From positions 248,001-312,000 of the forward strand of contig NZ_JAEANY010000001.1 of assembly GCF_016019885.1 (NCBI RefSeq): 64,000 nucleotides of DNA, given 5' to 3'. Shown piece by piece: positions 1 through 64,000 of the stretch (positions within the stretch are counted from its first letter, which is position 1; each line of letters begins with the position of its first letter). The notes below the pieces were generated by a model. It saw nothing but the letters and a program-made list of their open reading frames with translations, did no database searches and was not told the DNA's origin. The stretch comes from Aurantiacibacter sediminis. GTDB taxonomy: Bacteria > Pseudomonadota > Alphaproteobacteria > Sphingomonadales > Sphingomonadaceae. A program made the position numbers and the translations under genes.

Positions 1-709
1 GTCACGCGGTGTCTTGCCCGACAAGATCGGCATCATGCCCAATGGCGTGGACCTGACGATGTTCGGTGAACCCGCCCCGCGCGATGATGCCTTGGCGGAT
101 GCACTCGGCCTAGGTAGCGGCCCGGTGATCGGCTTCATCGGCAGTTTCTACGATTATGAAGGGCTGGACGATCTGATCGCTGCCATGCCCATGCTGATAG
201 AGCGCCATCCCGATGCGCGGCTGCTGATGGTCGGCGGTGGCCCCATGGCAGATGAGCTGAAAGCGCAGGCTGAAGCCTCTCCGGTCGCCGATGCGATATG
301 TTTCACTGGGCGCGTGCCGCATTCCGAAGTCGAACGCTATTACGCGCTCACCGACATCATGACCTATCCGCGCAAGAAAAGCCGCCTCACCGATCTGGTC
401 ACGCCCCTCAAACCGCTCGAAGCCATGGCGCAGATGAAACTCGTCGCCGCAAGCGATGTCGGCGGTCACCGTGAGCTGATCACCCATGGTGAAACCGGCG
501 TGCTGTTCGCGCCGGATGATCCCGCGAACTGCGCAAATGCGCTCGCCGACCTGCTCGATGCGCGCGGAGAATGGGATGGCTATCGCGAGCGCGGCCGTGC
601 GCATGTTCGCGATAATCATGACTGGCACCGCAATGCACAGCGTTATCAGGTCGTTTACCAAAGCTTGCTAGGTGACCCCGGGAATAGCCAGAGGTCGAAT
701 GCCGCCTGA
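1..709 (+). CDS. Glycosyltransferase family 4, C-terminal part (5' end outside window)
   Basis: The reading frame is open from base 2, so the gene starts upstream of the window. About 236 residues of the C-terminal GT-B half are visible. They begin with the inter-domain IMPNGVD motif, followed by the GFIGSFYDYEGLDDL nucleotide-sugar-domain start and a conserved PLKPLEAMAQMKLVAASDVGG block holding the GT4 E-x7-E region. The KKSRLTDLVTPLKPLEAMA wording resembles the exosortase-A-associated glycosyltransferases (TIGR04063 type) of sphingomonad exopolysaccharide clusters; this is recalled family knowledge, not a search. It probably transfers a sugar during extracellular polysaccharide assembly at the inner membrane. 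Donor and acceptor are unknown. Confidence 0.85.
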   Translation, partial: SRGVLPDKIGIMPNGVDLTMFGEPAPRDDALADALGLGSGPVIGFIGSFYDYEGLDDLIAAMPMLIERHPDARLLMVGGGPMADELKAQAEASPVADAICFTGRVPHSEVERYYALTDIMTYPRKKSRLTDLVTPLKPLEAMAQMKLVAASDVGGHRELITHGETGVLFAPDDPANCANALADLLDARGEWDGYRERGRAHVRDNHDWHRNAQRYQVVYQSLLGDPGNSQRSNAA

Positions 710-718
710 TCATTCAGG

Positions 719-2602
719 ATGCTGCGGCCGGGCGCGACGATAGGATTTCTCATGGCATCCATGCCGATCGAACAGAAGCATACGTCACGCGGAGGCAGCA
801 GGCCGCCGGTCAGTGCGCATCCCGCTTTTCCGGCGGTGGTCGCACTGTGGTTTGCTGCGCTGCTCGGCCTCGGCAGCCTCATCCTGCCGGGTGCGCTGAT
901 CGAACGGCTCGTCAGCGCTTCTGGCATAGCCTCGCTCATTCCCGCCGCCGCACCGCCTCTCGGCTTTACCGCCCGCGCTGCCATCGCTCTCGCGGCGACA
1001 ATTCTCGGCGCGCTGATCGGCCTTGTCGCTGCGCGCCGCGTCGCACGCGCTCGAACCAGCAATGACATGGATGATGATCTGCTGGAGGATCTTGATCTCG
1101 AAGACTCTGGTCACAAACCTTTCAATGCCGAAATGGACCTTGAGGAAGACGGCATCGAGCCTGACGCTGACGAGGTGGAGCCCATTCAGGAAGTGCAAGG
1201 CGATGCACCGAAGAAGCGTCGCCGTGCGCTGGCGATGCAGGAGGTAGAGGGCCCAAGCGAATTCCTGATGGCTGCGCCGCTGCCCGGTTCAGATGAATTA
1301 GGGCATGACATCCTGCTGGATGATTTGCTCGATCTGGATGCCGATGCTGCCTTTGAAGAGGTTGAAGTGACAGGCCCTGCCGAGGCGTCGGAGCACCGGC
1401 CGGAGCGGCAGGAATTTATCGCTCCCAAAGAGGAACCTGCAGAGCGGTTCGTCGATGAGTCGAACGAAGCCGCGCCGGAGCCGCTGCATTTCTCCCCGCC
1501 ATCAATGGCCCGGCTGGAAGAGGATGGCGAGGTTGAGAACGACGTGCGGCCGTTTGATCTACCGACCGCTTATGAGCCGGATGCTGCTGACGAAAGCAGT
1601 GTCGAAGAAAGTGGCGACACCGACGAAAGTTTTGAGGACAGCATGACGGACCAGCAGTTTTTCGATTCCGATCCCGAAACGTCCTTCGTCACTGAAGACG
1701 CTGAGCCAGATCAGGCAAATGCGACAGCGGACGAAGATAGCGTCGAGAATGACGGCCTTGTCCAGCTCGTCCAGAAACTGGGCAACACGCTCGAAAAGCA
1801 CCGCGAATGGTCTGCCAAGCGCGCCGCAGAGGCGACAGCGCCTGTGCATGCCGCCTTTGACCCTTCCAATGAAGTAGGGGACGATCCCGCTCCCGTCCCG
1901 CAAATGTTCGAAGCTGCTCCGCAAGCAGAGCCCGCCGAAAGCGCTCCTGCGGTTCCGCAAGTATTCGAAGCCGCGCCGCCCGAAGATGCTGCCGAAGCCA
2001 TGGCTGCCTATTTCAGCAAACCTACAGACAGCGACCCGGAACATCCGACCGTTCCAAGACCCGCTCCAGGCGAAGCCTATGCTCCCCTGTCGGCCAATAT
2101 GCGGCTCGGCGAAGACGTCGAGGATGAAGATGACGACGACCTTGACGAGATCGGCGCATCTTTCAGCCTTCCTCTCAAACAGCAGGTCACAGCGCCGGAA
2201 CCGCAGACGGCAACGCCCACGCCGCGCCCCGCTTTCGATATTCCTCCTCCCTCGCCAAGTCTGCATCAGCCAGCCACGGAAACTGACGACACTTCGGACG
2301 GTGAAGATAGCGATACTGCGGTACAAAGCACCGACCATTCGCGTGACGCCGCCTACGGCTCGCTGTCTTCGGTCAGCAACCCGTTCAAGCAGAATGCATC
2401 CGAATTTGTCCGAATAGAAGATGCCGAGCCTGCTGCGGACGCGCCGCGCCCGGCTGTCGTTTTCCCGCATCAGGAAACGCGCCAGTCAGAGCCTGTCGCA
2501 AACGCAGCACCCGCCTCGCAGGCGCGCAAAGCTGCCTCGAACGACGACAATGAGCGCGCCCTTCGCGAAGCGCTGATGAATTTGCAGCGGATGGGCAAGT
2601 AA
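719..2602 (+). CDS. Acidic two-helix membrane protein with long disordered tail
   Basis: Not recognised as a named family. After a short N-terminus, two hydrophobic segments (roughly residues 40-70 and 82-105) form a membrane hairpin. About 500 residues follow that are rich in Asp, Glu, Pro and Ala and read as intrinsically disordered, including a run of acidic residues near residue 470. The last 30 residues (DDNERALREALMNLQRMGK) look helical and could be a binding end. The start could be ATG 719 or ATG 752. It begins 10 bases after the glycosyltransferase and is probably co-transcribed with it, so a scaffold role in polysaccharide export is possible but speculative. Confidence 0.7.
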   Translation: MLRPGATIGFLMASMPIEQKHTSRGGSRPPVSAHPAFPAVVALWFAALLGLGSLILPGALIERLVSASGIASLIPAAAPPLGFTARAAIALAATILGALIGLVAARRVARARTSNDMDDDLLEDLDLEDSGHKPFNAEMDLEEDGIEPDADEVEPIQEVQGDAPKKRRRALAMQEVEGPSEFLMAAPLPGSDELGHDILLDDLLDLDADAAFEEVEVTGPAEASEHRPERQEFIAPKEEPAERFVDESNEAAPEPLHFSPPSMARLEEDGEVENDVRPFDLPTAYEPDAADESSVEESGDTDESFEDSMTDQQFFDSDPETSFVTEDAEPDQANATADEDSVENDGLVQLVQKLGNTLEKHREWSAKRAAEATAPVHAAFDPSNEVGDDPAPVPQMFEAAPQAEPAESAPAVPQVFEAAPPEDAAEAMAAYFSKPTDSDPEHPTVPRPAPGEAYAPLSANMRLGEDVEDEDDDDLDEIGASFSLPLKQQVTAPEPQTATPTPRPAFDIPPPSPSLHQPATETDDTSDGEDSDTAVQSTDHSRDAAYGSLSSVSNPFKQNASEFVRIEDAEPAADAPRPAVVFPHQETRQSEPVANAAPASQARKAASNDDNERALREALMNLQRMGK

Positions 2603-2857
2603 GCGCCCACGGCGAACACCGCCTCGCGCGCCTTTTCGCCACAGTCAGCCTCTGAGCAGTATCAAGGCGCGTGCATAGCTTTGCACCGCCCTTCTGCCCC
2701 CTTGTGCGCTGCAACAAAATTTGCAAAAGACTTTTCATGTCGCCATAGGGGTGGTTCACGACATATTCGTGCAGCCGCGTGCTGGAGTAGCGCAATTCGT
2801 TACCGGTGAAACCGGTTTCGGAAGCACTCTCTATCCGTCTCGCAACATGGAAGAGTA

Positions 2858-7531
<4,674 letters not shown>

Positions 7532-7542
7532 GGGTCAGAATA

Positions 7543-8979
7543 ATGGGAAAAGAGACAGGCTTTCTCGAAGTCGACCGTGAAGATCGCACCTATGCCGATC
7601 CCAAGGAGCGGCTGAAGCATTACAAGGAATTCGTCATTCCGCATGACGAGCCGGCGCTGCAGAAACAGGCCAGCCGGTGTATGAATTGCGGCATCCCCTA
7701 TTGTCACAACGGTTGCCCGGTGAACAACATCATCCCGGACTGGAACCACCTCGTCTACGAAGGCGACTGGCAGAATGCACTGGAAGTGCTGCATTCGACC
7801 AACAACTTCCCGGAATTCACCGGCCGCATCTGCCCCGCTCCGTGCGAGGCGAGCTGCACGCTCAATATCACGGACCAGCCGGTGACGATCAAGAGCATCG
7901 AATGCGCCATTATCGATCGCGGCTGGAAGGAAGGCTGGGTGAAGCCGCAGCCGCCGAAGAAGCAGACGGGCAAGAGCGTCGCCGTGGTCGGCTCGGGCCC
8001 CGCCGGCATGGCCTGCGCCCAGCAGCTTGCCCGCGCCGGACATTCGGTGACGGTGTTCGAAAAGAGCGACCGCGTGGGCGGGCTGCTGCGCTACGGCATT
8101 CCCGACTTCAAGATGGAGAAGACGCTGATCAATCGCCGCGCGGTGCAGATGGAAGCCGAAGGCGTGACCTTCCGCACCAGCACCGAAGTCGGCGTCGATG
8201 TGTCGATGAAATCGCTGAAGGAAAATTTCGACGCGATCGTGCTGTCCGGTGGGGCGGAACATCCGCGCCAGCTCGAGATACCGGGCGCGGAAATGGCTGG
8301 CGTTCGCTTGGCGATGGAATTCCTTACCCAGCAGAACAAACGCAATGCAGGCGATGATGAAACCCGCGCCGCCCCGCGCGGCTCGCTGACCGCCACGGGC
8401 AAGCATGTTATCGTGATCGGCGGCGGTGACACCGGCAGCGATTGCGTGGGCACCAGCAACCGGCAGGGCGCGGCTTCGGTCACCCAGATCGAGATCATGC
8501 CGCAGCCGCCTGAGAAAGAGAACAAGCTGCTCACCTGGCCAGACTGGCCGATGAAGCTGCGCACATCCTCCAGCCATGAAGAGGGCGTGGAGCGAGACTG
8601 GGCGGTACTGACGAAGGAAGTGATCGGCGAGGATGGGAAGGTCACCGGCCTCAAATGCGTTCGCGCGGACTGGTCCGAAGGGCAGCTGAAGGAAGTGCCG
8701 AACAGCGAATTCACGCTGAAGGCAGATCTCATCCTGCTCGCAATGGGATTCCTCGGCCCGGTGCGGCGCGGAATGCTCGACCAGGCCGGAGTCGAGGTCA
8801 CCCAGCGCGGCAATGTCGATGCGAACGAGCAGGATTACCGCACCTCGGACGAGCAGATTTACGCTTGCGGAGACATGCGCCGGGGCCAGAGCCTCGTCGT
8901 ATGGGCCATCCGCGAAGGCCGCCAATGCGCCGCCAGCGTGGATGAAGCGCTGATGGGCGTCACCGAGCTGCCGCGCTAG
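7543..8979 (+). CDS. gltD: Glutamate synthase (NADPH) small subunit
   Basis: Supplies electrons from NADPH through FAD and iron-sulphur clusters to GltB. The N-terminal cysteine-rich domain shows [20 protein letters not shown] and [11 protein letters not shown], the two sets of cluster ligands. A first dinucleotide-binding fold follows ([24 protein letters not shown]) and a second one ([18 protein letters not shown]). [16 protein letters not shown] is the C-terminal FAD signature. 478 residues is full length. It lies 11 bases after gltB with a plausible Shine-Dalgarno stretch and forms the standard gltBD operon. Its last bases overlap the stop of a convergent membrane-protein gene. Confidence 0.97.
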
Positions 8980-9968
8980 TCCGCGCGCGCCTCAGCCAGC
9001 GCCGCACGAAAGGCGGCAGGTTCATCGAGGCGCAGGGCGATGTGAGTGATCAGCTTTGTTTTACCGAACAGGCCCGGGACTTCGACCGGCTCCCCCAGGC
9101 GGAGTGTCATGTTGGACGCGCTAAGGATCGTAGTGTCGATGGTCGATTTGGCCTTGAGCGTTTCGGCATCGAACGCCTCTCCCACTGCGGCAATCTTATC
9201 CAGCGGCACAGTAAAATCGAGCGGAGCGCCCGCGCGAATGCGGACATAGTCCGGACCCACCAGCACCGGCATCAGCCGCAGGCTCTTGGTGAGCGCGACG
9301 AACCAGAGCAATCCTGCCAGCGTTAGCGCGAAAGCGATCCATGCGACAACCGGATTCCACAGCATCAGCAGCAAATGCACGACACCCAGTTCGATCACCT
9401 GCAAGGCAATTAGCGTCACCAGCATGGGTGCGAGATAGCGGTGATAGGCGAAGCCCTTCGCGCCTTCAGGCACATCGGGGGCACGCCGCCAGACGAACAG
9501 CGCGAGGTGCATCATGCGTAGTTCGGTAGCCCACATTTTGACCATTGGCGGCGGCAGGACGCTGCCCAGCGCCGCTTCCCACTCTACGCCAACACGCCGC
9601 GCGGCGAGCAGCTTCACACCCGACCACACAGCCCAGAGGGCGATAGTGCCCGCCAGCGCTGCAAGCAGTGGCGGCATGGCGAGGATGCGTTCGCGCACCG
9701 CAGGCGCGCCGCCTAGCAGCACGATCAGCGCCCCGATCGCGGCCGCACTGAGCATTGCGAAGGCAGCGGGCCTGCGATCCTGCGCTTTGGCGATAGTCGA
9801 AAGACAGAGCGAGTCGACGACGATCCAAGCGAAGAGCAGCGCTGCAATTGTAACATTCGCCGCAGCCCAATCCGTATAGGTCATCAGCCGCGCGAGACCC
9901 ACAGCAGCAATAGTGGCGATAATCACCGCGATATTGCGCGGAATGCGAGCGATCAGGGCGCGTGCCAT
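8976..9968 (-). CDS. Multi-pass inner-membrane protein of unknown function
   Basis: A 330-residue protein with about seven hydrophobic segments: residues 12-28, 36-55, 70-85, 97-115, 182-205 and a pair between 207 and 232. A soluble C-terminal part of about 95 residues rich in beta-prone sequence follows. The linker between the two membrane blocks has a conserved-looking [20 protein letters not shown] stretch. I do not recognise the family and give no function. The gene is convergent with gltD, overlapping it by 4 bases, and lies 7 bases downstream of the acyltransferase gene on the same strand, so the two are likely one transcript. Confidence 0.75.
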
Positions 9969-9975
9969 GGCGCCA

Positions 9976-10917
9976 TCATAGGCCTTTCACAGAGGCGCGA
10001 AAGTGAGCATTTGTGAAGCGTTGTTGCATGGGCTGCAAGGCGGCGCGGCATCGCGGCTCGACCAAAAAACCCAGCACTATCGCCAGCAGGACTGCCGCAG
10101 GAATGGTCAGCCAGGCGGAGAGATCCATTTTCACTAGCGGGTGGTGGACAGCATAAAGCGCATAGGACGGAATACCCAGCCACGCGGCCACTTTCGCGCT
10201 CGGAAACTGGCTCACCGCGCCCAGCCACAAGGCGAGCGGCATCACCACCATCAGGGCAGCATAGTCGACCAGCACATTGCCATCCTGCGGCATCATCATG
10301 ACGGTGAAAGGCAGGAGCAGGGCGAGCATTCCCCACGGCCAGCCGAGGCGCATGCGGTTCAGAGTCACGATCCGGTAGATCGCAATGCCGATGCAGAAAC
10401 TGAACGCCGTGCGCGCGAGGCCATAGCCGAATGTATCCCATCGGAAGCCCAGGTCGGCACTACCGCGCACTTCGATGCCTATGACGACGCCGACCAAGCC
10501 TATCAGCAGAGCTGCCACCCATGCGCGCCGACCAAAGCCGAGCAGGAGGGCAAATGCAGCCCCCGCGATGAATTCAAACAGGAGCGACCAGAGCGGAATA
10601 TTAGCGGGATAGAGAAAGGTCCTGCCTGTAGGAATCATCAGCAATGTCCCGGCAGAACCGCCATTGATCGCCAGACCGATCGCGGCCCCGATCACCATCA
10701 TGGGCCCAAGCCGGATAAGCCGTTCGATCAGGAAAGGCCCTGCTTGCATGCGGTGGGCATAGGCGTGAAACAGCACAAATCCGCTGAGCGCGAAGAACAG
10801 ATCAACGGCGAGGTATCCGCGCGGCACCAACCGCCCGGCATGGTAAAACACCACAGCCAGAGCCGCGATCCCGCGCATCGCATCAAGCGTGTGAAATCTC
10901 TCCGCACTCCTCGTCAT
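9976..10917 (-). CDS. Acyltransferase family 3 (OafA/YrhL-like) membrane protein
   Basis: The N-terminus FHTLDAMRGIAALAVVFYHAG is the acyltransferase-3 signature, with the conserved RG and the catalytic-type His. FFALSGFVL follows, as in OafA, NodX and similar enzymes that move acetyl or other acyl groups onto surface sugars from the cytoplasmic side. About ten transmembrane segments fill the 313 residues. There is no C-terminal SGNH domain. The substrate is unknown. The enzyme could modify the lipopolysaccharide or exopolysaccharide made by neighbouring loci, but it is separated from them by regulatory and repair genes. Confidence 0.85.
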   Translation of the reverse strand: MTRSAERFHTLDAMRGIAALAVVFYHAGRLVPRGYLAVDLFFALSGFVLFHAYAHRMQAGPFLIERLIRLGPMMVIGAAIGLAINGGSAGTLLMIPTGRTFLYPANIPLWSLLFEFIAGAAFALLLGFGRRAWVAALLIGLVGVVIGIEVRGSADLGFRWDTFGYGLARTAFSFCIGIAIYRIVTLNRMRLGWPWGMLALLLPFTVMMMPQDGNVLVDYAALMVVMPLALWLGAVSQFPSAKVAAWLGIPSYALYAVHHPLVKMDLSAWLTIPAAVLLAIVLGFLVEPRCRAALQPMQQRFTNAHFRASVKGL

Positions 10918-11002
10918 GGCACGGGTTTAGCGCGAATTGCTTGCGTTTCTCTCAATCGCGGGAGGGGAGCTCGCCGGACGATCTGCCCGGTGCAACCCGG
11001 CT

Positions 11003-12073
11003 TCAGCGCGCTTGCAGCTCGGCAGAGATACGCGCGACGATTGTCGGATCGTCGGCGGCTGTTTTCTCCTCCGGGATTTCGAGGAATCCTTCGTGGAGTT
11101 GGGCAATGCGCTGGCATTGCATCAGTCCAAGGCCATAGCCTTCGCCGACATGCCCGTCTTCCGGTTTGGAAAACGGCTTCATCGCCAAATGGCGCTTCTC
11201 CTTGGGAATGCCGGGGCCATTGTCGCAAAAGCCAAACTCATATTCCCCGCCGTCGCGCCTGACGGTCAGTTTGACCACCGGTTTTTCGACCCCCGCATGG
11301 CGCACGGCATTTTCAATCAGGCTTTGCATCATCTGTCGAAACAGAGTCGGCTCGACGACGACTACCGGCAAGCGCGGAGAAAGAATTTTTGCCCCATGAC
11401 TGATCAGCAGCGCGGACAAATTGAAGCGAACTTCCTCCAGCACAAGGTTGAGATCGGTTCGCTTGAAAGTCAGGCCGAGTTGGTCTGATTTCGCAGCCTC
11501 CAGCATGGCCGTAAGGTGATTGGCAAGGCCATGCGCGCTTTCCTTGACGGCCTTACTGACTAGTGTGGCGCGTTCGCTCAGGCTTGAATTCTTGTCCCGC
11601 TCAATAATGCTCACACCGCTGATGATCGCTGCAATCGGGCTGCGCAAATCATGCGCCACCGAATGGGCATATTCACGCAATTGCCGGTTGGCGCGGGTCA
11701 GCGCGTGCTCGCGATTCTTTAGCGCGGTAATGTCCTTGGCAATCGCCAGCAGCAATTCCTCGCCACCCTCTGTCGTATAGACCGTCTTGCGCGTGCTGAG
11801 GATCCGCGTTTCACCCTCCCAATCGGTGATCTCTTCGACGATTTCGGATTGGCCGCTGGCAAATGCCTTGCGGTCCTCCTCAAGGAAAAGCGTAGCCTCA
11901 TCTTCGGCAAAATTCTCGGCTGTCGTCGCGCCGATCACGTGCTTGCGTTCTTCCGGCGAATAGAGGGCGAGAAACGCGTCATTGGCATAGACGACGCGGG
12001 ATTCGCGGTCTTTGACAAAAATCAGGCTGTCAGTGCTGTCCAATACGGCATGGACGAATCCTTCGCCAAGCAT
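11003..12073 (-). CDS. PAS-domain sensor histidine kinase (orphan)
   Basis: Residues 1-120 form a PAS domain (LDSTDSLIFVKDRESRVVYAN, with a PAC-like end at LLLAIAKDITALKNREHAL). A HisKA dimerisation domain follows with the phosphorylatable His in HSVAHDLRSPIAAI, then an HATPase_c domain with N-box QSLIENAVRHAG, G1 box FCDNGPGIP and G2 box GEGYGLGLMQ. No transmembrane segment or signal peptide is visible, so it is probably a cytosolic sensor. No response regulator gene lies next to it. The ligand is unknown; the PAS domain lacks the NCRFLQ motif of LOV domains. Confidence 0.92.
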   Translation of the reverse strand: MLGEGFVHAVLDSTDSLIFVKDRESRVVYANDAFLALYSPEERKHVIGATTAENFAEDEATLFLEEDRKAFASGQSEIVEEITDWEGETRILSTRKTVYTTEGGEELLLAIAKDITALKNREHALTRANRQLREYAHSVAHDLRSPIAAIISGVSIIERDKNSSLSERATLVSKAVKESAHGLANHLTAMLEAAKSDQLGLTFKRTDLNLVLEEVRFNLSALLISHGAKILSPRLPVVVVEPTLFRQMMQSLIENAVRHAGVEKPVVKLTVRRDGGEYEFGFCDNGPGIPKEKRHLAMKPFSKPEDGHVGEGYGLGLMQCQRIAQLHEGFLEIPEEKTAADDPTIVARISAELQAR

Positions 12074-12146
12074 GACCTTTCCCCTTCTCGCGCAAACTGC
12101 AATCGACCCTTCCGCGAGTCAAGGCAATGACATTTCGGCAAATTTT

Positions 12147-12473
12147 TTACCCTGCACACCCCACGCAGCGCGCCACACTTGGATCATTCTTAAGCCGCCC
12201 CGCAGCGATCTCTTCGCCGCATTTTGCGCAATAGCCCCATTCGCCTTCGTCGAGCCGCGCAAAGGCAGCCCTGATCCGCGCGCGTTCTGCGCCGCGGCGT
12301 CGCTCCTCGGCCTGCGCCATCGCCTGCTGTTGCATTGCGTCCATACGAGAGAGGCGGCCGACACTGTCCTGTTGCAGAGTGACAGGCTCGCGGCCCTCCG
12401 CGCTCAACGCATCGAGCCGGTCCAGCTCTTCCAGTCGGGCGGTGAGAGCCTTGCGCGCGTCATCCTCTGTCAT
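12147..12473 (-). CDS. DksA/TraR-type C4 zinc-finger protein
   Basis: A 108-residue protein. A helical coiled-coil-like region (residues about 5-70, rich in Arg, Glu and Ala) is followed by a four-cysteine zinc finger, CAKCGEE then ARCVGC, spaced C-x2-C-x17-C-x2-C. Proteins of this type bind the RNA polymerase secondary channel or act as small TraR-like regulators. The N-terminal part is shorter than in true DksA and I see no clear acidic coiled-coil tip, so a DksA role is not assured. ATG 12473 is preferred to an in-frame start at 12521 because the coiled coil begins right after it. Confidence 0.85.
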   Translation of the reverse strand: MTEDDARKALTARLEELDRLDALSAEGREPVTLQQDSVGRLSRMDAMQQQAMAQAEERRRGAERARIRAAFARLDEGEWGYCAKCGEEIAAGRLKNDPSVARCVGCAG

Positions 12474-12639
12474 GCGAGACAGCTTTCCTACAAACTGCGC
12501 GTTTGTCAAAACCCCGCCCATGGTCGGCGCAGTGCAAATTTTCTTTCCGGTACAGCATTTTGCAGGCGCAAAACCTGCCCCGGAGATTTTGCCTCAGGAC
12601 ACTGTCACACCTGTCACACCCTTCGGCGATCGAATCGGA

Positions 12640-13323
12640 TCAAAGCGACCAGTCGACAGGCTCACACCCCTGCGCTTCCAGAAAGGCGTTCGTCCGGCTG
12701 AAGGGCTTACTGCCAAGGAAGCCGCGATGGGCGGACAGCGGGCTGGGGTGCGGGCTGGTGATGAGCAGATGCCGATCGCTCGCGCCCAATGCCGGAATGC
12801 GCTTTGCCTTGGCCTGCGCATGGCTGCCCCAGAGGATGAAAACGCACGGAGCATCGCGCTCGGCCACTGCCGCCACGCAGGCATCGGTAATCGCGTCCCA
12901 GCCCTTACCCGCATGGCTGCCCGCCCTGGCTTCCTCCACCGTCAGCGTGTTGTTGAGCAGCAGCACGCCCTGCTGCGCCCAGCTTTCAAGGTTCCCATGG
13001 GTGGGACGCGCAATGCCGATATCGCTCTCCAGCTCCTTGAAGATGTTGACCAGCGATGGCGGCACTTTGACGCCGTCCTGCACCGAGAAGCACAGGCCAT
13101 GCGCCTGCCCCGACCCGTGGTACGGATCCTGCCCCAGGATCACGACTTTTACGCTGTCCAGCGGCGTCAGCTCCAGCGCGCGCAGTCGGCACCCGCGCGG
13201 CGGGTAGATACGCTTGCCCGCATCCTCCTCCGCGCGCAGCCAGCCACCCAGCTTGCGCGCTTCAGGCGCGGCGAGTGCAGGTTCGAGGACCGGCTTCCAG
13301 CTATCGGGAATGGCATCGGACAT
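12640..13323 (-). CDS. ung: Uracil-DNA glycosylase, family 1
   Basis: Removes uracil from DNA in base-excision repair. The active-site motif GQDPYHGSGQAHGLCFSV contains the catalytic Asp, and the second motif HPSPLSAHRGFLGSKPFS supplies the conserved His and the DNA-intercalating loop. LLLNNTLTVE, the uracil-recognition strand, is also present. 227 residues matches the usual length. It reads divergently from the RNase D-like gene, with 113 bases between the start codons that include a dispersed repeat. Confidence 0.96.
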   Translation of the reverse strand: MSDAIPDSWKPVLEPALAAPEARKLGGWLRAEEDAGKRIYPPRGCRLRALELTPLDSVKVVILGQDPYHGSGQAHGLCFSVQDGVKVPPSLVNIFKELESDIGIARPTHGNLESWAQQGVLLLNNTLTVEEARAGSHAGKGWDAITDACVAAVAERDAPCVFILWGSHAQAKAKRIPALGASDRHLLITSPHPSPLSAHRGFLGSKPFSRTNAFLEAQGCEPVDWSL

Positions 13324-13337
13324 GGATCAACCTCTCA

Positions 13338-13368
13338 TCGCCCTGCGACAGGCTCAGGACGAACGGAT
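13338..13368. repeat. Short dispersed intergenic repeat copy
   Basis: The stretch around GCGACAGGCTCAGGACGAAC matches, from memory, the short element that recurs between genes in many sphingomonad genomes (its other strand reads GTCCTGAGCCTGTCG). Only this copy was noticed in the window, in the ung/rnd divergent gap. Its role is unknown, and a whole-genome count would be needed to confirm that it is repetitive here. Confidence 0.5.
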
Positions 13369-13436
13369 AGGGGCGCCGGGATCGCAGGGCCAGTCCGCCC
13401 TTCCCTCCTATCCCCATTGCGACTAAGGCGGCAGCG

Positions 13437-14054
13437 ATGACTGTACACTTTCATGAAGAAGACCTGCCCGCAGGCGTGCTCGCCGATGGCCCCGTTGCCG
13501 TCGATACCGAAACCATGGGGCTGGTGACGCCGCGCGACCGGCTGTGCGTCGTCCAGATCAGCGATGGCCAGGGCGATGAGCATCTGGTGCGCTTTGCCAA
13601 GGACAGCACCTTCGATGCGCCGAACCTAAAGGCGGTGCTTGCCGATCCGGATCGGATCAAGATCTACCATTTCGCGCGTTTCGACCTTGCCGCCATCGAG
13701 CACTATCTGGGCGTGGAAGCAGGCCCTGTCTTCTGCACCAAGATCGCCAGCAAGCTGACCCGCACCTATACCGATCGCCATGGCCTCAAGATCCTTGTCG
13801 ATGAACTGCTGGGCGAGTCGATCTCCAAGCAGCAGCAGTCGAGTGACTGGGGTGCGGCGGAACTCAACGATGCGCAGCGCGAATATGCCGCGTCCGATGT
13901 GCGCTACCTCCACCGCATGCGCGAGGTCTTCATCGAGCGGCTTGAGCGCGAAGGACGCACCGCAATGGCGCAGGCCTGTTTCGACTTTCTGCCCACCCGC
14001 GCCCGGCTCGACATTGCCGGCTGGGCAGAACACGACATCTTCAGCCACGCGTAA
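13437..14054 (+). CDS. Ribonuclease D-like 3'-5' exonuclease (catalytic domain only)
   Basis: The DEDDy exonuclease motifs are present: Exo I AVDTETMGL, Exo II around IYHFARFDLAAIEHYLG and Exo III YAASDVRYLH (Tyr-x3-Asp). At 205 residues it lacks the HRDC domains of full RNase D, as do the short alphaproteobacterial homologues. It probably trims structured RNA 3' ends in the cytosol. It is followed by lptC and lptA, a gene order I know from other alphaproteobacteria. Confidence 0.9.
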   Translation: MTVHFHEEDLPAGVLADGPVAVDTETMGLVTPRDRLCVVQISDGQGDEHLVRFAKDSTFDAPNLKAVLADPDRIKIYHFARFDLAAIEHYLGVEAGPVFCTKIASKLTRTYTDRHGLKILVDELLGESISKQQQSSDWGAAELNDAQREYAASDVRYLHRMREVFIERLEREGRTAMAQACFDFLPTRARLDIAGWAEHDIFSHA

Positions 14055-14091
14055 GGAGCAAATCGCCAGCCTTTGGCGTTAGAAACACACG

Positions 14092-14760
14092 ATGACCATC
14101 GCCGCCGACCGTATGCGCTCAAAGCGCCAGGCTTTCGCCGCCCCGGGCAGCTCGCTCGACAAGGTCGTGCGCCTGCTGGCGGTCGGTTTGCCCGCATTGG
14201 TCGGCGTCGTGGCGGCGCTGATGCTGATCACGCCGCTGGGGCCGCGCGGCGAAGTGAGCTTCCTGCTCGATCGCAACAAGGTGGCTATCGCCGAAGACCG
14301 GCTGCGCGTCGACAATGCAATGTACCGCGGAGAGGACGGCGAAGGCCGCCCATTCTCGCTGATCGCAGGCTCCGCCGTGCAGCAAAGCAATTCGGTGCCA
14401 CTGGTCGAAATGCGCGATCTGACGGCGCGCCTCCTGCTGCCCGAAGGCCCCGCCGTGCTGAGCGCGCCCGAAGGCACCTATGACATTGATGACGAGCAGG
14501 TGGGCATTCCCGGCACTGTCCGTTTCACCGCATCCGACGGCTATGAATTCACCGCCAGCAATGTGACGATCAACCTTCTCACCCGCACGCTGATGGGCGA
14601 AGGCGGGATACGTGGCGAGATACCGGCAGGCACGTTCCAGGCAGACTCGATGCAGGCCGACATGGAAGCGCGTACCTTCACTCTCACCGGCAATGTGCGC
14701 GGACGCATGGTGCCCGGACAATTGCGCATGCCGAGCGGCATGAGCATGCCGGGACGTTAG
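14092..14760 (+). CDS. lptC: LPS export protein LptC
   Basis: Single-pass inner-membrane component of the Lpt bridge that carries lipopolysaccharide from the LptB2FG transporter to LptA. The N-terminus has one transmembrane helix (about residues 30-50), followed by a periplasmic beta-rich domain with the alternating pattern of the LptC/OstA jellyroll (for example ADSMQADMEARTFTLTGNVRG). 222 residues is slightly longer than the E. coli protein, as is usual in alphaproteobacteria. lptA follows directly. Confidence 0.88.
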   Translation: MTIAADRMRSKRQAFAAPGSSLDKVVRLLAVGLPALVGVVAALMLITPLGPRGEVSFLLDRNKVAIAEDRLRVDNAMYRGEDGEGRPFSLIAGSAVQQSNSVPLVEMRDLTARLLLPEGPAVLSAPEGTYDIDDEQVGIPGTVRFTASDGYEFTASNVTINLLTRTLMGEGGIRGEIPAGTFQADSMQADMEARTFTLTGNVRGRMVPGQLRMPSGMSMPGR

Positions 14761-14761
14761 T

Positions 14762-15334
14762 ATGACAGAGAGATCGACGATGACCGATACAACTGCTTCC
14801 CGCCTCTCCTTACGCAAGCTGGCCCTGCGCGGGCTTGCCGCTGGCCTGTTGGCGGGCGGTGCGAGCGCACTTGGCTTTGGTGCGCTGGCGGGCGCGCAGG
14901 ATCTGGGCGGAATCGTCTCGAATGAGCCGGTCAGCTGGGCTGCGGACAATGGCCAATTGCAGGATCGCCAGAACCGCGTAGTCCTCTCAGGCAATGTCGT
15001 GATCCAGCAAGGCAATCTGCGGATGACTGCCGATCGCACGACCATCTCCTATACCGATGCGGGAACGCTGCGCATCCAGCGCATCAATGCAACCGGCGGC
15101 GTCGTGGTGACCCGCGGCGATGAACGCGCGCGCGGCGATGCGGCTGTCTATGACTTCAATCGGAGAGTGATCATCCTGTCCGGCGGTGTGGCTATCAATC
15201 GCGGGACCGACCGGCTCGATGGCGGTCGTCTGGTGCTCGATCTCAATTCCGGCGTGACAAGCGTCGACGGGGAGGGTTCGCGCGCTAGCGACGGGCGCGT
15301 ATCGGGCACGTTCGCCGTTCCGGAAAGCAACTAG
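14762..15334 (+). CDS. lptA: LPS transport periplasmic protein LptA
   Basis: Periplasmic jellyroll protein bridging LptC to the outer-membrane LptD. A basic start and hydrophobic signal stretch (LRGLAAGLLAGGASALGF) end near GALAGAQ. The OstA repeats follow (NRVVLSGNVVIQQGNLRMTA, then RRVIILSGGVAINRGTDRL). ATG 14762 lies one base after the lptC stop; ATG 14780 is a possible alternative. lptB and rpoN, often next in this order, do not follow; the next gene is convergent. Confidence 0.9.
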   Translation: MTERSTMTDTTASRLSLRKLALRGLAAGLLAGGASALGFGALAGAQDLGGIVSNEPVSWAADNGQLQDRQNRVVLSGNVVIQQGNLRMTADRTTISYTDAGTLRIQRINATGGVVVTRGDERARGDAAVYDFNRRVIILSGGVAINRGTDRLDGGRLVLDLNSGVTSVDGEGSRASDGRVSGTFAVPESN

Positions 15335-16029
15335 TCAGCAGGACAATCGCGCGGCCAGAAGAGCGCGCGATCCTCTGCCGCAACGGATGCGACGAGAATG
15401 GCGAGCCGGTCGCACGGCAGGGTGGCCCCCGCATCGAGCGCCTCGGCCAGAAGCAGCGCGACATCGCGCGGATCGGCAGACGGAAGCGCCACCGTGAGCG
15501 AGTTGGCCTGCCAATGTCCGTCAGCCGCGTAGCGCTCGACCATAGCGGCGCGGCCTTCTGCACTGACGATGAGCTCGGCAAGCAAGGCGCGAGTCTCGTC
15601 GGGTAGCGAGCCAGTCGATAGCAGCGCCGCAATGCGCTGCGCCGCGAGGTCATGACGCTCTGCCGAGAGCGCAGCGCGCGCGGAGGCGAGCTGGGCGACT
15701 GGCACTCGCCAGCCGCGCGTCGCGCTCGCTTCCATCGCGGCAAGGGCCAGTGCCCGCTCGCCATCTTGCGTCGCCGCGAGCGAGAGCAGGGCGAGGTGCT
15801 CGGCAGGCAAGGGGCGGCGCGCGATGAGGCGGCGGGCCTCGCTCACGGCGGTCTCGCCCGCCTCCGCCGCGATGGCATCCCGGCTGCGCTGTTCGGCGGC
15901 AAAGCCTGAGAAAGCGCGCGGGACTAGCGGCGTGAGATGCGGCTGGAAACGCGATGCACGATCGAGCTGGGCGAAGATCACCACCACGGCGAGCGCCAAC
16001 AACGCGCCGGTCCAGATGAGCCGGCCCAT
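15331..16029 (-). CDS. Hypothetical protein with N-terminal membrane anchor and helical repeats
   Basis: A 232-residue protein. One N-terminal transmembrane helix (LIWTGALLALAVVVIFAQL) is followed by Ala/Leu/Arg-rich helices with the periodicity of tetratricopeptide-like repeats, and a C-terminal pair of cysteines (LPCDRL and RDCPAD). The family is not recognised. The start ATG 16029 overlaps the stop of the O-antigen ligase-like gene in an ATGA junction, implying translational coupling and a shared role in polysaccharide assembly. It is convergent with lptA, overlapping by 4 bases. Confidence 0.75.
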   Translation of the reverse strand: MGRLIWTGALLALAVVVIFAQLDRASRFQPHLTPLVPRAFSGFAAEQRSRDAIAAEAGETAVSEARRLIARRPLPAEHLALLSLAATQDGERALALAAMEASATRGWRVPVAQLASARAALSAERHDLAAQRIAALLSTGSLPDETRALLAELIVSAEGRAAMVERYAADGHWQANSLTVALPSADPRDVALLLAEALDAGATLPCDRLAILVASVAAEDRALFWPRDCPAD

Positions 16030-17438
16030 CACGAGGTCGGCTCTCTGCGGGAGACCATCAGCACAATGCACAGCGCCGCAATGCACAGCAGCGACTGGTT
16101 GCGCAGCGGGTAATCGACCAGCGATTGCAGCGCGATCGCCCCTACCGCTGCGCCCGCGCCCAGACGCAGCCAAGTGCCCTTACCGCTTCGACGCGGCAGG
16201 GCGGAAAGCAGCACCCAGCCGAGCCAGAGCAGCGCGATCACCAGCGCAAAGATGCCGCCCTCGATCGCGATCTCCAGCCAATCACTATGCGCTCGGCCCG
16301 CGCGGCGCGGCGATATGTGTTCGAGCGACTCGTGGACTTGGAAAACCTCGTCGAACGTGCCCATCCCGCTGCCCACCGGCCAATACTGTCCGGCTGCGTA
16401 ATAACTGTCTTCCCACATCTCCGGCCGGTCTGCAGCGCCCGCCGATACGAAGCGATCGACACTTTCGGAAACCCGCCCCCCGGTCATATAGGAGGCCGCA
16501 AACAGACCACTGACGAAAACTGCCGCAGCAAGTGCGATCCCGAAAGCCATCCGCGGATTGGCCTGCTCTTGCGCTTCTCGCCCGATCACCGCCGCGCCCA
16601 GCCGTAGGAGGAAAAGTCCCAAGGGCATGGCGAGCAGAGCCATGCCAGTCCGGGACTGGGTCAGCACCACGGCAAGCGTGAAGAACACCGTAGCAGTGCC
16701 GGTGACGAGGACACTCAGCAGATCCTTTGGACGAGGAAGCGCCGCCAGGAAGGTTAGCGCGATCACGAACAACAATGCGGTCGAATTGCGGTTCGCGAAT
16801 GTCGCGTAGAAAACACCCGGATCGGACCGCTCATTATAAAGGAGGCCCCACTGATTGCCGGACGCAAATTGCACGACGCCGAGCAGGAAGGCCCCCGAGA
16901 CACAGAGCAAGGTAAAGCGCAGCAAGGCCAGCTTTTGGTCGCGCTCGAGCGTGCTGCCGATGGCAATGATGACTAGCGGTGCCAGCGTGCCGCAAAAGGC
17001 GACCAAAGTGCGCATGGGATCGACGCTGGCAGGAAACCAGCGATCCGCGCCAAGACCTGCGATCGCAAAGCTTTCCGCAATCAGGTCGCGCCCGGGCAAG
17101 CTTTGCCAGAGAGTGGGCGGCAGATAGATCAGCTGGATCAGCGGGAGAGCCAGGGTCGCGGCGACCAGCACAACCAGTGCGCGGGGGGCATAACGAGCAA
17201 AATCGGAGCAGGTGCGCCAGTTCACCGCCAGCACAGCGATGGCCGCCAGCTGGATGACCATATTGCTGAGGCCATAGGCCACGCCGCCGCCGCCCAGCAG
17301 GATAGCGAGCGTAATGAGGACGCAGAGGTGCAGAACCGGCGCATTGCGCCAGAGGGCAAATTGTCGAGATTGATGATTAACGCCCGTAAGGCGGTTTGGG
17401 TCAGCCACCCGTGCCAGGCGAGGCGTTGGAGCCCTCAT
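16029..17438 (-). CDS. O-antigen ligase/polymerase family membrane protein (WaaL/Wzy-like)
   Basis: About 469 residues with 10-12 transmembrane segments and one large periplasmic loop (about residues 315-385). The typical Wzy_C elements are present: YNERSDPGVFYATFANRNSTA before a long helix, and AHSDWLEIAIEGGIFALV near the end, which is the H-x-D/E region of O-antigen ligases. It either joins polysaccharide chains to a lipid carrier product or polymerises repeat units. GTG 17408 is an alternative start that would reduce the overlap with the small protein gene upstream. A second gene of this superfamily lies at 34761-36116. Confidence 0.85.
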   Translation of the reverse strand: MRAPTPRLARVADPNRLTGVNHQSRQFALWRNAPVLHLCVLITLAILLGGGGVAYGLSNMVIQLAAIAVLAVNWRTCSDFARYAPRALVVLVAATLALPLIQLIYLPPTLWQSLPGRDLIAESFAIAGLGADRWFPASVDPMRTLVAFCGTLAPLVIIAIGSTLERDQKLALLRFTLLCVSGAFLLGVVQFASGNQWGLLYNERSDPGVFYATFANRNSTALLFVIALTFLAALPRPKDLLSVLVTGTATVFFTLAVVLTQSRTGMALLAMPLGLFLLRLGAAVIGREAQEQANPRMAFGIALAAAVFVSGLFAASYMTGGRVSESVDRFVSAGAADRPEMWEDSYYAAGQYWPVGSGMGTFDEVFQVHESLEHISPRRAGRAHSDWLEIAIEGGIFALVIALLWLGWVLLSALPRRSGKGTWLRLGAGAAVGAIALQSLVDYPLRNQSLLCIAALCIVLMVSRREPTS

Positions 17439-17664
17439 TGGTGTCCGCGGCCACCAGCACCAGCAATCCGCCGCCGATCAGCAATGCGCCAAGCAGGATG
17501 TAGATGAAACCTTCATCGTCATCATCATCTTCGTCCGTGATGGCAGCGATCTGTATGGTCTCAAGCGAGATACCGGCGCTATTCGCACGCGTGTTCGCCT
17601 GCGCCGCGATAGGCGTAATGGCCATCAAGGTGGCGGCGGCGATTGCAAGCGCGTTCTTCAGCAT
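17401..17664 (-). CDS. Small secreted or membrane-anchored acidic protein
   Basis: 87 residues. An N-terminal signal sequence (LKNALAIAAATLMAITPIAAQA) is followed by a short linker with an acidic run (TDEDDDDDEG), one C-terminal transmembrane segment (FIYILLGALLIGGGLLVLVA) and a Gly/Ser tail. No family was recognised. ATG 17664 is chosen because the signal peptide begins there. It heads the minus-strand O-antigen-ligase group and is divergent from the asparagine-synthetase-like gene, with 155 bases between the starts. Confidence 0.7.
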   Translation of the reverse strand: MLKNALAIAAATLMAITPIAAQANTRANSAGISLETIQIAAITDEDDDDDEGFIYILLGALLIGGGLLVLVAADTNEGSNASPGTGG

Positions 17665-17819
17665 TCGGACTATCCCGTAGCGGTCGATGCCTCGGTTTAG
17701 TCCCGCCATAGGGTGCAATGCAAGCTGCGTGCGACAGTCCGCTCCAAGCATTCGCTGGACACAGGCGTCGGCGCCACTCTAGAAACCCGTCACCTCCCGC
17801 ACTCAGATGGAAAGCACCG

Positions 17820-19709
17820 ATGAGCGCAGTCGCGGCGATCCTGCACACAGACGGCGAACCCGCCGCCGCATCTGCGATCAGCGCGATGACCGCTGCGATG
17901 CATTATCGCGGGCAGGACGGTGTGCATCATCAAGTGCTGGGTCCGTGCGCCATCGGCCATTGCGCGCTCCACGTCAGCGCAGAAGATCGCGACAGTGTGC
18001 AGCCGCTTAGCGAAAATGAAGCGAGCTATACGATCTCACTCGACGGCTATGTGGCGAACTACGAGGAACTGCGCCGCGATCTGACGCAGCGGGGCGTCAC
18101 CTTGCGCAATCGCTCCGACGCGGAACTGGTCCTTCAGGCCCACATCCTTTGGGGCCGAGAATGTCTCGAGCACATAAACGGCGAGTTCGCCTTTGGCATT
18201 TATGATCACGCCAATGAAACGCTGTTCTGCGCCTGCGACCACACCGGGCTTCGTCAGTTGCATTATCATTGGGACGGGAGGACATTCGTCGCGGCCACCG
18301 ATATCGCCGGTGTTCTGGCAGCGCTGGATGAGCGGCCCGCGCCAAACTATGGATATCTGGCCGAGCATATCGCCAATGGCTGGTTCACTTATGACGAAAC
18401 GCCGTGGCAGGGCGTCATGCGACTGCCGCGCGGGCACTGCCTGACGTTCGAAAACGGCAAGCTCCAGCGGCGCGAATATTGGGAACTGCCACTCGAAATT
18501 ACCACACGCTACCGCAGCGATGGCGAGTATATCGAGCATTATCGTAGCCTGCTGACAGAATGCGTTGCCGAGGCCGGGCGCAGCGATCGGCCCGTGGCGT
18601 GCGAAGTCAGTGGAGGGCTCGATTCATCGGCCATATTCGCACTGGCGAACCAGATGGATCGGGCGAGCAATTGGCCTTCCCCCGGTCTGGCAGGTTTCAC
18701 GCTATCGGCCCCGCGCGGCACGCCTGCCGATGAAGCGCGTTACATTGAAGCTCTGGCTTCTGCCATCGGTCGAGAGATAGAGGCCGTACCGCTGTTCTGC
18801 CCCGATCTCGACTGGTTCGAAGCGCAAGCACAGATTGATCAGCGCCTCCCCTTCTTGCCCAACACCGTGATGCTGCGCGGCCTGGCCAAGGCCGCGTCAG
18901 ATAACGGCTGCCGGATCAGCCTTACTGGCCAAGGCGGCGATCAGTGGCTCGATGGATTGCCGCATTATTATCGCCAGTCCTTGCGCGGCGGGGATTTGTC
19001 CGCCTTCGGGCGGAGCTTTCGGGCGGATCGGCGCGCGCGTGGCCTAGCATGGTCGGCGGCGCAGGCGGTCAGGCAGAGTGTCGTCGCCGGTTTGCCCGAT
19101 GGCGTCACGGACGGGCTGCGCGCTTTGCGAGATGGCGAGCCTGAAATCGCGACAGGCACGCATTGGCTGTCAGGCGAAATGCAGCGGGAGCTTCGGAGAC
19201 GCTCCAACGCTTTTAGGGCGCAAATGGCAGCATTGCCCACCGATGACCGCCCCAAGCGCGGCAAGCTGGTCGCGCCCTTCGCGCTGCTCGTCTTCGACAT
19301 GCTCAATGTGCAAGCGGCTCGCCTCGGTGTAGAAAATCGCCATCCGATGCTGTCACGCAAGTTCATCGAGTTCAGCGCGCGCACGCCCGAACACATCCGG
19401 CTGCGCGGCGGCACGACGAAGCATATCCATCGCGAGGCGATGAAGGGCATTTTGCCGGACAAAATCATCGATCGCGAGAGTAAAGCCCATTTCAGCCAGA
19501 CTTTCCTGCCCTATCTTCCCGAAATGCAGGCACTTGTTGCCGAGCAAATCCATGAAAATGCTGAATTTCGCCAATTAGTTGAAAGCGACACGGTGTGCGC
19601 CGCGTTCGACGGGGCGAAGGGTGCTCCGATTGACCAGATACCCATCTGGTCGCTATGGGGAACATATGCATCAGCCCTGTTTTTGGAACAGGCGAGAGTA
19701 GACTATTGA
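17820..19709 (+). CDS. Asparagine synthetase-like lasso cyclase homologue
   Basis: Two domains: an N-terminal glutaminase-like domain and a C-terminal ATP-pyrophosphatase synthetase domain. The start MSAVAAILHTDGEP has Ser where functional AsnB has the Cys2 nucleophile, so glutamine hydrolysis should be lost, as in lasso-peptide macrolactam synthetases. The synthetase domain is intact: CEVSGGLDSSAIF is the PP-loop, followed by LTGQGGDQWLDGLP and the late KAHFSQTFLPY motif. The expected reaction is adenylation of an Asp or Glu side chain and amide-bond formation with an N-terminal amine. The neighbours (a lasso-leader protein 21 bases downstream, HprK, PqqD) support a RiPP role over free asparagine synthesis. 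ATG 17820 is preferred to an upstream start at 17718 because the domain begins there. Confidence 0.85.
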   Translation: MSAVAAILHTDGEPAAASAISAMTAAMHYRGQDGVHHQVLGPCAIGHCALHVSAEDRDSVQPLSENEASYTISLDGYVANYEELRRDLTQRGVTLRNRSDAELVLQAHILWGRECLEHINGEFAFGIYDHANETLFCACDHTGLRQLHYHWDGRTFVAATDIAGVLAALDERPAPNYGYLAEHIANGWFTYDETPWQGVMRLPRGHCLTFENGKLQRREYWELPLEITTRYRSDGEYIEHYRSLLTECVAEAGRSDRPVACEVSGGLDSSAIFALANQMDRASNWPSPGLAGFTLSAPRGTPADEARYIEALASAIGREIEAVPLFCPDLDWFEAQAQIDQRLPFLPNTVMLRGLAKAASDNGCRISLTGQGGDQWLDGLPHYYRQSLRGGDLSAFGRSFRADRRARGLAWSAAQAVRQSVVAGLPDGVTDGLRALRDGEPEIATGTHWLSGEMQRELRRRSNAFRAQMAALPTDDRPKRGKLVAPFALLVFDMLNVQAARLGVENRHPMLSRKFIEFSARTPEHIRLRGGTTKHIHREAMKGILPDKIIDRESKAHFSQTFLPYLPEMQALVAEQIHENAEFRQLVESDTVCAAFDGAKGAPIDQIPIWSLWGTYASALFLEQARVDY

Positions 19710-19730
19710 ACATACGAAGGCAGTGAGACC

Positions 19731-20087
19731 ATGGAACGCCAAAAAGCCAAAAAGTCCGCTTACGTCCGGCCTGAGCTAAAGGTCTTCGGATCGGTGCGCA
19801 ATCTGACGGGCGGCAGCCTGGGCAATGTGGGTGATGGCGGCATCATGACGATGGCCATGTCGGATCCGCGGGCGAAGCAAAATATCGTTCGCGTCGGCTC
19901 GCACCCCGCAGGATTTGGCTTCTATCGCTTTGATTACAAGCCGCAATTCCAGGCCGAGCACGGTGCTGATCGCCAGTTCGGCGTGATGGCGGATGAAGTC
20001 GAGGCGATCCTCCCTTCCGCCGTCACCCGCGATGCCAAGGGCTACGCCCGCGTCGACTATGCTCAGCTGGGAATTACCCTCGCCTGA
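19731..20087 (+). CDS. Lasso-leader/Peptidase_S74 fusion, putative RiPP precursor
   Basis: 118 residues in three parts. Residues 11-27 fit the lasso leader rule Y-x2-P-x-L-x3-G-x5-T-x: Tyr11, Pro14, Leu16, Gly20, with Thr26 at position -2. Residues 28-35, GSLGNVGD, would be ring residues Gly1 to Asp8. The register, as I recall it, equals that of the lariatin precursor, whose core begins GS and closes on Glu8. Residues 44-118 are a Peptidase_S74 domain: SDPRAKQNI, then GFGFYRFDYKP, FGVMADEVEAILPSAV and YARVDYAQLG. Ser44 and Lys49 match the spacing of the self-cleavage dyad of phage tailspike chaperones. Cleavage there would leave a segment of about 17 residues. The start has a purine-rich site (GTGAGACC) upstream. 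The product is an inference. Confidence 0.75.
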   Translation: MERQKAKKSAYVRPELKVFGSVRNLTGGSLGNVGDGGIMTMAMSDPRAKQNIVRVGSHPAGFGFYRFDYKPQFQAEHGADRQFGVMADEVEAILPSAVTRDAKGYARVDYAQLGITLA

Positions 20088-20133
20088 TTTCGGGCTTTAC
20101 GCGCCGATGCTTTGCCGGGACAATGGCTGAGAC

Positions 20134-21258
20134 ATGGCCGGCACTCTCGAAGAACATTACGAATATCTATCGACGGAGCGGAGGCACGAGCTTTATGCGC
20201 AGGCCATCGCGAAAGCCTTGGCCCCGGGCGATACCGTGGCTGATCTGGGCTGCGGCTTCGGCGTACTGGGCTTTCAGTGCCTGGAAGCCGGCGCGGCGCA
20301 AGTGCACGGCCTCGATCGCACCGATGCGATAGAAATTGCGCGCGAAACGGCGCGGCGGGAGGGGCTATCTGATCGCTATCATTGCATTCGCGGCAGCAGC
20401 TTCCGAACAGAGCTGGACGAGAAAGTCGAGCTAATCATCTGCGATCATGTCGGCTTCTTCGGCATCGACTATGGCATTATCGCGATGCTGGGCGATGCGC
20501 GGCGGCGGATGCTGAAGCCTGGGGGGACCGTGATGCCTCGGCGGATCGATTTGCAGATTGCCGGCGTGCGATCGGACAAATGCGCGAAACTCACCAAAGC
20601 GTGGTCCACCGCTCCTGTGCCGAGCGAGTATGTGTGGCTGGACGGCTATGCTGCCAATTCGAAGCATCGCGTGGAACTGGCTGCGGACGAATTGTGCAGC
20701 GCGGTTGCTGCGCTTGGCAGCGTTTCGCTCGACAGCGATTGCCCCGATGTGCTGCGCTTCAAAAGTGAGGTCACTATTGAAGAAGGCGGCGTGCTCCATG
20801 GAATTGCGGGCTGGTTCGATTGCGAATTGGCAGAAGGCGTTTGGATGACAAACTCGCCTGTCGAGGATCGCGCCATCGCCCGATCGCAGGCATTCTTCCC
20901 GCTTGGCAAACCCATGGATGTCGAAGCGGGCGAGAGGCTAAGCGTCTCTTTCCGCATCGATCACGAGCATCAAGTCCTGTCCTGGACCGTGGCGCGGCAG
21001 GACGGAAGAAATGCGCAGCCCATGTCCACTTGGTGCAGCACGATTGTGTCGCCGAGCGACCTGTCCGGGCAAAGCGGCACACCGCTGCGAGCCAACGACC
21101 TCGGCCGTGCGCGGAAAGCCTTGCTTGACCTGATCGATGGCCATCGCAGTGCACAGGACATTGAAGCCGCGTTGCTCGCAATGAAACCGCCGCTTTTCCC
21201 GTCAGAGGATGAGGTGAAGCGCTTTTTGACCCACGAATTGAAATCGGTCTCCGAGTGA
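20134..21258 (+). CDS. PRMT-like SAM methyltransferase with C-terminal PqqD-like tail
   Basis: The N-terminal Rossmann domain has motif I VADLGCGFGVLGFQCLEAGA and acidic loop VHGLDRTDAIEIA. The HYEYLSTERRHELYAQAI start is that of protein-arginine-methyltransferase-like enzymes. The double-E loop is replaced by CDHVGFFGIDYG, so Arg methylation is doubtful. A beta-barrel-like middle follows. Residues about 325-374 (RARKALLDLIDGHRSAQDIEA and beyond) resemble the C-terminal helices of PqqD-type recognition elements. It lies 46 bases after the lasso-leader gene, and its stop overlaps the next start (GTGA). It may methylate the precursor or its product; the target is unknown. Confidence 0.8.
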   Translation: MAGTLEEHYEYLSTERRHELYAQAIAKALAPGDTVADLGCGFGVLGFQCLEAGAAQVHGLDRTDAIEIARETARREGLSDRYHCIRGSSFRTELDEKVELIICDHVGFFGIDYGIIAMLGDARRRMLKPGGTVMPRRIDLQIAGVRSDKCAKLTKAWSTAPVPSEYVWLDGYAANSKHRVELAADELCSAVAALGSVSLDSDCPDVLRFKSEVTIEEGGVLHGIAGWFDCELAEGVWMTNSPVEDRAIARSQAFFPLGKPMDVEAGERLSVSFRIDHEHQVLSWTVARQDGRNAQPMSTWCSTIVSPSDLSGQSGTPLRANDLGRARKALLDLIDGHRSAQDIEAALLAMKPPLFPSEDEVKRFLTHELKSVSE

Positions 21259-22112
21259 CACCTGCGCCGGTCCTGCAAACGATGGCCGCGCGCGAGCAGG
21301 AAGCGCTTGCCAGCACACCCTACGATCGATGGCTGACACCTGCCGGGGATGTGGCTGCGGAATTTCACCGGACGGGCGTTAGCTATCTTATGCGCTTTCC
21401 GAACCAGGCCGATTTCAGCATCGCGGCAGATTTGGCCGAGATCGTCTGTCTTCCCGCGCCAGAGACCGACGAGAAGACTATCGCGTCGCTTTTCGCCAAT
21501 TCGGTCAGGCCCGTAATCGGCAACCATGCAGGTGAGCTGAACCTCCACGGCAGCGCGGTGGTGATCGGCGGAAAGGCGATCGCGATCATGGGTTATTCAC
21601 GCCGGGGCAAGACGACGCTGGCAGGCGCGCTCGCAAAGGCTGGGCACCCATTTTTGAGTGAAGACGTGCTGGCCCTCACACTTGACGGTCGCAAATATGA
21701 GGTCGCGCCCCAAAGGCCCGTGCTTCGCGTCTTTGCCGACACCGCCGCATACCTCGCTGGGCAGCCGCCTTCGGACCAGGGTGAGAAAAGCGAGATTGCG
21801 GGAAGCGCGGATTTGCCGGCAGCACATCACTCGGCCGAGCTTGGAGCCATTTGCCTGCTCGGCGCGGGCGAGATAAATACAGTGTCTATCACGCAGCTAG
21901 GACCATCCGCGGCGCTGGCTGATATCATGCAGCACAGCTTCGTGCTGGATGTTGAGGATCGCCGGAGGCTGTCCGCGCATTTCGAGCGACTTGCTGCGCT
22001 GGCCAATGCTGTCCCGTGCTATCAGCTTGACTATCCGCGGGACTTCGCGCGATTGCCGGAGGTCGTGGCAGCAATCGCGGACAGCTTTGATGGGCAATAC
22101 AATGGCGATTGA
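21255..22112 (+). CDS. HPr kinase/phosphorylase-like protein
   Basis: 285 residues. The P-loop region reads VVIGGKAIAIMGYSRRGKTTLAGAL, preceded by NLHGSAV as in HprK-related proteins, and FLSEDVLAL follows as the Walker-B-like element. The usual second Gly pair of GxSGxGK(S/T) is replaced by Arg-Arg. The N-terminal HPr-sensing domain of true HprK is absent. In paeninodin-type lasso clusters a homologous kinase phosphorylates the peptide's C-terminal residue; here that would need a released Ser or Thr end. Start GTG 21255 overlaps the methyltransferase stop, and the 3' end overlaps the pqqD-like start, so translation is coupled. Confidence 0.82.
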   Translation: MTPAPVLQTMAAREQEALASTPYDRWLTPAGDVAAEFHRTGVSYLMRFPNQADFSIAADLAEIVCLPAPETDEKTIASLFANSVRPVIGNHAGELNLHGSAVVIGGKAIAIMGYSRRGKTTLAGALAKAGHPFLSEDVLALTLDGRKYEVAPQRPVLRVFADTAAYLAGQPPSDQGEKSEIAGSADLPAAHHSAELGAICLLGAGEINTVSITQLGPSAALADIMQHSFVLDVEDRRRLSAHFERLAALANAVPCYQLDYPRDFARLPEVVAAIADSFDGQYNGD

Positions 22113-22389
22113 GGCAGGCGACAGTTTTACTTCATCCCCCGATGTCATCGCGCGCGAAGTGGGCGGCGAGACGGTGCTGCTCGATCTGGAAAACGGCGTG
22201 TATTTCGGCCTCAACCCCGTGGGTGGGCGAATCTGGAACTTCCTTGACGGCGAGACGCGCTCCGTCGTCGAAATTACTCAGTTACTGTCCGAGGAATATG
22301 AGATCGATGCCGTCCAGGCCGAGGCTGATGTGATTGCGCTGGCGACCGACCTGCTCGAACACGGATTGATAAAGCCTGCTGCGGATTGA
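22102..22389 (+). CDS. PqqD-like RiPP recognition protein (lasso B1 type)
   Basis: About 95 residues with the PqqD/RRE pattern: SPDVIAREVGGETVLLDLENGVYFGLNPVGGRIWNFLDG, then a helical second half ending LLEHGLIKPA. The winged-helix beta strands of such proteins bind the Y-x2-P leader motif of lasso-type precursors. This makes it the natural partner of the leader in the protein at 19731-20087. ATG 22090 is an alternative start; either one overlaps the kinase gene. In canonical lasso clusters the B1 gene is followed by or fused to a B2 transglutaminase-like protease, but here the next gene is a convergent nucleotidyltransferase. Confidence 0.85.
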   Translation: MAIEAGDSFTSSPDVIAREVGGETVLLDLENGVYFGLNPVGGRIWNFLDGETRSVVEITQLLSEEYEIDAVQAEADVIALATDLLEHGLIKPAAD

Positions 22390-22395
22390 CTGGCG

Positions 22396-23610
22396 CTATT
22401 GGCCACGTCCTGCGAAAACATTTCGGACACCGCTCGCGAAGCGTCTTGCGTACAATAATGGCGCAGGCCAATGCACGGCTTCGGGGAAGCGCTTCTCCAA
22501 GGCATCCTTCGAAGGGAACAGGTGGCGCTGAAGGTGGCCTAAGCGGGGCACAAACCCATCAAGGCTTCCCAGATCGCGCCAGAGACGTGCTCCTGCCGAT
22601 CCCAGCGCAAAATAGCTCTCGACACCCGTCACGTCGCTTTTCCTCGCAAGCCGGGAGGCGACATCATCCGGCAATGGCGCGTCGAAAAATGCGTCGACTT
22701 TTTTGAGTTGGTCGAGGCACATCGCGCCCATCTCCCGCCTCTCTGCCGCGGCGACCAGATCGGCCCAATCCGCGTCGGAAAATCGCTGCATAAGAAGCGC
22801 GATATCGAGCAGCCAGATCAGCCGGTCATCTGCGAAGACCCGAGCATAATCCTGGATATAGCCCGACAGATCGTGCAGCCTCTGGTTCATCACGGCGCGC
22901 AGCAATAGGAGCGGCGGAGAGAGCGTTCGCGCTGCGTCGCATAGGCGGGGCAGCGGGATTTGATTTTTGAACAGGATTACCTCACCGAAGACCTGTGCGA
23001 GGAAAGGCGTGCCCACGCTGCGCCAATGCAGGTCGATCGCATGGACGAAGCCCATGCCGGTGTCGAAAAGCCAGCTTTCCTGCCCAAAATAGTCGATCTC
23101 ATGCCGCGTCCAGTCGAGCTCTTCCAGCAAAGCGCGGACGGAATCGAGCTGCTGCGGCTGTATCAGCACGTCGCTATCCCCGCGCCTGCGTGCGGCAGGT
23201 GTGTCATGCAGCAGATATGCCGTCGCCGTGCCTTTCATGACGATGCAGTGGATCTGCTCTGCGGCCAATCGCTGAAGCACCGGGACGAGCACATCGCGGT
23301 GCGATTCTTCCCAGAGCACTTGCAGCCGTGCTTCATCACGAATGGCCTCGATCACTTCGGCTGGCCAGCTCGAAAAATCATGACCGATCTCGATCAGTGC
23401 CAAGGCGATCCCATGATAGCGTATGCGCTCAATCGCCGCCTTTTCTTCAGCCGACCACGCGTCTTGCCAATCCGCCTGCTCGCCGCGCAGCATCGCAGCC
23501 AGCGCAACGTCCAAGCCGCGCAATACGGGTGCATGCTCGGTAAGGGTTGCAGCGGACACTGGCACGGATGAAAAGCCTTTCGGTTCTGCCGGACAAGGGA
23601 CAAGGGTCAC
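22396..23610 (-). CDS. Nucleotidyltransferase family protein (PF14907 type)
   Basis: 404 residues. [17 protein letters not shown] followed by [15 protein letters not shown] is the nucleotidyltransferase-5 signature, in which GDSDVLI supplies the two metal-binding aspartates and the Lys-Gly turn lies upstream. DLHWRSVG provides the third acidic/aromatic block. Genes of this family recur beside HprK-like kinases and PqqD-like proteins in lasso-type clusters, where their reaction is poorly known. It is convergent with the pqqD-like gene with a 6-base gap, and divergent from rfbA. Attribution to the RiPP cassette rather than to the polysaccharide locus is inference from this co-occurrence. Confidence 0.82.
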
Positions 23611-23701
23611 CGCCTACTTGCAACTTCCGCAAGCCGCTGGCCAGAGTGCTTTCGGCAACCTCGGATGGAGAAACTTCACCTTCGCCACGAAGGTTGACGG
23701 C

Positions 23702-24643
23702 ATGGGCGATAGCGGCGATGCCGATGCGCACTCCAATCGGCAGCAGAGGCCCGCTTTCTTGCAACGCAAAGGTATCATTCTGGCAGGTGGCAAGGGGTCG
23801 CGCCTCTATCCGCTGACACGCGGCCTCTCCAAACAGCTGATGCCGATCTACGACAAGCCGATGATCTATTATCCGCTCAGCACGCTGTTGCTGTCTGGCA
23901 TTCGCGATATCCTGATCATCACCACGCCGGAGGATCAGGAGCAATTCCAGCGCCTGCTGGGCGATGGATCAGATCTCGGTATCACTTTGTCCTATGCCGC
24001 GCAGCCACGGCCAGATGGGCTGGCGCAGGCTTTCCACATCGGTGCCGATTGGCTCGATGGGGCGCCATGTGCGCTCGTCCTCGGAGACAACATCTTTTAC
24101 GGCCACGGGCTTCAGAGATTGCTCGAAAGCGCCGCTGCGCAAACTGGGGGAGCGAGCGTTTTTGCCTATCGCGTGAACAATCCCGAAGCCTATGGCGTCA
24201 TCGATTTCGACGCGGCGGGCAAGCCGCGATCCATCGAGGAAAAGCCGGCCGCGCCAAAGTCAGCCTATGCCGTCACCGGTCTCTATTTCTTCGACAGCAC
24301 CGTAGTCGAGCGGGCGCGCAGTTTGACACCGTCGACGCGCGGAGAGCTGGAGATAACCGATCTCATTCGCCTCTACATGGACGATGATGCACTTTCGGTT
24401 GAAATCATGGGCCGCGGTTTTGCCTGGCTCGACACCGGCACGCATGCTTCGCTTCTTGATGCGGCGAGCTATGTGCGGATTACCGAGGAGCGGCAGGGTC
24501 TCAAAATCTGCTGTCCGGAAGAGATTGCGTGGAGGCAAGGATTTATCGATGACGCGCAGCTTCAGGCGATAGCGCAGCCGCTCGCAAAATCGGGCTATGG
24601 CGAATATCTGCTGCGCCTGCTGAGCGAAGGCGCACGCTCATGA
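23702..24643 (+). CDS. rfbA: Glucose-1-phosphate thymidylyltransferase
   Basis: Makes dTDP-glucose from dTTP and glucose 1-phosphate, the first step to dTDP-L-rhamnose. The nucleotide-binding signature [18 protein letters not shown] is followed by [19 protein letters not shown], and VLGDNIFYG holds the metal-binding Asp. The open frame extends upstream to 23423 but overlaps the divergent nucleotidyltransferase there. The start is ATG 23702, or TTG 23759, which would put the signature at residue 4 as in most homologues. It overlaps rfbC by 4 bases (ATGA). Confidence 0.95.
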
Positions 24644-25185
24644 AGGTATCGCCCTGCGCCGTGGAAGGACCGCTGCTCATCGAGCCGCGTATTATCGAGG
24701 ATGATCGCGGCTTTTTCATGGAAAGCTGGAATGCCGCAGCCTTTGCCAAGGCCGGGATCAACGCCAAATTCGTACAGGACAATCACTCACATTCGGACAG
24801 GGGAGTGCTGCGCGGACTGCATTTCCAGAACCCGCAGCCACAGGGGAAACTGGTGCGCGTGGTGACCGGATCCGTCTTCGATGTAGCGGTGGATTTGCGC
24901 CGTAGCTCGCCCACATTCGGTCAATGGGTCGGCATCGAATTATCGGCGAGCAACAGACGGATGCTATGGCTCCCGCGTGGCTTCGCGCACGGGTTCTTGA
25001 CGCTCGAAGACGGCACCGATTTCGTTTACAAATGCGATGCTTTTTACGCTTCGGAGCACGAGCATACGCTAGCATGGAATGATCCGGACATCGGCATTGA
25101 TTGGCCCATTTCGGCAGATAAAATTCGGCTGTCTGCGAAAGATCGCGAGGGCGCTGCTTTCCGCGAGGTGGAGGCCTTCGCATGA
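24640..25185 (+). CDS. rfbC: dTDP-4-dehydrorhamnose 3,5-epimerase
   Basis: Cupin-fold epimerase, third step of dTDP-L-rhamnose synthesis. [17 protein letters not shown], then [20 protein letters not shown] carries the catalytic His and the substrate-binding Arg, and [21 protein letters not shown] is the second conserved block. 181 residues is the normal length. Four-base overlaps with rfbA upstream and rfbD downstream show translational coupling through the operon. Confidence 0.96.
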
Positions 25186-26030
25186 AAGTGCTCGTGACAG
25201 GCGCGTCGGGCCAATTGGGGCGCGCCGTGATGGATTTGGCTCCGCATTCGGTTCAGGTCACAGGCGTAGACAGGCAGGATTGCGACCTTGTGGATGTTGA
25301 TGCGGTGCGCACGATGGTGACCGATCACGCGCCGGACTTTATCATCAATTGCGCGGCCTATACTGCGGTCGATCAGGCGGAGAGCGAGCCGGAACTGGCG
25401 CGGGCGATCAACGCCGATGCGGTAGAGGCAATTGCCTCGACCCACAGCGGCAGGCTGGTGCATGTGTCCACCGACTTCGTTTTCGACGGGACGTCCAGCC
25501 GTCCATACCGCCCCGATGACGCGCGCAATCCGTTGTCGACTTATGGCCGAACCAAGGCTGCCGGAGAAGATCACCTGCGGGAGCGAGACCTGCTGATCCG
25601 AACGGGATGGCTGTACGCAGCAGGTGGCCGAAACTTCGTGCGGACCATGCTGCGCCTGATGAGTGAGCGGGATGAGCTTGGCGTGGTAGCCGACCAGGTT
25701 GGCTGCCCGACTTGGGCGCCGGGACTTGCCAAAACGATTTGGGGCCTGATCGGGGCTGAGGCTGACGGCACTTTTCATCACAGCGATGCAGGCGTTGCCA
25801 GTTGGTATGATTTTGCTGTCGCTATTCAGGAAGAAGCCCGCGCTATGGGTCTGCTGCAAAACAGCATTCCGATTATTCCCATCGCTACTGCGGACTATCT
25901 CACCGCAGCTCGACGCCCGGCATTCTCCCTGCTCGATTCCAGCAAGACGCGGGACTTGCTGGGCGATGGCCATACGCATTGGCGCATGAATTTGTGGCAT
26001 ATGCTGCGCGCGGAGAAGCACCTTGGCTAG
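25182..26030 (+). CDS. rfbD: dTDP-4-dehydrorhamnose reductase
   Basis: NADPH-dependent reductase finishing dTDP-L-rhamnose. The Rossmann start is VLVTGASGQLGRAVMDLAP. VHVSTDFVFDG and the catalytic YGRTKAAGE (Tyr-x3-Lys) follow. 282 residues, as expected for RmlD. It overlaps rfbC by 4 bases and rfbB by 8 bases. Confidence 0.96.
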   Translation: MKVLVTGASGQLGRAVMDLAPHSVQVTGVDRQDCDLVDVDAVRTMVTDHAPDFIINCAAYTAVDQAESEPELARAINADAVEAIASTHSGRLVHVSTDFVFDGTSSRPYRPDDARNPLSTYGRTKAAGEDHLRERDLLIRTGWLYAAGGRNFVRTMLRLMSERDELGVVADQVGCPTWAPGLAKTIWGLIGAEADGTFHHSDAGVASWYDFAVAIQEEARAMGLLQNSIPIIPIATADYLTAARRPAFSLLDSSKTRDLLGDGHTHWRMNLWHMLRAEKHLG

Positions 26031-27078
26031 TCTGCTTATCACCGGCGGTGCGGGATTTATCGGCGGCAACTTCGTCCATTACTGGGCCGAGAGGCACCCC
26101 GATGACGCGATGATAGTGCTCGACAGCCTGACCTATGCCGCCCACTGGCAAACCATCGCGAATGTCGAGCAGGCAGAGTTGGTGGTCGGCGATATTCGTG
26201 ACACGACACTGGTCGAAAAATTGCTGCGCGAGCGCTCAATTTCGACGGTTGTGCATTTCGCGGCCGAAAGCCATGTGGACCGTTCGATCACAGGACCCGA
26301 TGCTTTCATCGACACCAATGTGCTCGGGACGCATAGCCTGCTGAAGGCGGCGCGCGCGGTGTGGCTCGACGAGGAATCAGGCAAACCACATCGCTTCCAC
26401 CACATCTCGACCGACGAAGTCTACGGCTCGCTAGGGCCGGACGATCCGGCGTTCAGCGAGACGACACTTTACCAGCCCAATTCGCCCTATTCGGCATCGA
26501 AGGCTGCCTCCGATCACTTGGTGCGCGCTTACCATCACACATTCGGGCTGGAGGTGACGACCAGCAATTGCTCGAACAATTACGGGCCGTACCAGTATCC
26601 CGAAAAGCTGATCCCGCTATTCCTGCTCAATGCGCTGCATGGAAAGCCGATGCCGATTTATGGTGACGGAATGAATGTGCGGGATTGGCTGCATGTGCAT
26701 GACCATTGTCGCGCCATCGAGGCTTGCATGACGCGCGGCGTGCCGGGCGAAACCTACAATATCGGCGGCGGGGCAGAAATGGCCAATATGGCGGTGATCG
26801 ACCGGGTCTGCGCTGAGGTGGACCGCGCATTTGCACAGGACGCAACTCTTGCCGACCGCTTCCCCGATGCGCCAGCCGCCAAAGGGCGCTCATCCAGTGA
26901 GCTGAAGTCATTTGTGACAGATCGCATGGGTCACGATCGGCGCTACGCTATTGACGATAGCAAGGCGCGCGCGGAACTTGGATATCGGGCAGAGCGTGAC
27001 TTCGCAGCAGGCATTCGCGACACCTTGCAATGGTATCTGGACAATGAAGCGTGGTGGCGAGCTGTCAGCACGCGCTAA
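26023..27078 (+). CDS. rfbB: dTDP-glucose 4,6-dehydratase
   Basis: NAD-dependent dehydratase, second step of the pathway. LLITGGAGFIGGNFVHYW binds NAD. HISTDEVYGSLG holds the catalytic Thr-Asp-Glu, and YSASKAASDHLVRAY has Tyr-x3-Lys; SNNYGPYQYPEKLIPLF is the substrate loop. The start is a TTG codon at 26023 inside the end of rfbD; no ATG fits better. It ends 4 bases inside the convergent flippase gene, leaving no room for a terminator between them. Confidence 0.96.
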   Translation: MASLLITGGAGFIGGNFVHYWAERHPDDAMIVLDSLTYAAHWQTIANVEQAELVVGDIRDTTLVEKLLRERSISTVVHFAAESHVDRSITGPDAFIDTNVLGTHSLLKAARAVWLDEESGKPHRFHHISTDEVYGSLGPDDPAFSETTLYQPNSPYSASKAASDHLVRAYHHTFGLEVTTSNCSNNYGPYQYPEKLIPLFLLNALHGKPMPIYGDGMNVRDWLHVHDHCRAIEACMTRGVPGETYNIGGGAEMANMAVIDRVCAEVDRAFAQDATLADRFPDAPAAKGRSSSELKSFVTDRMGHDRRYAIDDSKARAELGYRAERDFAAGIRDTLQWYLDNEAWWRAVSTR

Positions 27079-28337
27079 TTCGTCCCGCCATTGCCGTACA
27101 GCCGCAATTGCAGCCCCAGCCACAAAATCAGTGACAGCGCGAAATTCGCGGCGAAGGCGGCGGCGTAGCTTCGCGCCGCCACTTCGATAGTAAGCTGCGG
27201 GCTCATCTCGATCATCGCAATTGCGGTAGCGAGCCCGAGCACTCGCGGAAGGATCGTCAGATAGCCAAGTTGGCGCGAGAGAAAGGTAAAAAGGAACAGC
27301 GCCCCGCCCATGCGTAGCGCTTCACCCGCGAGCAGCCACGGCACGGCGATTGCGCCGCTGCGAAATTCGTCGGCAAAAAGCAGCGAAATCAGTAAAGGGT
27401 AGATCGGCTGCAACAGCCAGATCAGGCCTATTCCTACGATGGGCAGTAAAAAAGCGGCCAGCAACAGCAGGGCGTAATCGCGCGAGAAGGCGCGCTCCTC
27501 CGACTGGTCCCAGCGGACTACGGTGATGCCCGCGACCGTGTTGAAAATGCTCGCCGCCAGCAGGACGAAGAGGAAGCCCGGTTGCAGGAGACCGATGGCC
27601 ACTTCGCCCAGCTGCAGGCCGACGACTGATCTTAGATAGAGGGCAATCAGCGGATCGAGCAGCAGGCCGATGGAAACCGGCAGGGCGATTATCATGACCG
27701 GGCCTTTGGCTGGCATCACGCGGATCGCGGCGCTTTCGATCAATCCAGCCAGGCGGCTGCGCGCAGCGATCAATCCGCAAATGATGACGCAAAGCGGCGA
27801 GAGCATCACGAAGATAAGTGGCTCGGTCACGCCCAGTGAAAGGAGCATTGCGGTGAGCGCCAGATTGGCCGCCGCGCCGGCGAGCGTCGCCAGCGCCATG
27901 GTCCGTGCCAGCCCCAGCCCAAGGAACAATCCTGCGATAATGCGCCAGCCAGTCGCCCCCGCAATTGCCACAGTCACGCCGAGCGCCAAGACCGCAAAAT
28001 CCAGTCTCTGCGGCACAATCCAGGCGAGAGCGACGGCAACCGCTGGCAGGGCGAGCGCCATCAGCAGAAGCGATATGCCCAGAGTAGTCGAGACAATCTG
28101 CCCCTGGGTATAGGCAGGCCGCTTGCGCGCCAATTCGCGGTTGAGCGCATCGCTCACCCCGCCGCCTGTGACAGTCGCGGTCGTTTCGACAAGGTTGTTG
28201 ACCAGCGCGATCCACCCCACCCCGGCCGGGCCCAGCGCGAGCGCAATCAGCTTGTTACGGATCAGCTGGAACAATAGGTTGCCGAGCGTCCCACTCACCA
28301 TTTGCGAGCTGCGAGCGAGGGCCTGCCGAAAAGCCAT
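27075..28337 (-). CDS. Wzx-type polysaccharide flippase
   Basis: 420 residues with about 12 transmembrane helices of the MOP (MATE/oligosaccharidyl-lipid/polysaccharide) superfamily. The start QMVSGTLGNLLFQLIRNKLIALALGPAGVGW resembles O-antigen translocases of the WzxE group. It should flip undecaprenyl-linked repeat units across the inner membrane for the polymerase at 34761-36116. It is divergent from the acyltransferase gene downstream on the plus strand, with a 132-base gap that probably holds both promoters. Confidence 0.88.
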   Translation of the reverse strand: MAFRQALARSSQMVSGTLGNLLFQLIRNKLIALALGPAGVGWIALVNNLVETTATVTGGGVSDALNRELARKRPAYTQGQIVSTTLGISLLLMALALPAVAVALAWIVPQRLDFAVLALGVTVAIAGATGWRIIAGLFLGLGLARTMALATLAGAAANLALTAMLLSLGVTEPLIFVMLSPLCVIICGLIAARSRLAGLIESAAIRVMPAKGPVMIIALPVSIGLLLDPLIALYLRSVVGLQLGEVAIGLLQPGFLFVLLAASIFNTVAGITVVRWDQSEERAFSRDYALLLLAAFLLPIVGIGLIWLLQPIYPLLISLLFADEFRSGAIAVPWLLAGEALRMGGALFLFTFLSRQLGYLTILPRVLGLATAIAMIEMSPQLTIEVAARSYAAAFAANFALSLILWLGLQLRLYGNGGTN

Positions 28338-28469
28338 AATGGTTATCGTCCCTGCTCAGCCTGGCGAAATCTGCGCATCGCGCATCGGTGGGGCTTTCAG
28401 CCGATAGCAGATCGGGCCTAGGGTGTAAGTCGCATTCGCAAAGCTGGCCTGAAAGAGCGCGTCGCAACC

Positions 28470-29615
28470 ATGTCGCCCATGCAAAGCAAAATCTCATTTC
28501 GCTCGGTGCTCGCCAGCGCGCCGACTTTCAAGGAGGCCTACGCCGCGCATGGCTATCGGGCACCGGGCTTCGACACGCTGCGCCTGATCGCTGCGAGCGC
28601 GGTCGTCCTGCATCATGCCGGCGCGTTGCAGCACGATATCGTGCGGGACGATGTGATCTACGCCTTTTCCGGCCAGTATACGCATCTTGGATTGCTCGCA
28701 GTGTCAGTGTTCTTTGCGCTAAGCGGGTTCCTGGTGACGCCCGGGCTGCTGAAAAGCGGCAGCGTGCTCTACTATCTCAGCCGCCGTTTCATGCGCATCA
28801 TGCCGCTGCTGACGACGGTGGTGCTTATTACGATGTTTGTGGTGGGTCCGCTGCTGACAAGCCTGCCTGTGGCGCAGTATTTCGCCGAGCCGGAGACGTG
28901 GAACTATCTGCGCAATATCACCACGCTGCTCAGCCTGACGCTGCCCGGCGTCACCAGCTACGATGGCGGAAGCGCGATCAACGGGCCGCTCTGGTCCCTG
29001 CATTTCGAATGGCTTTGCTATGGCATGCTCGCCGCTGCGACGCTGGCAGGCATGCTGCGCCATCGCTGGTTGTTTCTCACGCTGTACGTGGCTGCGATTG
29101 TAGCGCTTGTCGGCATTTTCGGTCTGTCGCCGGATGCGGGGCAAAACGCTTGGGCCTACCTTCTCCTGACACTCTTCAGCTATTTCGGGAGCGGCGTGCT
29201 GATCTTCCTGTTCAGGGATGCTGTCCGCTGGTCTGCGCTGCTGATGGTGGCGGCATTGATCGCACTGGCGCTATCCCTTTGGGCTGGTGCAGGAGCATTG
29301 TTTGCGCCCCTTCTCGTCACCTATCTCGTCGTCGGTTGCGGCCTCATGCGCTTTCCGTGGGGAGGCATCCTGGCGAAGGTCGATTTATCCTACGGTGTGT
29401 ATTTGACTCATAGCGTCATCCTCACTCTTCTGGTCCACTACACCGGGATGCAGTCCTGGCTCGGCCTGTTCGCTGCCAGCCTTTTGCTATCCATGCTCGT
29501 GGCATGGGTGAGTTGGACTATGGTCGAGCGCCCTGCATTGCGGCATAAACATTGGCCTGCCGATATGCTCCGCCGCGTCTTAGGTAACGCCAAAACGAAT
29601 GGAGGGACCGCCTGA
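28470..29615 (+). CDS. Acyltransferase family 3 (OafA-like) membrane protein
   Basis: The N-terminus PGFDTLRLIAASAVVLHHAGAL carries the R-x10-H motif of acyltransferase-3 enzymes, and VFFALSGFLV follows. About ten transmembrane segments in 381 residues, no SGNH domain. It probably acylates (often acetylates) a sugar of the polysaccharide built by this locus. It is translationally adjacent to the methyltransferase gene: its stop is followed immediately by the next start codon. Confidence 0.87.
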   Translation: MSPMQSKISFRSVLASAPTFKEAYAAHGYRAPGFDTLRLIAASAVVLHHAGALQHDIVRDDVIYAFSGQYTHLGLLAVSVFFALSGFLVTPGLLKSGSVLYYLSRRFMRIMPLLTTVVLITMFVVGPLLTSLPVAQYFAEPETWNYLRNITTLLSLTLPGVTSYDGGSAINGPLWSLHFEWLCYGMLAAATLAGMLRHRWLFLTLYVAAIVALVGIFGLSPDAGQNAWAYLLLTLFSYFGSGVLIFLFRDAVRWSALLMVAALIALALSLWAGAGALFAPLLVTYLVVGCGLMRFPWGGILAKVDLSYGVYLTHSVILTLLVHYTGMQSWLGLFAASLLLSMLVAWVSWTMVERPALRHKHWPADMLRRVLGNAKTNGGTA

Positions 29616-30410
29616 ATGCGCTTCAAGAAAGCCATCGGTCGCGCACTTCCGTACCCGCTGATCGAACATGGGCGCCGCTTCTTGTATCGCGGCTCGCGCA
29701 AATGCCCGGTTTGCGAGAACAGCGTGCGACGCTTCCTTGATTATGGCTACGGCTTTGACGTGCTGGAGCGGCTGCAAGTTGTGGGCGGACGGCGGCGCGA
29801 AAGGGACGTGTGCCCGGTGTGTCATTCCTCCGCTCGCGAGCGGCTGATCTGGTTCTGGCTTTCGCAAAAAGGCGAGGGCTTCCGTTTCCCGCCACACATC
29901 CGCATCGCCCACTTCGCGCCTGAAAAAGCGCTGTCCCGCCGACTCTCGCAGGCTGCGCCTTCCGGCTATGCGGCCTATGATCTCGACCCCTCTCGCTACC
30001 GTCACTTATCCGGTGTGAAATACGCGGATCTGAGCGATCTGCCGATAGAAAGTGCCAGCGTCGATCTGCTGGTGTGCAACCACGTGCTGGAACATGTGCC
30101 GGATCTCAAAAAGGCGCTCAGCGAGATCATGCGCGTCATGGCCGAGCGTGCGACCGCCGTCCTGCAAGTCCCCATCGCTCTGGCGCTCGATGAGACGATC
30201 GAATTGCCACCCGAAAGCTCAGGACGGGAACGTGAAGAGAAGCTGGGGCAGGACGATCACCTGCGCCTCTTCAGCCTCAACAGCTACATGCACGGGTTGA
30301 AATCGGCCGGACTGCAGGTGGAGCCATATAGCGCATTCGATGACGATCCGGAGGCTGCGCGCGCATGGCAGCTCGATCCCGCCGAAGTGCTCTTTACTTG
30401 CAGAAAATAG
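29616..30410 (+). CDS. SAM methyltransferase with N-terminal zinc-ribbon-like motif
   Basis: 264 residues. Two CPVC pairs (CPVCENSVRRFLDYG and CPVCHSSARERL) form an N-terminal zinc-ribbon-like unit. A class-I methyltransferase core follows, with the late motif VDLLVCNHVLEHVPDLKKAL that is typical of Methyltransf_11 proteins. The glycine-rich motif I is weak (AHFAPEKALSRRL instead of GxGxG), as in a group of capsule-linked methyltransferases. It may methylate a polysaccharide sugar; the substrate cannot be read from the sequence. Confidence 0.82.
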   Translation: MRFKKAIGRALPYPLIEHGRRFLYRGSRKCPVCENSVRRFLDYGYGFDVLERLQVVGGRRRERDVCPVCHSSARERLIWFWLSQKGEGFRFPPHIRIAHFAPEKALSRRLSQAAPSGYAAYDLDPSRYRHLSGVKYADLSDLPIESASVDLLVCNHVLEHVPDLKKALSEIMRVMAERATAVLQVPIALALDETIELPPESSGREREEKLGQDDHLRLFSLNSYMHGLKSAGLQVEPYSAFDDDPEAARAWQLDPAEVLFTCRK

Positions 30411-30420
30411 CCTTTCGCGA

Positions 30421-30453
30421 GGCGGCAGGAGGCACGGCGCACCACCTGCCGCC
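30421..30453. terminator. Hairpin between convergent genes, likely bidirectional terminator
   Basis: A perfect 9-base inverted repeat, GGCGGCAGG and CCTGCCGCC, is separated by a 15-base loop. It sits in the 54-base gap between the convergent methyltransferase and beta-helix genes. There is no T tract on either side, so efficiency is uncertain. Confidence 0.55.
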
Positions 30454-30464
30454 GATCACGAACG

Positions 30465-32537
30465 CTAAGCGAACGCACCTTTCGCCGCCATCGCCGCGCG
30501 CTTTCGCCCACTGAGGTCGAATGGCAAACTCGGCGTCGCGGGAATGCTCACCAAATCTCCGGCGGGAGCGAAATCGCCGCCCGCGTGATCAGCAAACAGG
30601 CTCGCCGCATCACCGCTTTTCGCCTCGCCCAGATCGCCCGTGCCGATAGCCCCTGCATGCAAGTGGTTGTCAGCGATCGTTACATCCGCATCCGCGCCGC
30701 CAATATCCCATTGCAAATCGGCGAGCGCATTGTTCGCCACGAGGCAGTAGACATCGGGATCGTAGCCACGAATGGATGCGCCGCCTGTCCGCAGCCACAA
30801 TTGCTGTCGCGGATAGGAATTGTGAGCAAAGATGACATGGCTGTGTGGCTTCGAGAACTGGCTACGCAGCGTCACACCGCCCGGATTGTCCAGCGTCGCC
30901 CCCGCAATATCAAGCGCATTGTTGGCGAACAGCCAATCGCGCGTTGCGTTGCCGCCAATCATCAGCATTTGGGCGTCGATGCCGACGCCTGAATTGCCAT
31001 AGATAATGACATTCTCGGCCAGGTTGAATGCATCCTTCTGATAGAAATCGGTGTGAAGGTCGAAGGCGGTGAAGAGCTGCAAGGGCGCAGCCTTGGCGTC
31101 GAGATCGGTAAAGGCACCGTAACCTGCGCTGCCATCGGTCAACACTGCAGCGTAGCGCGAATTGTCATTGAGCATGGCAGACCATCCGGGCTGCGCGCTC
31201 AGCCAATCGACCACATTCTGCACCGAGTAATTGGCATCGGCGATGTAAGCTGCCTCGCTCGCCTCCACCGTCAAGGACGCCGTGGCTACGCCGTCCTCCT
31301 TGATGGTCAGCGTGCGACTGCCAGCGCCGTTGATTCCCGAAAGCGAGACCGTCGCAGCGGTAGCTGCGCCATTATATTGCACCTGCAATGCCGGGATCGG
31401 GTTCCGGTAAGCTTCGGATGACCAGCCCTCGACAGTGCAGCCTACCATGCAGGCCGCGCCATAAGCGACATCGTGAAAACCGTCGCGGAAGGTGCAACCA
31501 CGAAAGAGGCTCGCCGCCATTGCCGGGTCCTGCATCTTGTGGATGTCGCATTCGAGAAACCATGGCGATCCGCGCACCGACCATGCCACTCCGCCGCCGG
31601 GCAATGCCTTGCGGATGAGCGCATCGGGCGTGAGCGAGCGAGTGAAACGGACACCCTCAAACACATGGCTGCGGCCAGATGCAAACGGACTGATCACCTG
31701 CGCTTCGTGATAGAGCTCGCTCACATAGGCGAAATCGAAGGTGAAGCTGCGGCCGCGGAACCACAACCCGTCGAAACGCGTGCGCATCTGCATGGCGAGA
31801 TCGGTGGTGTATCCGGGCTTGGCGAAATCGACCGAAACGCCGTCTGCGCAGGCAAAGGTGAGATAACCCGCTCCGGTGTAATTGGGCGCGCCGCCCGATA
31901 TGTCATACGTGCCGGACTGCGTGAATGTGCAAAGCGGGTTTTGCGCATTCGCGGCCTTGGCTGCCTGTACTGCTTCGAGAACGTTTGCGAAATCGCCGCT
32001 GCCGTCACTCGCGATTGTGGCGGTCCAATCGTGCAGTATATCGACCGGGCTGAATTGCATTGGCCCGATCACGCGGGATTGCATGGTCGGGTCCTGCGGC
32101 ACGGCCTCGAAATAGACATTCGCATGGCCGGCCCTGCCTGCAGGCTTTCTCAGCTTCGCCCACCAGCCGAGCATCCTGTAAATCGTGCCGTCATAGCGCT
32201 CAAACGTCTGGACACTGGGCGCGGCAATATCGACCGTCTCGCCTTCGCAGTGCACGACCACTTTCCGCAGCCCAAGATTGTCCAGCAGGGTACCCTGATT
32301 GTTCGCCGCCGCCATGACGCCGATCAGCTGGCTGTCGGTGAAATACTGATTGGGCGGAACGAGCGCGCGCATGACCGGCTTTGCCGTATTGCGCACGGGA
32401 TCGGCAGGCGTGCTCGTAAAGCCACTGCCCGCAACGCCTGTCCACGCGGCGGATGGCTCGAGCGCGGGAAGCTGCTCGCCTCCAACAAAGCCACGCTGGC
32501 GCGCGCCCGATCCGAAACCGAAACCGAAGCCTGCCAT
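30465..32537 (-). CDS. Right-handed beta-helix protein, putative GTA head-spike fibre
   Basis: 690 residues, no signal peptide. The N-terminus is glycine/phenylalanine rich (MAGFGFGFGSGARQRG). Residues about 185-660 have repeated short beta-strand/turn units with Asn and Gly turns, starting at ASDGSGDFANVLEAVQAA, the entry motif of pectin-lyase-like helices, and including FRGCTFRDGFHDV and NVIIYGNSGVG. Such folds are typical of sugar-binding or sugar-cleaving phage tailspikes. It directly follows the spike-base gene (sharing one base), as the fibre gene follows the base gene in the Rhodobacter gene-transfer-agent head-spike pair. The role as a capsule-binding spike is inferred from that pairing; sequence identity to the Rhodobacter fibre was not tested. 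A carbohydrate lyase or surface adhesin is the alternative. Confidence 0.65.
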   Translation of the reverse strand: MAGFGFGFGSGARQRGFVGGEQLPALEPSAAWTGVAGSGFTSTPADPVRNTAKPVMRALVPPNQYFTDSQLIGVMAAANNQGTLLDNLGLRKVVVHCEGETVDIAAPSVQTFERYDGTIYRMLGWWAKLRKPAGRAGHANVYFEAVPQDPTMQSRVIGPMQFSPVDILHDWTATIASDGSGDFANVLEAVQAAKAANAQNPLCTFTQSGTYDISGGAPNYTGAGYLTFACADGVSVDFAKPGYTTDLAMQMRTRFDGLWFRGRSFTFDFAYVSELYHEAQVISPFASGRSHVFEGVRFTRSLTPDALIRKALPGGGVAWSVRGSPWFLECDIHKMQDPAMAASLFRGCTFRDGFHDVAYGAACMVGCTVEGWSSEAYRNPIPALQVQYNGAATAATVSLSGINGAGSRTLTIKEDGVATASLTVEASEAAYIADANYSVQNVVDWLSAQPGWSAMLNDNSRYAAVLTDGSAGYGAFTDLDAKAAPLQLFTAFDLHTDFYQKDAFNLAENVIIYGNSGVGIDAQMLMIGGNATRDWLFANNALDIAGATLDNPGGVTLRSQFSKPHSHVIFAHNSYPRQQLWLRTGGASIRGYDPDVYCLVANNALADLQWDIGGADADVTIADNHLHAGAIGTGDLGEAKSGDAASLFADHAGGDFAPAGDLVSIPATPSLPFDLSGRKRAAMAAKGAFA

Positions 32538-32803
32538 CAGGCGAGTCCCACGATAGCGTCGGCCGTCGTGCCGCTGGCAAGGATCTGCTGCGCGCGAATA
32601 TCGATTATCGCGCCATCGGGCACATTGCGGAACAGCACCGGCTGGTCTCCGCGCAGGCTAAGCACGTTGAGGTCTCCGCCCACGCCGACATAGATTCCCT
32701 TGGTGGCCATCGGCAGGTCGAGCGTGTCCGACGGCGTGATGGCAAAGCATGCCTGCGCGGGCGCAATCGGGCTGTCGGCGGTATTTTCGAAATCATCAAT
32801 CAT
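32537..32803 (-). CDS. Spike base protein, RCAP_Rcc01079 family (GTA head spike)
   Basis: 88 residues. The stretch LPMATKGIYVGVGGDLNVLS, then VLFRNVPDGAIIDIRAQQIL and ASGTTADAIVGL, has the pattern I know for the small spike-base proteins named after Rhodobacter capsulatus Rcc01079, the base of the gene-transfer-agent capsid spike. A good ribosome site (GAAGAGGA, about 8 bases before ATG) is present. The stop shares a base with the start of the large beta-helix gene. No other capsid, portal, terminase or tail gene is in the window, which fits Rhodobacter, where the spike genes lie away from the main cluster. Confidence 0.75.
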   Translation of the reverse strand: MIDDFENTADSPIAPAQACFAITPSDTLDLPMATKGIYVGVGGDLNVLSLRGDQPVLFRNVPDGAIIDIRAQQILASGTTADAIVGLA

Positions 32804-32932
32804 GGCAGAATCCTCTTCTCTGTGTCAGGAAGAGAGGGGCCTATTGATGCGGCGAAACTGTAGGAAAGCGCATTCTTGCCCAAGGCGTGAGAAGAGCCCC
32901 TCAAACGCTTTCAGCAGCACCCAAGCAGTGCG

Positions 32933-33904
32933 CTAGGGACGGAAAGTCGGTTCCCTGCTCGCCGGCTTGCGCGGATCGGCTCCCGGTGAATTGAAACCCA
33001 ACATCCAGCTTGCGGGTTCGAAAGCAGCTTTCGCAAATGCCCGCCGCATGGCCGGATATCGCCCACCCCGCCATGATTGCAGCGCGGCGTAGAGATAGCG
33101 GCCGATGGCGGAAATCCAGATCACGGCGATCGCGAGCCCAGCCTCGGCTTTCCCGAAATGTTTGTGCGCGTAATGGGCACTGGCGACCACCTGGTAAAAT
33201 ATGCGATCCGGCGACAGCGGCGATCCGCTTCCGACATCGTGGAAGACCCGGCTTTCGCGGACAAGCGCGGCCTTGCAGCCCCGCATCTGCAAGCGCTTGA
33301 AGAGGTCGAACTCTTCGCAATAAAGAAAGAAGCTCTCGTCGAAGCCGCCGAGGTTCTGCCATAAATCGCGGCGCATCAGGAAGAAGCCGCCGCACAGGGT
33401 TTCCACCTGCGTGTAACTTGCCGCTCCCGCATGGGCATAATCGGTGACGCGGCGCTCGATGCCAAGGGATCGGCGAAGAATGGATTGCAGGCTGGGCAGG
33501 CGAGCATGGGTAATGCTCAAGGCCTCACCATCGGCATCGACATTGAGGCCGCCCACCGCTCCGAATTCCGGCCGCCCTTCGGCAAAGGTGAGCAGGCTTG
33601 CAATACTGCGGGGCTCTAGCACGGTGTCAGGATTGAGGTTGAGCAACCATTCGCCTCGAGCCCCTGTAGCCAGCAGGTTCACTCCCGCAGCGAAGCCGAT
33701 ATTGCCCTGCGAGGCCAGAACCCGCACATCGGGAAATTCGCTGCGCACAAGCGCCTCGGAAGCATCTGTACCGTTGTTGAGGAAGAGGATTTCGTAGCTG
33801 GAGCCTCCCACCGCCTCAGGAACCGATCGCAGGCATTCCGGCAGATAGCGCAGCGAATTATAGCCGAGCACGAGCACGCTAACCTTCGGCACGTTCACTG
33901 TCAT
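32933..33904 (-). CDS. Glycosyltransferase family 2 (rhamnosyltransferase-like)
   Basis: 323 residues, GT-A fold. VSVLVLGYNSLRYLPECL is the start of the nucleotide-binding strand, and WLLNLNPDTVLEP carries the DxD-type metal site (NPDT, as in WbbL-type enzymes). FFLYCEEFDLFKRLQMRG has the ED motif of the acceptor side. The C-terminal helix region is membrane-associated (GLAIAVIWISAIGRYLYAAL). WbbL-like proteins often transfer rhamnose, and dTDP-rhamnose is made by rfbACDB nearby, but the donor is not proven. The start overlaps the preceding gene's stop by 4 bases. Confidence 0.88.
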   Translation of the reverse strand: MTVNVPKVSVLVLGYNSLRYLPECLRSVPEAVGGSSYEILFLNNGTDASEALVRSEFPDVRVLASQGNIGFAAGVNLLATGARGEWLLNLNPDTVLEPRSIASLLTFAEGRPEFGAVGGLNVDADGEALSITHARLPSLQSILRRSLGIERRVTDYAHAGAASYTQVETLCGGFFLMRRDLWQNLGGFDESFFLYCEEFDLFKRLQMRGCKAALVRESRVFHDVGSGSPLSPDRIFYQVVASAHYAHKHFGKAEAGLAIAVIWISAIGRYLYAALQSWRGGRYPAMRRAFAKAAFEPASWMLGFNSPGADPRKPASREPTFRP

Positions 33905-34761
33905 GATGCCCTGAAGCGCGCGAGAATGTCGTTGCGCTCGGCTTCGTTCATTCCAAGGTTGGATTGGATGAGCACGCCCGCATGATGCGGCTGCAACTCG
34001 GCGACGAATGCCTCGACGCCGGCCTCGCTGCGGAGGTCATAATGCCATGAGCAGTGGCATAGTTCTGACTTGGTCGGCGATACCAGATCGCGATGTGCGC
34101 CCGGCACGCGCTGGCAGAAAATTCCGTAGGTAATGTATTCTGAAAAGCGGAAATTGGCGATCAGTGCATCGTGCCATTTTCGACCTGTCGAGGTCTCGAT
34201 CCGCGTGACCATGGCGCGCACGACTTCCGGGCTCCAGATCACTGCCGTCGAGATATAGTCACTGCCGGTATAGCCCGTTTCCGGCAGTCCGAGACAGCGC
34301 GAGGCGGAATTGTGCCATTTCACAAACTCCGGTCCATCGGCTTGCCCAGGGCGATGATAGAGGCGGACACGCTCAGGGTCGAAAACATCGCTGTCTTGCA
34401 GCGCACGCAGAAAGATCATGTCGCTATCGGCGAGCAATGCAGCATCATAATCGAGCTGGCTGACATAGGCGATTTTGACGAGTTGCTGGTACGTCCAGCC
34501 GCGCGCGATGAAAAACGGCCAGCGCCACCACAATCGCCGCGAGCCGAGTGTGAACTCACGGAATTGCGGAAGCAGGGTGGATGCATCCACGATCCGCCGA
34601 TGCGGCCCCTCAAAGCGCTGGAACAGTGTAAGGTCCGACGGGTCGAGCAGAACATGATGCTCCATCTCCGGCATGACCGCGTCCATACTTTGGCAGAGCT
34701 GCTCGAACAGCGAGATATCACCGCGATAGGTGACGGTTACTACGCACATGCGCCGTTGCAT
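33901..34761 (-). CDS. DUF6492-like putative glycosyltransferase
   Basis: 286 residues. It begins CVVTVTYRGDISLFEQLCQS. DYDAALLADSDMIFLRAL contains a DSD motif that looks like the DxD metal site of a GT-A enzyme, and RRLWWRWPFFIARGWTYQQLVK precedes it. The pattern resembles DUF6492 proteins found in polysaccharide clusters. There is no signal peptide. It overlaps the polymerase gene upstream by a single base and the family-2 glycosyltransferase downstream by 4 bases, so it belongs to the same transcript. The sugar transferred is unknown. Confidence 0.75.
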   Translation of the reverse strand: MQRRMCVVTVTYRGDISLFEQLCQSMDAVMPEMEHHVLLDPSDLTLFQRFEGPHRRIVDASTLLPQFREFTLGSRRLWWRWPFFIARGWTYQQLVKIAYVSQLDYDAALLADSDMIFLRALQDSDVFDPERVRLYHRPGQADGPEFVKWHNSASRCLGLPETGYTGSDYISTAVIWSPEVVRAMVTRIETSTGRKWHDALIANFRFSEYITYGIFCQRVPGAHRDLVSPTKSELCHCSWHYDLRSEAGVEAFVAELQPHHAGVLIQSNLGMNEAERNDILARFRAS

Positions 34762-36116
34762 TACGATGCTCCGTCAACCGTCGGCGAGGAAAAGGCAGGG
34801 CGCGGCGTTGGCCTTCTCACCCGGCGCTTCTGAGGTTTTTGCTCCATGCCCAGGCTTACCGCCATGCCGCAGAGAAGCAGCAACCAGCAGGTCATGTTTT
34901 CCCAGATGAACACCGTGAAACCGGCGACAATCATGCTGGCGATGGCGATGGCGAAAGCTGCCGCAATATCACGTTCATAACGCGGCCGCCCGCGCGATTG
35001 GCGCAGGGTAATCACGATTGCACCCACCATCAGCACCATAATCAGTGCGGGCAGCGGCATGCCATAGCGGGTCGCAAGCAGAAGCCAGTAGGAATCGATC
35101 GATTCGACCATCCACGGCAGGCGCTCCCAATCCCTCAGCCCAATGCCGAAGAACGGATGCGCCAGCGCCTCTGCACCCGCATATTCCCAGATCAAGCGGC
35201 GATAAAAGGCAGACCCGCTATCGAGCGTGAAATTGCGGAGCAGAAAATTGAGCAGTCCATTGCCCGATGCAAGTTCGATAAACAGCGCAATCACCGACGC
35301 GCCAAACAGCGCTAGCGGCCAGACGGGTAACCGCGTCTCCCGCTTGAGCCAATTGAGAATGATCGCTGCGCCGGAGATGGCTCCGGCGATCACGGCAGCG
35401 CTGCTGACCGTAAAGACGGCGCAAAAAGCGATGACCAAGCCGATTGCGCGATAGGCTGGTCGGCGCAAAACGTACCAGGCGAAAGGCAGGATCGTTGCCA
35501 TGAAGAGGCCCGCCAGGATCGGATGCGGGAACGGGCCTGTCGCGCGCAGCAGGCCGAACCTTTCCTGCTCATACAATATGGGCGGCGCTTGGCCGGTGAT
35601 CTGCGCGGCGAGTGGCCGCAGTATCATCTGCCCGCTGACGGCTTCGGCAGCCAGGATTAGTGCAATCACCGCCAGCCCCGGGATCAGAGCGCGGAAGAAC
35701 CTCCCGACATCGCGATAATGCCTGATCGACGCGCGCCCGAGCAGGTAGGATAGCGGATAATCAATGCCTTGCGACCCGCCCACGATGAAAACGTCGCGCA
35801 TCGTGGCCGTATTGGCGAGCGCGATGGGGAACCACAGCGCGGCGAGCACGACGACGGCATCGAAGGGGCGCACCTTGACGCCCCCCGACTGAAAGCTCTG
35901 CACAATGAATGGCAGGCTGAACACAAGCATCAGCCGATAGGGCGGCAGATTGGCGCCAGCGATAGACACAGTAAATTCGCGTGGCAGCAGGCAGGCATAG
36001 CCGGCAATAATCAGGAAATAGAGGTGTTTGGGCAGCCCCGCGCTTTGCAAAACGCGCCGCTTCGCAGGCGCTGCCGAGCGAAAACGGCGGGGCAGCGATG
36101 GTACACCAGTGCTCAT
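34761..36116 (-). CDS. Wzy-like polysaccharide polymerase / O-antigen ligase family
   Basis: 451 residues with about 12 transmembrane segments and a large loop at about 290-350. The loop region FGIGLRDWERLPWMVESIDSYWLLLATRYGMP is the Wzy_C-type block just before the last helices, and PHPILAGLFMATILPFAWYV is the earlier conserved helix. It probably polymerises flipped repeat units in the periplasm, working with the flippase and the Wzc-type protein. The start overlaps the stop of the upstream glycosyltransferase by 4 bases. The second superfamily member at 16029-17438 may serve a different polymer. Confidence 0.85.
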   Translation of the reverse strand: MSTGVPSLPRRFRSAAPAKRRVLQSAGLPKHLYFLIIAGYACLLPREFTVSIAGANLPPYRLMLVFSLPFIVQSFQSGGVKVRPFDAVVVLAALWFPIALANTATMRDVFIVGGSQGIDYPLSYLLGRASIRHYRDVGRFFRALIPGLAVIALILAAEAVSGQMILRPLAAQITGQAPPILYEQERFGLLRATGPFPHPILAGLFMATILPFAWYVLRRPAYRAIGLVIAFCAVFTVSSAAVIAGAISGAAIILNWLKRETRLPVWPLALFGASVIALFIELASGNGLLNFLLRNFTLDSGSAFYRRLIWEYAGAEALAHPFFGIGLRDWERLPWMVESIDSYWLLLATRYGMPLPALIMVLMVGAIVITLRQSRGRPRYERDIAAAFAIAIASMIVAGFTVFIWENMTCWLLLLCGMAVSLGMEQKPQKRRVRRPTPRPAFSSPTVDGAS

Positions 36117-37048
36117 GCCGCCTGCCGTGCCTTTTCATCGCGCACCCAGCGGGGAGACTTCCCGCGCAATTTGTCCCAGCGATAACGCAAAAGGGCCACT
36201 GCCTTAAGGCTCAGATAAATCACGACATCCGCGATGCTGGCCCCATCGGACAAGGCTGTGCGTAGATCGCCGGGCCGATTAATGCGGCCATTGTGCGGGC
36301 TGGGATAGAGAACGCGGACCTGCTCGCTTCCAATGCGTCGCCGCGCTTCTATGCGAACCAGATCAGAGACTGTCCGCGGCGGGGTGACAGTGAAAGATAC
36401 TTCGCCGCCGCACTCATCCTGCGCGACATTGCGCCGTTCCTCGTATGAGAATCGCGTTCGCACCCAGCTATCGTCTGCAAAAGTCGGCGGGATGGTGCCA
36501 ATCGTCTCCAACCCTTCCGCAGACAAACCGAAAACACCCGATCCGACCAAGCGGTCGCGCACATAGGGTTGGGTGAGCCAGACCCGATAATAGGCGCGCA
36601 CCCATCGATCAAAGCCGCGCAGATCCATTTCCAACCGCGGCGATGCTGCCATCACGCCGGGCTCTTTGAGCACCTTCGCTGTCGCCAGCAGCGAGCGATA
36701 ATCGCATTGCACGTCGGCATCGAGGAAGAAACGCGGCGTAACTGTCGCATGCGTGTTCGCAGTGTTCATCGCGATGACTTTCGATCCGGCTGGCAGATCG
36801 AGCACCATTGCGCTCGGCGCGGTTTCGCGGGCAGTCTTCACAGTGCGATCGCTGCAGCCATTCGCCGCCACGATGATTTCGGGCAAATCCTCAGGCGCAA
36901 CGCCATCGACAATCGCGTTTAGGCACCGGGCGATCACCAGCTCCTCATTATGCGCGGGGATGATGACGGAAAACGGCGGTCGCTTTGATTGCGCCCGACC
37001 TTCGCCTTTCCCTATCGATGCTGTGTCGCCTGTGCTCATAACGGGCAT
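36113..37048 (-). CDS. Glycosyltransferase family 2
   Basis: 311 residues, GT-A fold. FSVIIPAHNEELVIARCLNAI opens the domain, EIIVAANGCSDRTVKTA is the second strand, and RFFLDADVQCDYRSL holds the DAD metal site. DDSWVRTRFSYEERRNV is the acceptor-side region. A start further inside is possible, because the first 24 residues are polar and poorly conserved-looking. It lies 24 bases downstream of the tyrosine autokinase gene and is in the same transcript as the polymerase. Confidence 0.86.
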   Translation of the reverse strand: MPVMSTGDTASIGKGEGRAQSKRPPFSVIIPAHNEELVIARCLNAIVDGVAPEDLPEIIVAANGCSDRTVKTARETAPSAMVLDLPAGSKVIAMNTANTHATVTPRFFLDADVQCDYRSLLATAKVLKEPGVMAASPRLEMDLRGFDRWVRAYYRVWLTQPYVRDRLVGSGVFGLSAEGLETIGTIPPTFADDSWVRTRFSYEERRNVAQDECGGEVSFTVTPPRTVSDLVRIEARRRIGSEQVRVLYPSPHNGRINRPGDLRTALSDGASIADVVIYLSLKAVALLRYRWDKLRGKSPRWVRDEKARQAA

Positions 37049-37072
37049 CCGTCTGACCTGCCGGCCGCCTCC

Positions 37073-39274
37073 CTATCCCTTGGAATAGGTGTAATACTGA
37101 TATTCGTAATTGTAGCTCTCGCCTGCTTCGAGCGCGCGATATTTCGTCAGGATAGCGCCCGCAATATTGGCCCCGGCATCGCGCAAGCGCCTGACGGCGG
37201 ATTTCGTCTTGCCGAATTCGACGCGATTTGCCTCCGCCACAAAGACCGTGCAATCGACGAAACGCGATACGAGCGGTGCATCGGCCAGGCCCATCACGGG
37301 CGGACCATCAAGGATGATCACATCATAGGTGTCGCGCACCTGCGCCAGAAAATCGTGCATCAGGCCAGATGAAAGGATTTCCACCGGATTGGGCGGCGCT
37401 TTCCCGGCAGGCAGAACATCAAGGTTAGGCACCTGCGTTTGCAGCAGCAAGCTCTTGTAATCGGCGCGGCCGTAAAGCGCGCTCACCAGCCCTTCCTTGG
37501 GATCCTGATTGGTCAGCCGCTTGCCTACGGCCGGTCGCCGCAGATCGACATCCATCAGCAGCACTTTTTTACCGACAGCGGCATAGCGCGCTGCGACGGC
37601 GATGGCCGATGTCGTCTTGCCTTCCATCTGCTGGCCACTGGTGAACTGGATGACTTGCCGCGCCTCTTCCGGCAGCGAGAAGTCCAGAGTGGCGCGGACG
37701 GAGGAGTAGGATTCGCTGATCGCGCTGAAGGGATCGTCTAGCGCTTCCGTGATCTCACCTTCTGGCGTGAAAGGCGTCTGCCCCAGCGCCGGGACGCCCA
37801 GTCGCCGCTCGACATCGGCGGTGGAGCGCAGGCGATCGTCGAAAATTTCGCGCAGGAAAGCGAGGCCGAGCGCCAGCCCGCCGCCGACCACCAATGCGAT
37901 GAGCATGTTGCGCATCAGATTTGGTTTGTAATGCGAACGGGGCACGATCGCCTCGTCCAGCAAAGTTACTTTGCTCGATTGCAAATTTGCAGCCGAGGAA
38001 ATCTCGTTGAAACGCTCAAGCAAGGACGCGAGCTGGGCACGGTAGGCAGCAACGTCGCGATCGAGCAAATTGTATTGCACACGCCGATCCTGCTCATCGA
38101 GCGCTTCGCCGGACACACGCTGCAGCTCCGATTCCAGCGCTTGTTCCTGGTTTCGCGCGACCAAGAATTCGTTGCGGATGGACGTTTTGATCTCGGCTGC
38201 CACATTCGCCAGCTGCCGCTCCAGAGAGGTAATTTCGGCGCGCACTTCGCGAACTGCGGGAAAGTCCTCCTGATAGCGTTCGAGCAGGTCGGCCAGCCGC
38301 GCTTCCAGCTCGGCAATGCGTCCACGCAATTGCTGGGCAACCGCGCTGTTCTGCACTTCCGGCAGCTCCATTGCAGACGTGTTCGCGACCGATTGCCAGC
38401 GTTCCTGCGCAGCGATGCGTGCAGCCCGGGTTTCGATATAGCGGCGATTGATCTGGGCGAGATTGCTGGCAGTCAGCGTCGGTGTCGCCACGATATCGCC
38501 ATCACCACCATCGCCGCCAACCGACGTGAAAGGCTGGCCGACAATCGCATTCTGGCGCGCATATTGGTTGGCAAGGATTTCCGCCTCGCGCAGCGCATTG
38601 CGCGTGTCGTCGATCTGCTCTTGCAGATATTCGCGGGCGTAGGAATAGGCCTGGAGCGAACGGTCGAGATCGTTGGAGAGAAATGCGCGCGCATAGCCAT
38701 TGGCGACATCGGCAGACAGTACCGGCTCTGCTGCGGAATAGCGGATGGAAATGACCCGGCTTTCCATTGGTACTTCGACAGTCAGATTATCGACCAGCAT
38801 GGATGCCGCGGCTGCGCGCCGGGCTTCCATAGTCGCTTCTTCGGAAAGGGCTGTCCCGGCATCGTCTGTGGCAGGCCCGAGCAGCCGGTCTCCCGACGCG
38901 AGATCGAGATCGTCAACAACCTGCAGCGCCATGCTCCGGCTGCGGATTTCGGCGGCCTGTGTTTCCAGATACCGCGCGACTTCGGTGCCGGTGAGATAAG
39001 TCGAAGTAAGGTCCTGTCCTTCGACAATGTCATTCTCGTTATAATCGACGCGCACTTGCGATGTTGCCTGGTAATACGGCTTCATCAGCAGGGTGAGCAG
39101 CAATCCTGCGATGAGGGCAAATGCCGTCACACCCACCAGAATGTATCGCTGTCGCCACAGCAAAGCGCGAATATTGTTCAGAGTGAAAAGGCTGCCGCCA
39201 TCCTCTCCATAATAGACCTCGTCGTCATGAACGTCTTGTGGGCGCGGGCCGTAGATATTGATGGTTTCGTTCAT
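37073..39274 (-). CDS. Wzc-type polysaccharide co-polymerase / tyrosine autokinase
   Basis: 733 residues. The N-terminal Wzz domain has a first transmembrane helix (about residues 43-64), followed by a long periplasmic coiled coil (about 200-430) and a second helix near residue 455. The cytoplasmic BY-kinase domain has Walker A FTSGQQMEGKTTSAIAVAA, Walker A' KVLLMDVDLRRP and Walker B YDVIILDGPPVMG. A C-terminal tyrosine cluster, ESYNYEYQYYTYSKG, is the autophosphorylation site that regulates polymer length and export. The partner outer-membrane lipoprotein gene lies 15 bases upstream, giving the usual Wza-Wzc pair. Confidence 0.94.
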   Translation of the reverse strand: MNETINIYGPRPQDVHDDEVYYGEDGGSLFTLNNIRALLWRQRYILVGVTAFALIAGLLLTLLMKPYYQATSQVRVDYNENDIVEGQDLTSTYLTGTEVARYLETQAAEIRSRSMALQVVDDLDLASGDRLLGPATDDAGTALSEEATMEARRAAAASMLVDNLTVEVPMESRVISIRYSAAEPVLSADVANGYARAFLSNDLDRSLQAYSYAREYLQEQIDDTRNALREAEILANQYARQNAIVGQPFTSVGGDGGDGDIVATPTLTASNLAQINRRYIETRAARIAAQERWQSVANTSAMELPEVQNSAVAQQLRGRIAELEARLADLLERYQEDFPAVREVRAEITSLERQLANVAAEIKTSIRNEFLVARNQEQALESELQRVSGEALDEQDRRVQYNLLDRDVAAYRAQLASLLERFNEISSAANLQSSKVTLLDEAIVPRSHYKPNLMRNMLIALVVGGGLALGLAFLREIFDDRLRSTADVERRLGVPALGQTPFTPEGEITEALDDPFSAISESYSSVRATLDFSLPEEARQVIQFTSGQQMEGKTTSAIAVAARYAAVGKKVLLMDVDLRRPAVGKRLTNQDPKEGLVSALYGRADYKSLLLQTQVPNLDVLPAGKAPPNPVEILSSGLMHDFLAQVRDTYDVIILDGPPVMGLADAPLVSRFVDCTVFVAEANRVEFGKTKSAVRRLRDAGANIAGAILTKYRALEAGESYNYEYQYYTYSKG

Positions 39275-39289
39275 CGCTTGCCGGCCCGC

Positions 39290-40015
39290 TCAAATATTCA
39301 CATTCGTGAAAAGGGCAAAAGCGGGAAGCGTTCGCAGCAGGTCCTGCCAGAATTGCGAGAGCCCATCAGTGCCTATAACCACACGGTCACCCGGCGCGAG
39401 CATGGGATCGAGCATGGTGCCTGCCTGCATCGCGCCGTAATCGAATTTCGCGATGGCGATGCCCTCGGGTGTCTCCCGGAAAACTGCGATCTCCTCACGC
39501 GCCGCCACGCGTGTCGGCCCTTCAGCCATCGCAATAGCGCCGGAAAGGCGAGTGCCGGGCAGGAAAGTGTAAACACCGGGCGTCTGTACCGCGCCTTCCA
39601 CCGTCACGCGGTGCGAGGCGTAATTGACGACGTTCACCGCCACATCGGCATTTCGAAGGAAGCGGGCATTCAGTTGCGCCTCGATCTGCCCCGCCAGCTG
39701 CTCTGCCGTCTGCCCCGCTGCTGCCACTGCGCCTAGCAAGGGCATGGCGATGTCGCCATCCGGGCCAATCGTCACATCGCTGAGCGACAGATCCTCTTCG
39801 CGGTAGACGGTGACGGAAATGACATCTGTCGGACGCAGCATGTATGCGCCCGAAAGATCGGCAACATATGCGGCTTGATTGGCAGCCACATCCGGGGTCG
39901 ACACGGCAATGCCGGGTGCGATGGTCTCCCCGCTCGCGCATGCCGACAGCGCGCAAGTTACCACCAGCCCGAGAAAGGCTTTGATTTGCAGAGATATGGG
40001 ATCTGAAATGTCCAT
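39290..40015 (-). CDS. Polysaccharide export outer-membrane lipoprotein (Wza-like)
   Basis: About 241 residues from ATG 40015, chosen because the lipoprotein signal starts there (LGLVVTCALSACAS, with the lipobox Cys). The Poly_export domain (YMLRPTDVISVTVYREEDLSL, then IGPDGDIAMPLLGAVAAAGQTAEQLAGQI) is followed by a SLBB domain (VTVEGAVQTPGVYTF). It should form the outer-membrane exit channel with the Wzc-type protein. It heads the minus-strand group 39290 to 32933 and is divergent from a small membrane-protein gene, so a promoter lies within 40016-40206. Confidence 0.92.
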   Translation of the reverse strand: MDISDPISLQIKAFLGLVVTCALSACASGETIAPGIAVSTPDVAANQAAYVADLSGAYMLRPTDVISVTVYREEDLSLSDVTIGPDGDIAMPLLGAVAAAGQTAEQLAGQIEAQLNARFLRNADVAVNVVNYASHRVTVEGAVQTPGVYTFLPGTRLSGAIAMAEGPTRVAAREEIAVFRETPEGIAIAKFDYGAMQAGTMLDPMLAPGDRVVIGTDGLSQFWQDLLRTLPAFALFTNVNI

Positions 40016-40206
40016 TATTTGCGCAATCCCGGGTTTTACCCTTTCCCACGCCAAAATTTCGCGTGCGTTCCTAGGCAGAACCACTTGGCTCAACCGTGAA
40101 TGACGTGAAGCCGCTTAGCAACCCGACGCGCCCTTGCCCGCACCGGAGGCTGTGCAAAAAATGCGACCAAAACCGTGGTGAAGCGCTGAATCTATGTGCA
40201 AGGGAA

Positions 40207-40752
40207 ATGACGATGATTTCCTGGCTCAATGTGATTGCAGTCCTCCTTTACTGCGCAGCCATCGCAAGCTGCCTGCGGGCCGCGGCTTCAGCCGGGCGGT
40301 CTGGACTTCCAAAACGGCATCGAAGCACTTTTCTCGGCACAGCCGCTTTGTTCGCCTTTTTCGCGCTGAGCCGATTGCTCTCCGGAGAAGATCGCCTGCG
40401 CGAATGGCTGCGCGCGCAGCTGCGCGAACAGGGAGCCTATGCCGATCGGGGTGATATCCAGACCGTGCTGGTGTTGGTCTTGGCGCTTGTCGCAATCGGG
40501 ACCCTCGCTTTTCTCGTGAAGCGATTGTGGAGTGTACGCACCAGACCGCTCAGCTTTCTGCGCCAGGCGACAGTAGTGGCGGGGCTCTCATTCACCGCTC
40601 TATATGCGCTTCGGATCATCTCGCTGCACAGCGTAGATGCGGTACTTTACGCGGGTCCGCTGCGGCCGAATTGGATCAGTGACATTGGCTTGACGCTGGC
40701 GATCACGGCGATGGGGCTGATCTACACCCGTCTCGCCAGAAAGCACGCCTAA
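40207..40752 (+). CDS. Small multi-pass membrane protein of unknown function
   Basis: 181 residues from ATG 40207 (ATG 40213 possible; an extension to 40096 adds a polar, cysteine-rich stretch and is less likely). Four transmembrane segments: ISWLNVIAVLLYCAAIASCL, the FLGTAALFAFFALSRL region, VLVLVLALVAIGTLAFLV, and a C-terminal pair. No family is recognised. It lies between divergent and convergent polysaccharide genes, overlapping the glycosyltransferase stop by 4 bases, so a role in the same locus is possible only by position. Confidence 0.7.
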   Translation: MTMISWLNVIAVLLYCAAIASCLRAAASAGRSGLPKRHRSTFLGTAALFAFFALSRLLSGEDRLREWLRAQLREQGAYADRGDIQTVLVLVLALVAIGTLAFLVKRLWSVRTRPLSFLRQATVVAGLSFTALYALRIISLHSVDAVLYAGPLRPNWISDIGLTLAITAMGLIYTRLARKHA

Positions 40753-41990
40753 TCCTTCCCAAGAGCGGCGGCATAGGCGCTCAGCAATGCGGGAACCTGC
40801 GTGTTCCAGTTGAGCTCTTTCTCCACCCGCTCGCGGCCGAATGATCCCATCGCGGCACGTTTCGCAGGATCATCGAGCAGCTCCGCGATTTTTTCCGCCA
40901 GATCAACCGCATCGTTCGGTTTTGCATAGAGCGATGCCTGCTGCGCGGAATAGCGGCCCTCGGTCACCTCGAATTGCACCATCGGCTTTCCGAGTGACAT
41001 GTATTCCATGATCTTGTTCATGGTCGACTTGTCATTCATCGCATTAACCCGGTCCGGATTGACGCCGATGTCCATTGTGGAGAGCACTTCGAAAAGCACC
41101 TGATCAGGCGCGCGACCGGTGAAGTGGATCCAGTCCTCAAGGCCCTTTTCGGAAACCAGTCGCTTCAGACCATCCAGGCTCGGCCCTCCGCCGACCAAGA
41201 CGAAACGAATATCATGGCGGTCCATTCGATTGACCAGATGGTCGATCGCATCGATCAGCAGGTCGATCCCTTCCTGCTCTCCCATCACACCGACATAGCC
41301 GACGAGATAGTCTTTCCCGTGTTTCCATTCGGGCACTGGCTCAACGGACTTGAGGCGGGAGAGATCGGGGCCTGAGCGCACCACGAAGACCCTTTCCGGA
41401 CCCATGCCGCCGCGCTCGACAGCGATCGACTTGTAGCTTTCATTTGTCGCGATTGAGACGTCGGCAGATTTGAAAGTCAGCTTCTCGAAAAGCAGCATCA
41501 GCCGCCAGAAAAAGCCGCGCTTGTTGAACTTGGCTTCGTAAAGCTCGGGATTGATATCGTGGTGGTCGAAAATGTATTTCACGCCGAGCAATTTGAATTG
41601 CAGCGCCACCAGGAAAATGAGGTCGGGCGGGTTGCAGCCATGGATCACATCGATCCCGCGCTTGAAGTAAATACGCCACGCCAGCAGCGTTTCCCAGAAC
41701 AGGGCGGCGCCATATTCGATCAGAAAACCGAGCGCTCCGTCTGCTTCGAGCGGCAGGGGATGGCGGTAGATATGCACGCCTTCGATTTGCTCGTAGCGCG
41801 CTTCATAGCCCTTGCCGGTCGGGCAAATGACAGAGACCGTGGCTCCAGCCGCAACCAAGGTTCGCGCCTCCTGCCAGACGCGCCGATCAAACGGCAACGG
41901 CAGGTTTTCGACCACGATCAGCACGGACTTGCCCGCCAGCGGATGCCCCTCGATCCTAGTCGGAAAAGAAAAGTCCTGCGCCTCTGCCAT
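40749..41990 (-). CDS. Glycosyltransferase family 4 (WbuB-like)
   Basis: 413 residues, GT-B fold. The N-terminal domain begins VLIVVENLPLPFDRRVWQEA, the hallmark of WbuB/WcaI-type enzymes. The C-terminal nucleotide-sugar domain has VGYVGVMGEQEGIDLLIDAI and the E-x7-E region MNKIMEYMSLGKPMVQFEV. No signal peptide. It sits two bases after the GDP-mannose-dehydrogenase-like gene and should add one sugar to the lipid-linked repeat unit; the donor is unknown. Confidence 0.9.
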   Translation of the reverse strand: MAEAQDFSFPTRIEGHPLAGKSVLIVVENLPLPFDRRVWQEARTLVAAGATVSVICPTGKGYEARYEQIEGVHIYRHPLPLEADGALGFLIEYGAALFWETLLAWRIYFKRGIDVIHGCNPPDLIFLVALQFKLLGVKYIFDHHDINPELYEAKFNKRGFFWRLMLLFEKLTFKSADVSIATNESYKSIAVERGGMGPERVFVVRSGPDLSRLKSVEPVPEWKHGKDYLVGYVGVMGEQEGIDLLIDAIDHLVNRMDRHDIRFVLVGGGPSLDGLKRLVSEKGLEDWIHFTGRAPDQVLFEVLSTMDIGVNPDRVNAMNDKSTMNKIMEYMSLGKPMVQFEVTEGRYSAQQASLYAKPNDAVDLAEKIAELLDDPAKRAAMGSFGRERVEKELNWNTQVPALLSAYAAALGKD

Positions 41991-41992
41991 GG

Positions 41993-43258
41993 TCAGGCAA
42001 TGCGGCTGATGTCGAGGATATCTGCGGCCTGCAAGTCAAGCGTCTCGATAAGCGAATTCGTTGCGATGACACGCGCGTAATCGCGCTTTTGTGCAGTCTC
42101 CCGATCGACCAGTAAGCTCTCCATCGTGGGCAGCAAAGCCGCCGCGTAGCCGAGATTCTGTCCGACCAATTGGCTCGGCTCCACGCCCGGATCATAAATG
42201 TCGAGATCGAAGCCTGCATCGAGCAGCTTGCGCGCCATGTCGACTGCCGGACTTTCGCGCAGGTCATCGGTTTCACGCTTAAAGGCGAGGCCGACGAGCA
42301 ACAGCTTCGCGCCTTTCTCCAGACCCTGCGTCGCTGCCAAAAACTGATGATGCTTGTGCGCTTCATTGGATCGAAGCAGCGCGTCCACAAGATGCGTGTG
42401 GGCCCCGACATCACTCGCCATATGCTGCAGGGCGCGCACATCCTTGGGCAGGCAGGATCCGCCAAAGGCAGCGCCCGGCCGCGTGTAATGGGCGGAAATA
42501 TTGAGTTTTGTATCTGCAGCGAAAATTTGGTGGACCTGCGCGGCGGAGATATCGAGTTGTTCGCAGACCCGGCCGATTTCATTTGCAAAAGCGACTTTCA
42601 CCGCGTGCCAGCTATTATCGACGAACTTGGTCAATTCTGCTTCGCGCAAGCCGACGCGAAAGACTGGCGCATCGATGCCCTCATGGAGATTTTCCATCGC
42701 AGCATTTGGCGCACCATCTCGCGTGCCGATGACGATCTTCGGTGGATCGAAATAGTCGGCAATCGCGCTCGCCTCGCGGAGAAACTCCGGATTGTAGACC
42801 AGCGACACCAATCGCGCGCAGTCGTCTCCCAGGGCTGCCTCGAAAACTGGCTGGATCAGCTGATCCATGGAGCCGGGGCGCATGGTCGATCGATATGCCA
42901 CCGTCAGTGGCGCAGTCCGGGCAGAATTGATCGCCGCAGCGATATTGCGCGTGACCTGCAGAATGTGGCTCATGTCGTGTGCGCCATCTGCCGCGCTCGG
43001 CGTTCCGACACACACGATTGCCAAATCACACTCTGCAAGCGCGGTGCCGATATCCGCCTGAGCGCTTAGCAGGCCATCCGCACGCGCCTTTGCGATCAAG
43101 GCCTCCAGTCCCGGCTCTTTCACCGGACTGCGCCCTGCATTGATGGCCGCAACCTTGCTGTCATTGATGTCGATACCGACCACGCTATGGCCCTGCGATG
43201 CGATGCATCCCGCGGCTGTGCCGCCAACATAACCAAGGCCAAAAATGACGGTATTCAT
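41993..43258 (-). CDS. GDP-mannose 6-dehydrogenase-like nucleotide-sugar dehydrogenase (AlgD type)
   Basis: 421 residues. VIFGLGYVGGTAAGCIASQGH binds NAD, and the catalytic Cys lies in AFGGSCLPKDVRAL. Several stretches (NPEFLREASAI, DTKLNISAHYTRPGAAFGG, LAFKRETDDLRESP) follow AlgD rather than UDP-glucose dehydrogenase. The expected reaction oxidises GDP-mannose to GDP-mannuronate with two NAD. gmd, just across the divergent gap, would use the same GDP-mannose. UDP-glucose dehydrogenase activity cannot be excluded from sequence alone. No alginate polymerase gene is in the window, so any mannuronate would be a side or backbone sugar of this capsule. Confidence 0.8.
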   Translation of the reverse strand: MNTVIFGLGYVGGTAAGCIASQGHSVVGIDINDSKVAAINAGRSPVKEPGLEALIAKARADGLLSAQADIGTALAECDLAIVCVGTPSAADGAHDMSHILQVTRNIAAAINSARTAPLTVAYRSTMRPGSMDQLIQPVFEAALGDDCARLVSLVYNPEFLREASAIADYFDPPKIVIGTRDGAPNAAMENLHEGIDAPVFRVGLREAELTKFVDNSWHAVKVAFANEIGRVCEQLDISAAQVHQIFAADTKLNISAHYTRPGAAFGGSCLPKDVRALQHMASDVGAHTHLVDALLRSNEAHKHHQFLAATQGLEKGAKLLLVGLAFKRETDDLRESPAVDMARKLLDAGFDLDIYDPGVEPSQLVGQNLGYAAALLPTMESLLVDRETAQKRDYARVIATNSLIETLDLQAADILDISRIA

Positions 43259-43367
43259 TTCAGTTCATTGGCTTTCCTATTGCATTGCACCAAGTCGCCG
43301 CTTGCATAATCGCAGGCGATAGGCTTTTGACCCCCTGAATTCAATCAAGCGGCTGGAAGACCCGAAA

Positions 43368-44435
43368 ATGACCAAAGCGAAGACTGCACTGATCACCGGT
43401 GTGACCGGACAGGATGGCGCCTATCTGTCGCACCTGCTGCTCGAAAAGGGCTACGAAGTGCACGGCGTAAAGCGCCGTTCGTCGAGCTTCAATACCGGGC
43501 GGATCGAGGATATTTATCAAGACCCGCATGTCGATAATCAGAAGTTCCACCTGCATTATGGCGATCTGACAGACAGCACGAACCTGATCCGAATCGTGCA
43601 GGAAGTGCAGCCGGACGAGATTTACAACCTCGCCGCGCAGAGCCACGTCGCGGTCAGCTTCGAAACGCCGGAATATACGGCCAATGCCGATGCTATCGGC
43701 ACGTTACGCCTCTTGGAGGCGATCCGCATTCTCAAGCTTGAAGAAAAGACCAGGTTCTATCAGGCGTCCACATCGGAGCTTTACGGCCTCGTGCAGGAAG
43801 TGCCGCAAAGCGAGACCACGCCTTTCTACCCGCGCAGCCCCTATGCTGCCGCCAAGCTTTACGCCTACTGGATCACGGTGAACTACCGCGAAGCTTATGG
43901 CATTCACGCGAGCAACGGCATCCTGTTCAACCATGAAAGTCCGCTGCGCGGCGAAACATTCGTAACCCGCAAGATCACTCGCGCGGCTGCGGCGATTGCT
44001 CTGGGCCGTCAGGACAAGCTCTATCTCGGCAATCTGGATGCCCAGCGCGATTGGGGCCACGCCCGCGAATATGTGCGCGGCATGTGGATGATGATGCAGC
44101 AAGAGCAGGCCGACGATTACGTGCTCGCCACCGGCGTCACTACTCCGGTACGCGAATTCGTTCGCTGGGCATTTGAGGACGCTGGCATTCCTATCGAATT
44201 CCGCGGGGAAGGCGTTGAGGAAAAGGGCTATGCCAAGGATGACGGCCGCTGCCTGATCGAAGTCGACCCGCGCTATTTTCGCCCGACCGAGGTGGAATTG
44301 CTGCTTGGCGATCCGACAAAGGCGCAGGAAAAGCTCGGCTGGAAGCACGAAACATCACCACGCGAACTGGCGCGTGAAATGCTGCTGGCCGATATGGAAA
44401 TCATGAAAGCCGAACCGATCGCAGGCGGCGACTGA
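43368..44435 (+). CDS. gmd: GDP-mannose 4,6-dehydratase
   Basis: Makes GDP-4-dehydro-6-deoxy-mannose. [20 protein letters not shown] binds [24 protein letters not shown] is the Gmd signature, and [15 protein letters not shown] has the catalytic Tyr-x3-Lys. [19 protein letters not shown] also matches. 355 residues, full length. Its stop and the fcl start share one base, so gmd-fcl is an operon giving GDP-L-fucose. Confidence 0.97.
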
Positions 44436-45373
44436 TGTCTTACGATCTTGCTGGCAAGCGCGCGTATGTCGCGGGGCACAAGGGTATGGTCGGATCGGCC
44501 ATCGTCCGGCGGCTGGAAAGCGAAGGCTGCACCGTCCTGACCAGTGAACGCAGCACAGATCTGCGCGAACAATCCGCCGTGCGCGAATGGTTTGCCGATA
44601 ACCAGCCAGACGCCGTTGTGGTCGCTGCAGCGAAAGTCGGCGGCATTTTCGCGAACGACACCTATCCGGCCGAATTCCTCTACGACAACCTCATGATCGA
44701 GGCGAATTTGATCGAGGCTGCCTATCGCAATGGCGTAGAGAAGCTGCTGTTTCTCGGCTCGTCCTGCATCTACCCGAAGATGGCACCCCAGCCGATTCCG
44801 GAGGACGCATTGCTGACCGGCCCGCTGGAGCCGACCAATGAGTGGTATGCCGTGGCCAAGATCGCCGGTATCAAGCTGTGCCAGGCCTATCGCAAGCAAT
44901 ATGGCGTCGATTTTATCAGCGCCATGCCGACCAATCTCTATGGGCCCGGCGACAATTTCGATCTCGCCAACAGCCACGTGCTGCCAGCCCTCATTCGCAA
45001 GGCGCATGAGGCGAAGGAGGCGAGCGCGGATTCGATTGAAATCTGGGGCACGGGCTCACCGCGCCGCGAATTCCTGCATGTCGATGATCTGGCCGATGGT
45101 GCTGTTTTCCTGCTGAAGAAATATTCGGGCGAGGAACATGTCAATCTTGGCTCTGGCACGGATCTGCCAATCATCGAGCTTGCGCAAATGGTGTGCGATG
45201 TCGTCGGATTTGACGGCAGCATCACAAAGGATACCAGCAAGCCCGATGGCACGCCGCGCAAGCTGATGAGCGGAGACAAGATCGCCGCCATGGGCTGGAA
45301 GCCGAAGATCGAACTGCGCGAAGGGATCGCCGATGCCTATCGCGCCTTTCTGGCTGGCGAAGGCAAGCAGTAA
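44435..45373 (+). CDS. fcl: GDP-L-fucose synthase
   Basis: Epimerase-reductase that converts the Gmd product to GDP-L-fucose. [19 protein letters not shown] binds NADP. The catalytic Ser is in LGSSCIYPK and Tyr-x3-Lys in [33 protein letters not shown] is the conserved substrate region. 312 residues, normal. It is convergent with the initiating phosphotransferase gene, with 9 bases between the stops. Confidence 0.97.
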
Positions 45374-45382
45374 AGCTGCGCG

Positions 45383-46870
45383 CTAAAAGGCGCGTTCGTG
45401 GGTAATCACGCGCAGCGTTGCGGCGAGTATGGCGATATCCTGCCACAGGCTCCAGCGCTGCATATATTCCAAGTCTGCCAGTAGCCGGTTGCTCAGCTGC
45501 GTTTCTGTATCGGTCGCACCCCGGTGCCCGCGCACTTGCGCCAGGCCGGTGATGCCCGGACGCAAGCCGTGGCGTTGCCAGTAATTGCGATCGACTTCCC
45601 AGAAAAGCTTGCTGCCGGCCTTCGATCCAAGCGCATGCGGGCGCGGGCCGACGAGGCTCATGTCGCCTTTCAGCACGTTAATGAGCTGCGGCAATTCGTC
45701 GATACTGGTGCGACGGATGAAGCGTCCGATGCGTGTCACCCGCTCGTCTTCAAGCAGTGTCGATTGCGCACCGCTATCATCGCTCTCGCGCATTGAGCGG
45801 AATTTCAGGATCGCAAAAAAGCGGTTGCCGCGGCCTACGCGTTTCTGGATGAAGAAGACAGGTCCGCCATCCTCCAGCTTGATCAGCAATGCGACAATCA
45901 ACATTAGCGGCGCGGCGACCAGCAAGACAAGGCCTGACACAGCGACGTCAAACAGCCGCTTGGCAACGCGCGCCCGTATTCCCAGCTGCCCCGACGACAC
46001 TTTGAGCGCTGAAACTCCAGCAGCGTCATAATGCACTACACCTACCGCTCCGATTTCGCGCGGCAATTGATGCGTCACCTCGCCATCGATGCCCGAGCCT
46101 TTCAGCACCTGCGCCCAAGCCGCGCGCTCCTCTGCCGGGCAGCTTACAACCACTTCATCCATATTACGCAGATATTTGCTCAGCCGATCGAGAGCGCGTG
46201 GATCATCCAGCGTTGGAACAAGGCCATGCTCGCGAGCATCCACATGAATGGCATGGGGCAAGGTAAGCTCCGGCCCGCCAGCGTGGATGACCATTTTGTT
46301 GAGCGAAGTCGGTCCCCATTTACGGGAAAGTACGCGCGACACGCCAAAACGCATGGCGGTCATCAGGACCGCAGTCGTGACGAGGCCCAGTGCGAAGACC
46401 ATGCGCGAAAATTCCGCATTGCTCTTGGCGAAAAAGGCCAGGAGATTGACCAGGGCAGCGGCGACTATCAGCGCGGTAATTGCCCGGAATGCACTCGTCT
46501 GCCAATTGGTCAGCGCGCGACGCGAATAGGTGCCATTATACAAGGCGACCGTCAGGTAAACCGGCAGGATGACATAGGCCGAGATCATGCCCCCTTCGAG
46601 CAGCGCCCAATTGGTCACCGTGCCGAAGTAGAGAACTGAATCAGCGAAAAAAGCACCGAGCAGGATTGCGACATCGCCGAGGAGAAGCGCCAAATAAGCT
46701 CGCAGCCGCTTGCGCTCCAGCGAAGGCAGGAGCCCGTTGCGCGGCGCCGGTGGCAGCTTTGCGGGTGTAGTGCTGTCCAAGTGCTCACGCGGACCGGCAT
46801 CATCAACGGAAGAAAAATCCGCCTCTGCCTTGTCCTCCAGTAATGCCACTTGATCGATCAATGGCCTCAC
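45383..46870 (-). CDS. Polyprenyl-phosphate sugar-phosphotransferase (WcaJ-like)
   Basis: Starts polysaccharide repeat units by moving a sugar phosphate to undecaprenyl phosphate. The N-terminal half has four transmembrane helices and a CoA_binding_3-like region. The C-terminal bac_transf domain has a membrane re-entrant helix (FDVAVSGLVLLVAAPLMLIV), KRVGRGNRFFAILKFRSMRE, TRIGRFIRRTSIDELPQLIN and GLRPGITGLAQVRGHRGATD. About 495 residues from GTG 46870. The open frame continues to 47122, but that stretch is Arg/Cys-rich, unlike a protein start, and would run into holA. TTG 46861 is another start candidate. Confidence 0.9.
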   Translation of the reverse strand: MRPLIDQVALLEDKAEADFSSVDDAGPREHLDSTTPAKLPPAPRNGLLPSLERKRLRAYLALLLGDVAILLGAFFADSVLYFGTVTNWALLEGGMISAYVILPVYLTVALYNGTYSRRALTNWQTSAFRAITALIVAAALVNLLAFFAKSNAEFSRMVFALGLVTTAVLMTAMRFGVSRVLSRKWGPTSLNKMVIHAGGPELTLPHAIHVDAREHGLVPTLDDPRALDRLSKYLRNMDEVVVSCPAEERAAWAQVLKGSGIDGEVTHQLPREIGAVGVVHYDAAGVSALKVSSGQLGIRARVAKRLFDVAVSGLVLLVAAPLMLIVALLIKLEDGGPVFFIQKRVGRGNRFFAILKFRSMRESDDSGAQSTLLEDERVTRIGRFIRRTSIDELPQLINVLKGDMSLVGPRPHALGSKAGSKLFWEVDRNYWQRHGLRPGITGLAQVRGHRGATDTETQLSNRLLADLEYMQRWSLWQDIAILAATLRVITHERAF

Positions 46871-46980
46871 GCCCAAATAGTTACCGCTACATACGCAATA
46901 CCACGTAATTGCTTGCAGATATTTGTATGACCGGCGCGCACAAGCAGACTGGCGCGAATTTGCACCGTTACAACCGCTTT

Positions 46981-48015
46981 TCAGCGGCGCGCGGCTGCGT
47001 ATCGGGCGATTTGGGTGAGCTCGCGGGCGAGTAGAAGTTCTGCCGTCTGGCTGTTGGCGAGCAGCGAACGATGCAGATCGGCAAGGCGCGGCACAAGGCG
47101 CTCCAGCCTGCCGCCATTCCACCGCATCAGCTGATCGCCAACTTCGCGATGCTCTTTAAAGAACACCCCGTTCATCTTCAGGAATTGCTTCATATCGTCC
47201 CCCCGTCGCAGCTTGGGTGACAGCACGGCGAGTTGCGCGGCACGCCGTTCCAGCGCCAGCGCCACGCCGACAGGGTTGAGCGAGACTTCGCGCATTCGCG
47301 TGAGCTCTCCCGGCAATTTGGACAGCTCTCCGCTCAGCGCAGCATTGACTAGCGGCATGAAGCCGTCCTCTTCCGCGCTCGCGCCGATGTCGTTGAATGC
47401 CGAGAGATCCGCGCGCTTGGGCGTCTGCAGGGAGGCGTCGAGATAGAGCGCTAGCTTGTCGACTTCGGACTGGGCGAGGCGGACATCGAGATTGGCGGCA
47501 CGGGCAATGGTTTCGGCAAGCGAGCCGTCGAGCCGCAAGCCCACGGCATCCGCCATCGCCCGCACATCGGCTGTCACGGAGCGCAAATCTGGCGGGTAGA
47601 AAATCGCCACCAGCGCATCTTCACGCTTCAACAACAGTTTCGCGCTGCGCGATTTGTCGGTTGCGGATGTGGCGACGATGAAAATCGGCCAGCCATCAGT
47701 CACCTCGCCGCGATCGACCAACTCGCACCAGCTCGCCATTGCATCATGCGCTTCCTCTCCCGAAACGCGCGCCAGGATATGGCGTGAGTCGCCGAAAAGC
47801 GATGTCGAGCGCGCTTCATCGACGAGGCGGGAGGGATCGGATTTGAGGTCAGCGCCGGAAATGTCGACGCGTTCACCCGCGTCGGGCAGTTCGGCAATCA
47901 GCTTGGCAATCGCAGCAGAGGCGCCTGCCTCATCCTGCCCGCAGAAGAAGAATAGGCGACACCGTTCGCCTGCCCGCTTGGCAGCCTGGGCGTAATCGCG
48001 CTGGGTGGCCTTCAC
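46981..48015 (-). CDS. holA: DNA polymerase III subunit delta
   Basis: Clamp-loader subunit that opens the beta clamp. 344 residues. The start (RLFFFCGQDEAGASAAIAKLI) is the degenerate P-loop fold of the delta family, and the C-terminal collar domain contains LALERRAAQLAVLSPKLRRG and KEHREVGDQLMRW. It follows lptE with an ATGA overlap, in the leuS-lptE-holA order common in alphaproteobacteria. Confidence 0.92.
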   Translation of the reverse strand: MKATQRDYAQAAKRAGERCRLFFFCGQDEAGASAAIAKLIAELPDAGERVDISGADLKSDPSRLVDEARSTSLFGDSRHILARVSGEEAHDAMASWCELVDRGEVTDGWPIFIVATSATDKSRSAKLLLKREDALVAIFYPPDLRSVTADVRAMADAVGLRLDGSLAETIARAANLDVRLAQSEVDKLALYLDASLQTPKRADLSAFNDIGASAEEDGFMPLVNAALSGELSKLPGELTRMREVSLNPVGVALALERRAAQLAVLSPKLRRGDDMKQFLKMNGVFFKEHREVGDQLMRWNGGRLERLVPRLADLHRSLLANSQTAELLLARELTQIARYAAARR

Positions 48016-48512
48016 TGGTCCTGTTCGCGCAAGACGCGCGTCAGGCGGACCACGATCTGGTCGGCAACTTCTTTCGACAAATTTTCGAGCGCAGTTTGCT
48101 CTGCAGCGATGGTTGCATATTCGCTGCTCACCACATCGATCCCGGCATCGGACCCGGCGGTGGCATCGACAAGAATTGCGCCTGTCGCGATATCGACCAG
48201 CTGGTAGCGCGCGCGCAGCGTGCGGCGCTGGCGGCCAATCGTATCGTCTGTCAGCAGGCCGAGCCCTTCAAGCCGGTCATCGAGCAGCACATCGAGCCTG
48301 TATTGCGCGCTGCCATTGGCCGAGCCGCTGCGATAGAGCCGGTCTTCAAGCGCATTGCGCACTAGCCAGCCTTCCTGGCCCTCAATCGGCGCGACTTCGA
48401 TATTGGCAAGTCCCTGCGCCACCACACCTTGACTGCCACCGGCATAGATCGGCTGCAGGCCGCAGCCAGACAGCAGCGCAAGAGCGGCAAGCGAGGCGAG
48501 CAGCCGCATCAT
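48012..48512 (-). CDS. lptE: LPS assembly lipoprotein LptE
   Basis: Plug lipoprotein of the LptD outer-membrane translocon. A lipoprotein signal ([20 protein letters not shown], with the lipobox Cys) is followed by a small alpha/beta domain typical of alphaproteobacterial Lpt[25 protein letters not shown], then a long C-terminal helix ([21 protein letters not shown]). 166 residues. It overlaps both leuS and holA by 4 bases. Confidence 0.92.
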
Positions 48513-51139
48513 GTGACGATATTCACCAGCCTGTCAGGCACCACGATCACTTTCCGAATGTCCGCACCATCGATCGAACGCTGGACCTTCTCGCTCGCGA
48601 GCGCAAGCGCCTCCAGATCCTCTTTCGACGATCCCTTGGGAGCGGACAGCGTATCGCGTAGCTTGCCCTTGTGCTGAATGGCGATGGTGACTTCATCCTC
48701 GACCAGCAGCGCCGGATCGACTTCGGGCCAGGCCGCTTCGGCGACAAGACCCTTGCCGCCCATCTCCACCCAGCCCTCTTCGGAAAGATGCGGCATCATG
48801 GGGGAGGCCATCAGCAACAAAGAGCGGATCGCATGACTGCGACTATCCGAAGGTGCAGCCTTTTCCGCCGCGCTGGTCAGCTCGTACAGCCGCGCCACAG
48901 CCTTGTTGAAAGCCAGCGCTTCGATATCTTCGGCAACGGCAGCAATCGTCTGGTGTGTTTTGCGAGCAAGATCCTTGTCCTCGCCGCTCGCGTTCTCCTC
49001 ATATTGGCCGAACAGCCGCCACAGGCGCTGGACGAAGCGGCCGCAGCCCTCGATGCCTGCCTCGGACCACGGCAAGTCACGCTCTGGCGGGCTGTCGGAC
49101 AGCATGAACCAGCGCACTGCATCGGCGCCGTAATCGCGGATGATGTCTTCCGGGTCGACGACATTCTTCTTCGACTTGGACATCTTGATGACCTTGCCGA
49201 TATTGAGCTCGAGATCAGAGTCTAGAAAGTATGCTTTCTCGCTAACTTTCCGAACCTGCGACGGGTTCACGTAATGCATCGGATCACCGGGCCGTGCAGG
49301 TCGAGGTAAGACCTCTACATTGTCCGAAATAGCGAAGAATTTTCCGTGTTTGTGGCCAACGTTTTCCGGCACACGAATGACTCTGCCGTCCAAGGAAGTG
49401 AAATTAAACGGGAGAGTGTAAACCTCATGCGTGACCATGCCCTGCGTGAAGAGCGAACCGAACGGCTCCTTCACATCCAGCAGGCCGACATGCGCCAGCG
49501 CGCGCGTCCAGAAGCGGGCGTAGAGCAGGTGCAGGATCGCATGCTCGATCCCGCCGATATATTGATCCACCGGCAGCCATTTGGCGACTTCCGCCGCATC
49601 GAAGGGCTTGTCACCCGGCTGGCTGGCGAAGCGCAGGAAGTACCAGCTGGAATTGACGAATGTGTCGAGCGTATCGGTTTCACGTTCCGCCGCTCCGCCG
49701 CATTTCGGACATGTCGTGTCCTTCCATGTCGGGTGGCGAAGCAAGGGATTGCCCGGCTGTTCGAAAGAGACATCGTCCGGCAGTTTCACCGGAAGCTGGT
49801 CTTTGGGCACGGGAACCACGCCGCAATCCGCACAGTGAATGAAGGGGATCGGCGTGCCCCAATAGCGCTGGCGCGAAACGCCCCAATCGCGCAGGCGCCA
49901 AACCGTCGTGCCCACGCCCCAGTCGCCTTTTTCGGCGCGGGCAATGACTTCGGCCTTGGCATCCTCAACGCTCATCCCGTCGAGGAAATCGGAATTGACG
50001 AGCACACCTTCGCCCGCCTCGGCTTCGCCATCGAATGGCTTTGCCGCTTCATCGACTGAAGGCGCAACAACGCGCGGGATCGGAAGGCCGTATTTGGTCG
50101 CAAATTCGAAGTCGCGCTGGTCATGCCCCGGCACCGCCATGATGGCCCCGGTGCCGTAATCCATCAGCACGAAGTTGGCGATGTAGAGCGGCAATTCTGC
50201 GCCGGTGAAGGGATGGCGTGCGGTGATGCCTGTGTCGAAGCCCAGCTTCTCCGCCGTCTCCAGCTCCGCAGCGGTGGTGCCGCCTTTCTTGCAGAGCGCA
50301 ATGAAATCGCGAGCTTCTTCGTTGTCGAGCGATTGCGCGACCGGATGGTCGGCCGCCACGGCCACAAAGCTCGCGCCAAAGATCGTGTCGGGGCGCGTCG
50401 TGTAAACGGGCAACTTTTGGCCGTTCGAAAGGTCGAACGCGAATTCGAGACCCTGCGACTTGCCGATCCAGTTTTCCTGCATCGTGCGGACCTTTTGCGG
50501 CCAGTCGTCCAGACCCTGAACGCCTTCCAGCAGGTCTTCGGCAAACTGCGTGATTTTCAGGAACCACTGGTTGAGCTTGCGTTTCTCGACCTCTGCGCCC
50601 GAGCGCCAGCCCTTACCGTCGATCACCTGCTCATTGGCGAGCACCGTCATATCGACCGGATCCCAATTGACCTCGCTTTCCTTGCGATAGACGAGGCCGG
50701 CGTTAAACAGGTCGATAAACAGCGCCTGCTCGTGACCGTAATATTCGGGATCGCAGGTGGCGAATTCACGGGACCAGTCGAGAGCAAAGCCGAGCTGCTT
50801 GAGCTGGCCCTTCATTGTCTCGATATTCTGATAGGTCCAGCCGGCAGGATGGACGCCCTTTTCCATCGCAGCGTTTTCCGCCGGCATGCCAAAAGCGTCC
50901 CACCCCATCGGGTGCAGCACTTCACGCCCTTGCATCTTGCGATAACGCGCCAGCACATCGCCCATCGTGTAATTGCGCACATGGCCGATATGGATGCGCC
51001 CGCTGGGATAGGGGAACATCTCCAGCACATAGCTTTTGGGCTTGTCCGAATTGCTATCCGCTTCAAAGCAGCGGGCTTCATCCCACGCAGCCTGCCAGCG
51101 CCCGTCAGCGACTGACGGATCGAATCTCTCGTTACTCAT
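48509..51139 (-). CDS. leuS: Leucyl-tRNA synthetase
   Basis: Charges tRNA-Leu. Class-I signature [20 protein letters not shown] (HIGH) is near the N-terminus and [10 protein letters not shown] (KMSKS) is near residue 650. The zinc-binding insertion has CADCGVVPV and CPKCGG, and the editing domain is intact ([12 protein letters not shown]). 876 residues. Residues about 569-649 (positions 49195-49435) use codons that are rare elsewhere in the gene (TTA, CTA, AGA, CGA, CCT) and read differently from the Ala/Gly/Asp-rich segment I expect there in related bacteria. The frame stays open. Confidence 0.97.
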
Positions 51140-51158
51140 GAAGAGTCCCTAGCGGGAG

Positions 51159-51626
51159 TTACATCACAGTGGAACGGCGCAAATCGCGAGCGGTGGTGAG
51201 GATGATGTCTTCAAGGCGCTGAACCGTGGCAGCCTGCACCGGAGCATCGACCCACTGGCCACCTTGCATCACCTGCCGCGTGGCGTTTACGCGAAGCGCA
51301 TCAGCCCGCAAGGTGGAATCGAGAATGGCGACCGAAACGCTCACTCGCTCATTCGGGCTGTTCGGGTTGGTGTACCAATCGGTGATCAGCACGCCGCCGG
51401 AACTATCGGCAGTGGTCAGCCGAGCGAAGGATAGCGTTTCTAGGCTGGCGCGCCAGAGATAGGAGTTCACGCCGATCGAGGTCGTCTGCGCAGCTGCCAA
51501 GTCCGTCCGCAGCCTTTCGTCATTACCACCACCGCATGCAGCAAGGCCGAACGTAGCGAGGCCAAGCAGCGCGGCACCAGCCACGCGGCGTTTCTGGGCG
51601 AAGGGGCGGAAAGAGGTCTGTGGCAT
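51159..51626 (-). CDS. DUF3576-like lipoprotein
   Basis: 155 residues from ATG 51626, where a lipoprotein signal starts (AGAALLGLATFGLAACGGG, lipobox LAAC). The mature part IGVNSYLWRASLETLSFARL, then ITDWYTNPNSPNERVSVSV, and a C-terminal Arg-rich helix (LEDIILTTARDLRRS) match DUF3576, a family known next to leuS in alphaproteobacteria. It is probably an outer-membrane-facing lipoprotein; function unknown. The upstream in-frame start at 51743 would hide the lipobox. It lies 19 bases before leuS in the same direction. Confidence 0.85.
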   Translation of the reverse strand: MPQTSFRPFAQKRRVAGAALLGLATFGLAACGGGNDERLRTDLAAAQTTSIGVNSYLWRASLETLSFARLTTADSSGGVLITDWYTNPNSPNERVSVSVAILDSTLRADALRVNATRQVMQGGQWVDAPVQAATVQRLEDIILTTARDLRRSTVM

Positions 51627-51951
51627 TATCTGTCCTGTAAAGCGCGTTTGCGAGCGAAAACCCAATGAGCAAAACTCGGCAAGTGACGCCTCTATACAAG
51701 CCCCATGGGGCGCGGCAAGGCGAAGCGTCACAATTGCGTGCAAATGGGCGGTCAGGCCGTGAATGAGGGCTTAATGCGCGGAAATTGCGCAAGCGCGCGT
51801 TTGTGTGGTCGCTGCAACACTTTGCCAAAAGCGGTTCTGCATGCTGCGCAAATAGTGGAAAACCCGCAATGGAAGGCCTAACACACCGACTCGGAACCAA
51901 GTTGAGAGACGACTCGTTCATTCAGCGCGAGTCCATCGCAAACAGGGAATA
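51627..51951. other. Divergent intergenic region
   Basis: 325 bases between the divergent DUF3576-like and outer-membrane-type genes. They should hold both promoters. The DNA is less GC-rich in the middle (around 51770-51880), but I see no clear operator, riboswitch or RNA gene. Confidence 0.5.
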
Positions 51952-52725
51952 ATGGGCGCCATGAAACGGCAAGGCACATCACTGGCAGGAAAGCTGACGC
52001 TGGCCGCGTCTGCTGCTGCATTTGCCATTGCGCTGCCCAGTTCGGTGCTCGCCATCGGCCTGCTGAACGGCGAAAGCGTCGCCGCTCCCAATGCTTCCGC
52101 TCACATCGCCTTTACGCCTGCTGCTGCCGATCCGGCGGTTGCAGAGATGATGGCACGCAACAGCCAGGGCCAGGCGCGGATGATGCGCTTCACGCCCGCT
52201 GGGGCCACCGGCAACAATGCGGAGCGCGCAGTGACCGTCGCCGTTCGTGTCGACCAGGAAACGGCACAAGCACTCGCTGCCAGCACCAGCATCGCCGGCG
52301 CGCGGGAAAGCGACAACATGCCTTCCAGCCTGCAGGTCGCGCCAACTCGCTACAATCTCGGCATTGCTCGCGGGTTCAGCAATTTCGCACCTGCAACCAA
52401 CAGCCGTTCGCCTGAACTGTCCAGCGCGCTTTCGAGCGCAAACATCCCGGACATTTCCGATTTCTCGCCGCGCACCACTTCGCGCGATGAGCCGAGCCGC
52501 TTTGCAGCGCGCGTCGCAATGGAAGAGAGCACGAACCGCCGGCAGGACGCGCGTGCATCTGTCGGCGATCAATTGCTTGACCTTGGCGGCAGCTATCGTC
52601 TGACCAATAATCTCGACATCACCGCCGGCGTTAGGCTGGAGCAGGATCGCGACATCATGCCGCTTCCCGATGTTGAGCAGCAGGACAGCCAAGCGGTCTA
52701 TATCGGCACGCAATTGCGCTTCTGA
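51952..52725 (+). CDS. Hypothetical secreted or outer-membrane protein
   Basis: 257 residues. A signal sequence (LAASAAAFAIALPSSVLAIG) is followed by an Ala/Ser/Asn-rich middle with no recognised domain. The last 50 residues (LLDLGGSYRLTNNLDITAGVRL, then QAVYIGTQLRF) alternate polar and hydrophobic residues and end in Phe, as outer-membrane beta-barrel strands do. It may be a small or truncated barrel protein. ATG 52952 is not involved; starts at 51952 and 51961 are both possible. A strong terminator follows. Confidence 0.7.
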   Translation: MGAMKRQGTSLAGKLTLAASAAAFAIALPSSVLAIGLLNGESVAAPNASAHIAFTPAAADPAVAEMMARNSQGQARMMRFTPAGATGNNAERAVTVAVRVDQETAQALAASTSIAGARESDNMPSSLQVAPTRYNLGIARGFSNFAPATNSRSPELSSALSSANIPDISDFSPRTTSRDEPSRFAARVAMEESTNRRQDARASVGDQLLDLGGSYRLTNNLDITAGVRLEQDRDIMPLPDVEQQDSQAVYIGTQLRF

Positions 52726-52764
52726 CCGGTCGCTCGACCTCGCGAACACCAGACATAAGTATGC

Positions 52765-52790
52765 AAAGCCCCGCTGCGGCGGGGTTTTTC
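52765..52790 (+). terminator. Rho-independent terminator
   Basis: A perfect 6-base GC stem (CCCCGC and GCGGGG) with loop TGCG, extended by A-T pairs, is followed by TTTTT. It ends the plus-strand gene at 51952-52725. Confidence 0.9.
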
Positions 52791-52868
52791 TTTGCGCATC
52801 GTCGGCATCCTGCCTTAGAAGGCAGCCCACAATAAAAAGACTCAAAACAAAAAGATGGAGAATGATGC

Positions 52869-53591
52869 ATGGGTAAGGTTGCAGTAGTCACCGGCGGGAC
52901 CCGCGGCATTGGCCGCGCTATTTGCGAATCGCTGAAGGAGGACGGGTTCACCGTTGTCGCCAGCTATGCGGGCAATGATGATGCCGCGCGCAAATTTACC
53001 GATGAAACGGGGACTGCGACCTACAAGTTCGACGTGGGCGACCACGAAGCGACCATCGCGGCCTGCAACAAAATCACCGAAGAAGTCGGCCCGATCGATG
53101 TGGTGGTGAATAACGCTGGCATTACCCGCGACGGCACGCTGATGCGCATGAGCCTGCAGGATTGGGAAGACGTGATGCGCACCAATCTAGGCGGCTGTTT
53201 CAACATGGCCAAGGCCGCGTTCGAAGGCATGAAAGAACGCAAATGGGGCCGCATCATCAATATCGGTTCAATCAACGGCCAAGCAGGTCAGTATGGTCAG
53301 GTGAATTATGCCGCGGCCAAGTCCGGCATTCATGGCTTCACCAAGGCGCTGGCGCAGGAGGGCGCGCGCTACGGCATTACCGTCAACGCCATCGCGCCGG
53401 GCTATATCGACACGGACATGGTTGCTGCCGTGCCGGAGAATGTGCTCGAAAAGATCGTCGCAAAAATTCCGGTCGGCCGCCTTGGCCAAGCCAGCGAAAT
53501 CGCCCGTGGTGTAAGTTTCCTCGCGTCGGAAAACGGCGCTTTCATCACCGGCTCGACGCTGTCGATCAATGGCGGCCAGCACATGTATTGA
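52869..53591 (+). CDS. phaB: Acetoacetyl-CoA reductase
   Basis: NADPH-dependent reductase that makes (R)-3-hydroxybutyryl-CoA for polyhydroxyalkanoate. The SDR start AVVTGGTRGIGRAICESL binds NADP, VVNNAGITRDG is the NNAG motif, and the catalytic Ser is in NIGSINGQAGQYGQ with Tyr-x3-Lys in YAAAKSG. The RIINIGSINGQAGQYGQVNY wording is that of PhaB/PhbB rather than FabG. 240 residues. A Shine-Dalgarno (GGAGAA) precedes ATG. No phaA or phaC gene is nearby. Confidence 0.93.
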   Translation: MGKVAVVTGGTRGIGRAICESLKEDGFTVVASYAGNDDAARKFTDETGTATYKFDVGDHEATIAACNKITEEVGPIDVVVNNAGITRDGTLMRMSLQDWEDVMRTNLGGCFNMAKAAFEGMKERKWGRIINIGSINGQAGQYGQVNYAAAKSGIHGFTKALAQEGARYGITVNAIAPGYIDTDMVAAVPENVLEKIVAKIPVGRLGQASEIARGVSFLASENGAFITGSTLSINGGQHMY

Positions 53592-53599
53592 TCGCTGCT

Positions 53600-53634
53600 G
53601 AGCGGGAGGCGCATTCGATGCGCACCTCCCGCTC
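53600..53634. terminator. Hairpin between convergent genes
   Basis: GAGCGGGAGG-CGCAT pairs with ATGCG-CACCTCCCGCTC, a long stem with a two-base bulge and a tiny loop. It separates phaB from the convergent luxR-type gene and could act in both directions. No T tract. Confidence 0.6.
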
Positions 53635-53640
53635 GCGCGG

Positions 53641-54396
53641 CTAATCGATGTAATAGCTGGTGACTTTCCAACCGCCCGCTTCGGGTGAGAGGCTCACCGC
53701 CTCAAGCTGAGTATTGCCATTCGCGAATTCAGTCCGGAACATGATGATTCGGAAGCCGCCTTCGCCATCATCGACAAAGCGCGAATTGAGATATTCGCGT
53801 GACGCGATGTCTCCGAAGGCTTCGCGGTTCCTGTCTACCTGAGCCTGCTAATCCGCAAGGCTGTTATTTTCGCGGAAATACTCCCCTGCGACTTCATGGC
53901 TGGCCGTCCAGTCGTACCTATCGACGATGGTGAGCCACTCACGCGCGGCTTCTTCGACGCTGGTATCGCGCGCGACTAGAACGGCCTCGTAACTTTGGTC
54001 CGATTCGCTCTGAGCCGCGGGTTGCGCGAGGACGGCAAGAAATATTGCTGCAGCAATCATGGCAAGCACTCCTATGATCCAGACACCGCGCCCTGTGCGC
54101 GGCGTTTCTGTGTCTTTCGATTGCTCGCCATCGTCCGCGTCGCGCCCTTCCCACGCATCCCCCAAATTCTTGTCTCCAAGAAATTTCGGGTCCCTCGCCT
54201 CCTGCTCATAAAGCAGCCGGGCGGCTTCCTTGCTGCTGGTCACATCGAGCTTGCGCCGGGCATGCCTCAATCGCTCATTCACAGTGTGGACCGATAGCTG
54301 CAATTCGCCAGCCATGGATTTGGCGTCATGACCGCGCAGCAACAGGCGCAGCGTCTCGCGCTCCTTCTCGGTCAGCGATGCAAAGCCCGAAGCCAT
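53641..54396 (-). pseudogene. LuxR-type HTH membrane regulator with DUF4019, interrupted by amber codon
   Basis: A LuxR-type helix-turn-helix (LTEKERETLRLLLRGHDAKS, then LQLSVHTVNERLRHARRKL) covers residues 5-65. One transmembrane helix (GVWIIGVLAMIAAAIFLAVLA) and a DUF4019-like periplasmic domain follow. The frame meets TAG at 53848-53850 (codon 183), after NSLAD. The same frame continues without a gap for 68 codons to a TAG at 53641, and that continuation (QAQVDRNREAFGDIASREYL, ending GGWKVTSYYID) completes the DUF4019 domain. So a single nonsense change cuts the domain in half. A sequencing error, a recent mutation or amber readthrough would explain it. The N-terminal HTH-membrane part (182 residues) could still be made. 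Confidence 0.85.
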
Positions 54397-54479
54397 GCGG
54401 CAAGGATATCAGCAGAGCCGCATTCAGATACCCCAAAAAAATCGTAGCGCGGTCGCCTGTTGCCACCTAAATCCCCGCC

Positions 54480-54728
54480 ATGAGCGATATCTACCACCCG
54501 CCCATAAAGCGTTCGGTCGAGATTGCCGGACACAAGACATCGATCAGTCTGGAGCCGCTTTTTTGGGATATCCTGAACGAAGTCGCTCAGCGCGAGGCGC
54601 TACCGCTCAACGCAGTGATCGCACAGATCGATGCAGAGCGGCTGGAAGCGGATACGCCGCCCGGGCTGGCGACCGCCGTGCGCCTGTGGCTCGTCGCCGA
54701 CTTGCTGAGCCCGCCGGGCGAAGAGTAG
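54480..54728 (+). CDS. Ribbon-helix-helix domain protein
   Basis: 82 residues. IKRSVEIAGHKTSISLEPLFWDIL is the beta-strand and first-helix pattern of the RHH_4 family common in alphaproteobacteria, and LPLNAVIAQIDAERL is the second helix. Such proteins are small DNA-binding dimers; the target is unknown. It is convergent with the ChaN-like gene, with 12 bases between the stops. Confidence 0.85.
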   Translation: MSDIYHPPIKRSVEIAGHKTSISLEPLFWDILNEVAQREALPLNAVIAQIDAERLEADTPPGLATAVRLWLVADLLSPPGEE

Positions 54729-54740
54729 GCGCAGCCCGCT

Positions 54741-55934
54741 CTACTCGCCTTCTTCGGTGATCGCCACGACCGCGCGCAGGCGATAACGGCCGGGTGGCAG
54801 CAGCAGATCTACCTCTTCACCGGGAAAGACCAGGACGCGGTCCATCGGAACCGCTTCATCCGGCTCTCCAGCGAGGCGAGCTTCGATGACATGCGCTCCC
54901 TCGTTCGGCACGAGTGCATCCGGCACCCGAACGCGGACATCGCCTGCCGCTGCACGCCACAAGGGGCGATGGCCTTCGAAGCGCGTGACCGGGTGATCGA
55001 CGAAAATATCGAATTCCTGCCCGAGCTGGTCACTGCCATCGGCCGCCAAGCGGGTGCTGCCGGTGTCCTGCCGACACTGCACTTGAGAGATCGTGAGCGG
55101 GTCGATGCCTGTCAGGGCCTTTAAGCGGCCCGCCATCCAGACCGGTCCGAACTCGCCTTCGTGCTCGCTGGCATGCGAATAGCCGACATGGATGATAAAG
55201 CGCGCATCCGGCCCCGCCTCTTCGATCGCCTCGGCAAGCGCCTGGGCCTGGAAGGCTTCGCGCGCCGCAACCCGCTCATCGCGAGACGCCGCTTCGTCCC
55301 GTTCGGTGTTCTGCTCGTAAGCGATGGGCGCATACCCCAGATCGCGCGCCGTGCGCCACAGCCGGCCGAAAGCAGGCTCGATCAGATAATGACCCTCGAG
55401 ATCCCGAGGGTAAGGAAGCGCCATGCCAGCCTCGGCAGGGGCGATCGCATCCGCCGGGTGGGTAAAGGTTTCCGCGGCAAAATGCGTAAAGCCAAGCGGG
55501 CGCAGCGCCTCTACGAGTCTCTGCGAGAAACCCCGATGGCGGCTTAACGTGTGACTTTCGTTGACGATCACCACACGCGCATCGCGCGCCTGCCTGACGA
55601 TTTCTGCCAGAACTGCATCTTCGCCGCTGGCCCCAGAGGAATGCGGTTCGCATGCAACGGCACTGTATTCATGGCTGGTGCGTGCCGCGAGATCCTCCCT
55701 GCCGAGCATCGAATATTGTTGCTGGAGGATATCCTGCGCGAAATCCGCAAAGCGCGGATCGACCCGCAGGTCGTAAATGCCAGGCTGACCGGTCTCCTGC
55801 CCGGACACGGTGCTGAAGCCGGGGGCGAAAGTCACCTGTTCGGGCGTGGTGAGCGGCTGGGCACAGGCGGCCAGAAGGCCCGCGATTGCGAACGCTGGGA
55901 TGGCGCGCTTGACCCTTCGGGCATGAGCTTTCAT
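54741..55934 (-). CDS. ChaN-family (haem-binding/Tiki-like) lipoprotein
   Basis: 397 residues from ATG 55934, where a lipoprotein signal begins (IPAFAIAGLLAACAQPL, lipobox LAAC). VVIVNESHTLSRHRGFSQRLVEAL followed by FTHFAAETF holds the E-x-H and AETF motifs of the EreA/ChaN/Tiki fold, and FIIHVGYSHASE supplies the late His. ChaN-type proteins bind haem or act as metalloproteases at the outer membrane; which applies here is unknown. An upstream in-frame start at 56135 would lie inside galU. The gene is divergent from galU with only 10 bases between the starts. Confidence 0.8.
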   Translation of the reverse strand: MKAHARRVKRAIPAFAIAGLLAACAQPLTTPEQVTFAPGFSTVSGQETGQPGIYDLRVDPRFADFAQDILQQQYSMLGREDLAARTSHEYSAVACEPHSSGASGEDAVLAEIVRQARDARVVIVNESHTLSRHRGFSQRLVEALRPLGFTHFAAETFTHPADAIAPAEAGMALPYPRDLEGHYLIEPAFGRLWRTARDLGYAPIAYEQNTERDEAASRDERVAAREAFQAQALAEAIEEAGPDARFIIHVGYSHASEHEGEFGPVWMAGRLKALTGIDPLTISQVQCRQDTGSTRLAADGSDQLGQEFDIFVDHPVTRFEGHRPLWRAAAGDVRVRVPDALVPNEGAHVIEARLAGEPDEAVPMDRVLVFPGEEVDLLLPPGRYRLRAVVAITEEGE

Positions 55935-55944
55935 GACGCGGAGC

Positions 55945-56829
55945 ATGAGCACACATAAACCGATCCGCAAGGCCGTTTTCCCCGTCGCTGGTCTCGGCAC
56001 CCGCTTCCTTCCCGCCACCAAGGCTATCCCTAAGGAATTGCTGCCGATCGTGGATCGCCCGCTAATCCAGTATGCGGTGGACGAAGCGCGCGAGGCGGGT
56101 ATTGAGCAGATGATTTTTGTCACCGGGCGCGGCAAGACCGCGATTGTCGAGCATTTCGATGTCGCTTACGAGCTTGAAACGACAATGGAAGAGCGCGGCA
56201 AGGATTTGGGCGTGCTGGATTCTAGTCGCTTCACCCCCGGCGATATCATTACCGTTCGCCAGCAGGTGCCAATGGGTCTTGGCCACGCCATCTGGTGCGC
56301 ACGCGCTATCGTAGGGGATGAGCCTTTTGCGATCCTGCTGCCCGATGAAATGATGGTCGCCCATAAAGGCGGCACGGGCTGCATGGCGCAGATGGTCGAG
56401 GCCTATAACGAGGTCGGCGGAAACCTGATTTCCGTGCTCGAAGTGCCGCATGAAAATGTTGCAAGCTACGGCGTGATCGACCCGGGCGAAAGTTCTGGTG
56501 CACTGACCGAAGTGAACGGCCTTGTCGAAAAGCCGCCGGTGGCAGAGGCGCCGTCCAACAAGATCATCTCTGGTCGCTATATCCTGCAGCCCGAAGTCAT
56601 GCGCACGTTGGAAACGCAGGGCAAAGGGGCCGGCGGCGAAATCCAGCTGACCGATGCAATGGCGCGGATGATCGGCAACCAGGCTTTCCACTCTGTCACC
56701 TTCGAAGGGCGTCGCTTCGATTGCGGCAGCAAGACAGGATTCGTCGAAGCCACGCTGGCGCTGGCGCTGGAGCGCGATGATATGGGCGCGGAAATCCGCT
56801 CTATCGCGGAGCGATTGCTGGCCGAGTAA
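55945..56829 (+). CDS. galU: UTP-glucose-1-phosphate uridylyltransferase
   Basis: Makes UDP-glucose from UTP and glucose 1-phosphate, a precursor for the surface polysaccharides. RKAVFPVAGLGTRFLPATKAIPKE is the nucleotide-binding signature, followed by ELLPIVDRPLIQYAVDEA. ILLPDEMMV has the metal-binding Asp, and GLVEKPPVAEAPSNKIISGRY is the conserved late region. 294 residues from ATG 55945; a GGAG stretch lies 2 bases before it. An upstream ATG at 55933 is possible but would overlap the chaN-like start. Confidence 0.96.
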   Translation: MSTHKPIRKAVFPVAGLGTRFLPATKAIPKELLPIVDRPLIQYAVDEAREAGIEQMIFVTGRGKTAIVEHFDVAYELETTMEERGKDLGVLDSSRFTPGDIITVRQQVPMGLGHAIWCARAIVGDEPFAILLPDEMMVAHKGGTGCMAQMVEAYNEVGGNLISVLEVPHENVASYGVIDPGESSGALTEVNGLVEKPPVAEAPSNKIISGRYILQPEVMRTLETQGKGAGGEIQLTDAMARMIGNQAFHSVTFEGRRFDCGSKTGFVEATLALALERDDMGAEIRSIAERLLAE

Positions 56830-56859
56830 CGCGGTCCGCGACATCATCGCAGAAAACGA

Positions 56860-56888
56860 AAAAGGCGGGCTTGGCAGCCCGCCTTTTC
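56860..56888. terminator. Rho-independent terminator, bidirectional
   Basis: An 8-base GC stem, GGCGGGCT and AGCCCGCC, with loop TGGC is flanked by AAAA on the left and TTTT on the right. It should stop transcripts from both galU and the convergent peptidase gene. Confidence 0.9.
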
Positions 56889-56915
56889 TCTTTAAGTTCA
56901 ATTGATGCCCGCAGT

Positions 56916-57611
56916 TTAGTCGCCGCCGCGCGCTGCCTGTTCGCTATTATCGGTGTCGAGCTGTGCGGTCATGTAGGGAATCGGGTTGACCGACTGGCCG
57001 TCCATGCGGATTTCGTAATGCAGATGCGGACCGGTCGAGCGGCCGGTCGAACCGACATAACCGATCAGGTCGCCTGCGCTCACGCGCTCGCCATCGCGCA
57101 CGGTGTAGCGGGAAAGGTGCGCATAGCGCGTCTCGACATCGCCACCGTGATCGATCTGCACGTAATTGCCGTAGCTCGAATACCACTGCGCCATTTCCAC
57201 GGTGCCGTCAGCTGTGGCGTAGACAGGCGTGCCGGTCGGTGCAGCAAGGTCAACGCCATGGTGGTGTGCACGTCGGCGCAGGACTGGGTGGTTGCGATTA
57301 CCGTAGCCGCTTGTCAGGCGAGCGCCCTCGATCGGCATGAGCCAAGGCGTGGACACCGTTACCGACTGCACGACTTCGAAGGAGCCAGAGGCAGCAGGCG
57401 CATAATCGGCTGCCATCTCGGCGCGGTCCGCAGCAATGTCGCTGTCACTTTCTTCCCAGCTTGCGAACAGCTCGCTGAATTCTTCATCCATACCGCCTTC
57501 AGTGACCCTGTCAGCGTCGATCAAACCTGTACGCGGTTCGTCTTCGGCCAGTGCGGGCGTCGCGATAAGTAGCGAACCTGCAGCAATAGCTTTGGCAAAT
57601 TTGAAAATCAT
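56916..57611 (-). CDS. M23 family metallopeptidase (LytM-like)
   Basis: 231 residues from ATG 57611, where a signal peptide starts (FAKAIAAGSLLIATPALAEDE). The C-terminal peptidase domain has SGYGNRNHPVLRRRAHHHGVDLAAP (zinc His and Asp), then ETRYAHLSRYTVRDGERVSAG and GRSTGPHLHYEIR (HxH), so the zinc site is complete. It probably cuts peptide cross-links in periplasmic peptidoglycan, or works as a daughter-cell separation hydrolase. The N-terminal part has an acidic linker instead of a LysM domain or coiled coil. Confidence 0.92.
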   Translation of the reverse strand: MIFKFAKAIAAGSLLIATPALAEDEPRTGLIDADRVTEGGMDEEFSELFASWEESDSDIAADRAEMAADYAPAASGSFEVVQSVTVSTPWLMPIEGARLTSGYGNRNHPVLRRRAHHHGVDLAAPTGTPVYATADGTVEMAQWYSSYGNYVQIDHGGDVETRYAHLSRYTVRDGERVSAGDLIGYVGSTGRSTGPHLHYEIRMDGQSVNPIPYMTAQLDTDNSEQAARGGD

Positions 57612-57735
57612 ACGATCCCTTATTTCCATCCCGGTTCCATTCGCCGAACGAATTGCATTCAATCCGTCGAAATATTCGGAACCGTTAGCGACCCCCGTCG
57701 TTCGTGTGATGCTGAGGTATGCGCGGAAAAGTTAA

Positions 57736-58527
57736 TCAAACAAGCAAAGCGTAGCTTTCTCGCGATAAACCGGCTGCCAGACGCGCCGAGTCGTTGAATG
57801 GCGGCTTCAGACCCCCTCTAAAATATAATTTCACGCAATTTATCCAATGAATCGATGGGTTCAGGCCCTTACGGATACACCATGCGGTGAAATGCCTTGA
57901 TCCGGCGGCGACATGACCGATTTCGTCGTCAAGGATTCGTTGCAGGATTTTCGCCCCGCGCGAATCGCCGTGCGATCGGACACGTTCGATCATTGCCGGC
58001 GTGACGTCGAGGCCTCTTGCCTCCAGCACCATAGGCACGACTGCAAGGCGCGCGGCAACGTCATGCGCGGTATCTCCCGCCGCCTGCCACAGCCCGTCAT
58101 GCACCGGCAGATCGGTGTAGGCAGCCCCCATGCTGGCGAGGTGACGTTCAATCAGCGCGAAATGCATCGCTTCATCCGCCGCGACGGACAGGAAATCTGC
58201 GATAAACGCCTCATCCATCTCCGCCCCGAATCGCCCGACCATATCGAGCGCAAGGTCAATCGCGACAAATTCTATATGGGCGATGCTGTGCCACAACGCG
58301 ATGCGATTGCGCTGCGCTCTGCCCTTGCCGCGCTTGGGCATCTGGCCGGGTGAGAGAACCGTCAGCTTGTCCGGCCGTGCAGGTTCATTCGGCATTGTGG
58401 CGGTGAAGCAAACGGGAAGCGCCCCGCGCCGATAATCACGCACCAGCGCGCGAGTTTTCATCACCTTGGCGCGCTTGTCGCCGGTTAGCAGGGCATCGCG
58501 AATTGCGGTGGAGAGGTCGATGCTCAC
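57736..58527 (-). CDS. DUF455 ferritin-like protein
   Basis: 263 residues. HSIAHIEFVAIDLALDMVGRF, then AADEAMHFALIERHLASMG and LDDEIGHVAAGSRHF supply three E-x-x-H-type helices, a diiron-type arrangement typical of DUF455 proteins. The real substrate is unknown; homologues are annotated only as ferritin-like. GTG 58527 is chosen as start because it overlaps the bcp stop in a GTGA junction; an earlier start at 58587 would run deep into bcp. Confidence 0.85.
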   Translation of the reverse strand: MSIDLSTAIRDALLTGDKRAKVMKTRALVRDYRRGALPVCFTATMPNEPARPDKLTVLSPGQMPKRGKGRAQRNRIALWHSIAHIEFVAIDLALDMVGRFGAEMDEAFIADFLSVAADEAMHFALIERHLASMGAAYTDLPVHDGLWQAAGDTAHDVAARLAVVPMVLEARGLDVTPAMIERVRSHGDSRGAKILQRILDDEIGHVAAGSRHFTAWCIRKGLNPSIHWINCVKLYFRGGLKPPFNDSARLAAGLSRESYALLV

Positions 58528-59000
58528 AGTTGCTTGGCGGCGGCCAGTACTTCTTCTGCGTGACCTTTCACTTTTACCTTGCGCCAAACCTGCGCGATTT
58601 GGCCGTCTGTATCGACAAGAAAAGTCGAACGTTCGAGGCCCATGAAGGTTTTGCCATACATCTTTTTCTCGACCCAGATTCCAAGCGCCTCTGCCAATCC
58701 GTCGGTCTCCGCATCGGTCGCAAGCGGGGCCTTGAGGTCATGCTTGGCGATGAAGTTCTGATGCTTTTTCGCCGAATCCTTGCTGATGCCGAGCAGAGTA
58801 GTATTCGCCTGGTCGAATTCGGCCTTAAGCTCGGAGAAGTCCTTGTTTTCGGTCGTGCAGCCGGGCGTGTTGTCCTTGGGGTAGAAGAAAACCACCAGCT
58901 TTTGCCCGCGAAAATCGCTGGGCTTTACACTTCCACCATCCGGCGTCTCCATCGCGACATCGGGCATCATGTCTCCGGCATCAGGGCGGGTATCGCTCAT
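58524..59000 (-). CDS. bcp: Thioredoxin-dependent thiol peroxidase (Bcp/PrxQ)
   Basis: 158 residues. FFYPKDNTPGCTTENKDFSE has the peroxidatic Cys in the PGCT motif. The usual resolving Cys five residues later is replaced (CTTENK, no second Cys), so it should act as a 1-Cys type or use an external thiol. GLERSTFLVDTDGQIAQVW is the conserved late strand. ATG 59000 shares one base with the glnE stop; the gene is thus coupled to glnE upstream and to the DUF455 gene downstream. Confidence 0.93.
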   Translation of the reverse strand: MSDTRPDAGDMMPDVAMETPDGGSVKPSDFRGQKLVVFFYPKDNTPGCTTENKDFSELKAEFDQANTTLLGISKDSAKKHQNFIAKHDLKAPLATDAETDGLAEALGIWVEKKMYGKTFMGLERSTFLVDTDGQIAQVWRKVKVKGHAEEVLAAAKQL

Positions 59001-61657
59001 CAATCTATCTCCAGTTTTTCATCGAAATGGCGGTGCCACTGCTCGGCTATGTTCTGCCGCGCATTGCGCAGAGCCTGCAATAGGTCCGAATAGCTGTCAT
59101 GCCCGCAGGCTTTGGCAAGCACCGGGCGCGCTGCTGCCGGCGGCTCCGACCCATCCGGCACAAACAGCCTGCCGGCTACAAGGAAGCGGGTCAGCATCAG
59201 GTGATTGTCGACATGCTCGCGGGGCAGCAGGTCTGCCTCGACAAGGCCCCCGATTGCCTTTTCCAAAGCGGGCTTCAGCGCGATGCCCTCGCGCAGTTGC
59301 AGGTAATGGATCAGAAATTCGGAATCGACCAGGCCGCCGCGCAGCAGCTTGACGTCGAGCGGACCTTGCGCCGGCTTGTTGGAGAGCACATCGGCGCGCA
59401 TGGCCAGCACATCCTCGCGCAGTTTTTCGGTGTCGCGATCCTGGCAGAGTGCATCAACGATGATGCTACGAAGCTGGTCATGCGCGCGGCGCGACCCGTA
59501 GAGTGGGCGAGCACGGGCCAGCGCCATATGCTCCCACGTCCACGCGCTTTCGCGCTGATATTTGGCAAAGGCATCGAAACTGACTGCCAGCGGCCCCTGC
59601 TTGCCTTGCGGTCTCAGTCTTGTGTCCACTTCATACAACGCGCCTTCCGCCGTCGGGACACTGAGCGCCGCTGAAACACGAGTGGCGAGGCGATTGAAAT
59701 AGAGCGTGGAAGATAGCGGACGGCGGCCATTCGATTCCTGGCCGATATCGCCCTTGAACAGGAACACGATGTCGAGATCGGAGGCATGGGTCAGCGCGCC
59801 GCCGCCAAGTCGACCGAGACCAAGGATGACCAACTCCGCCCCTTCGATCTCGCCATGGGTTTCGCAAAACTCCTTTATCGCCGCATCGGCACCGGTCTGG
59901 ATCGCGGCTTCGGCCACGCGGCACAGCCCTTCTGCGATATCGAGCGGGTCGTGGCGGCATTCGATCATTTGCGCGCCCAGTGCGAAGCGTTCTTCGCCGA
60001 CGATCTGTCGCAGCCGGTCGAGCCGTACCTCGTAATCATCTTCTTCCGCGCGCGCCATTCGCCGTGCCAGCGAGGCGACATCGCCCGGCAATTCGCCTCC
60101 GCTCGCATCAAAGAGCACGTCGAGGAGCTCAGGTCTGCGGGCGAGTTCGTCGGCAAGCGGTTGAGCGAGGGTGAGAATGCGCAAAACGCGTTCCAGAAGG
60201 CCGGGCCGCTCTTCGAAAAGGCGGAAAAGATTGATCGCAGTTGGCAGGCGGGAAAGGAAAGTTTCCCACCGCGCCAGAGCCCGGTCCGGATCCGGTGCGT
60301 CGGCGAGCGCCTGCACCAATTCATCGCTCATCGCATCGAAGGCCTTGCGCGCTTCGTTGGAGCGTAGCGCGCGGATAGTGCCTTTCCAATGTTTGATACG
60401 AGTATCGTAATGGTCGCGAAAAGCATCGGGCACGCTGATTGCGACGGGCCGCGGATCGTCTTCGCCGAGCAAATCGTCATAGCGCGCGCCGACAGCTTCG
60501 GTAATCTCGCGAAGCTCCGCGATCAGCGCCGCGCCATCGGAAAGGCCGTCCAGCTTGGCGATATTGTCGATCGCCTCTTCGCGTGTCGGAAGCGTATGGG
60601 TCTGGCGATCATCGATCATTTGCAGGCGATGCTCGATCACGCGCAGCCGGTCATAGCTCTCTCCCAGGACCCGCGCATCCTCGCTCGTGACGATCTCTGC
60701 CGCGGCAAGCGCATCAAGTGCATCGCGCGTGCCATGACAGCGCAGCGCCGGGTTGCGGCCACCGTAAATCAGCTGATGGGTTTGCGCGTAGAATTCGACT
60801 TCGCGAATGCCGCCGCGTCCCTTCTTCACATCGAAGCCCGGCCCCGGCTCGCTCGGCCCCTTATAAGCGGAGCGGATACGCGCGGTCAGGCGGCGGATCG
60901 ATTCTATCGCGGTGAAATCGAGGCTCTTGCGCCAGACGAAAGGGCGGATGGCCTCGAGAAAATCCTCGCCAGCCGCGATGTCGCCTGCCGCCGGCCGCGC
61001 GCGAATGAAGGCCGCGCGCTCCCACGCGAGAGCAGAGCTTTCGTAATGCGAGATCGCGCCGTTCACGGGCACGGCGAGCGGAGTCACTTCGCTTGCCGGA
61101 CGCAGGCGCAAATCGACGCGCAGCACGTAGCCCTCACCCGTCGGCTGGGAGAGCATTTCGACCAATTGCCGCGCGTAGCGCTGCGCCGCTTCGCCCGCCT
61201 CATCTCGCTCCCGCTTTGCTAGGCGCGCCGGATCGAAAAGCAGGATGGGATCGATATCGGAGCTGTAATTGAGCTCGCCTGCACCCTGCTTACCGAGCGC
61301 CAGACCGATAAAGCCGCTGGTGTCGGCATCGGGAACACGCCTGGTGATCACGGCGCTCATGGCGGTGTCGAGCGCACGATCGGCGAAGTCACTCAGTTCC
61401 TGCATCACCTGCTCGAGCGTGAAAGCCCCAGCCAAATCCCCGATCCCGAGAACCAGCGCCAGTGACAGCCGCTCATACCTCAGCACTTCGCCTGGATCGG
61501 ACAAATCGACGCCGCTCACCTTGGCTGCTGCGAGAGCCCCGTCGCCTGTACCCTGCAATAGCAGCTCGCCAAGCTCAGGCCGGCGCTCAAGCGCGCGGCG
61601 AAGGAAAGGCGAGCACTTCCGCGCGCGATCCATCGCCGATTGCCAATCTACTGTCAT
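59000..61657 (-). CDS. glnE: Glutamine synthetase adenylyltransferase/deadenylase
   Basis: Sets glutamine synthetase activity by adding or removing AMP. Two nucleotidyltransferase domains, each with a Gly-x-x-Asp-x-Asp-type motif: GELNYSSDIDPILLFD in the N-terminal deadenylase half and GGALTHASDLDIVFLFKGD in the C-terminal adenylylase half, separated by a helical region. About 885 residues from ATG 61657; a start at 61753 adds an Arg/Cys-rich stretch that does not look like GlnE. It precedes bcp. Confidence 0.95.
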   Translation of the reverse strand: MTVDWQSAMDRARKCSPFLRRALERRPELGELLLQGTGDGALAAAKVSGVDLSDPGEVLRYERLSLALVLGIGDLAGAFTLEQVMQELSDFADRALDTAMSAVITRRVPDADTSGFIGLALGKQGAGELNYSSDIDPILLFDPARLAKRERDEAGEAAQRYARQLVEMLSQPTGEGYVLRVDLRLRPASEVTPLAVPVNGAISHYESSALAWERAAFIRARPAAGDIAAGEDFLEAIRPFVWRKSLDFTAIESIRRLTARIRSAYKGPSEPGPGFDVKKGRGGIREVEFYAQTHQLIYGGRNPALRCHGTRDALDALAAAEIVTSEDARVLGESYDRLRVIEHRLQMIDDRQTHTLPTREEAIDNIAKLDGLSDGAALIAELREITEAVGARYDDLLGEDDPRPVAISVPDAFRDHYDTRIKHWKGTIRALRSNEARKAFDAMSDELVQALADAPDPDRALARWETFLSRLPTAINLFRLFEERPGLLERVLRILTLAQPLADELARRPELLDVLFDASGGELPGDVASLARRMARAEEDDYEVRLDRLRQIVGEERFALGAQMIECRHDPLDIAEGLCRVAEAAIQTGADAAIKEFCETHGEIEGAELVILGLGRLGGGALTHASDLDIVFLFKGDIGQESNGRRPLSSTLYFNRLATRVSAALSVPTAEGALYEVDTRLRPQGKQGPLAVSFDAFAKYQRESAWTWEHMALARARPLYGSRRAHDQLRSIIVDALCQDRDTEKLREDVLAMRADVLSNKPAQGPLDVKLLRGGLVDSEFLIHYLQLREGIALKPALEKAIGGLVEADLLPREHVDNHLMLTRFLVAGRLFVPDGSEPPAAARPVLAKACGHDSYSDLLQALRNARQNIAEQWHRHFDEKLEID

Positions 61658-61765
61658 CGACCAAGCTCCTGCCCTGCCGCAGCGGTGCTCGCAAGTGCGC
61701 TTGTGCTGCCGCGTGCGCGGTGCCAGAGATGCGCCAACGACACATACTCTCATCCGAGGTTTCGC

Positions 61766-63406
61766 ATGTTCCGCATTCTCGCCCCCGCCGCGCTCCTGTC
61801 ACTCGCCGCCTGCACCACTGAAGAGGTGCCGCTCGAACCGCAGATTTCGCTGGAAACCATGCAAGACGTCACGCGCACGCTCTCTTCCGATGCATTCGAG
61901 GGGCGCGAGCCGGGCACGCAGGGTGGTGAGCGCACGGTTGAATACCTCATCGAACAATTCCAGGCGGCTGGCCTGCAGCCGGGCAATGGCGATAGCTGGG
62001 TTCAGGATGTCCCGCTGGTCGAAGTGACGGGCAGCAATTTCGCCCCGCTCACCATCGGCGATATTGAACTGGAACACGGCAGCGAATGGGTTGGCGTGTC
62101 CTACCCACTGGTCGAGCGCACCGAGCTCACTGACAGCGAAGTCGTGTTCGTCGGCTACGGCATCAATGCGCCCGAGCGTGGCTGGAACGATTACGAAGGC
62201 CTCGACATGGAGGGCAAGACCGCGCTCATCCTCGTGAACGATCCGGACTATATGGAAGAGGGGCTGGACGGGACCTTCGGCGGCCGCGCGATGACCTATT
62301 ACGGGCGCTGGCGCTACAAATATGAAGAGGCTGCGCGGCAGGGTGCTGCCGCTGCCATCGTCATCCATGAAGACTTTGCCGCAAGCTATGGCTGGAATGT
62401 GGTCGAAGGCGGCTGGACCGGCGCGCAGGCCTATGCCGACACCGGCGATGGCGGGGCAGGCAATACCGACATGAATGGCTGGATGACTCAGGACGCCGCG
62501 CGCAGAGTTCTGGCCGCCGAAGGCCTCAATCTGGACGAGTTGGTCGAAGCTGCGAGCCAGCCGGGGTTCGAGGCGATCCCGCTTGGCCAAACCGCCTCCA
62601 CCAGTTTCGACAATTCCATCCGCCGCTTCACGTCGCAGAACGTCATCGGCGTGCTGCCGGGCAACCAGCGGCCGACCGAATATATCCTACACACCGCGCA
62701 TTGGGATCACCTCGGCATTTGCGGCGAGGAAGGCGATGAAGACATGATCTGCAACGGCGCGGTGGACAATGCGACCGGCACTGCCGCGCTCGTCGCTTTG
62801 GCCGAGGCGCATGTCGCTGCCGGGCCGACGCAGCGCACGCAGGTTTTCCTTGCCGTGACGGCAGAGGAATCGGGCCTCCTCGGCTCCGAGTACTATGGCG
62901 CGAACCCGGTCTATCCGCTCGATCGCACGGTGGGCGGGGTCAATATCGATGCGCTCTATGTGCTGGGCGAAGCGAGCGATGTGACGGTGATCGGAGGCGG
63001 CAAGAGCGAGCTGGATGCCTACCTTGCCGATGCTCTCGAAGCGCAAGGCCGAAGCCAGACCGCTGACGCCGCACCGCAGGCAGGACGCTACTACCGTTCG
63101 GACCACTTCAGCCTCGCCAAGCGCGGCGTTCCGATGTTCTATGTGAAAAGCGGCCAGACACTGTCCGAAGGCGGCGCAGAGGCTGGCGAAGCGGCTTATC
63201 AGGATTACAACACTAATCACTATCACGCCGCGAGCGATGAATATTCCGAAGATTGGGACTGGGCCGGCGTGATGCAGGATTTGGAGCTGTATTTCATGCT
63301 CGCCCGCGCGCTGGGTGACACCGGCGAATGGCCGAACTGGAACGAGGGCGATGAATTCCGCGCCACCCGCGATGAAAGCTGCGCGCTGCGCGACGATGGC
63401 TGCTGA
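61766..63406 (+). CDS. M28 family metallopeptidase, lipoprotein
   Basis: 546 residues from ATG 61766, where a lipoprotein signal begins (FRILAPAALLSLAACTTEE, lipobox LAAC). A PA-type insertion lies at about residues 120-260. The di-zinc site is complete: HTAHWDHLG, GAVDNATGTAAL (bridging Asp), VTAEESGLLGSEYY (catalytic Glu), GGVNIDAL and YYRSDHFSLAKRGVPMF. It is probably an aminopeptidase or carboxypeptidase anchored in the outer membrane. The gene diverges from glnE. Confidence 0.93.
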   Translation: MFRILAPAALLSLAACTTEEVPLEPQISLETMQDVTRTLSSDAFEGREPGTQGGERTVEYLIEQFQAAGLQPGNGDSWVQDVPLVEVTGSNFAPLTIGDIELEHGSEWVGVSYPLVERTELTDSEVVFVGYGINAPERGWNDYEGLDMEGKTALILVNDPDYMEEGLDGTFGGRAMTYYGRWRYKYEEAARQGAAAAIVIHEDFAASYGWNVVEGGWTGAQAYADTGDGGAGNTDMNGWMTQDAARRVLAAEGLNLDELVEAASQPGFEAIPLGQTASTSFDNSIRRFTSQNVIGVLPGNQRPTEYILHTAHWDHLGICGEEGDEDMICNGAVDNATGTAALVALAEAHVAAGPTQRTQVFLAVTAEESGLLGSEYYGANPVYPLDRTVGGVNIDALYVLGEASDVTVIGGGKSELDAYLADALEAQGRSQTADAAPQAGRYYRSDHFSLAKRGVPMFYVKSGQTLSEGGAEAGEAAYQDYNTNHYHAASDEYSEDWDWAGVMQDLELYFMLARALGDTGEWPNWNEGDEFRATRDESCALRDDGC

Positions 63407-63410
63407 TCCG

Positions 63411-64000
63411 ATGACAGCGCGCATGCCCGCCGAATGGGCGCAGCAGGACTGGATCTGGATTGGCTTTCCCGCTCATGCCGATTTGTGGGAAGAAGATCTC
63501 GCGCCCGCGCAGGAGCAGATGGCAGCCTTCGCCAATGCGGTGTCCGAAGCCGGGCAGGATGTGCGGCTGGTGGTGCGCGACGATGCAGCGGCAGAGGCCG
63601 CGCGCAAGCTCGTCTCCGCCAAGGTCGCGATCGAGCGGCATCCCTATGGCGACATCTGGATACGCGACACCGGCCCGCTGATCCTGCCCGATGGCAGTGG
63701 CGCTCGCCGCGCGCAGGGCTTCGGGTTCAACGGATGGGGCGGCAAATACCTCCTGCCGGGCGATCAGGAGACCGGACCTTCGCTCGCCGAGGCGGGGAGC
63801 TTTCCATATTCGCGAGCGGGCTGGATCCTCGAAGGCGGGGCGGTGGAGACCGATGGCACCGGGCTGGTCGTGACCACTGAGCAATGCCTGCTCAATCCCA
63901 ACCGCAATCCTGATCTTACACGCGAACAGATCTGGGCGAACCTCCAACGCGATCTCGGTTTCGATCGGATCTTGTGGCTGGGCGATGGGCTGCTGGGCGA
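63411..64000 (+). CDS. Agmatine deiminase family protein (3' end outside window)
   Basis: The frame runs from ATG 63411 (ATG 63396 is possible and would overlap the peptidase stop) to the end of the window without a stop. TARMPAEWAQQDWIWIGFP is the typical start of the agmatine deiminase/peptidyl-arginine deiminase family. IERHPYGDIWIRDTGPLIL contains the substrate-binding Asp pair, and GFGFNGWGGKY and ILEGGAVETDGTG (E-G-G) follow. The catalytic Cys region is outside. It would turn agmatine into N-carbamoylputrescine. Confidence 0.93.
   Translation, partial: MTARMPAEWAQQDWIWIGFPAHADLWEEDLAPAQEQMAAFANAVSEAGQDVRLVVRDDAAAEAARKLVSAKVAIERHPYGDIWIRDTGPLILPDGSGARRAQGFGFNGWGGKYLLPGDQETGPSLAEAGSFPYSRAGWILEGGAVETDGTGLVVTTEQCLLNPNRNPDLTREQIWANLQRDLGFDRILWLGDGLLG

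Follow-up and report, generated by a model that had tools for sequence, protein, structure and literature searches.

The window, by which we mean the whole 64,000-nucleotide stretch of Aurantiacibacter sediminis DNA analysed here, contains at 19731–20087 (plus strand) an open reading frame for a fused precursor of 118 residues, in which a leader, a predicted lasso core and a Peptidase_S74 domain follow one another. The leader (residues 1–27; 19731–19811, plus strand) reads Y11-x2-P14-x-L16-x3-G20-x5-T26-x, with Thr26 at position -2, and the predicted core GSLGNVGDGGIMTMAM (residues 28–43; 19812–19859, plus strand) starts G28-S-L-G-N-V-G-D35, with a putative ring between Gly1 and Asp8; the translation of the frame confirms this leader and core register, which the first-pass annotation had proposed. 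The follower (residues 44–118; 19860–20084, plus strand) starts S44-D-P-R-A-K49 and matches PF13884 (Peptidase_S74, Pfam) over residues 44–99 of 118 with 33.9 bits, above the gathering score of 22, in agreement with the earlier placement of the S74 opening at Ser44 with Lys49. The leader half of that proposal fared less well in the profile search, as the NCBIfam lasso models fell on the right residues (8–28) but, for the window protein, did not reach their cut-offs (NF033521, 14.2 against 19 bits; NF033528, 14.6 against 33). Counted up to Ser44, with the predicted cut at Met43–Ser44, the core has 16 residues instead of the roughly 17 first given, and its cyclised form has a calculated mass of 1491.65 Da.

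The precursor gene lies 21 bases downstream of a gene for an AsnB-type candidate lasso cyclase (C protein; 17820–19709, plus strand) and 46 bases upstream of a methyltransferase gene (20134–21258, plus strand), beyond which genes for an HprK-like kinase (21255–22112, plus strand) and a PqqD-type leader-binding protein (B1; 22102–22389, plus strand) each overlap their upstream neighbour; given these short gaps and overlaps, 17820–22389 looks like a single operon. Convergent with it is a gene for a nucleotidyltransferase of the NTP_transf_5 type (22396–23610, minus strand; PF14907, 90.8 bits), to which tblastn finds matches near the cluster in many relatives. The best NCBIfam model for the AsnB-type protein is the lasso cyclase model NF033535 (285.9 bits, cut-off 525), ahead of asparagine synthase (235.8 bits, cut-off 267.1), both being sub-threshold, and the PqqD-type protein, which matches PF05402 with 76.9 bits, has as its best NCBIfam model the lasso PqqD family NF033536 (59.8 bits, below 80). 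Both kinase models score below their cut-offs (TIGR04352, 29.5 against 200; PF07475, 18.7 against 33.3), and the methyltransferase, which has no counterpart match in some relatives, matches PF13847 (37.3 bits, cut-off 27) with a weak PRMT-type C-terminal part (PF17286, PRMT5_C, 28.7 bits, below 30.3). Cys2 is absent from all 38 AsnB-type rows with a readable start and SGGLDS is present in 39 of 40, the window protein having both features; lasso cyclases are usually without the glutaminase Cys, as would be expected if glutamine is not used by the synthetase. The frame at 17401–17751 (minus strand) encodes a small protein that starts like a signal peptide and has an acidic stretch but no Pfam match; in many same-genus loci, tblastn places matches to it upstream of the cluster.

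Genome searches recovered 24 distinct proteins that combine leader, core register and S74, the combined search for both parts that the first-pass annotation had suggested; according to their sequence records, they come from alpha-, beta- and gammaproteobacteria. In a genus draw of 40 genomes, 21 matched (9 fused, 12 leader only), and in a family draw of 397 genomes at E <= 0.001, 20 matched, of which 5 were fused, 8 had the leader alone and 7 the S74 part alone. An order draw of 346 genomes at E <= 1e-20 contained the fusion in 5, and class (385 genomes) and phylum (398 genomes) draws at E <= 1e-12 returned the identical 3 fusion genomes, with 2 and 10 further genomes, respectively, whose matches lie in frames of 164–706 aa and start no earlier than profile position 16; the leader-core-S74 fusion is rare in broad genome draws. 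A contig scan with two S74 peptide patterns gave 17 loci, 16 of them fused and one (L071) with a stop at the Ser, which by their record titles belong to Erythrobacteraceae, other Sphingomonadales, Mesorhizobium, Thiobacillaceae, Burkholderiales, Competibacter, Contendobacter and MAGs whose placement is less exact. A chance fusion or frame artefact is ruled out by 24 distinct fusions in three proteobacterial classes. We also rejected a prophage gene as an explanation: in 5 of the 7 S74-only family genomes, those read as frames, the domain ends longer proteins of about 250–430 aa, the other two being weak matches (E 5e-4 and 8e-4). A match in Roseobacter phage CRP-3 that spans residues 1–113 (30% identity) turned out to lie at the end of a 1860-base CDS, and the leader pattern is absent from 80 viral S74 relatives (of 84 found, L200 being off-frame and L150 cut by a contig end).

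Alignment of the 24 distinct fusions (omitting L085 and L087, whose proteins are identical to L066 and L067, and L071 with its stop at the Ser) revealed sixteen columns that are invariant in all of them: Tyr11, Pro14, Thr26, Ser44, Lys49, His58, Tyr65, Phe67, Tyr69, Phe83, Gly84, Ala87, Glu89, Pro95, Gly104 and Val108. Mean column entropy is 1.40 bits in the leader from Tyr11, 2.27 in the core and 1.08 in S74 up to residue 113, so that a conserved leader and a conserved follower enclose a variable core, the RiPP pattern of fixed recognition parts flanking a diversified product. All 24 match PF13884 at E <= 0.01, and the NCBIfam lasso-leader models match 18 and 19 of them at E <= 0.1 (best E 1.7e-5 and 5.8e-6). 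Core position 1 is Gly in 17 fusions, Thr in 2, Asn in 2, Ala in 2 and Ser in 1, and an Asp or Glu acceptor stands at core position 8 in 22 and at position 9 in 2. The first-pass annotation had expected five residues to be kept in homologues: Tyr11, Pro14 and Thr26 are, but 7 of the 24 lack Gly28 and Asp35 is altered in 4 (two Glu at position 8, two Asp at position 9), although every fusion has an acidic residue at 8 or 9; since two of its named residues vary, that interpretation is only partly supported. Core residues other than Gly are acceptable at the first position of lasso peptides. Fused cores starting Thr-Lys, with the acceptor at position 9, occur at L068 7968–8333 and L069 2599–2964.

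These data bear on whether the product is a lasso at all, as the AsnB-type enzyme might instead form an open macrolactam or another amide, making the peptide an unthreaded RiPP. Such a product would fit window scores for AsnB, PqqD and leader that all lie under the curated lasso cut-offs, the 7 of 24 cores that start with Thr, Asn, Ala or Ser, and the many tails without bulky residues. We nevertheless regard it as distinctly unlikely, given that leader, AsnB and PqqD each score best with an NCBIfam lasso model and that Thr at -2 (PMC10885120) together with Asp or Glu at position 8 or 9 (rings of 7–9 residues, PMC8498205) is the lasso pattern as described in the accessible parts of these two papers.

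The neighbourhood is conserved along with the precursor. Among the 16 fused loci of the contig scan, AsnB lies upstream in 13, with an HprK-like gene downstream in 14, PqqD downstream in 13 and the methyltransferase in 11, counts bounded by contigs that start just 5' of the precursor (L079, L082) or end within the methyltransferase gene (L074); AsnB upstream with HprK and PqqD downstream is also the arrangement in distant classes. Extra frames separate the precursor from the next cluster gene in L075, L077, L079 and L081, and in L075 frames are broken in AsnB and apparently also in the methyltransferase gene. In most same-family loci, the cluster lies between an O-antigen-ligase-like gene and dTDP-rhamnose genes, the rhamnose label being read from sequence.

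The window cluster contains no gene for a B2 peptidase or an ABC exporter. A B2 beside a lasso precursor is usual, not defining. The genome holds one B2 match (PF13471), which lies at C8:382348 and has an ABC transporter, a second AsnB and a sulfotransferase as neighbours. B2 lies about 2 kb from the precursor in four of nine fused same-genus genomes (G251, G407, G410, G414), so its absence is a trait of the window's close kin and not of the fusion; a loss of B2 tied to the fusion was likewise rejected, for B2 is absent near the fused precursors of G000, G378, G103, G398 and G412 but also near the unfused one of G415. The locus around the single B2 match (L061, G000:C8:374000–392000, 6547–13973) is a second lasso-like locus of the same genome, with ABC transporter, B2, second AsnB, HprK- and PqqD-like genes and sulfotransferase, in which a leader-pattern scan yields no precursor; this locus might supply the window cluster with B2 and export. 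The lack of B2 and exporter in cis would also be expected of a non-functional relic, a notion that we find barely credible, because S74 dN/dS is 0.07–0.15 in eight of ten close pairs (those computable), meaning that the S74 part is under purifying selection, and because the same fusion occurs in three classes.

Known carriers of the domain found in the follower include MYRF and the phage endosialidase endoNF. According to the accessible part of PMC8326128, MYRF is cut at the bond before Ser587, with both Ser587 and Lys592 needed and equivalent to endoNF Ser911 and Lys916, while Y615 and Y617 lie at the cutting site. A profile alignment to the MYRF ICA domain 7dc3 (E 1e-5) places window Ser44 and Lys49 on the MYRF Ser and Lys positions, the Ala at the Ser position of the aligned 7dc3 chain fitting the S587A construct of the same paper, and F67 and Y69, both invariant in the 24 fusions, on Y615 and Y617. 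An AlphaFold model is confident over residues 41–110 (block means 85–93), with leader and core poorly modelled; among solved structures it matches MYRF ICA best, weakly by fold score although clearly by sequence profile. In MYRF, the accessible text of PMC8326128 makes trimer formation and autocleavage depend on a C-terminal triple coiled coil, with cutting requiring the trimer. The fusions end 8–13 residues past a VDY-type motif (viral relatives, 1–16, measured in 77 of 80), and a C-terminal coiled coil of the MYRF type, which is not a Pfam-defining feature, is absent, the model having only a short helix there; a trimerising role is thus less certain. Of 80 viral S74 relatives, 79 likewise have a Ser-[Asp/Asn]-x3-Lys motif; any S74 acquired by descent would be expected to keep it, so that invariance of the Ser and Lys by itself is no proof of cutting.

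The nearest PHROGs are virion structural and DNA ejection families (phrog_6121, E 4.5e-19; phrog_4287, E 1.6e-10). With phage virion and ejection proteins as its closest relatives, the S74 part could conceivably be a phage mimic that co-assembles with and spoils phage S74 ejection or tail proteins, the lasso being warhead or passenger. We hold this to be highly improbable, as the fusion lies in a RiPP-type cluster by O-antigen-ligase-like and sugar genes, and the genes examined bear no sign of defence or prophage.

Evidence on where the core ends came from stand-alone precursors of the GSVRNLTGGS type in the same genus and family (G285, G359, G014 and others), which share the leader, the ring register and the kind of cluster and stop about where the S74 of the fusions begins. 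Core length has a median of 17 in both groups (24 fused, range 15–30; 18 stand-alone, range 15–26, omitting stand-alone precursors of G409 (2) and G416 and the second one in L082; Mann–Whitney p 0.57), and equal lengths imply that the stand-alone cores stop near the point at which the fused ones would be cleaved. The core of G285 ends ...GGFMTMV and that of the window ...GGIMTMAM before the Ser. At L071 (7923–8358), an in-frame stop coincides precisely with the Ser position, and S74 can still be read downstream; an otherwise invariant His is also changed there, and, L071 being a MAG, sequencing error could explain the stop. Release of the C-terminus by self-cleavage, as the first-pass annotation suggested, would agree with these stand-alone core ends and with the Ser-Lys pair required in MYRF, and gains from them, in contrast to the trimerising role proposed alongside it, which is weakened by the missing coiled coil. 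Since stand-alone relatives do without it, the pathway does not generally require S74, and no S74 remnants were found 3' of 17 stand-alone precursors in 16 loci (lowest shuffle count 5/60, L124). Unfused precursors occur in tandem pairs at L125 6988–7600 (G402) and L130 1006–1321 (G409), and L082 has a second, unfused precursor-like frame (6984–7178, minus strand) some 6 kb from its fused one, with another HprK-like match at 6066–6749.

Were S74 never cut, it might serve as a permanent folded stopper or oligomerising anchor, turning the product into a natural protein rotaxane, perhaps at the cell surface. A minimal S74 with no coiled coil would suit such a role, as would core tails that are Gly/Met-rich and often poor in bulky plugs, and C-terminal fusions to lasso tails are tolerated in astexin-1 and pandonodin (PMC8498205; PMC13003496; both in their accessible parts), the pandonodin cyclase PanC working with a 98-residue C-terminal extension (PMC13003496). 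We judge the uncut form unlikely in view of a Ser44 and a Lys49 that are invariant in all 24 fusions, of stand-alone relatives that end at the same place and of L071, which stops at the Ser.

We consider it probable that the protein is a lasso precursor with a captured phage intramolecular chaperone and autocleavage domain as its follower, which would free the core C-terminus by a cut before Ser44. PqqD would bind the leader, and a B2 leader peptidase encoded elsewhere in the genome would cut after residue 27; the AsnB-type cyclase would then join the new Gly1 amine to Asp8, closing the ring around the threaded tail, while the folded S74 holds the C-terminal end of the core. The Ser44–Lys49 pair, acting as we picture it after cyclisation, would cut Met43–Ser44 to give the 16-residue core and a 75-residue S74 fragment, and export may, like B2, be provided from another locus. 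More tentatively, and with rather less confidence than in the cut itself, we propose that the S74 donut grips the core tail as MYRF's grips its cable and acts as a bulky stopper during ring closure before cutting itself. If so, the mechanical bond and the C-terminus would both be set by one captured phage domain, and up to three lassos could mature per S74 trimer.

The history of the fusion was approached through two trees. In the first, an AsnB tree with 38 rows, of which 36 have a scored state (L130, L131 and L132 omitted as partial or duplicate), the fused state is found in both deep branches and recurs inside Erythrobacteraceae, with at least four state changes, two of them forced by starred branches. 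The tree is compatible with an ancestral fusion, which it does not establish because its distant rows came from a fused query. A search with AsnB, which carries less bias, found 5 among 398 genomes at E <= 1e-100, one of them new (G966; L218 7000–7700), in which a precursor-like frame ends early in the core and is followed by a transposase-like frame (by reading), making it uninformative on the direction of change. A short S74 tree of 87 rows groups the 24 fused and 3 viral rows in one starred set (97/88); a single origin for the fused domains is not rejected (p-AU 0.24), yet it occurs in only 8% of bootstrap trees. On these sequences, the simplest story would be that S74 was captured once from a phage protein, passed down with the cluster and lost repeatedly.

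Among known systems, the closest are the proteobacterial split B1/B2 lassos (pandonodin and the kinase-bearing paeninodin type), which, as far as the accessible part of PMC8498205 describes them, share Thr at -2, the Gly1 to Asp/Glu8–9 register, the AsnB-type cyclase, PqqD, the HprK-like kinase and a nearby nucleotidyltransferase; they differ from the window cluster, which has a 75-residue S74 follower and no B2 in cis. Characterised lasso-cluster kinases act on a C-terminal Ser according to the same source, whereas none of the 24 fused proteins has a C-terminal Ser. Phage endoNF and MYRF, from what is accessible of PMC8326128, share PF13884, its C-terminal place, the Ser and Lys five residues apart and aromatics at two MYRF cutting-site positions; in contrast to them, the fusion has no apparent upstream triple beta-helix and no C-terminal coiled coil, and it carries a peptide of about 17 residues, where their cargo is a trimeric fibre or a transcription factor. 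Bottromycin likewise has sequence C-terminal to its core that needs removal, but the accessible part of PMC10885120 assigns this to a separate amidohydrolase, PurAH, whereas here the follower would be its own protease; the fused precursor, unlike that of bottromycin, has an N-terminal leader too.

The first-pass annotation knew of no described lasso precursor with this architecture, and a literature search, whose coverage left out most subscription journals, found none; the few papers in which both subjects come up, PMC10040529 among them, do not concern a lasso–S74 combination. A natural self-cutting follower is, as far as could be seen, undescribed. If our reading is true, a folding, self-cutting follower would set the end of a peptide in a new way, would offer lasso engineering a genetically encoded release device, and would be one more instance, besides MYRF, of the phage autocleavage domain being put to another use. 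Such lasso clusters are ones that genome miners may miss, because the precursor resembles a phage tail-fibre protein.

Some precursors lie outside such clusters. Fused orphans in L076 and in genome G041 adjoin a gene for a TauD-family dioxygenase (Pfam), with which the orphan fused precursors of two genomes, at L027 9282–10645 and L076 8004–9358, are convergent, and in G344 (L023/L037) an unfused orphan precursor lies beside a frame that is TauD-like by reading only.
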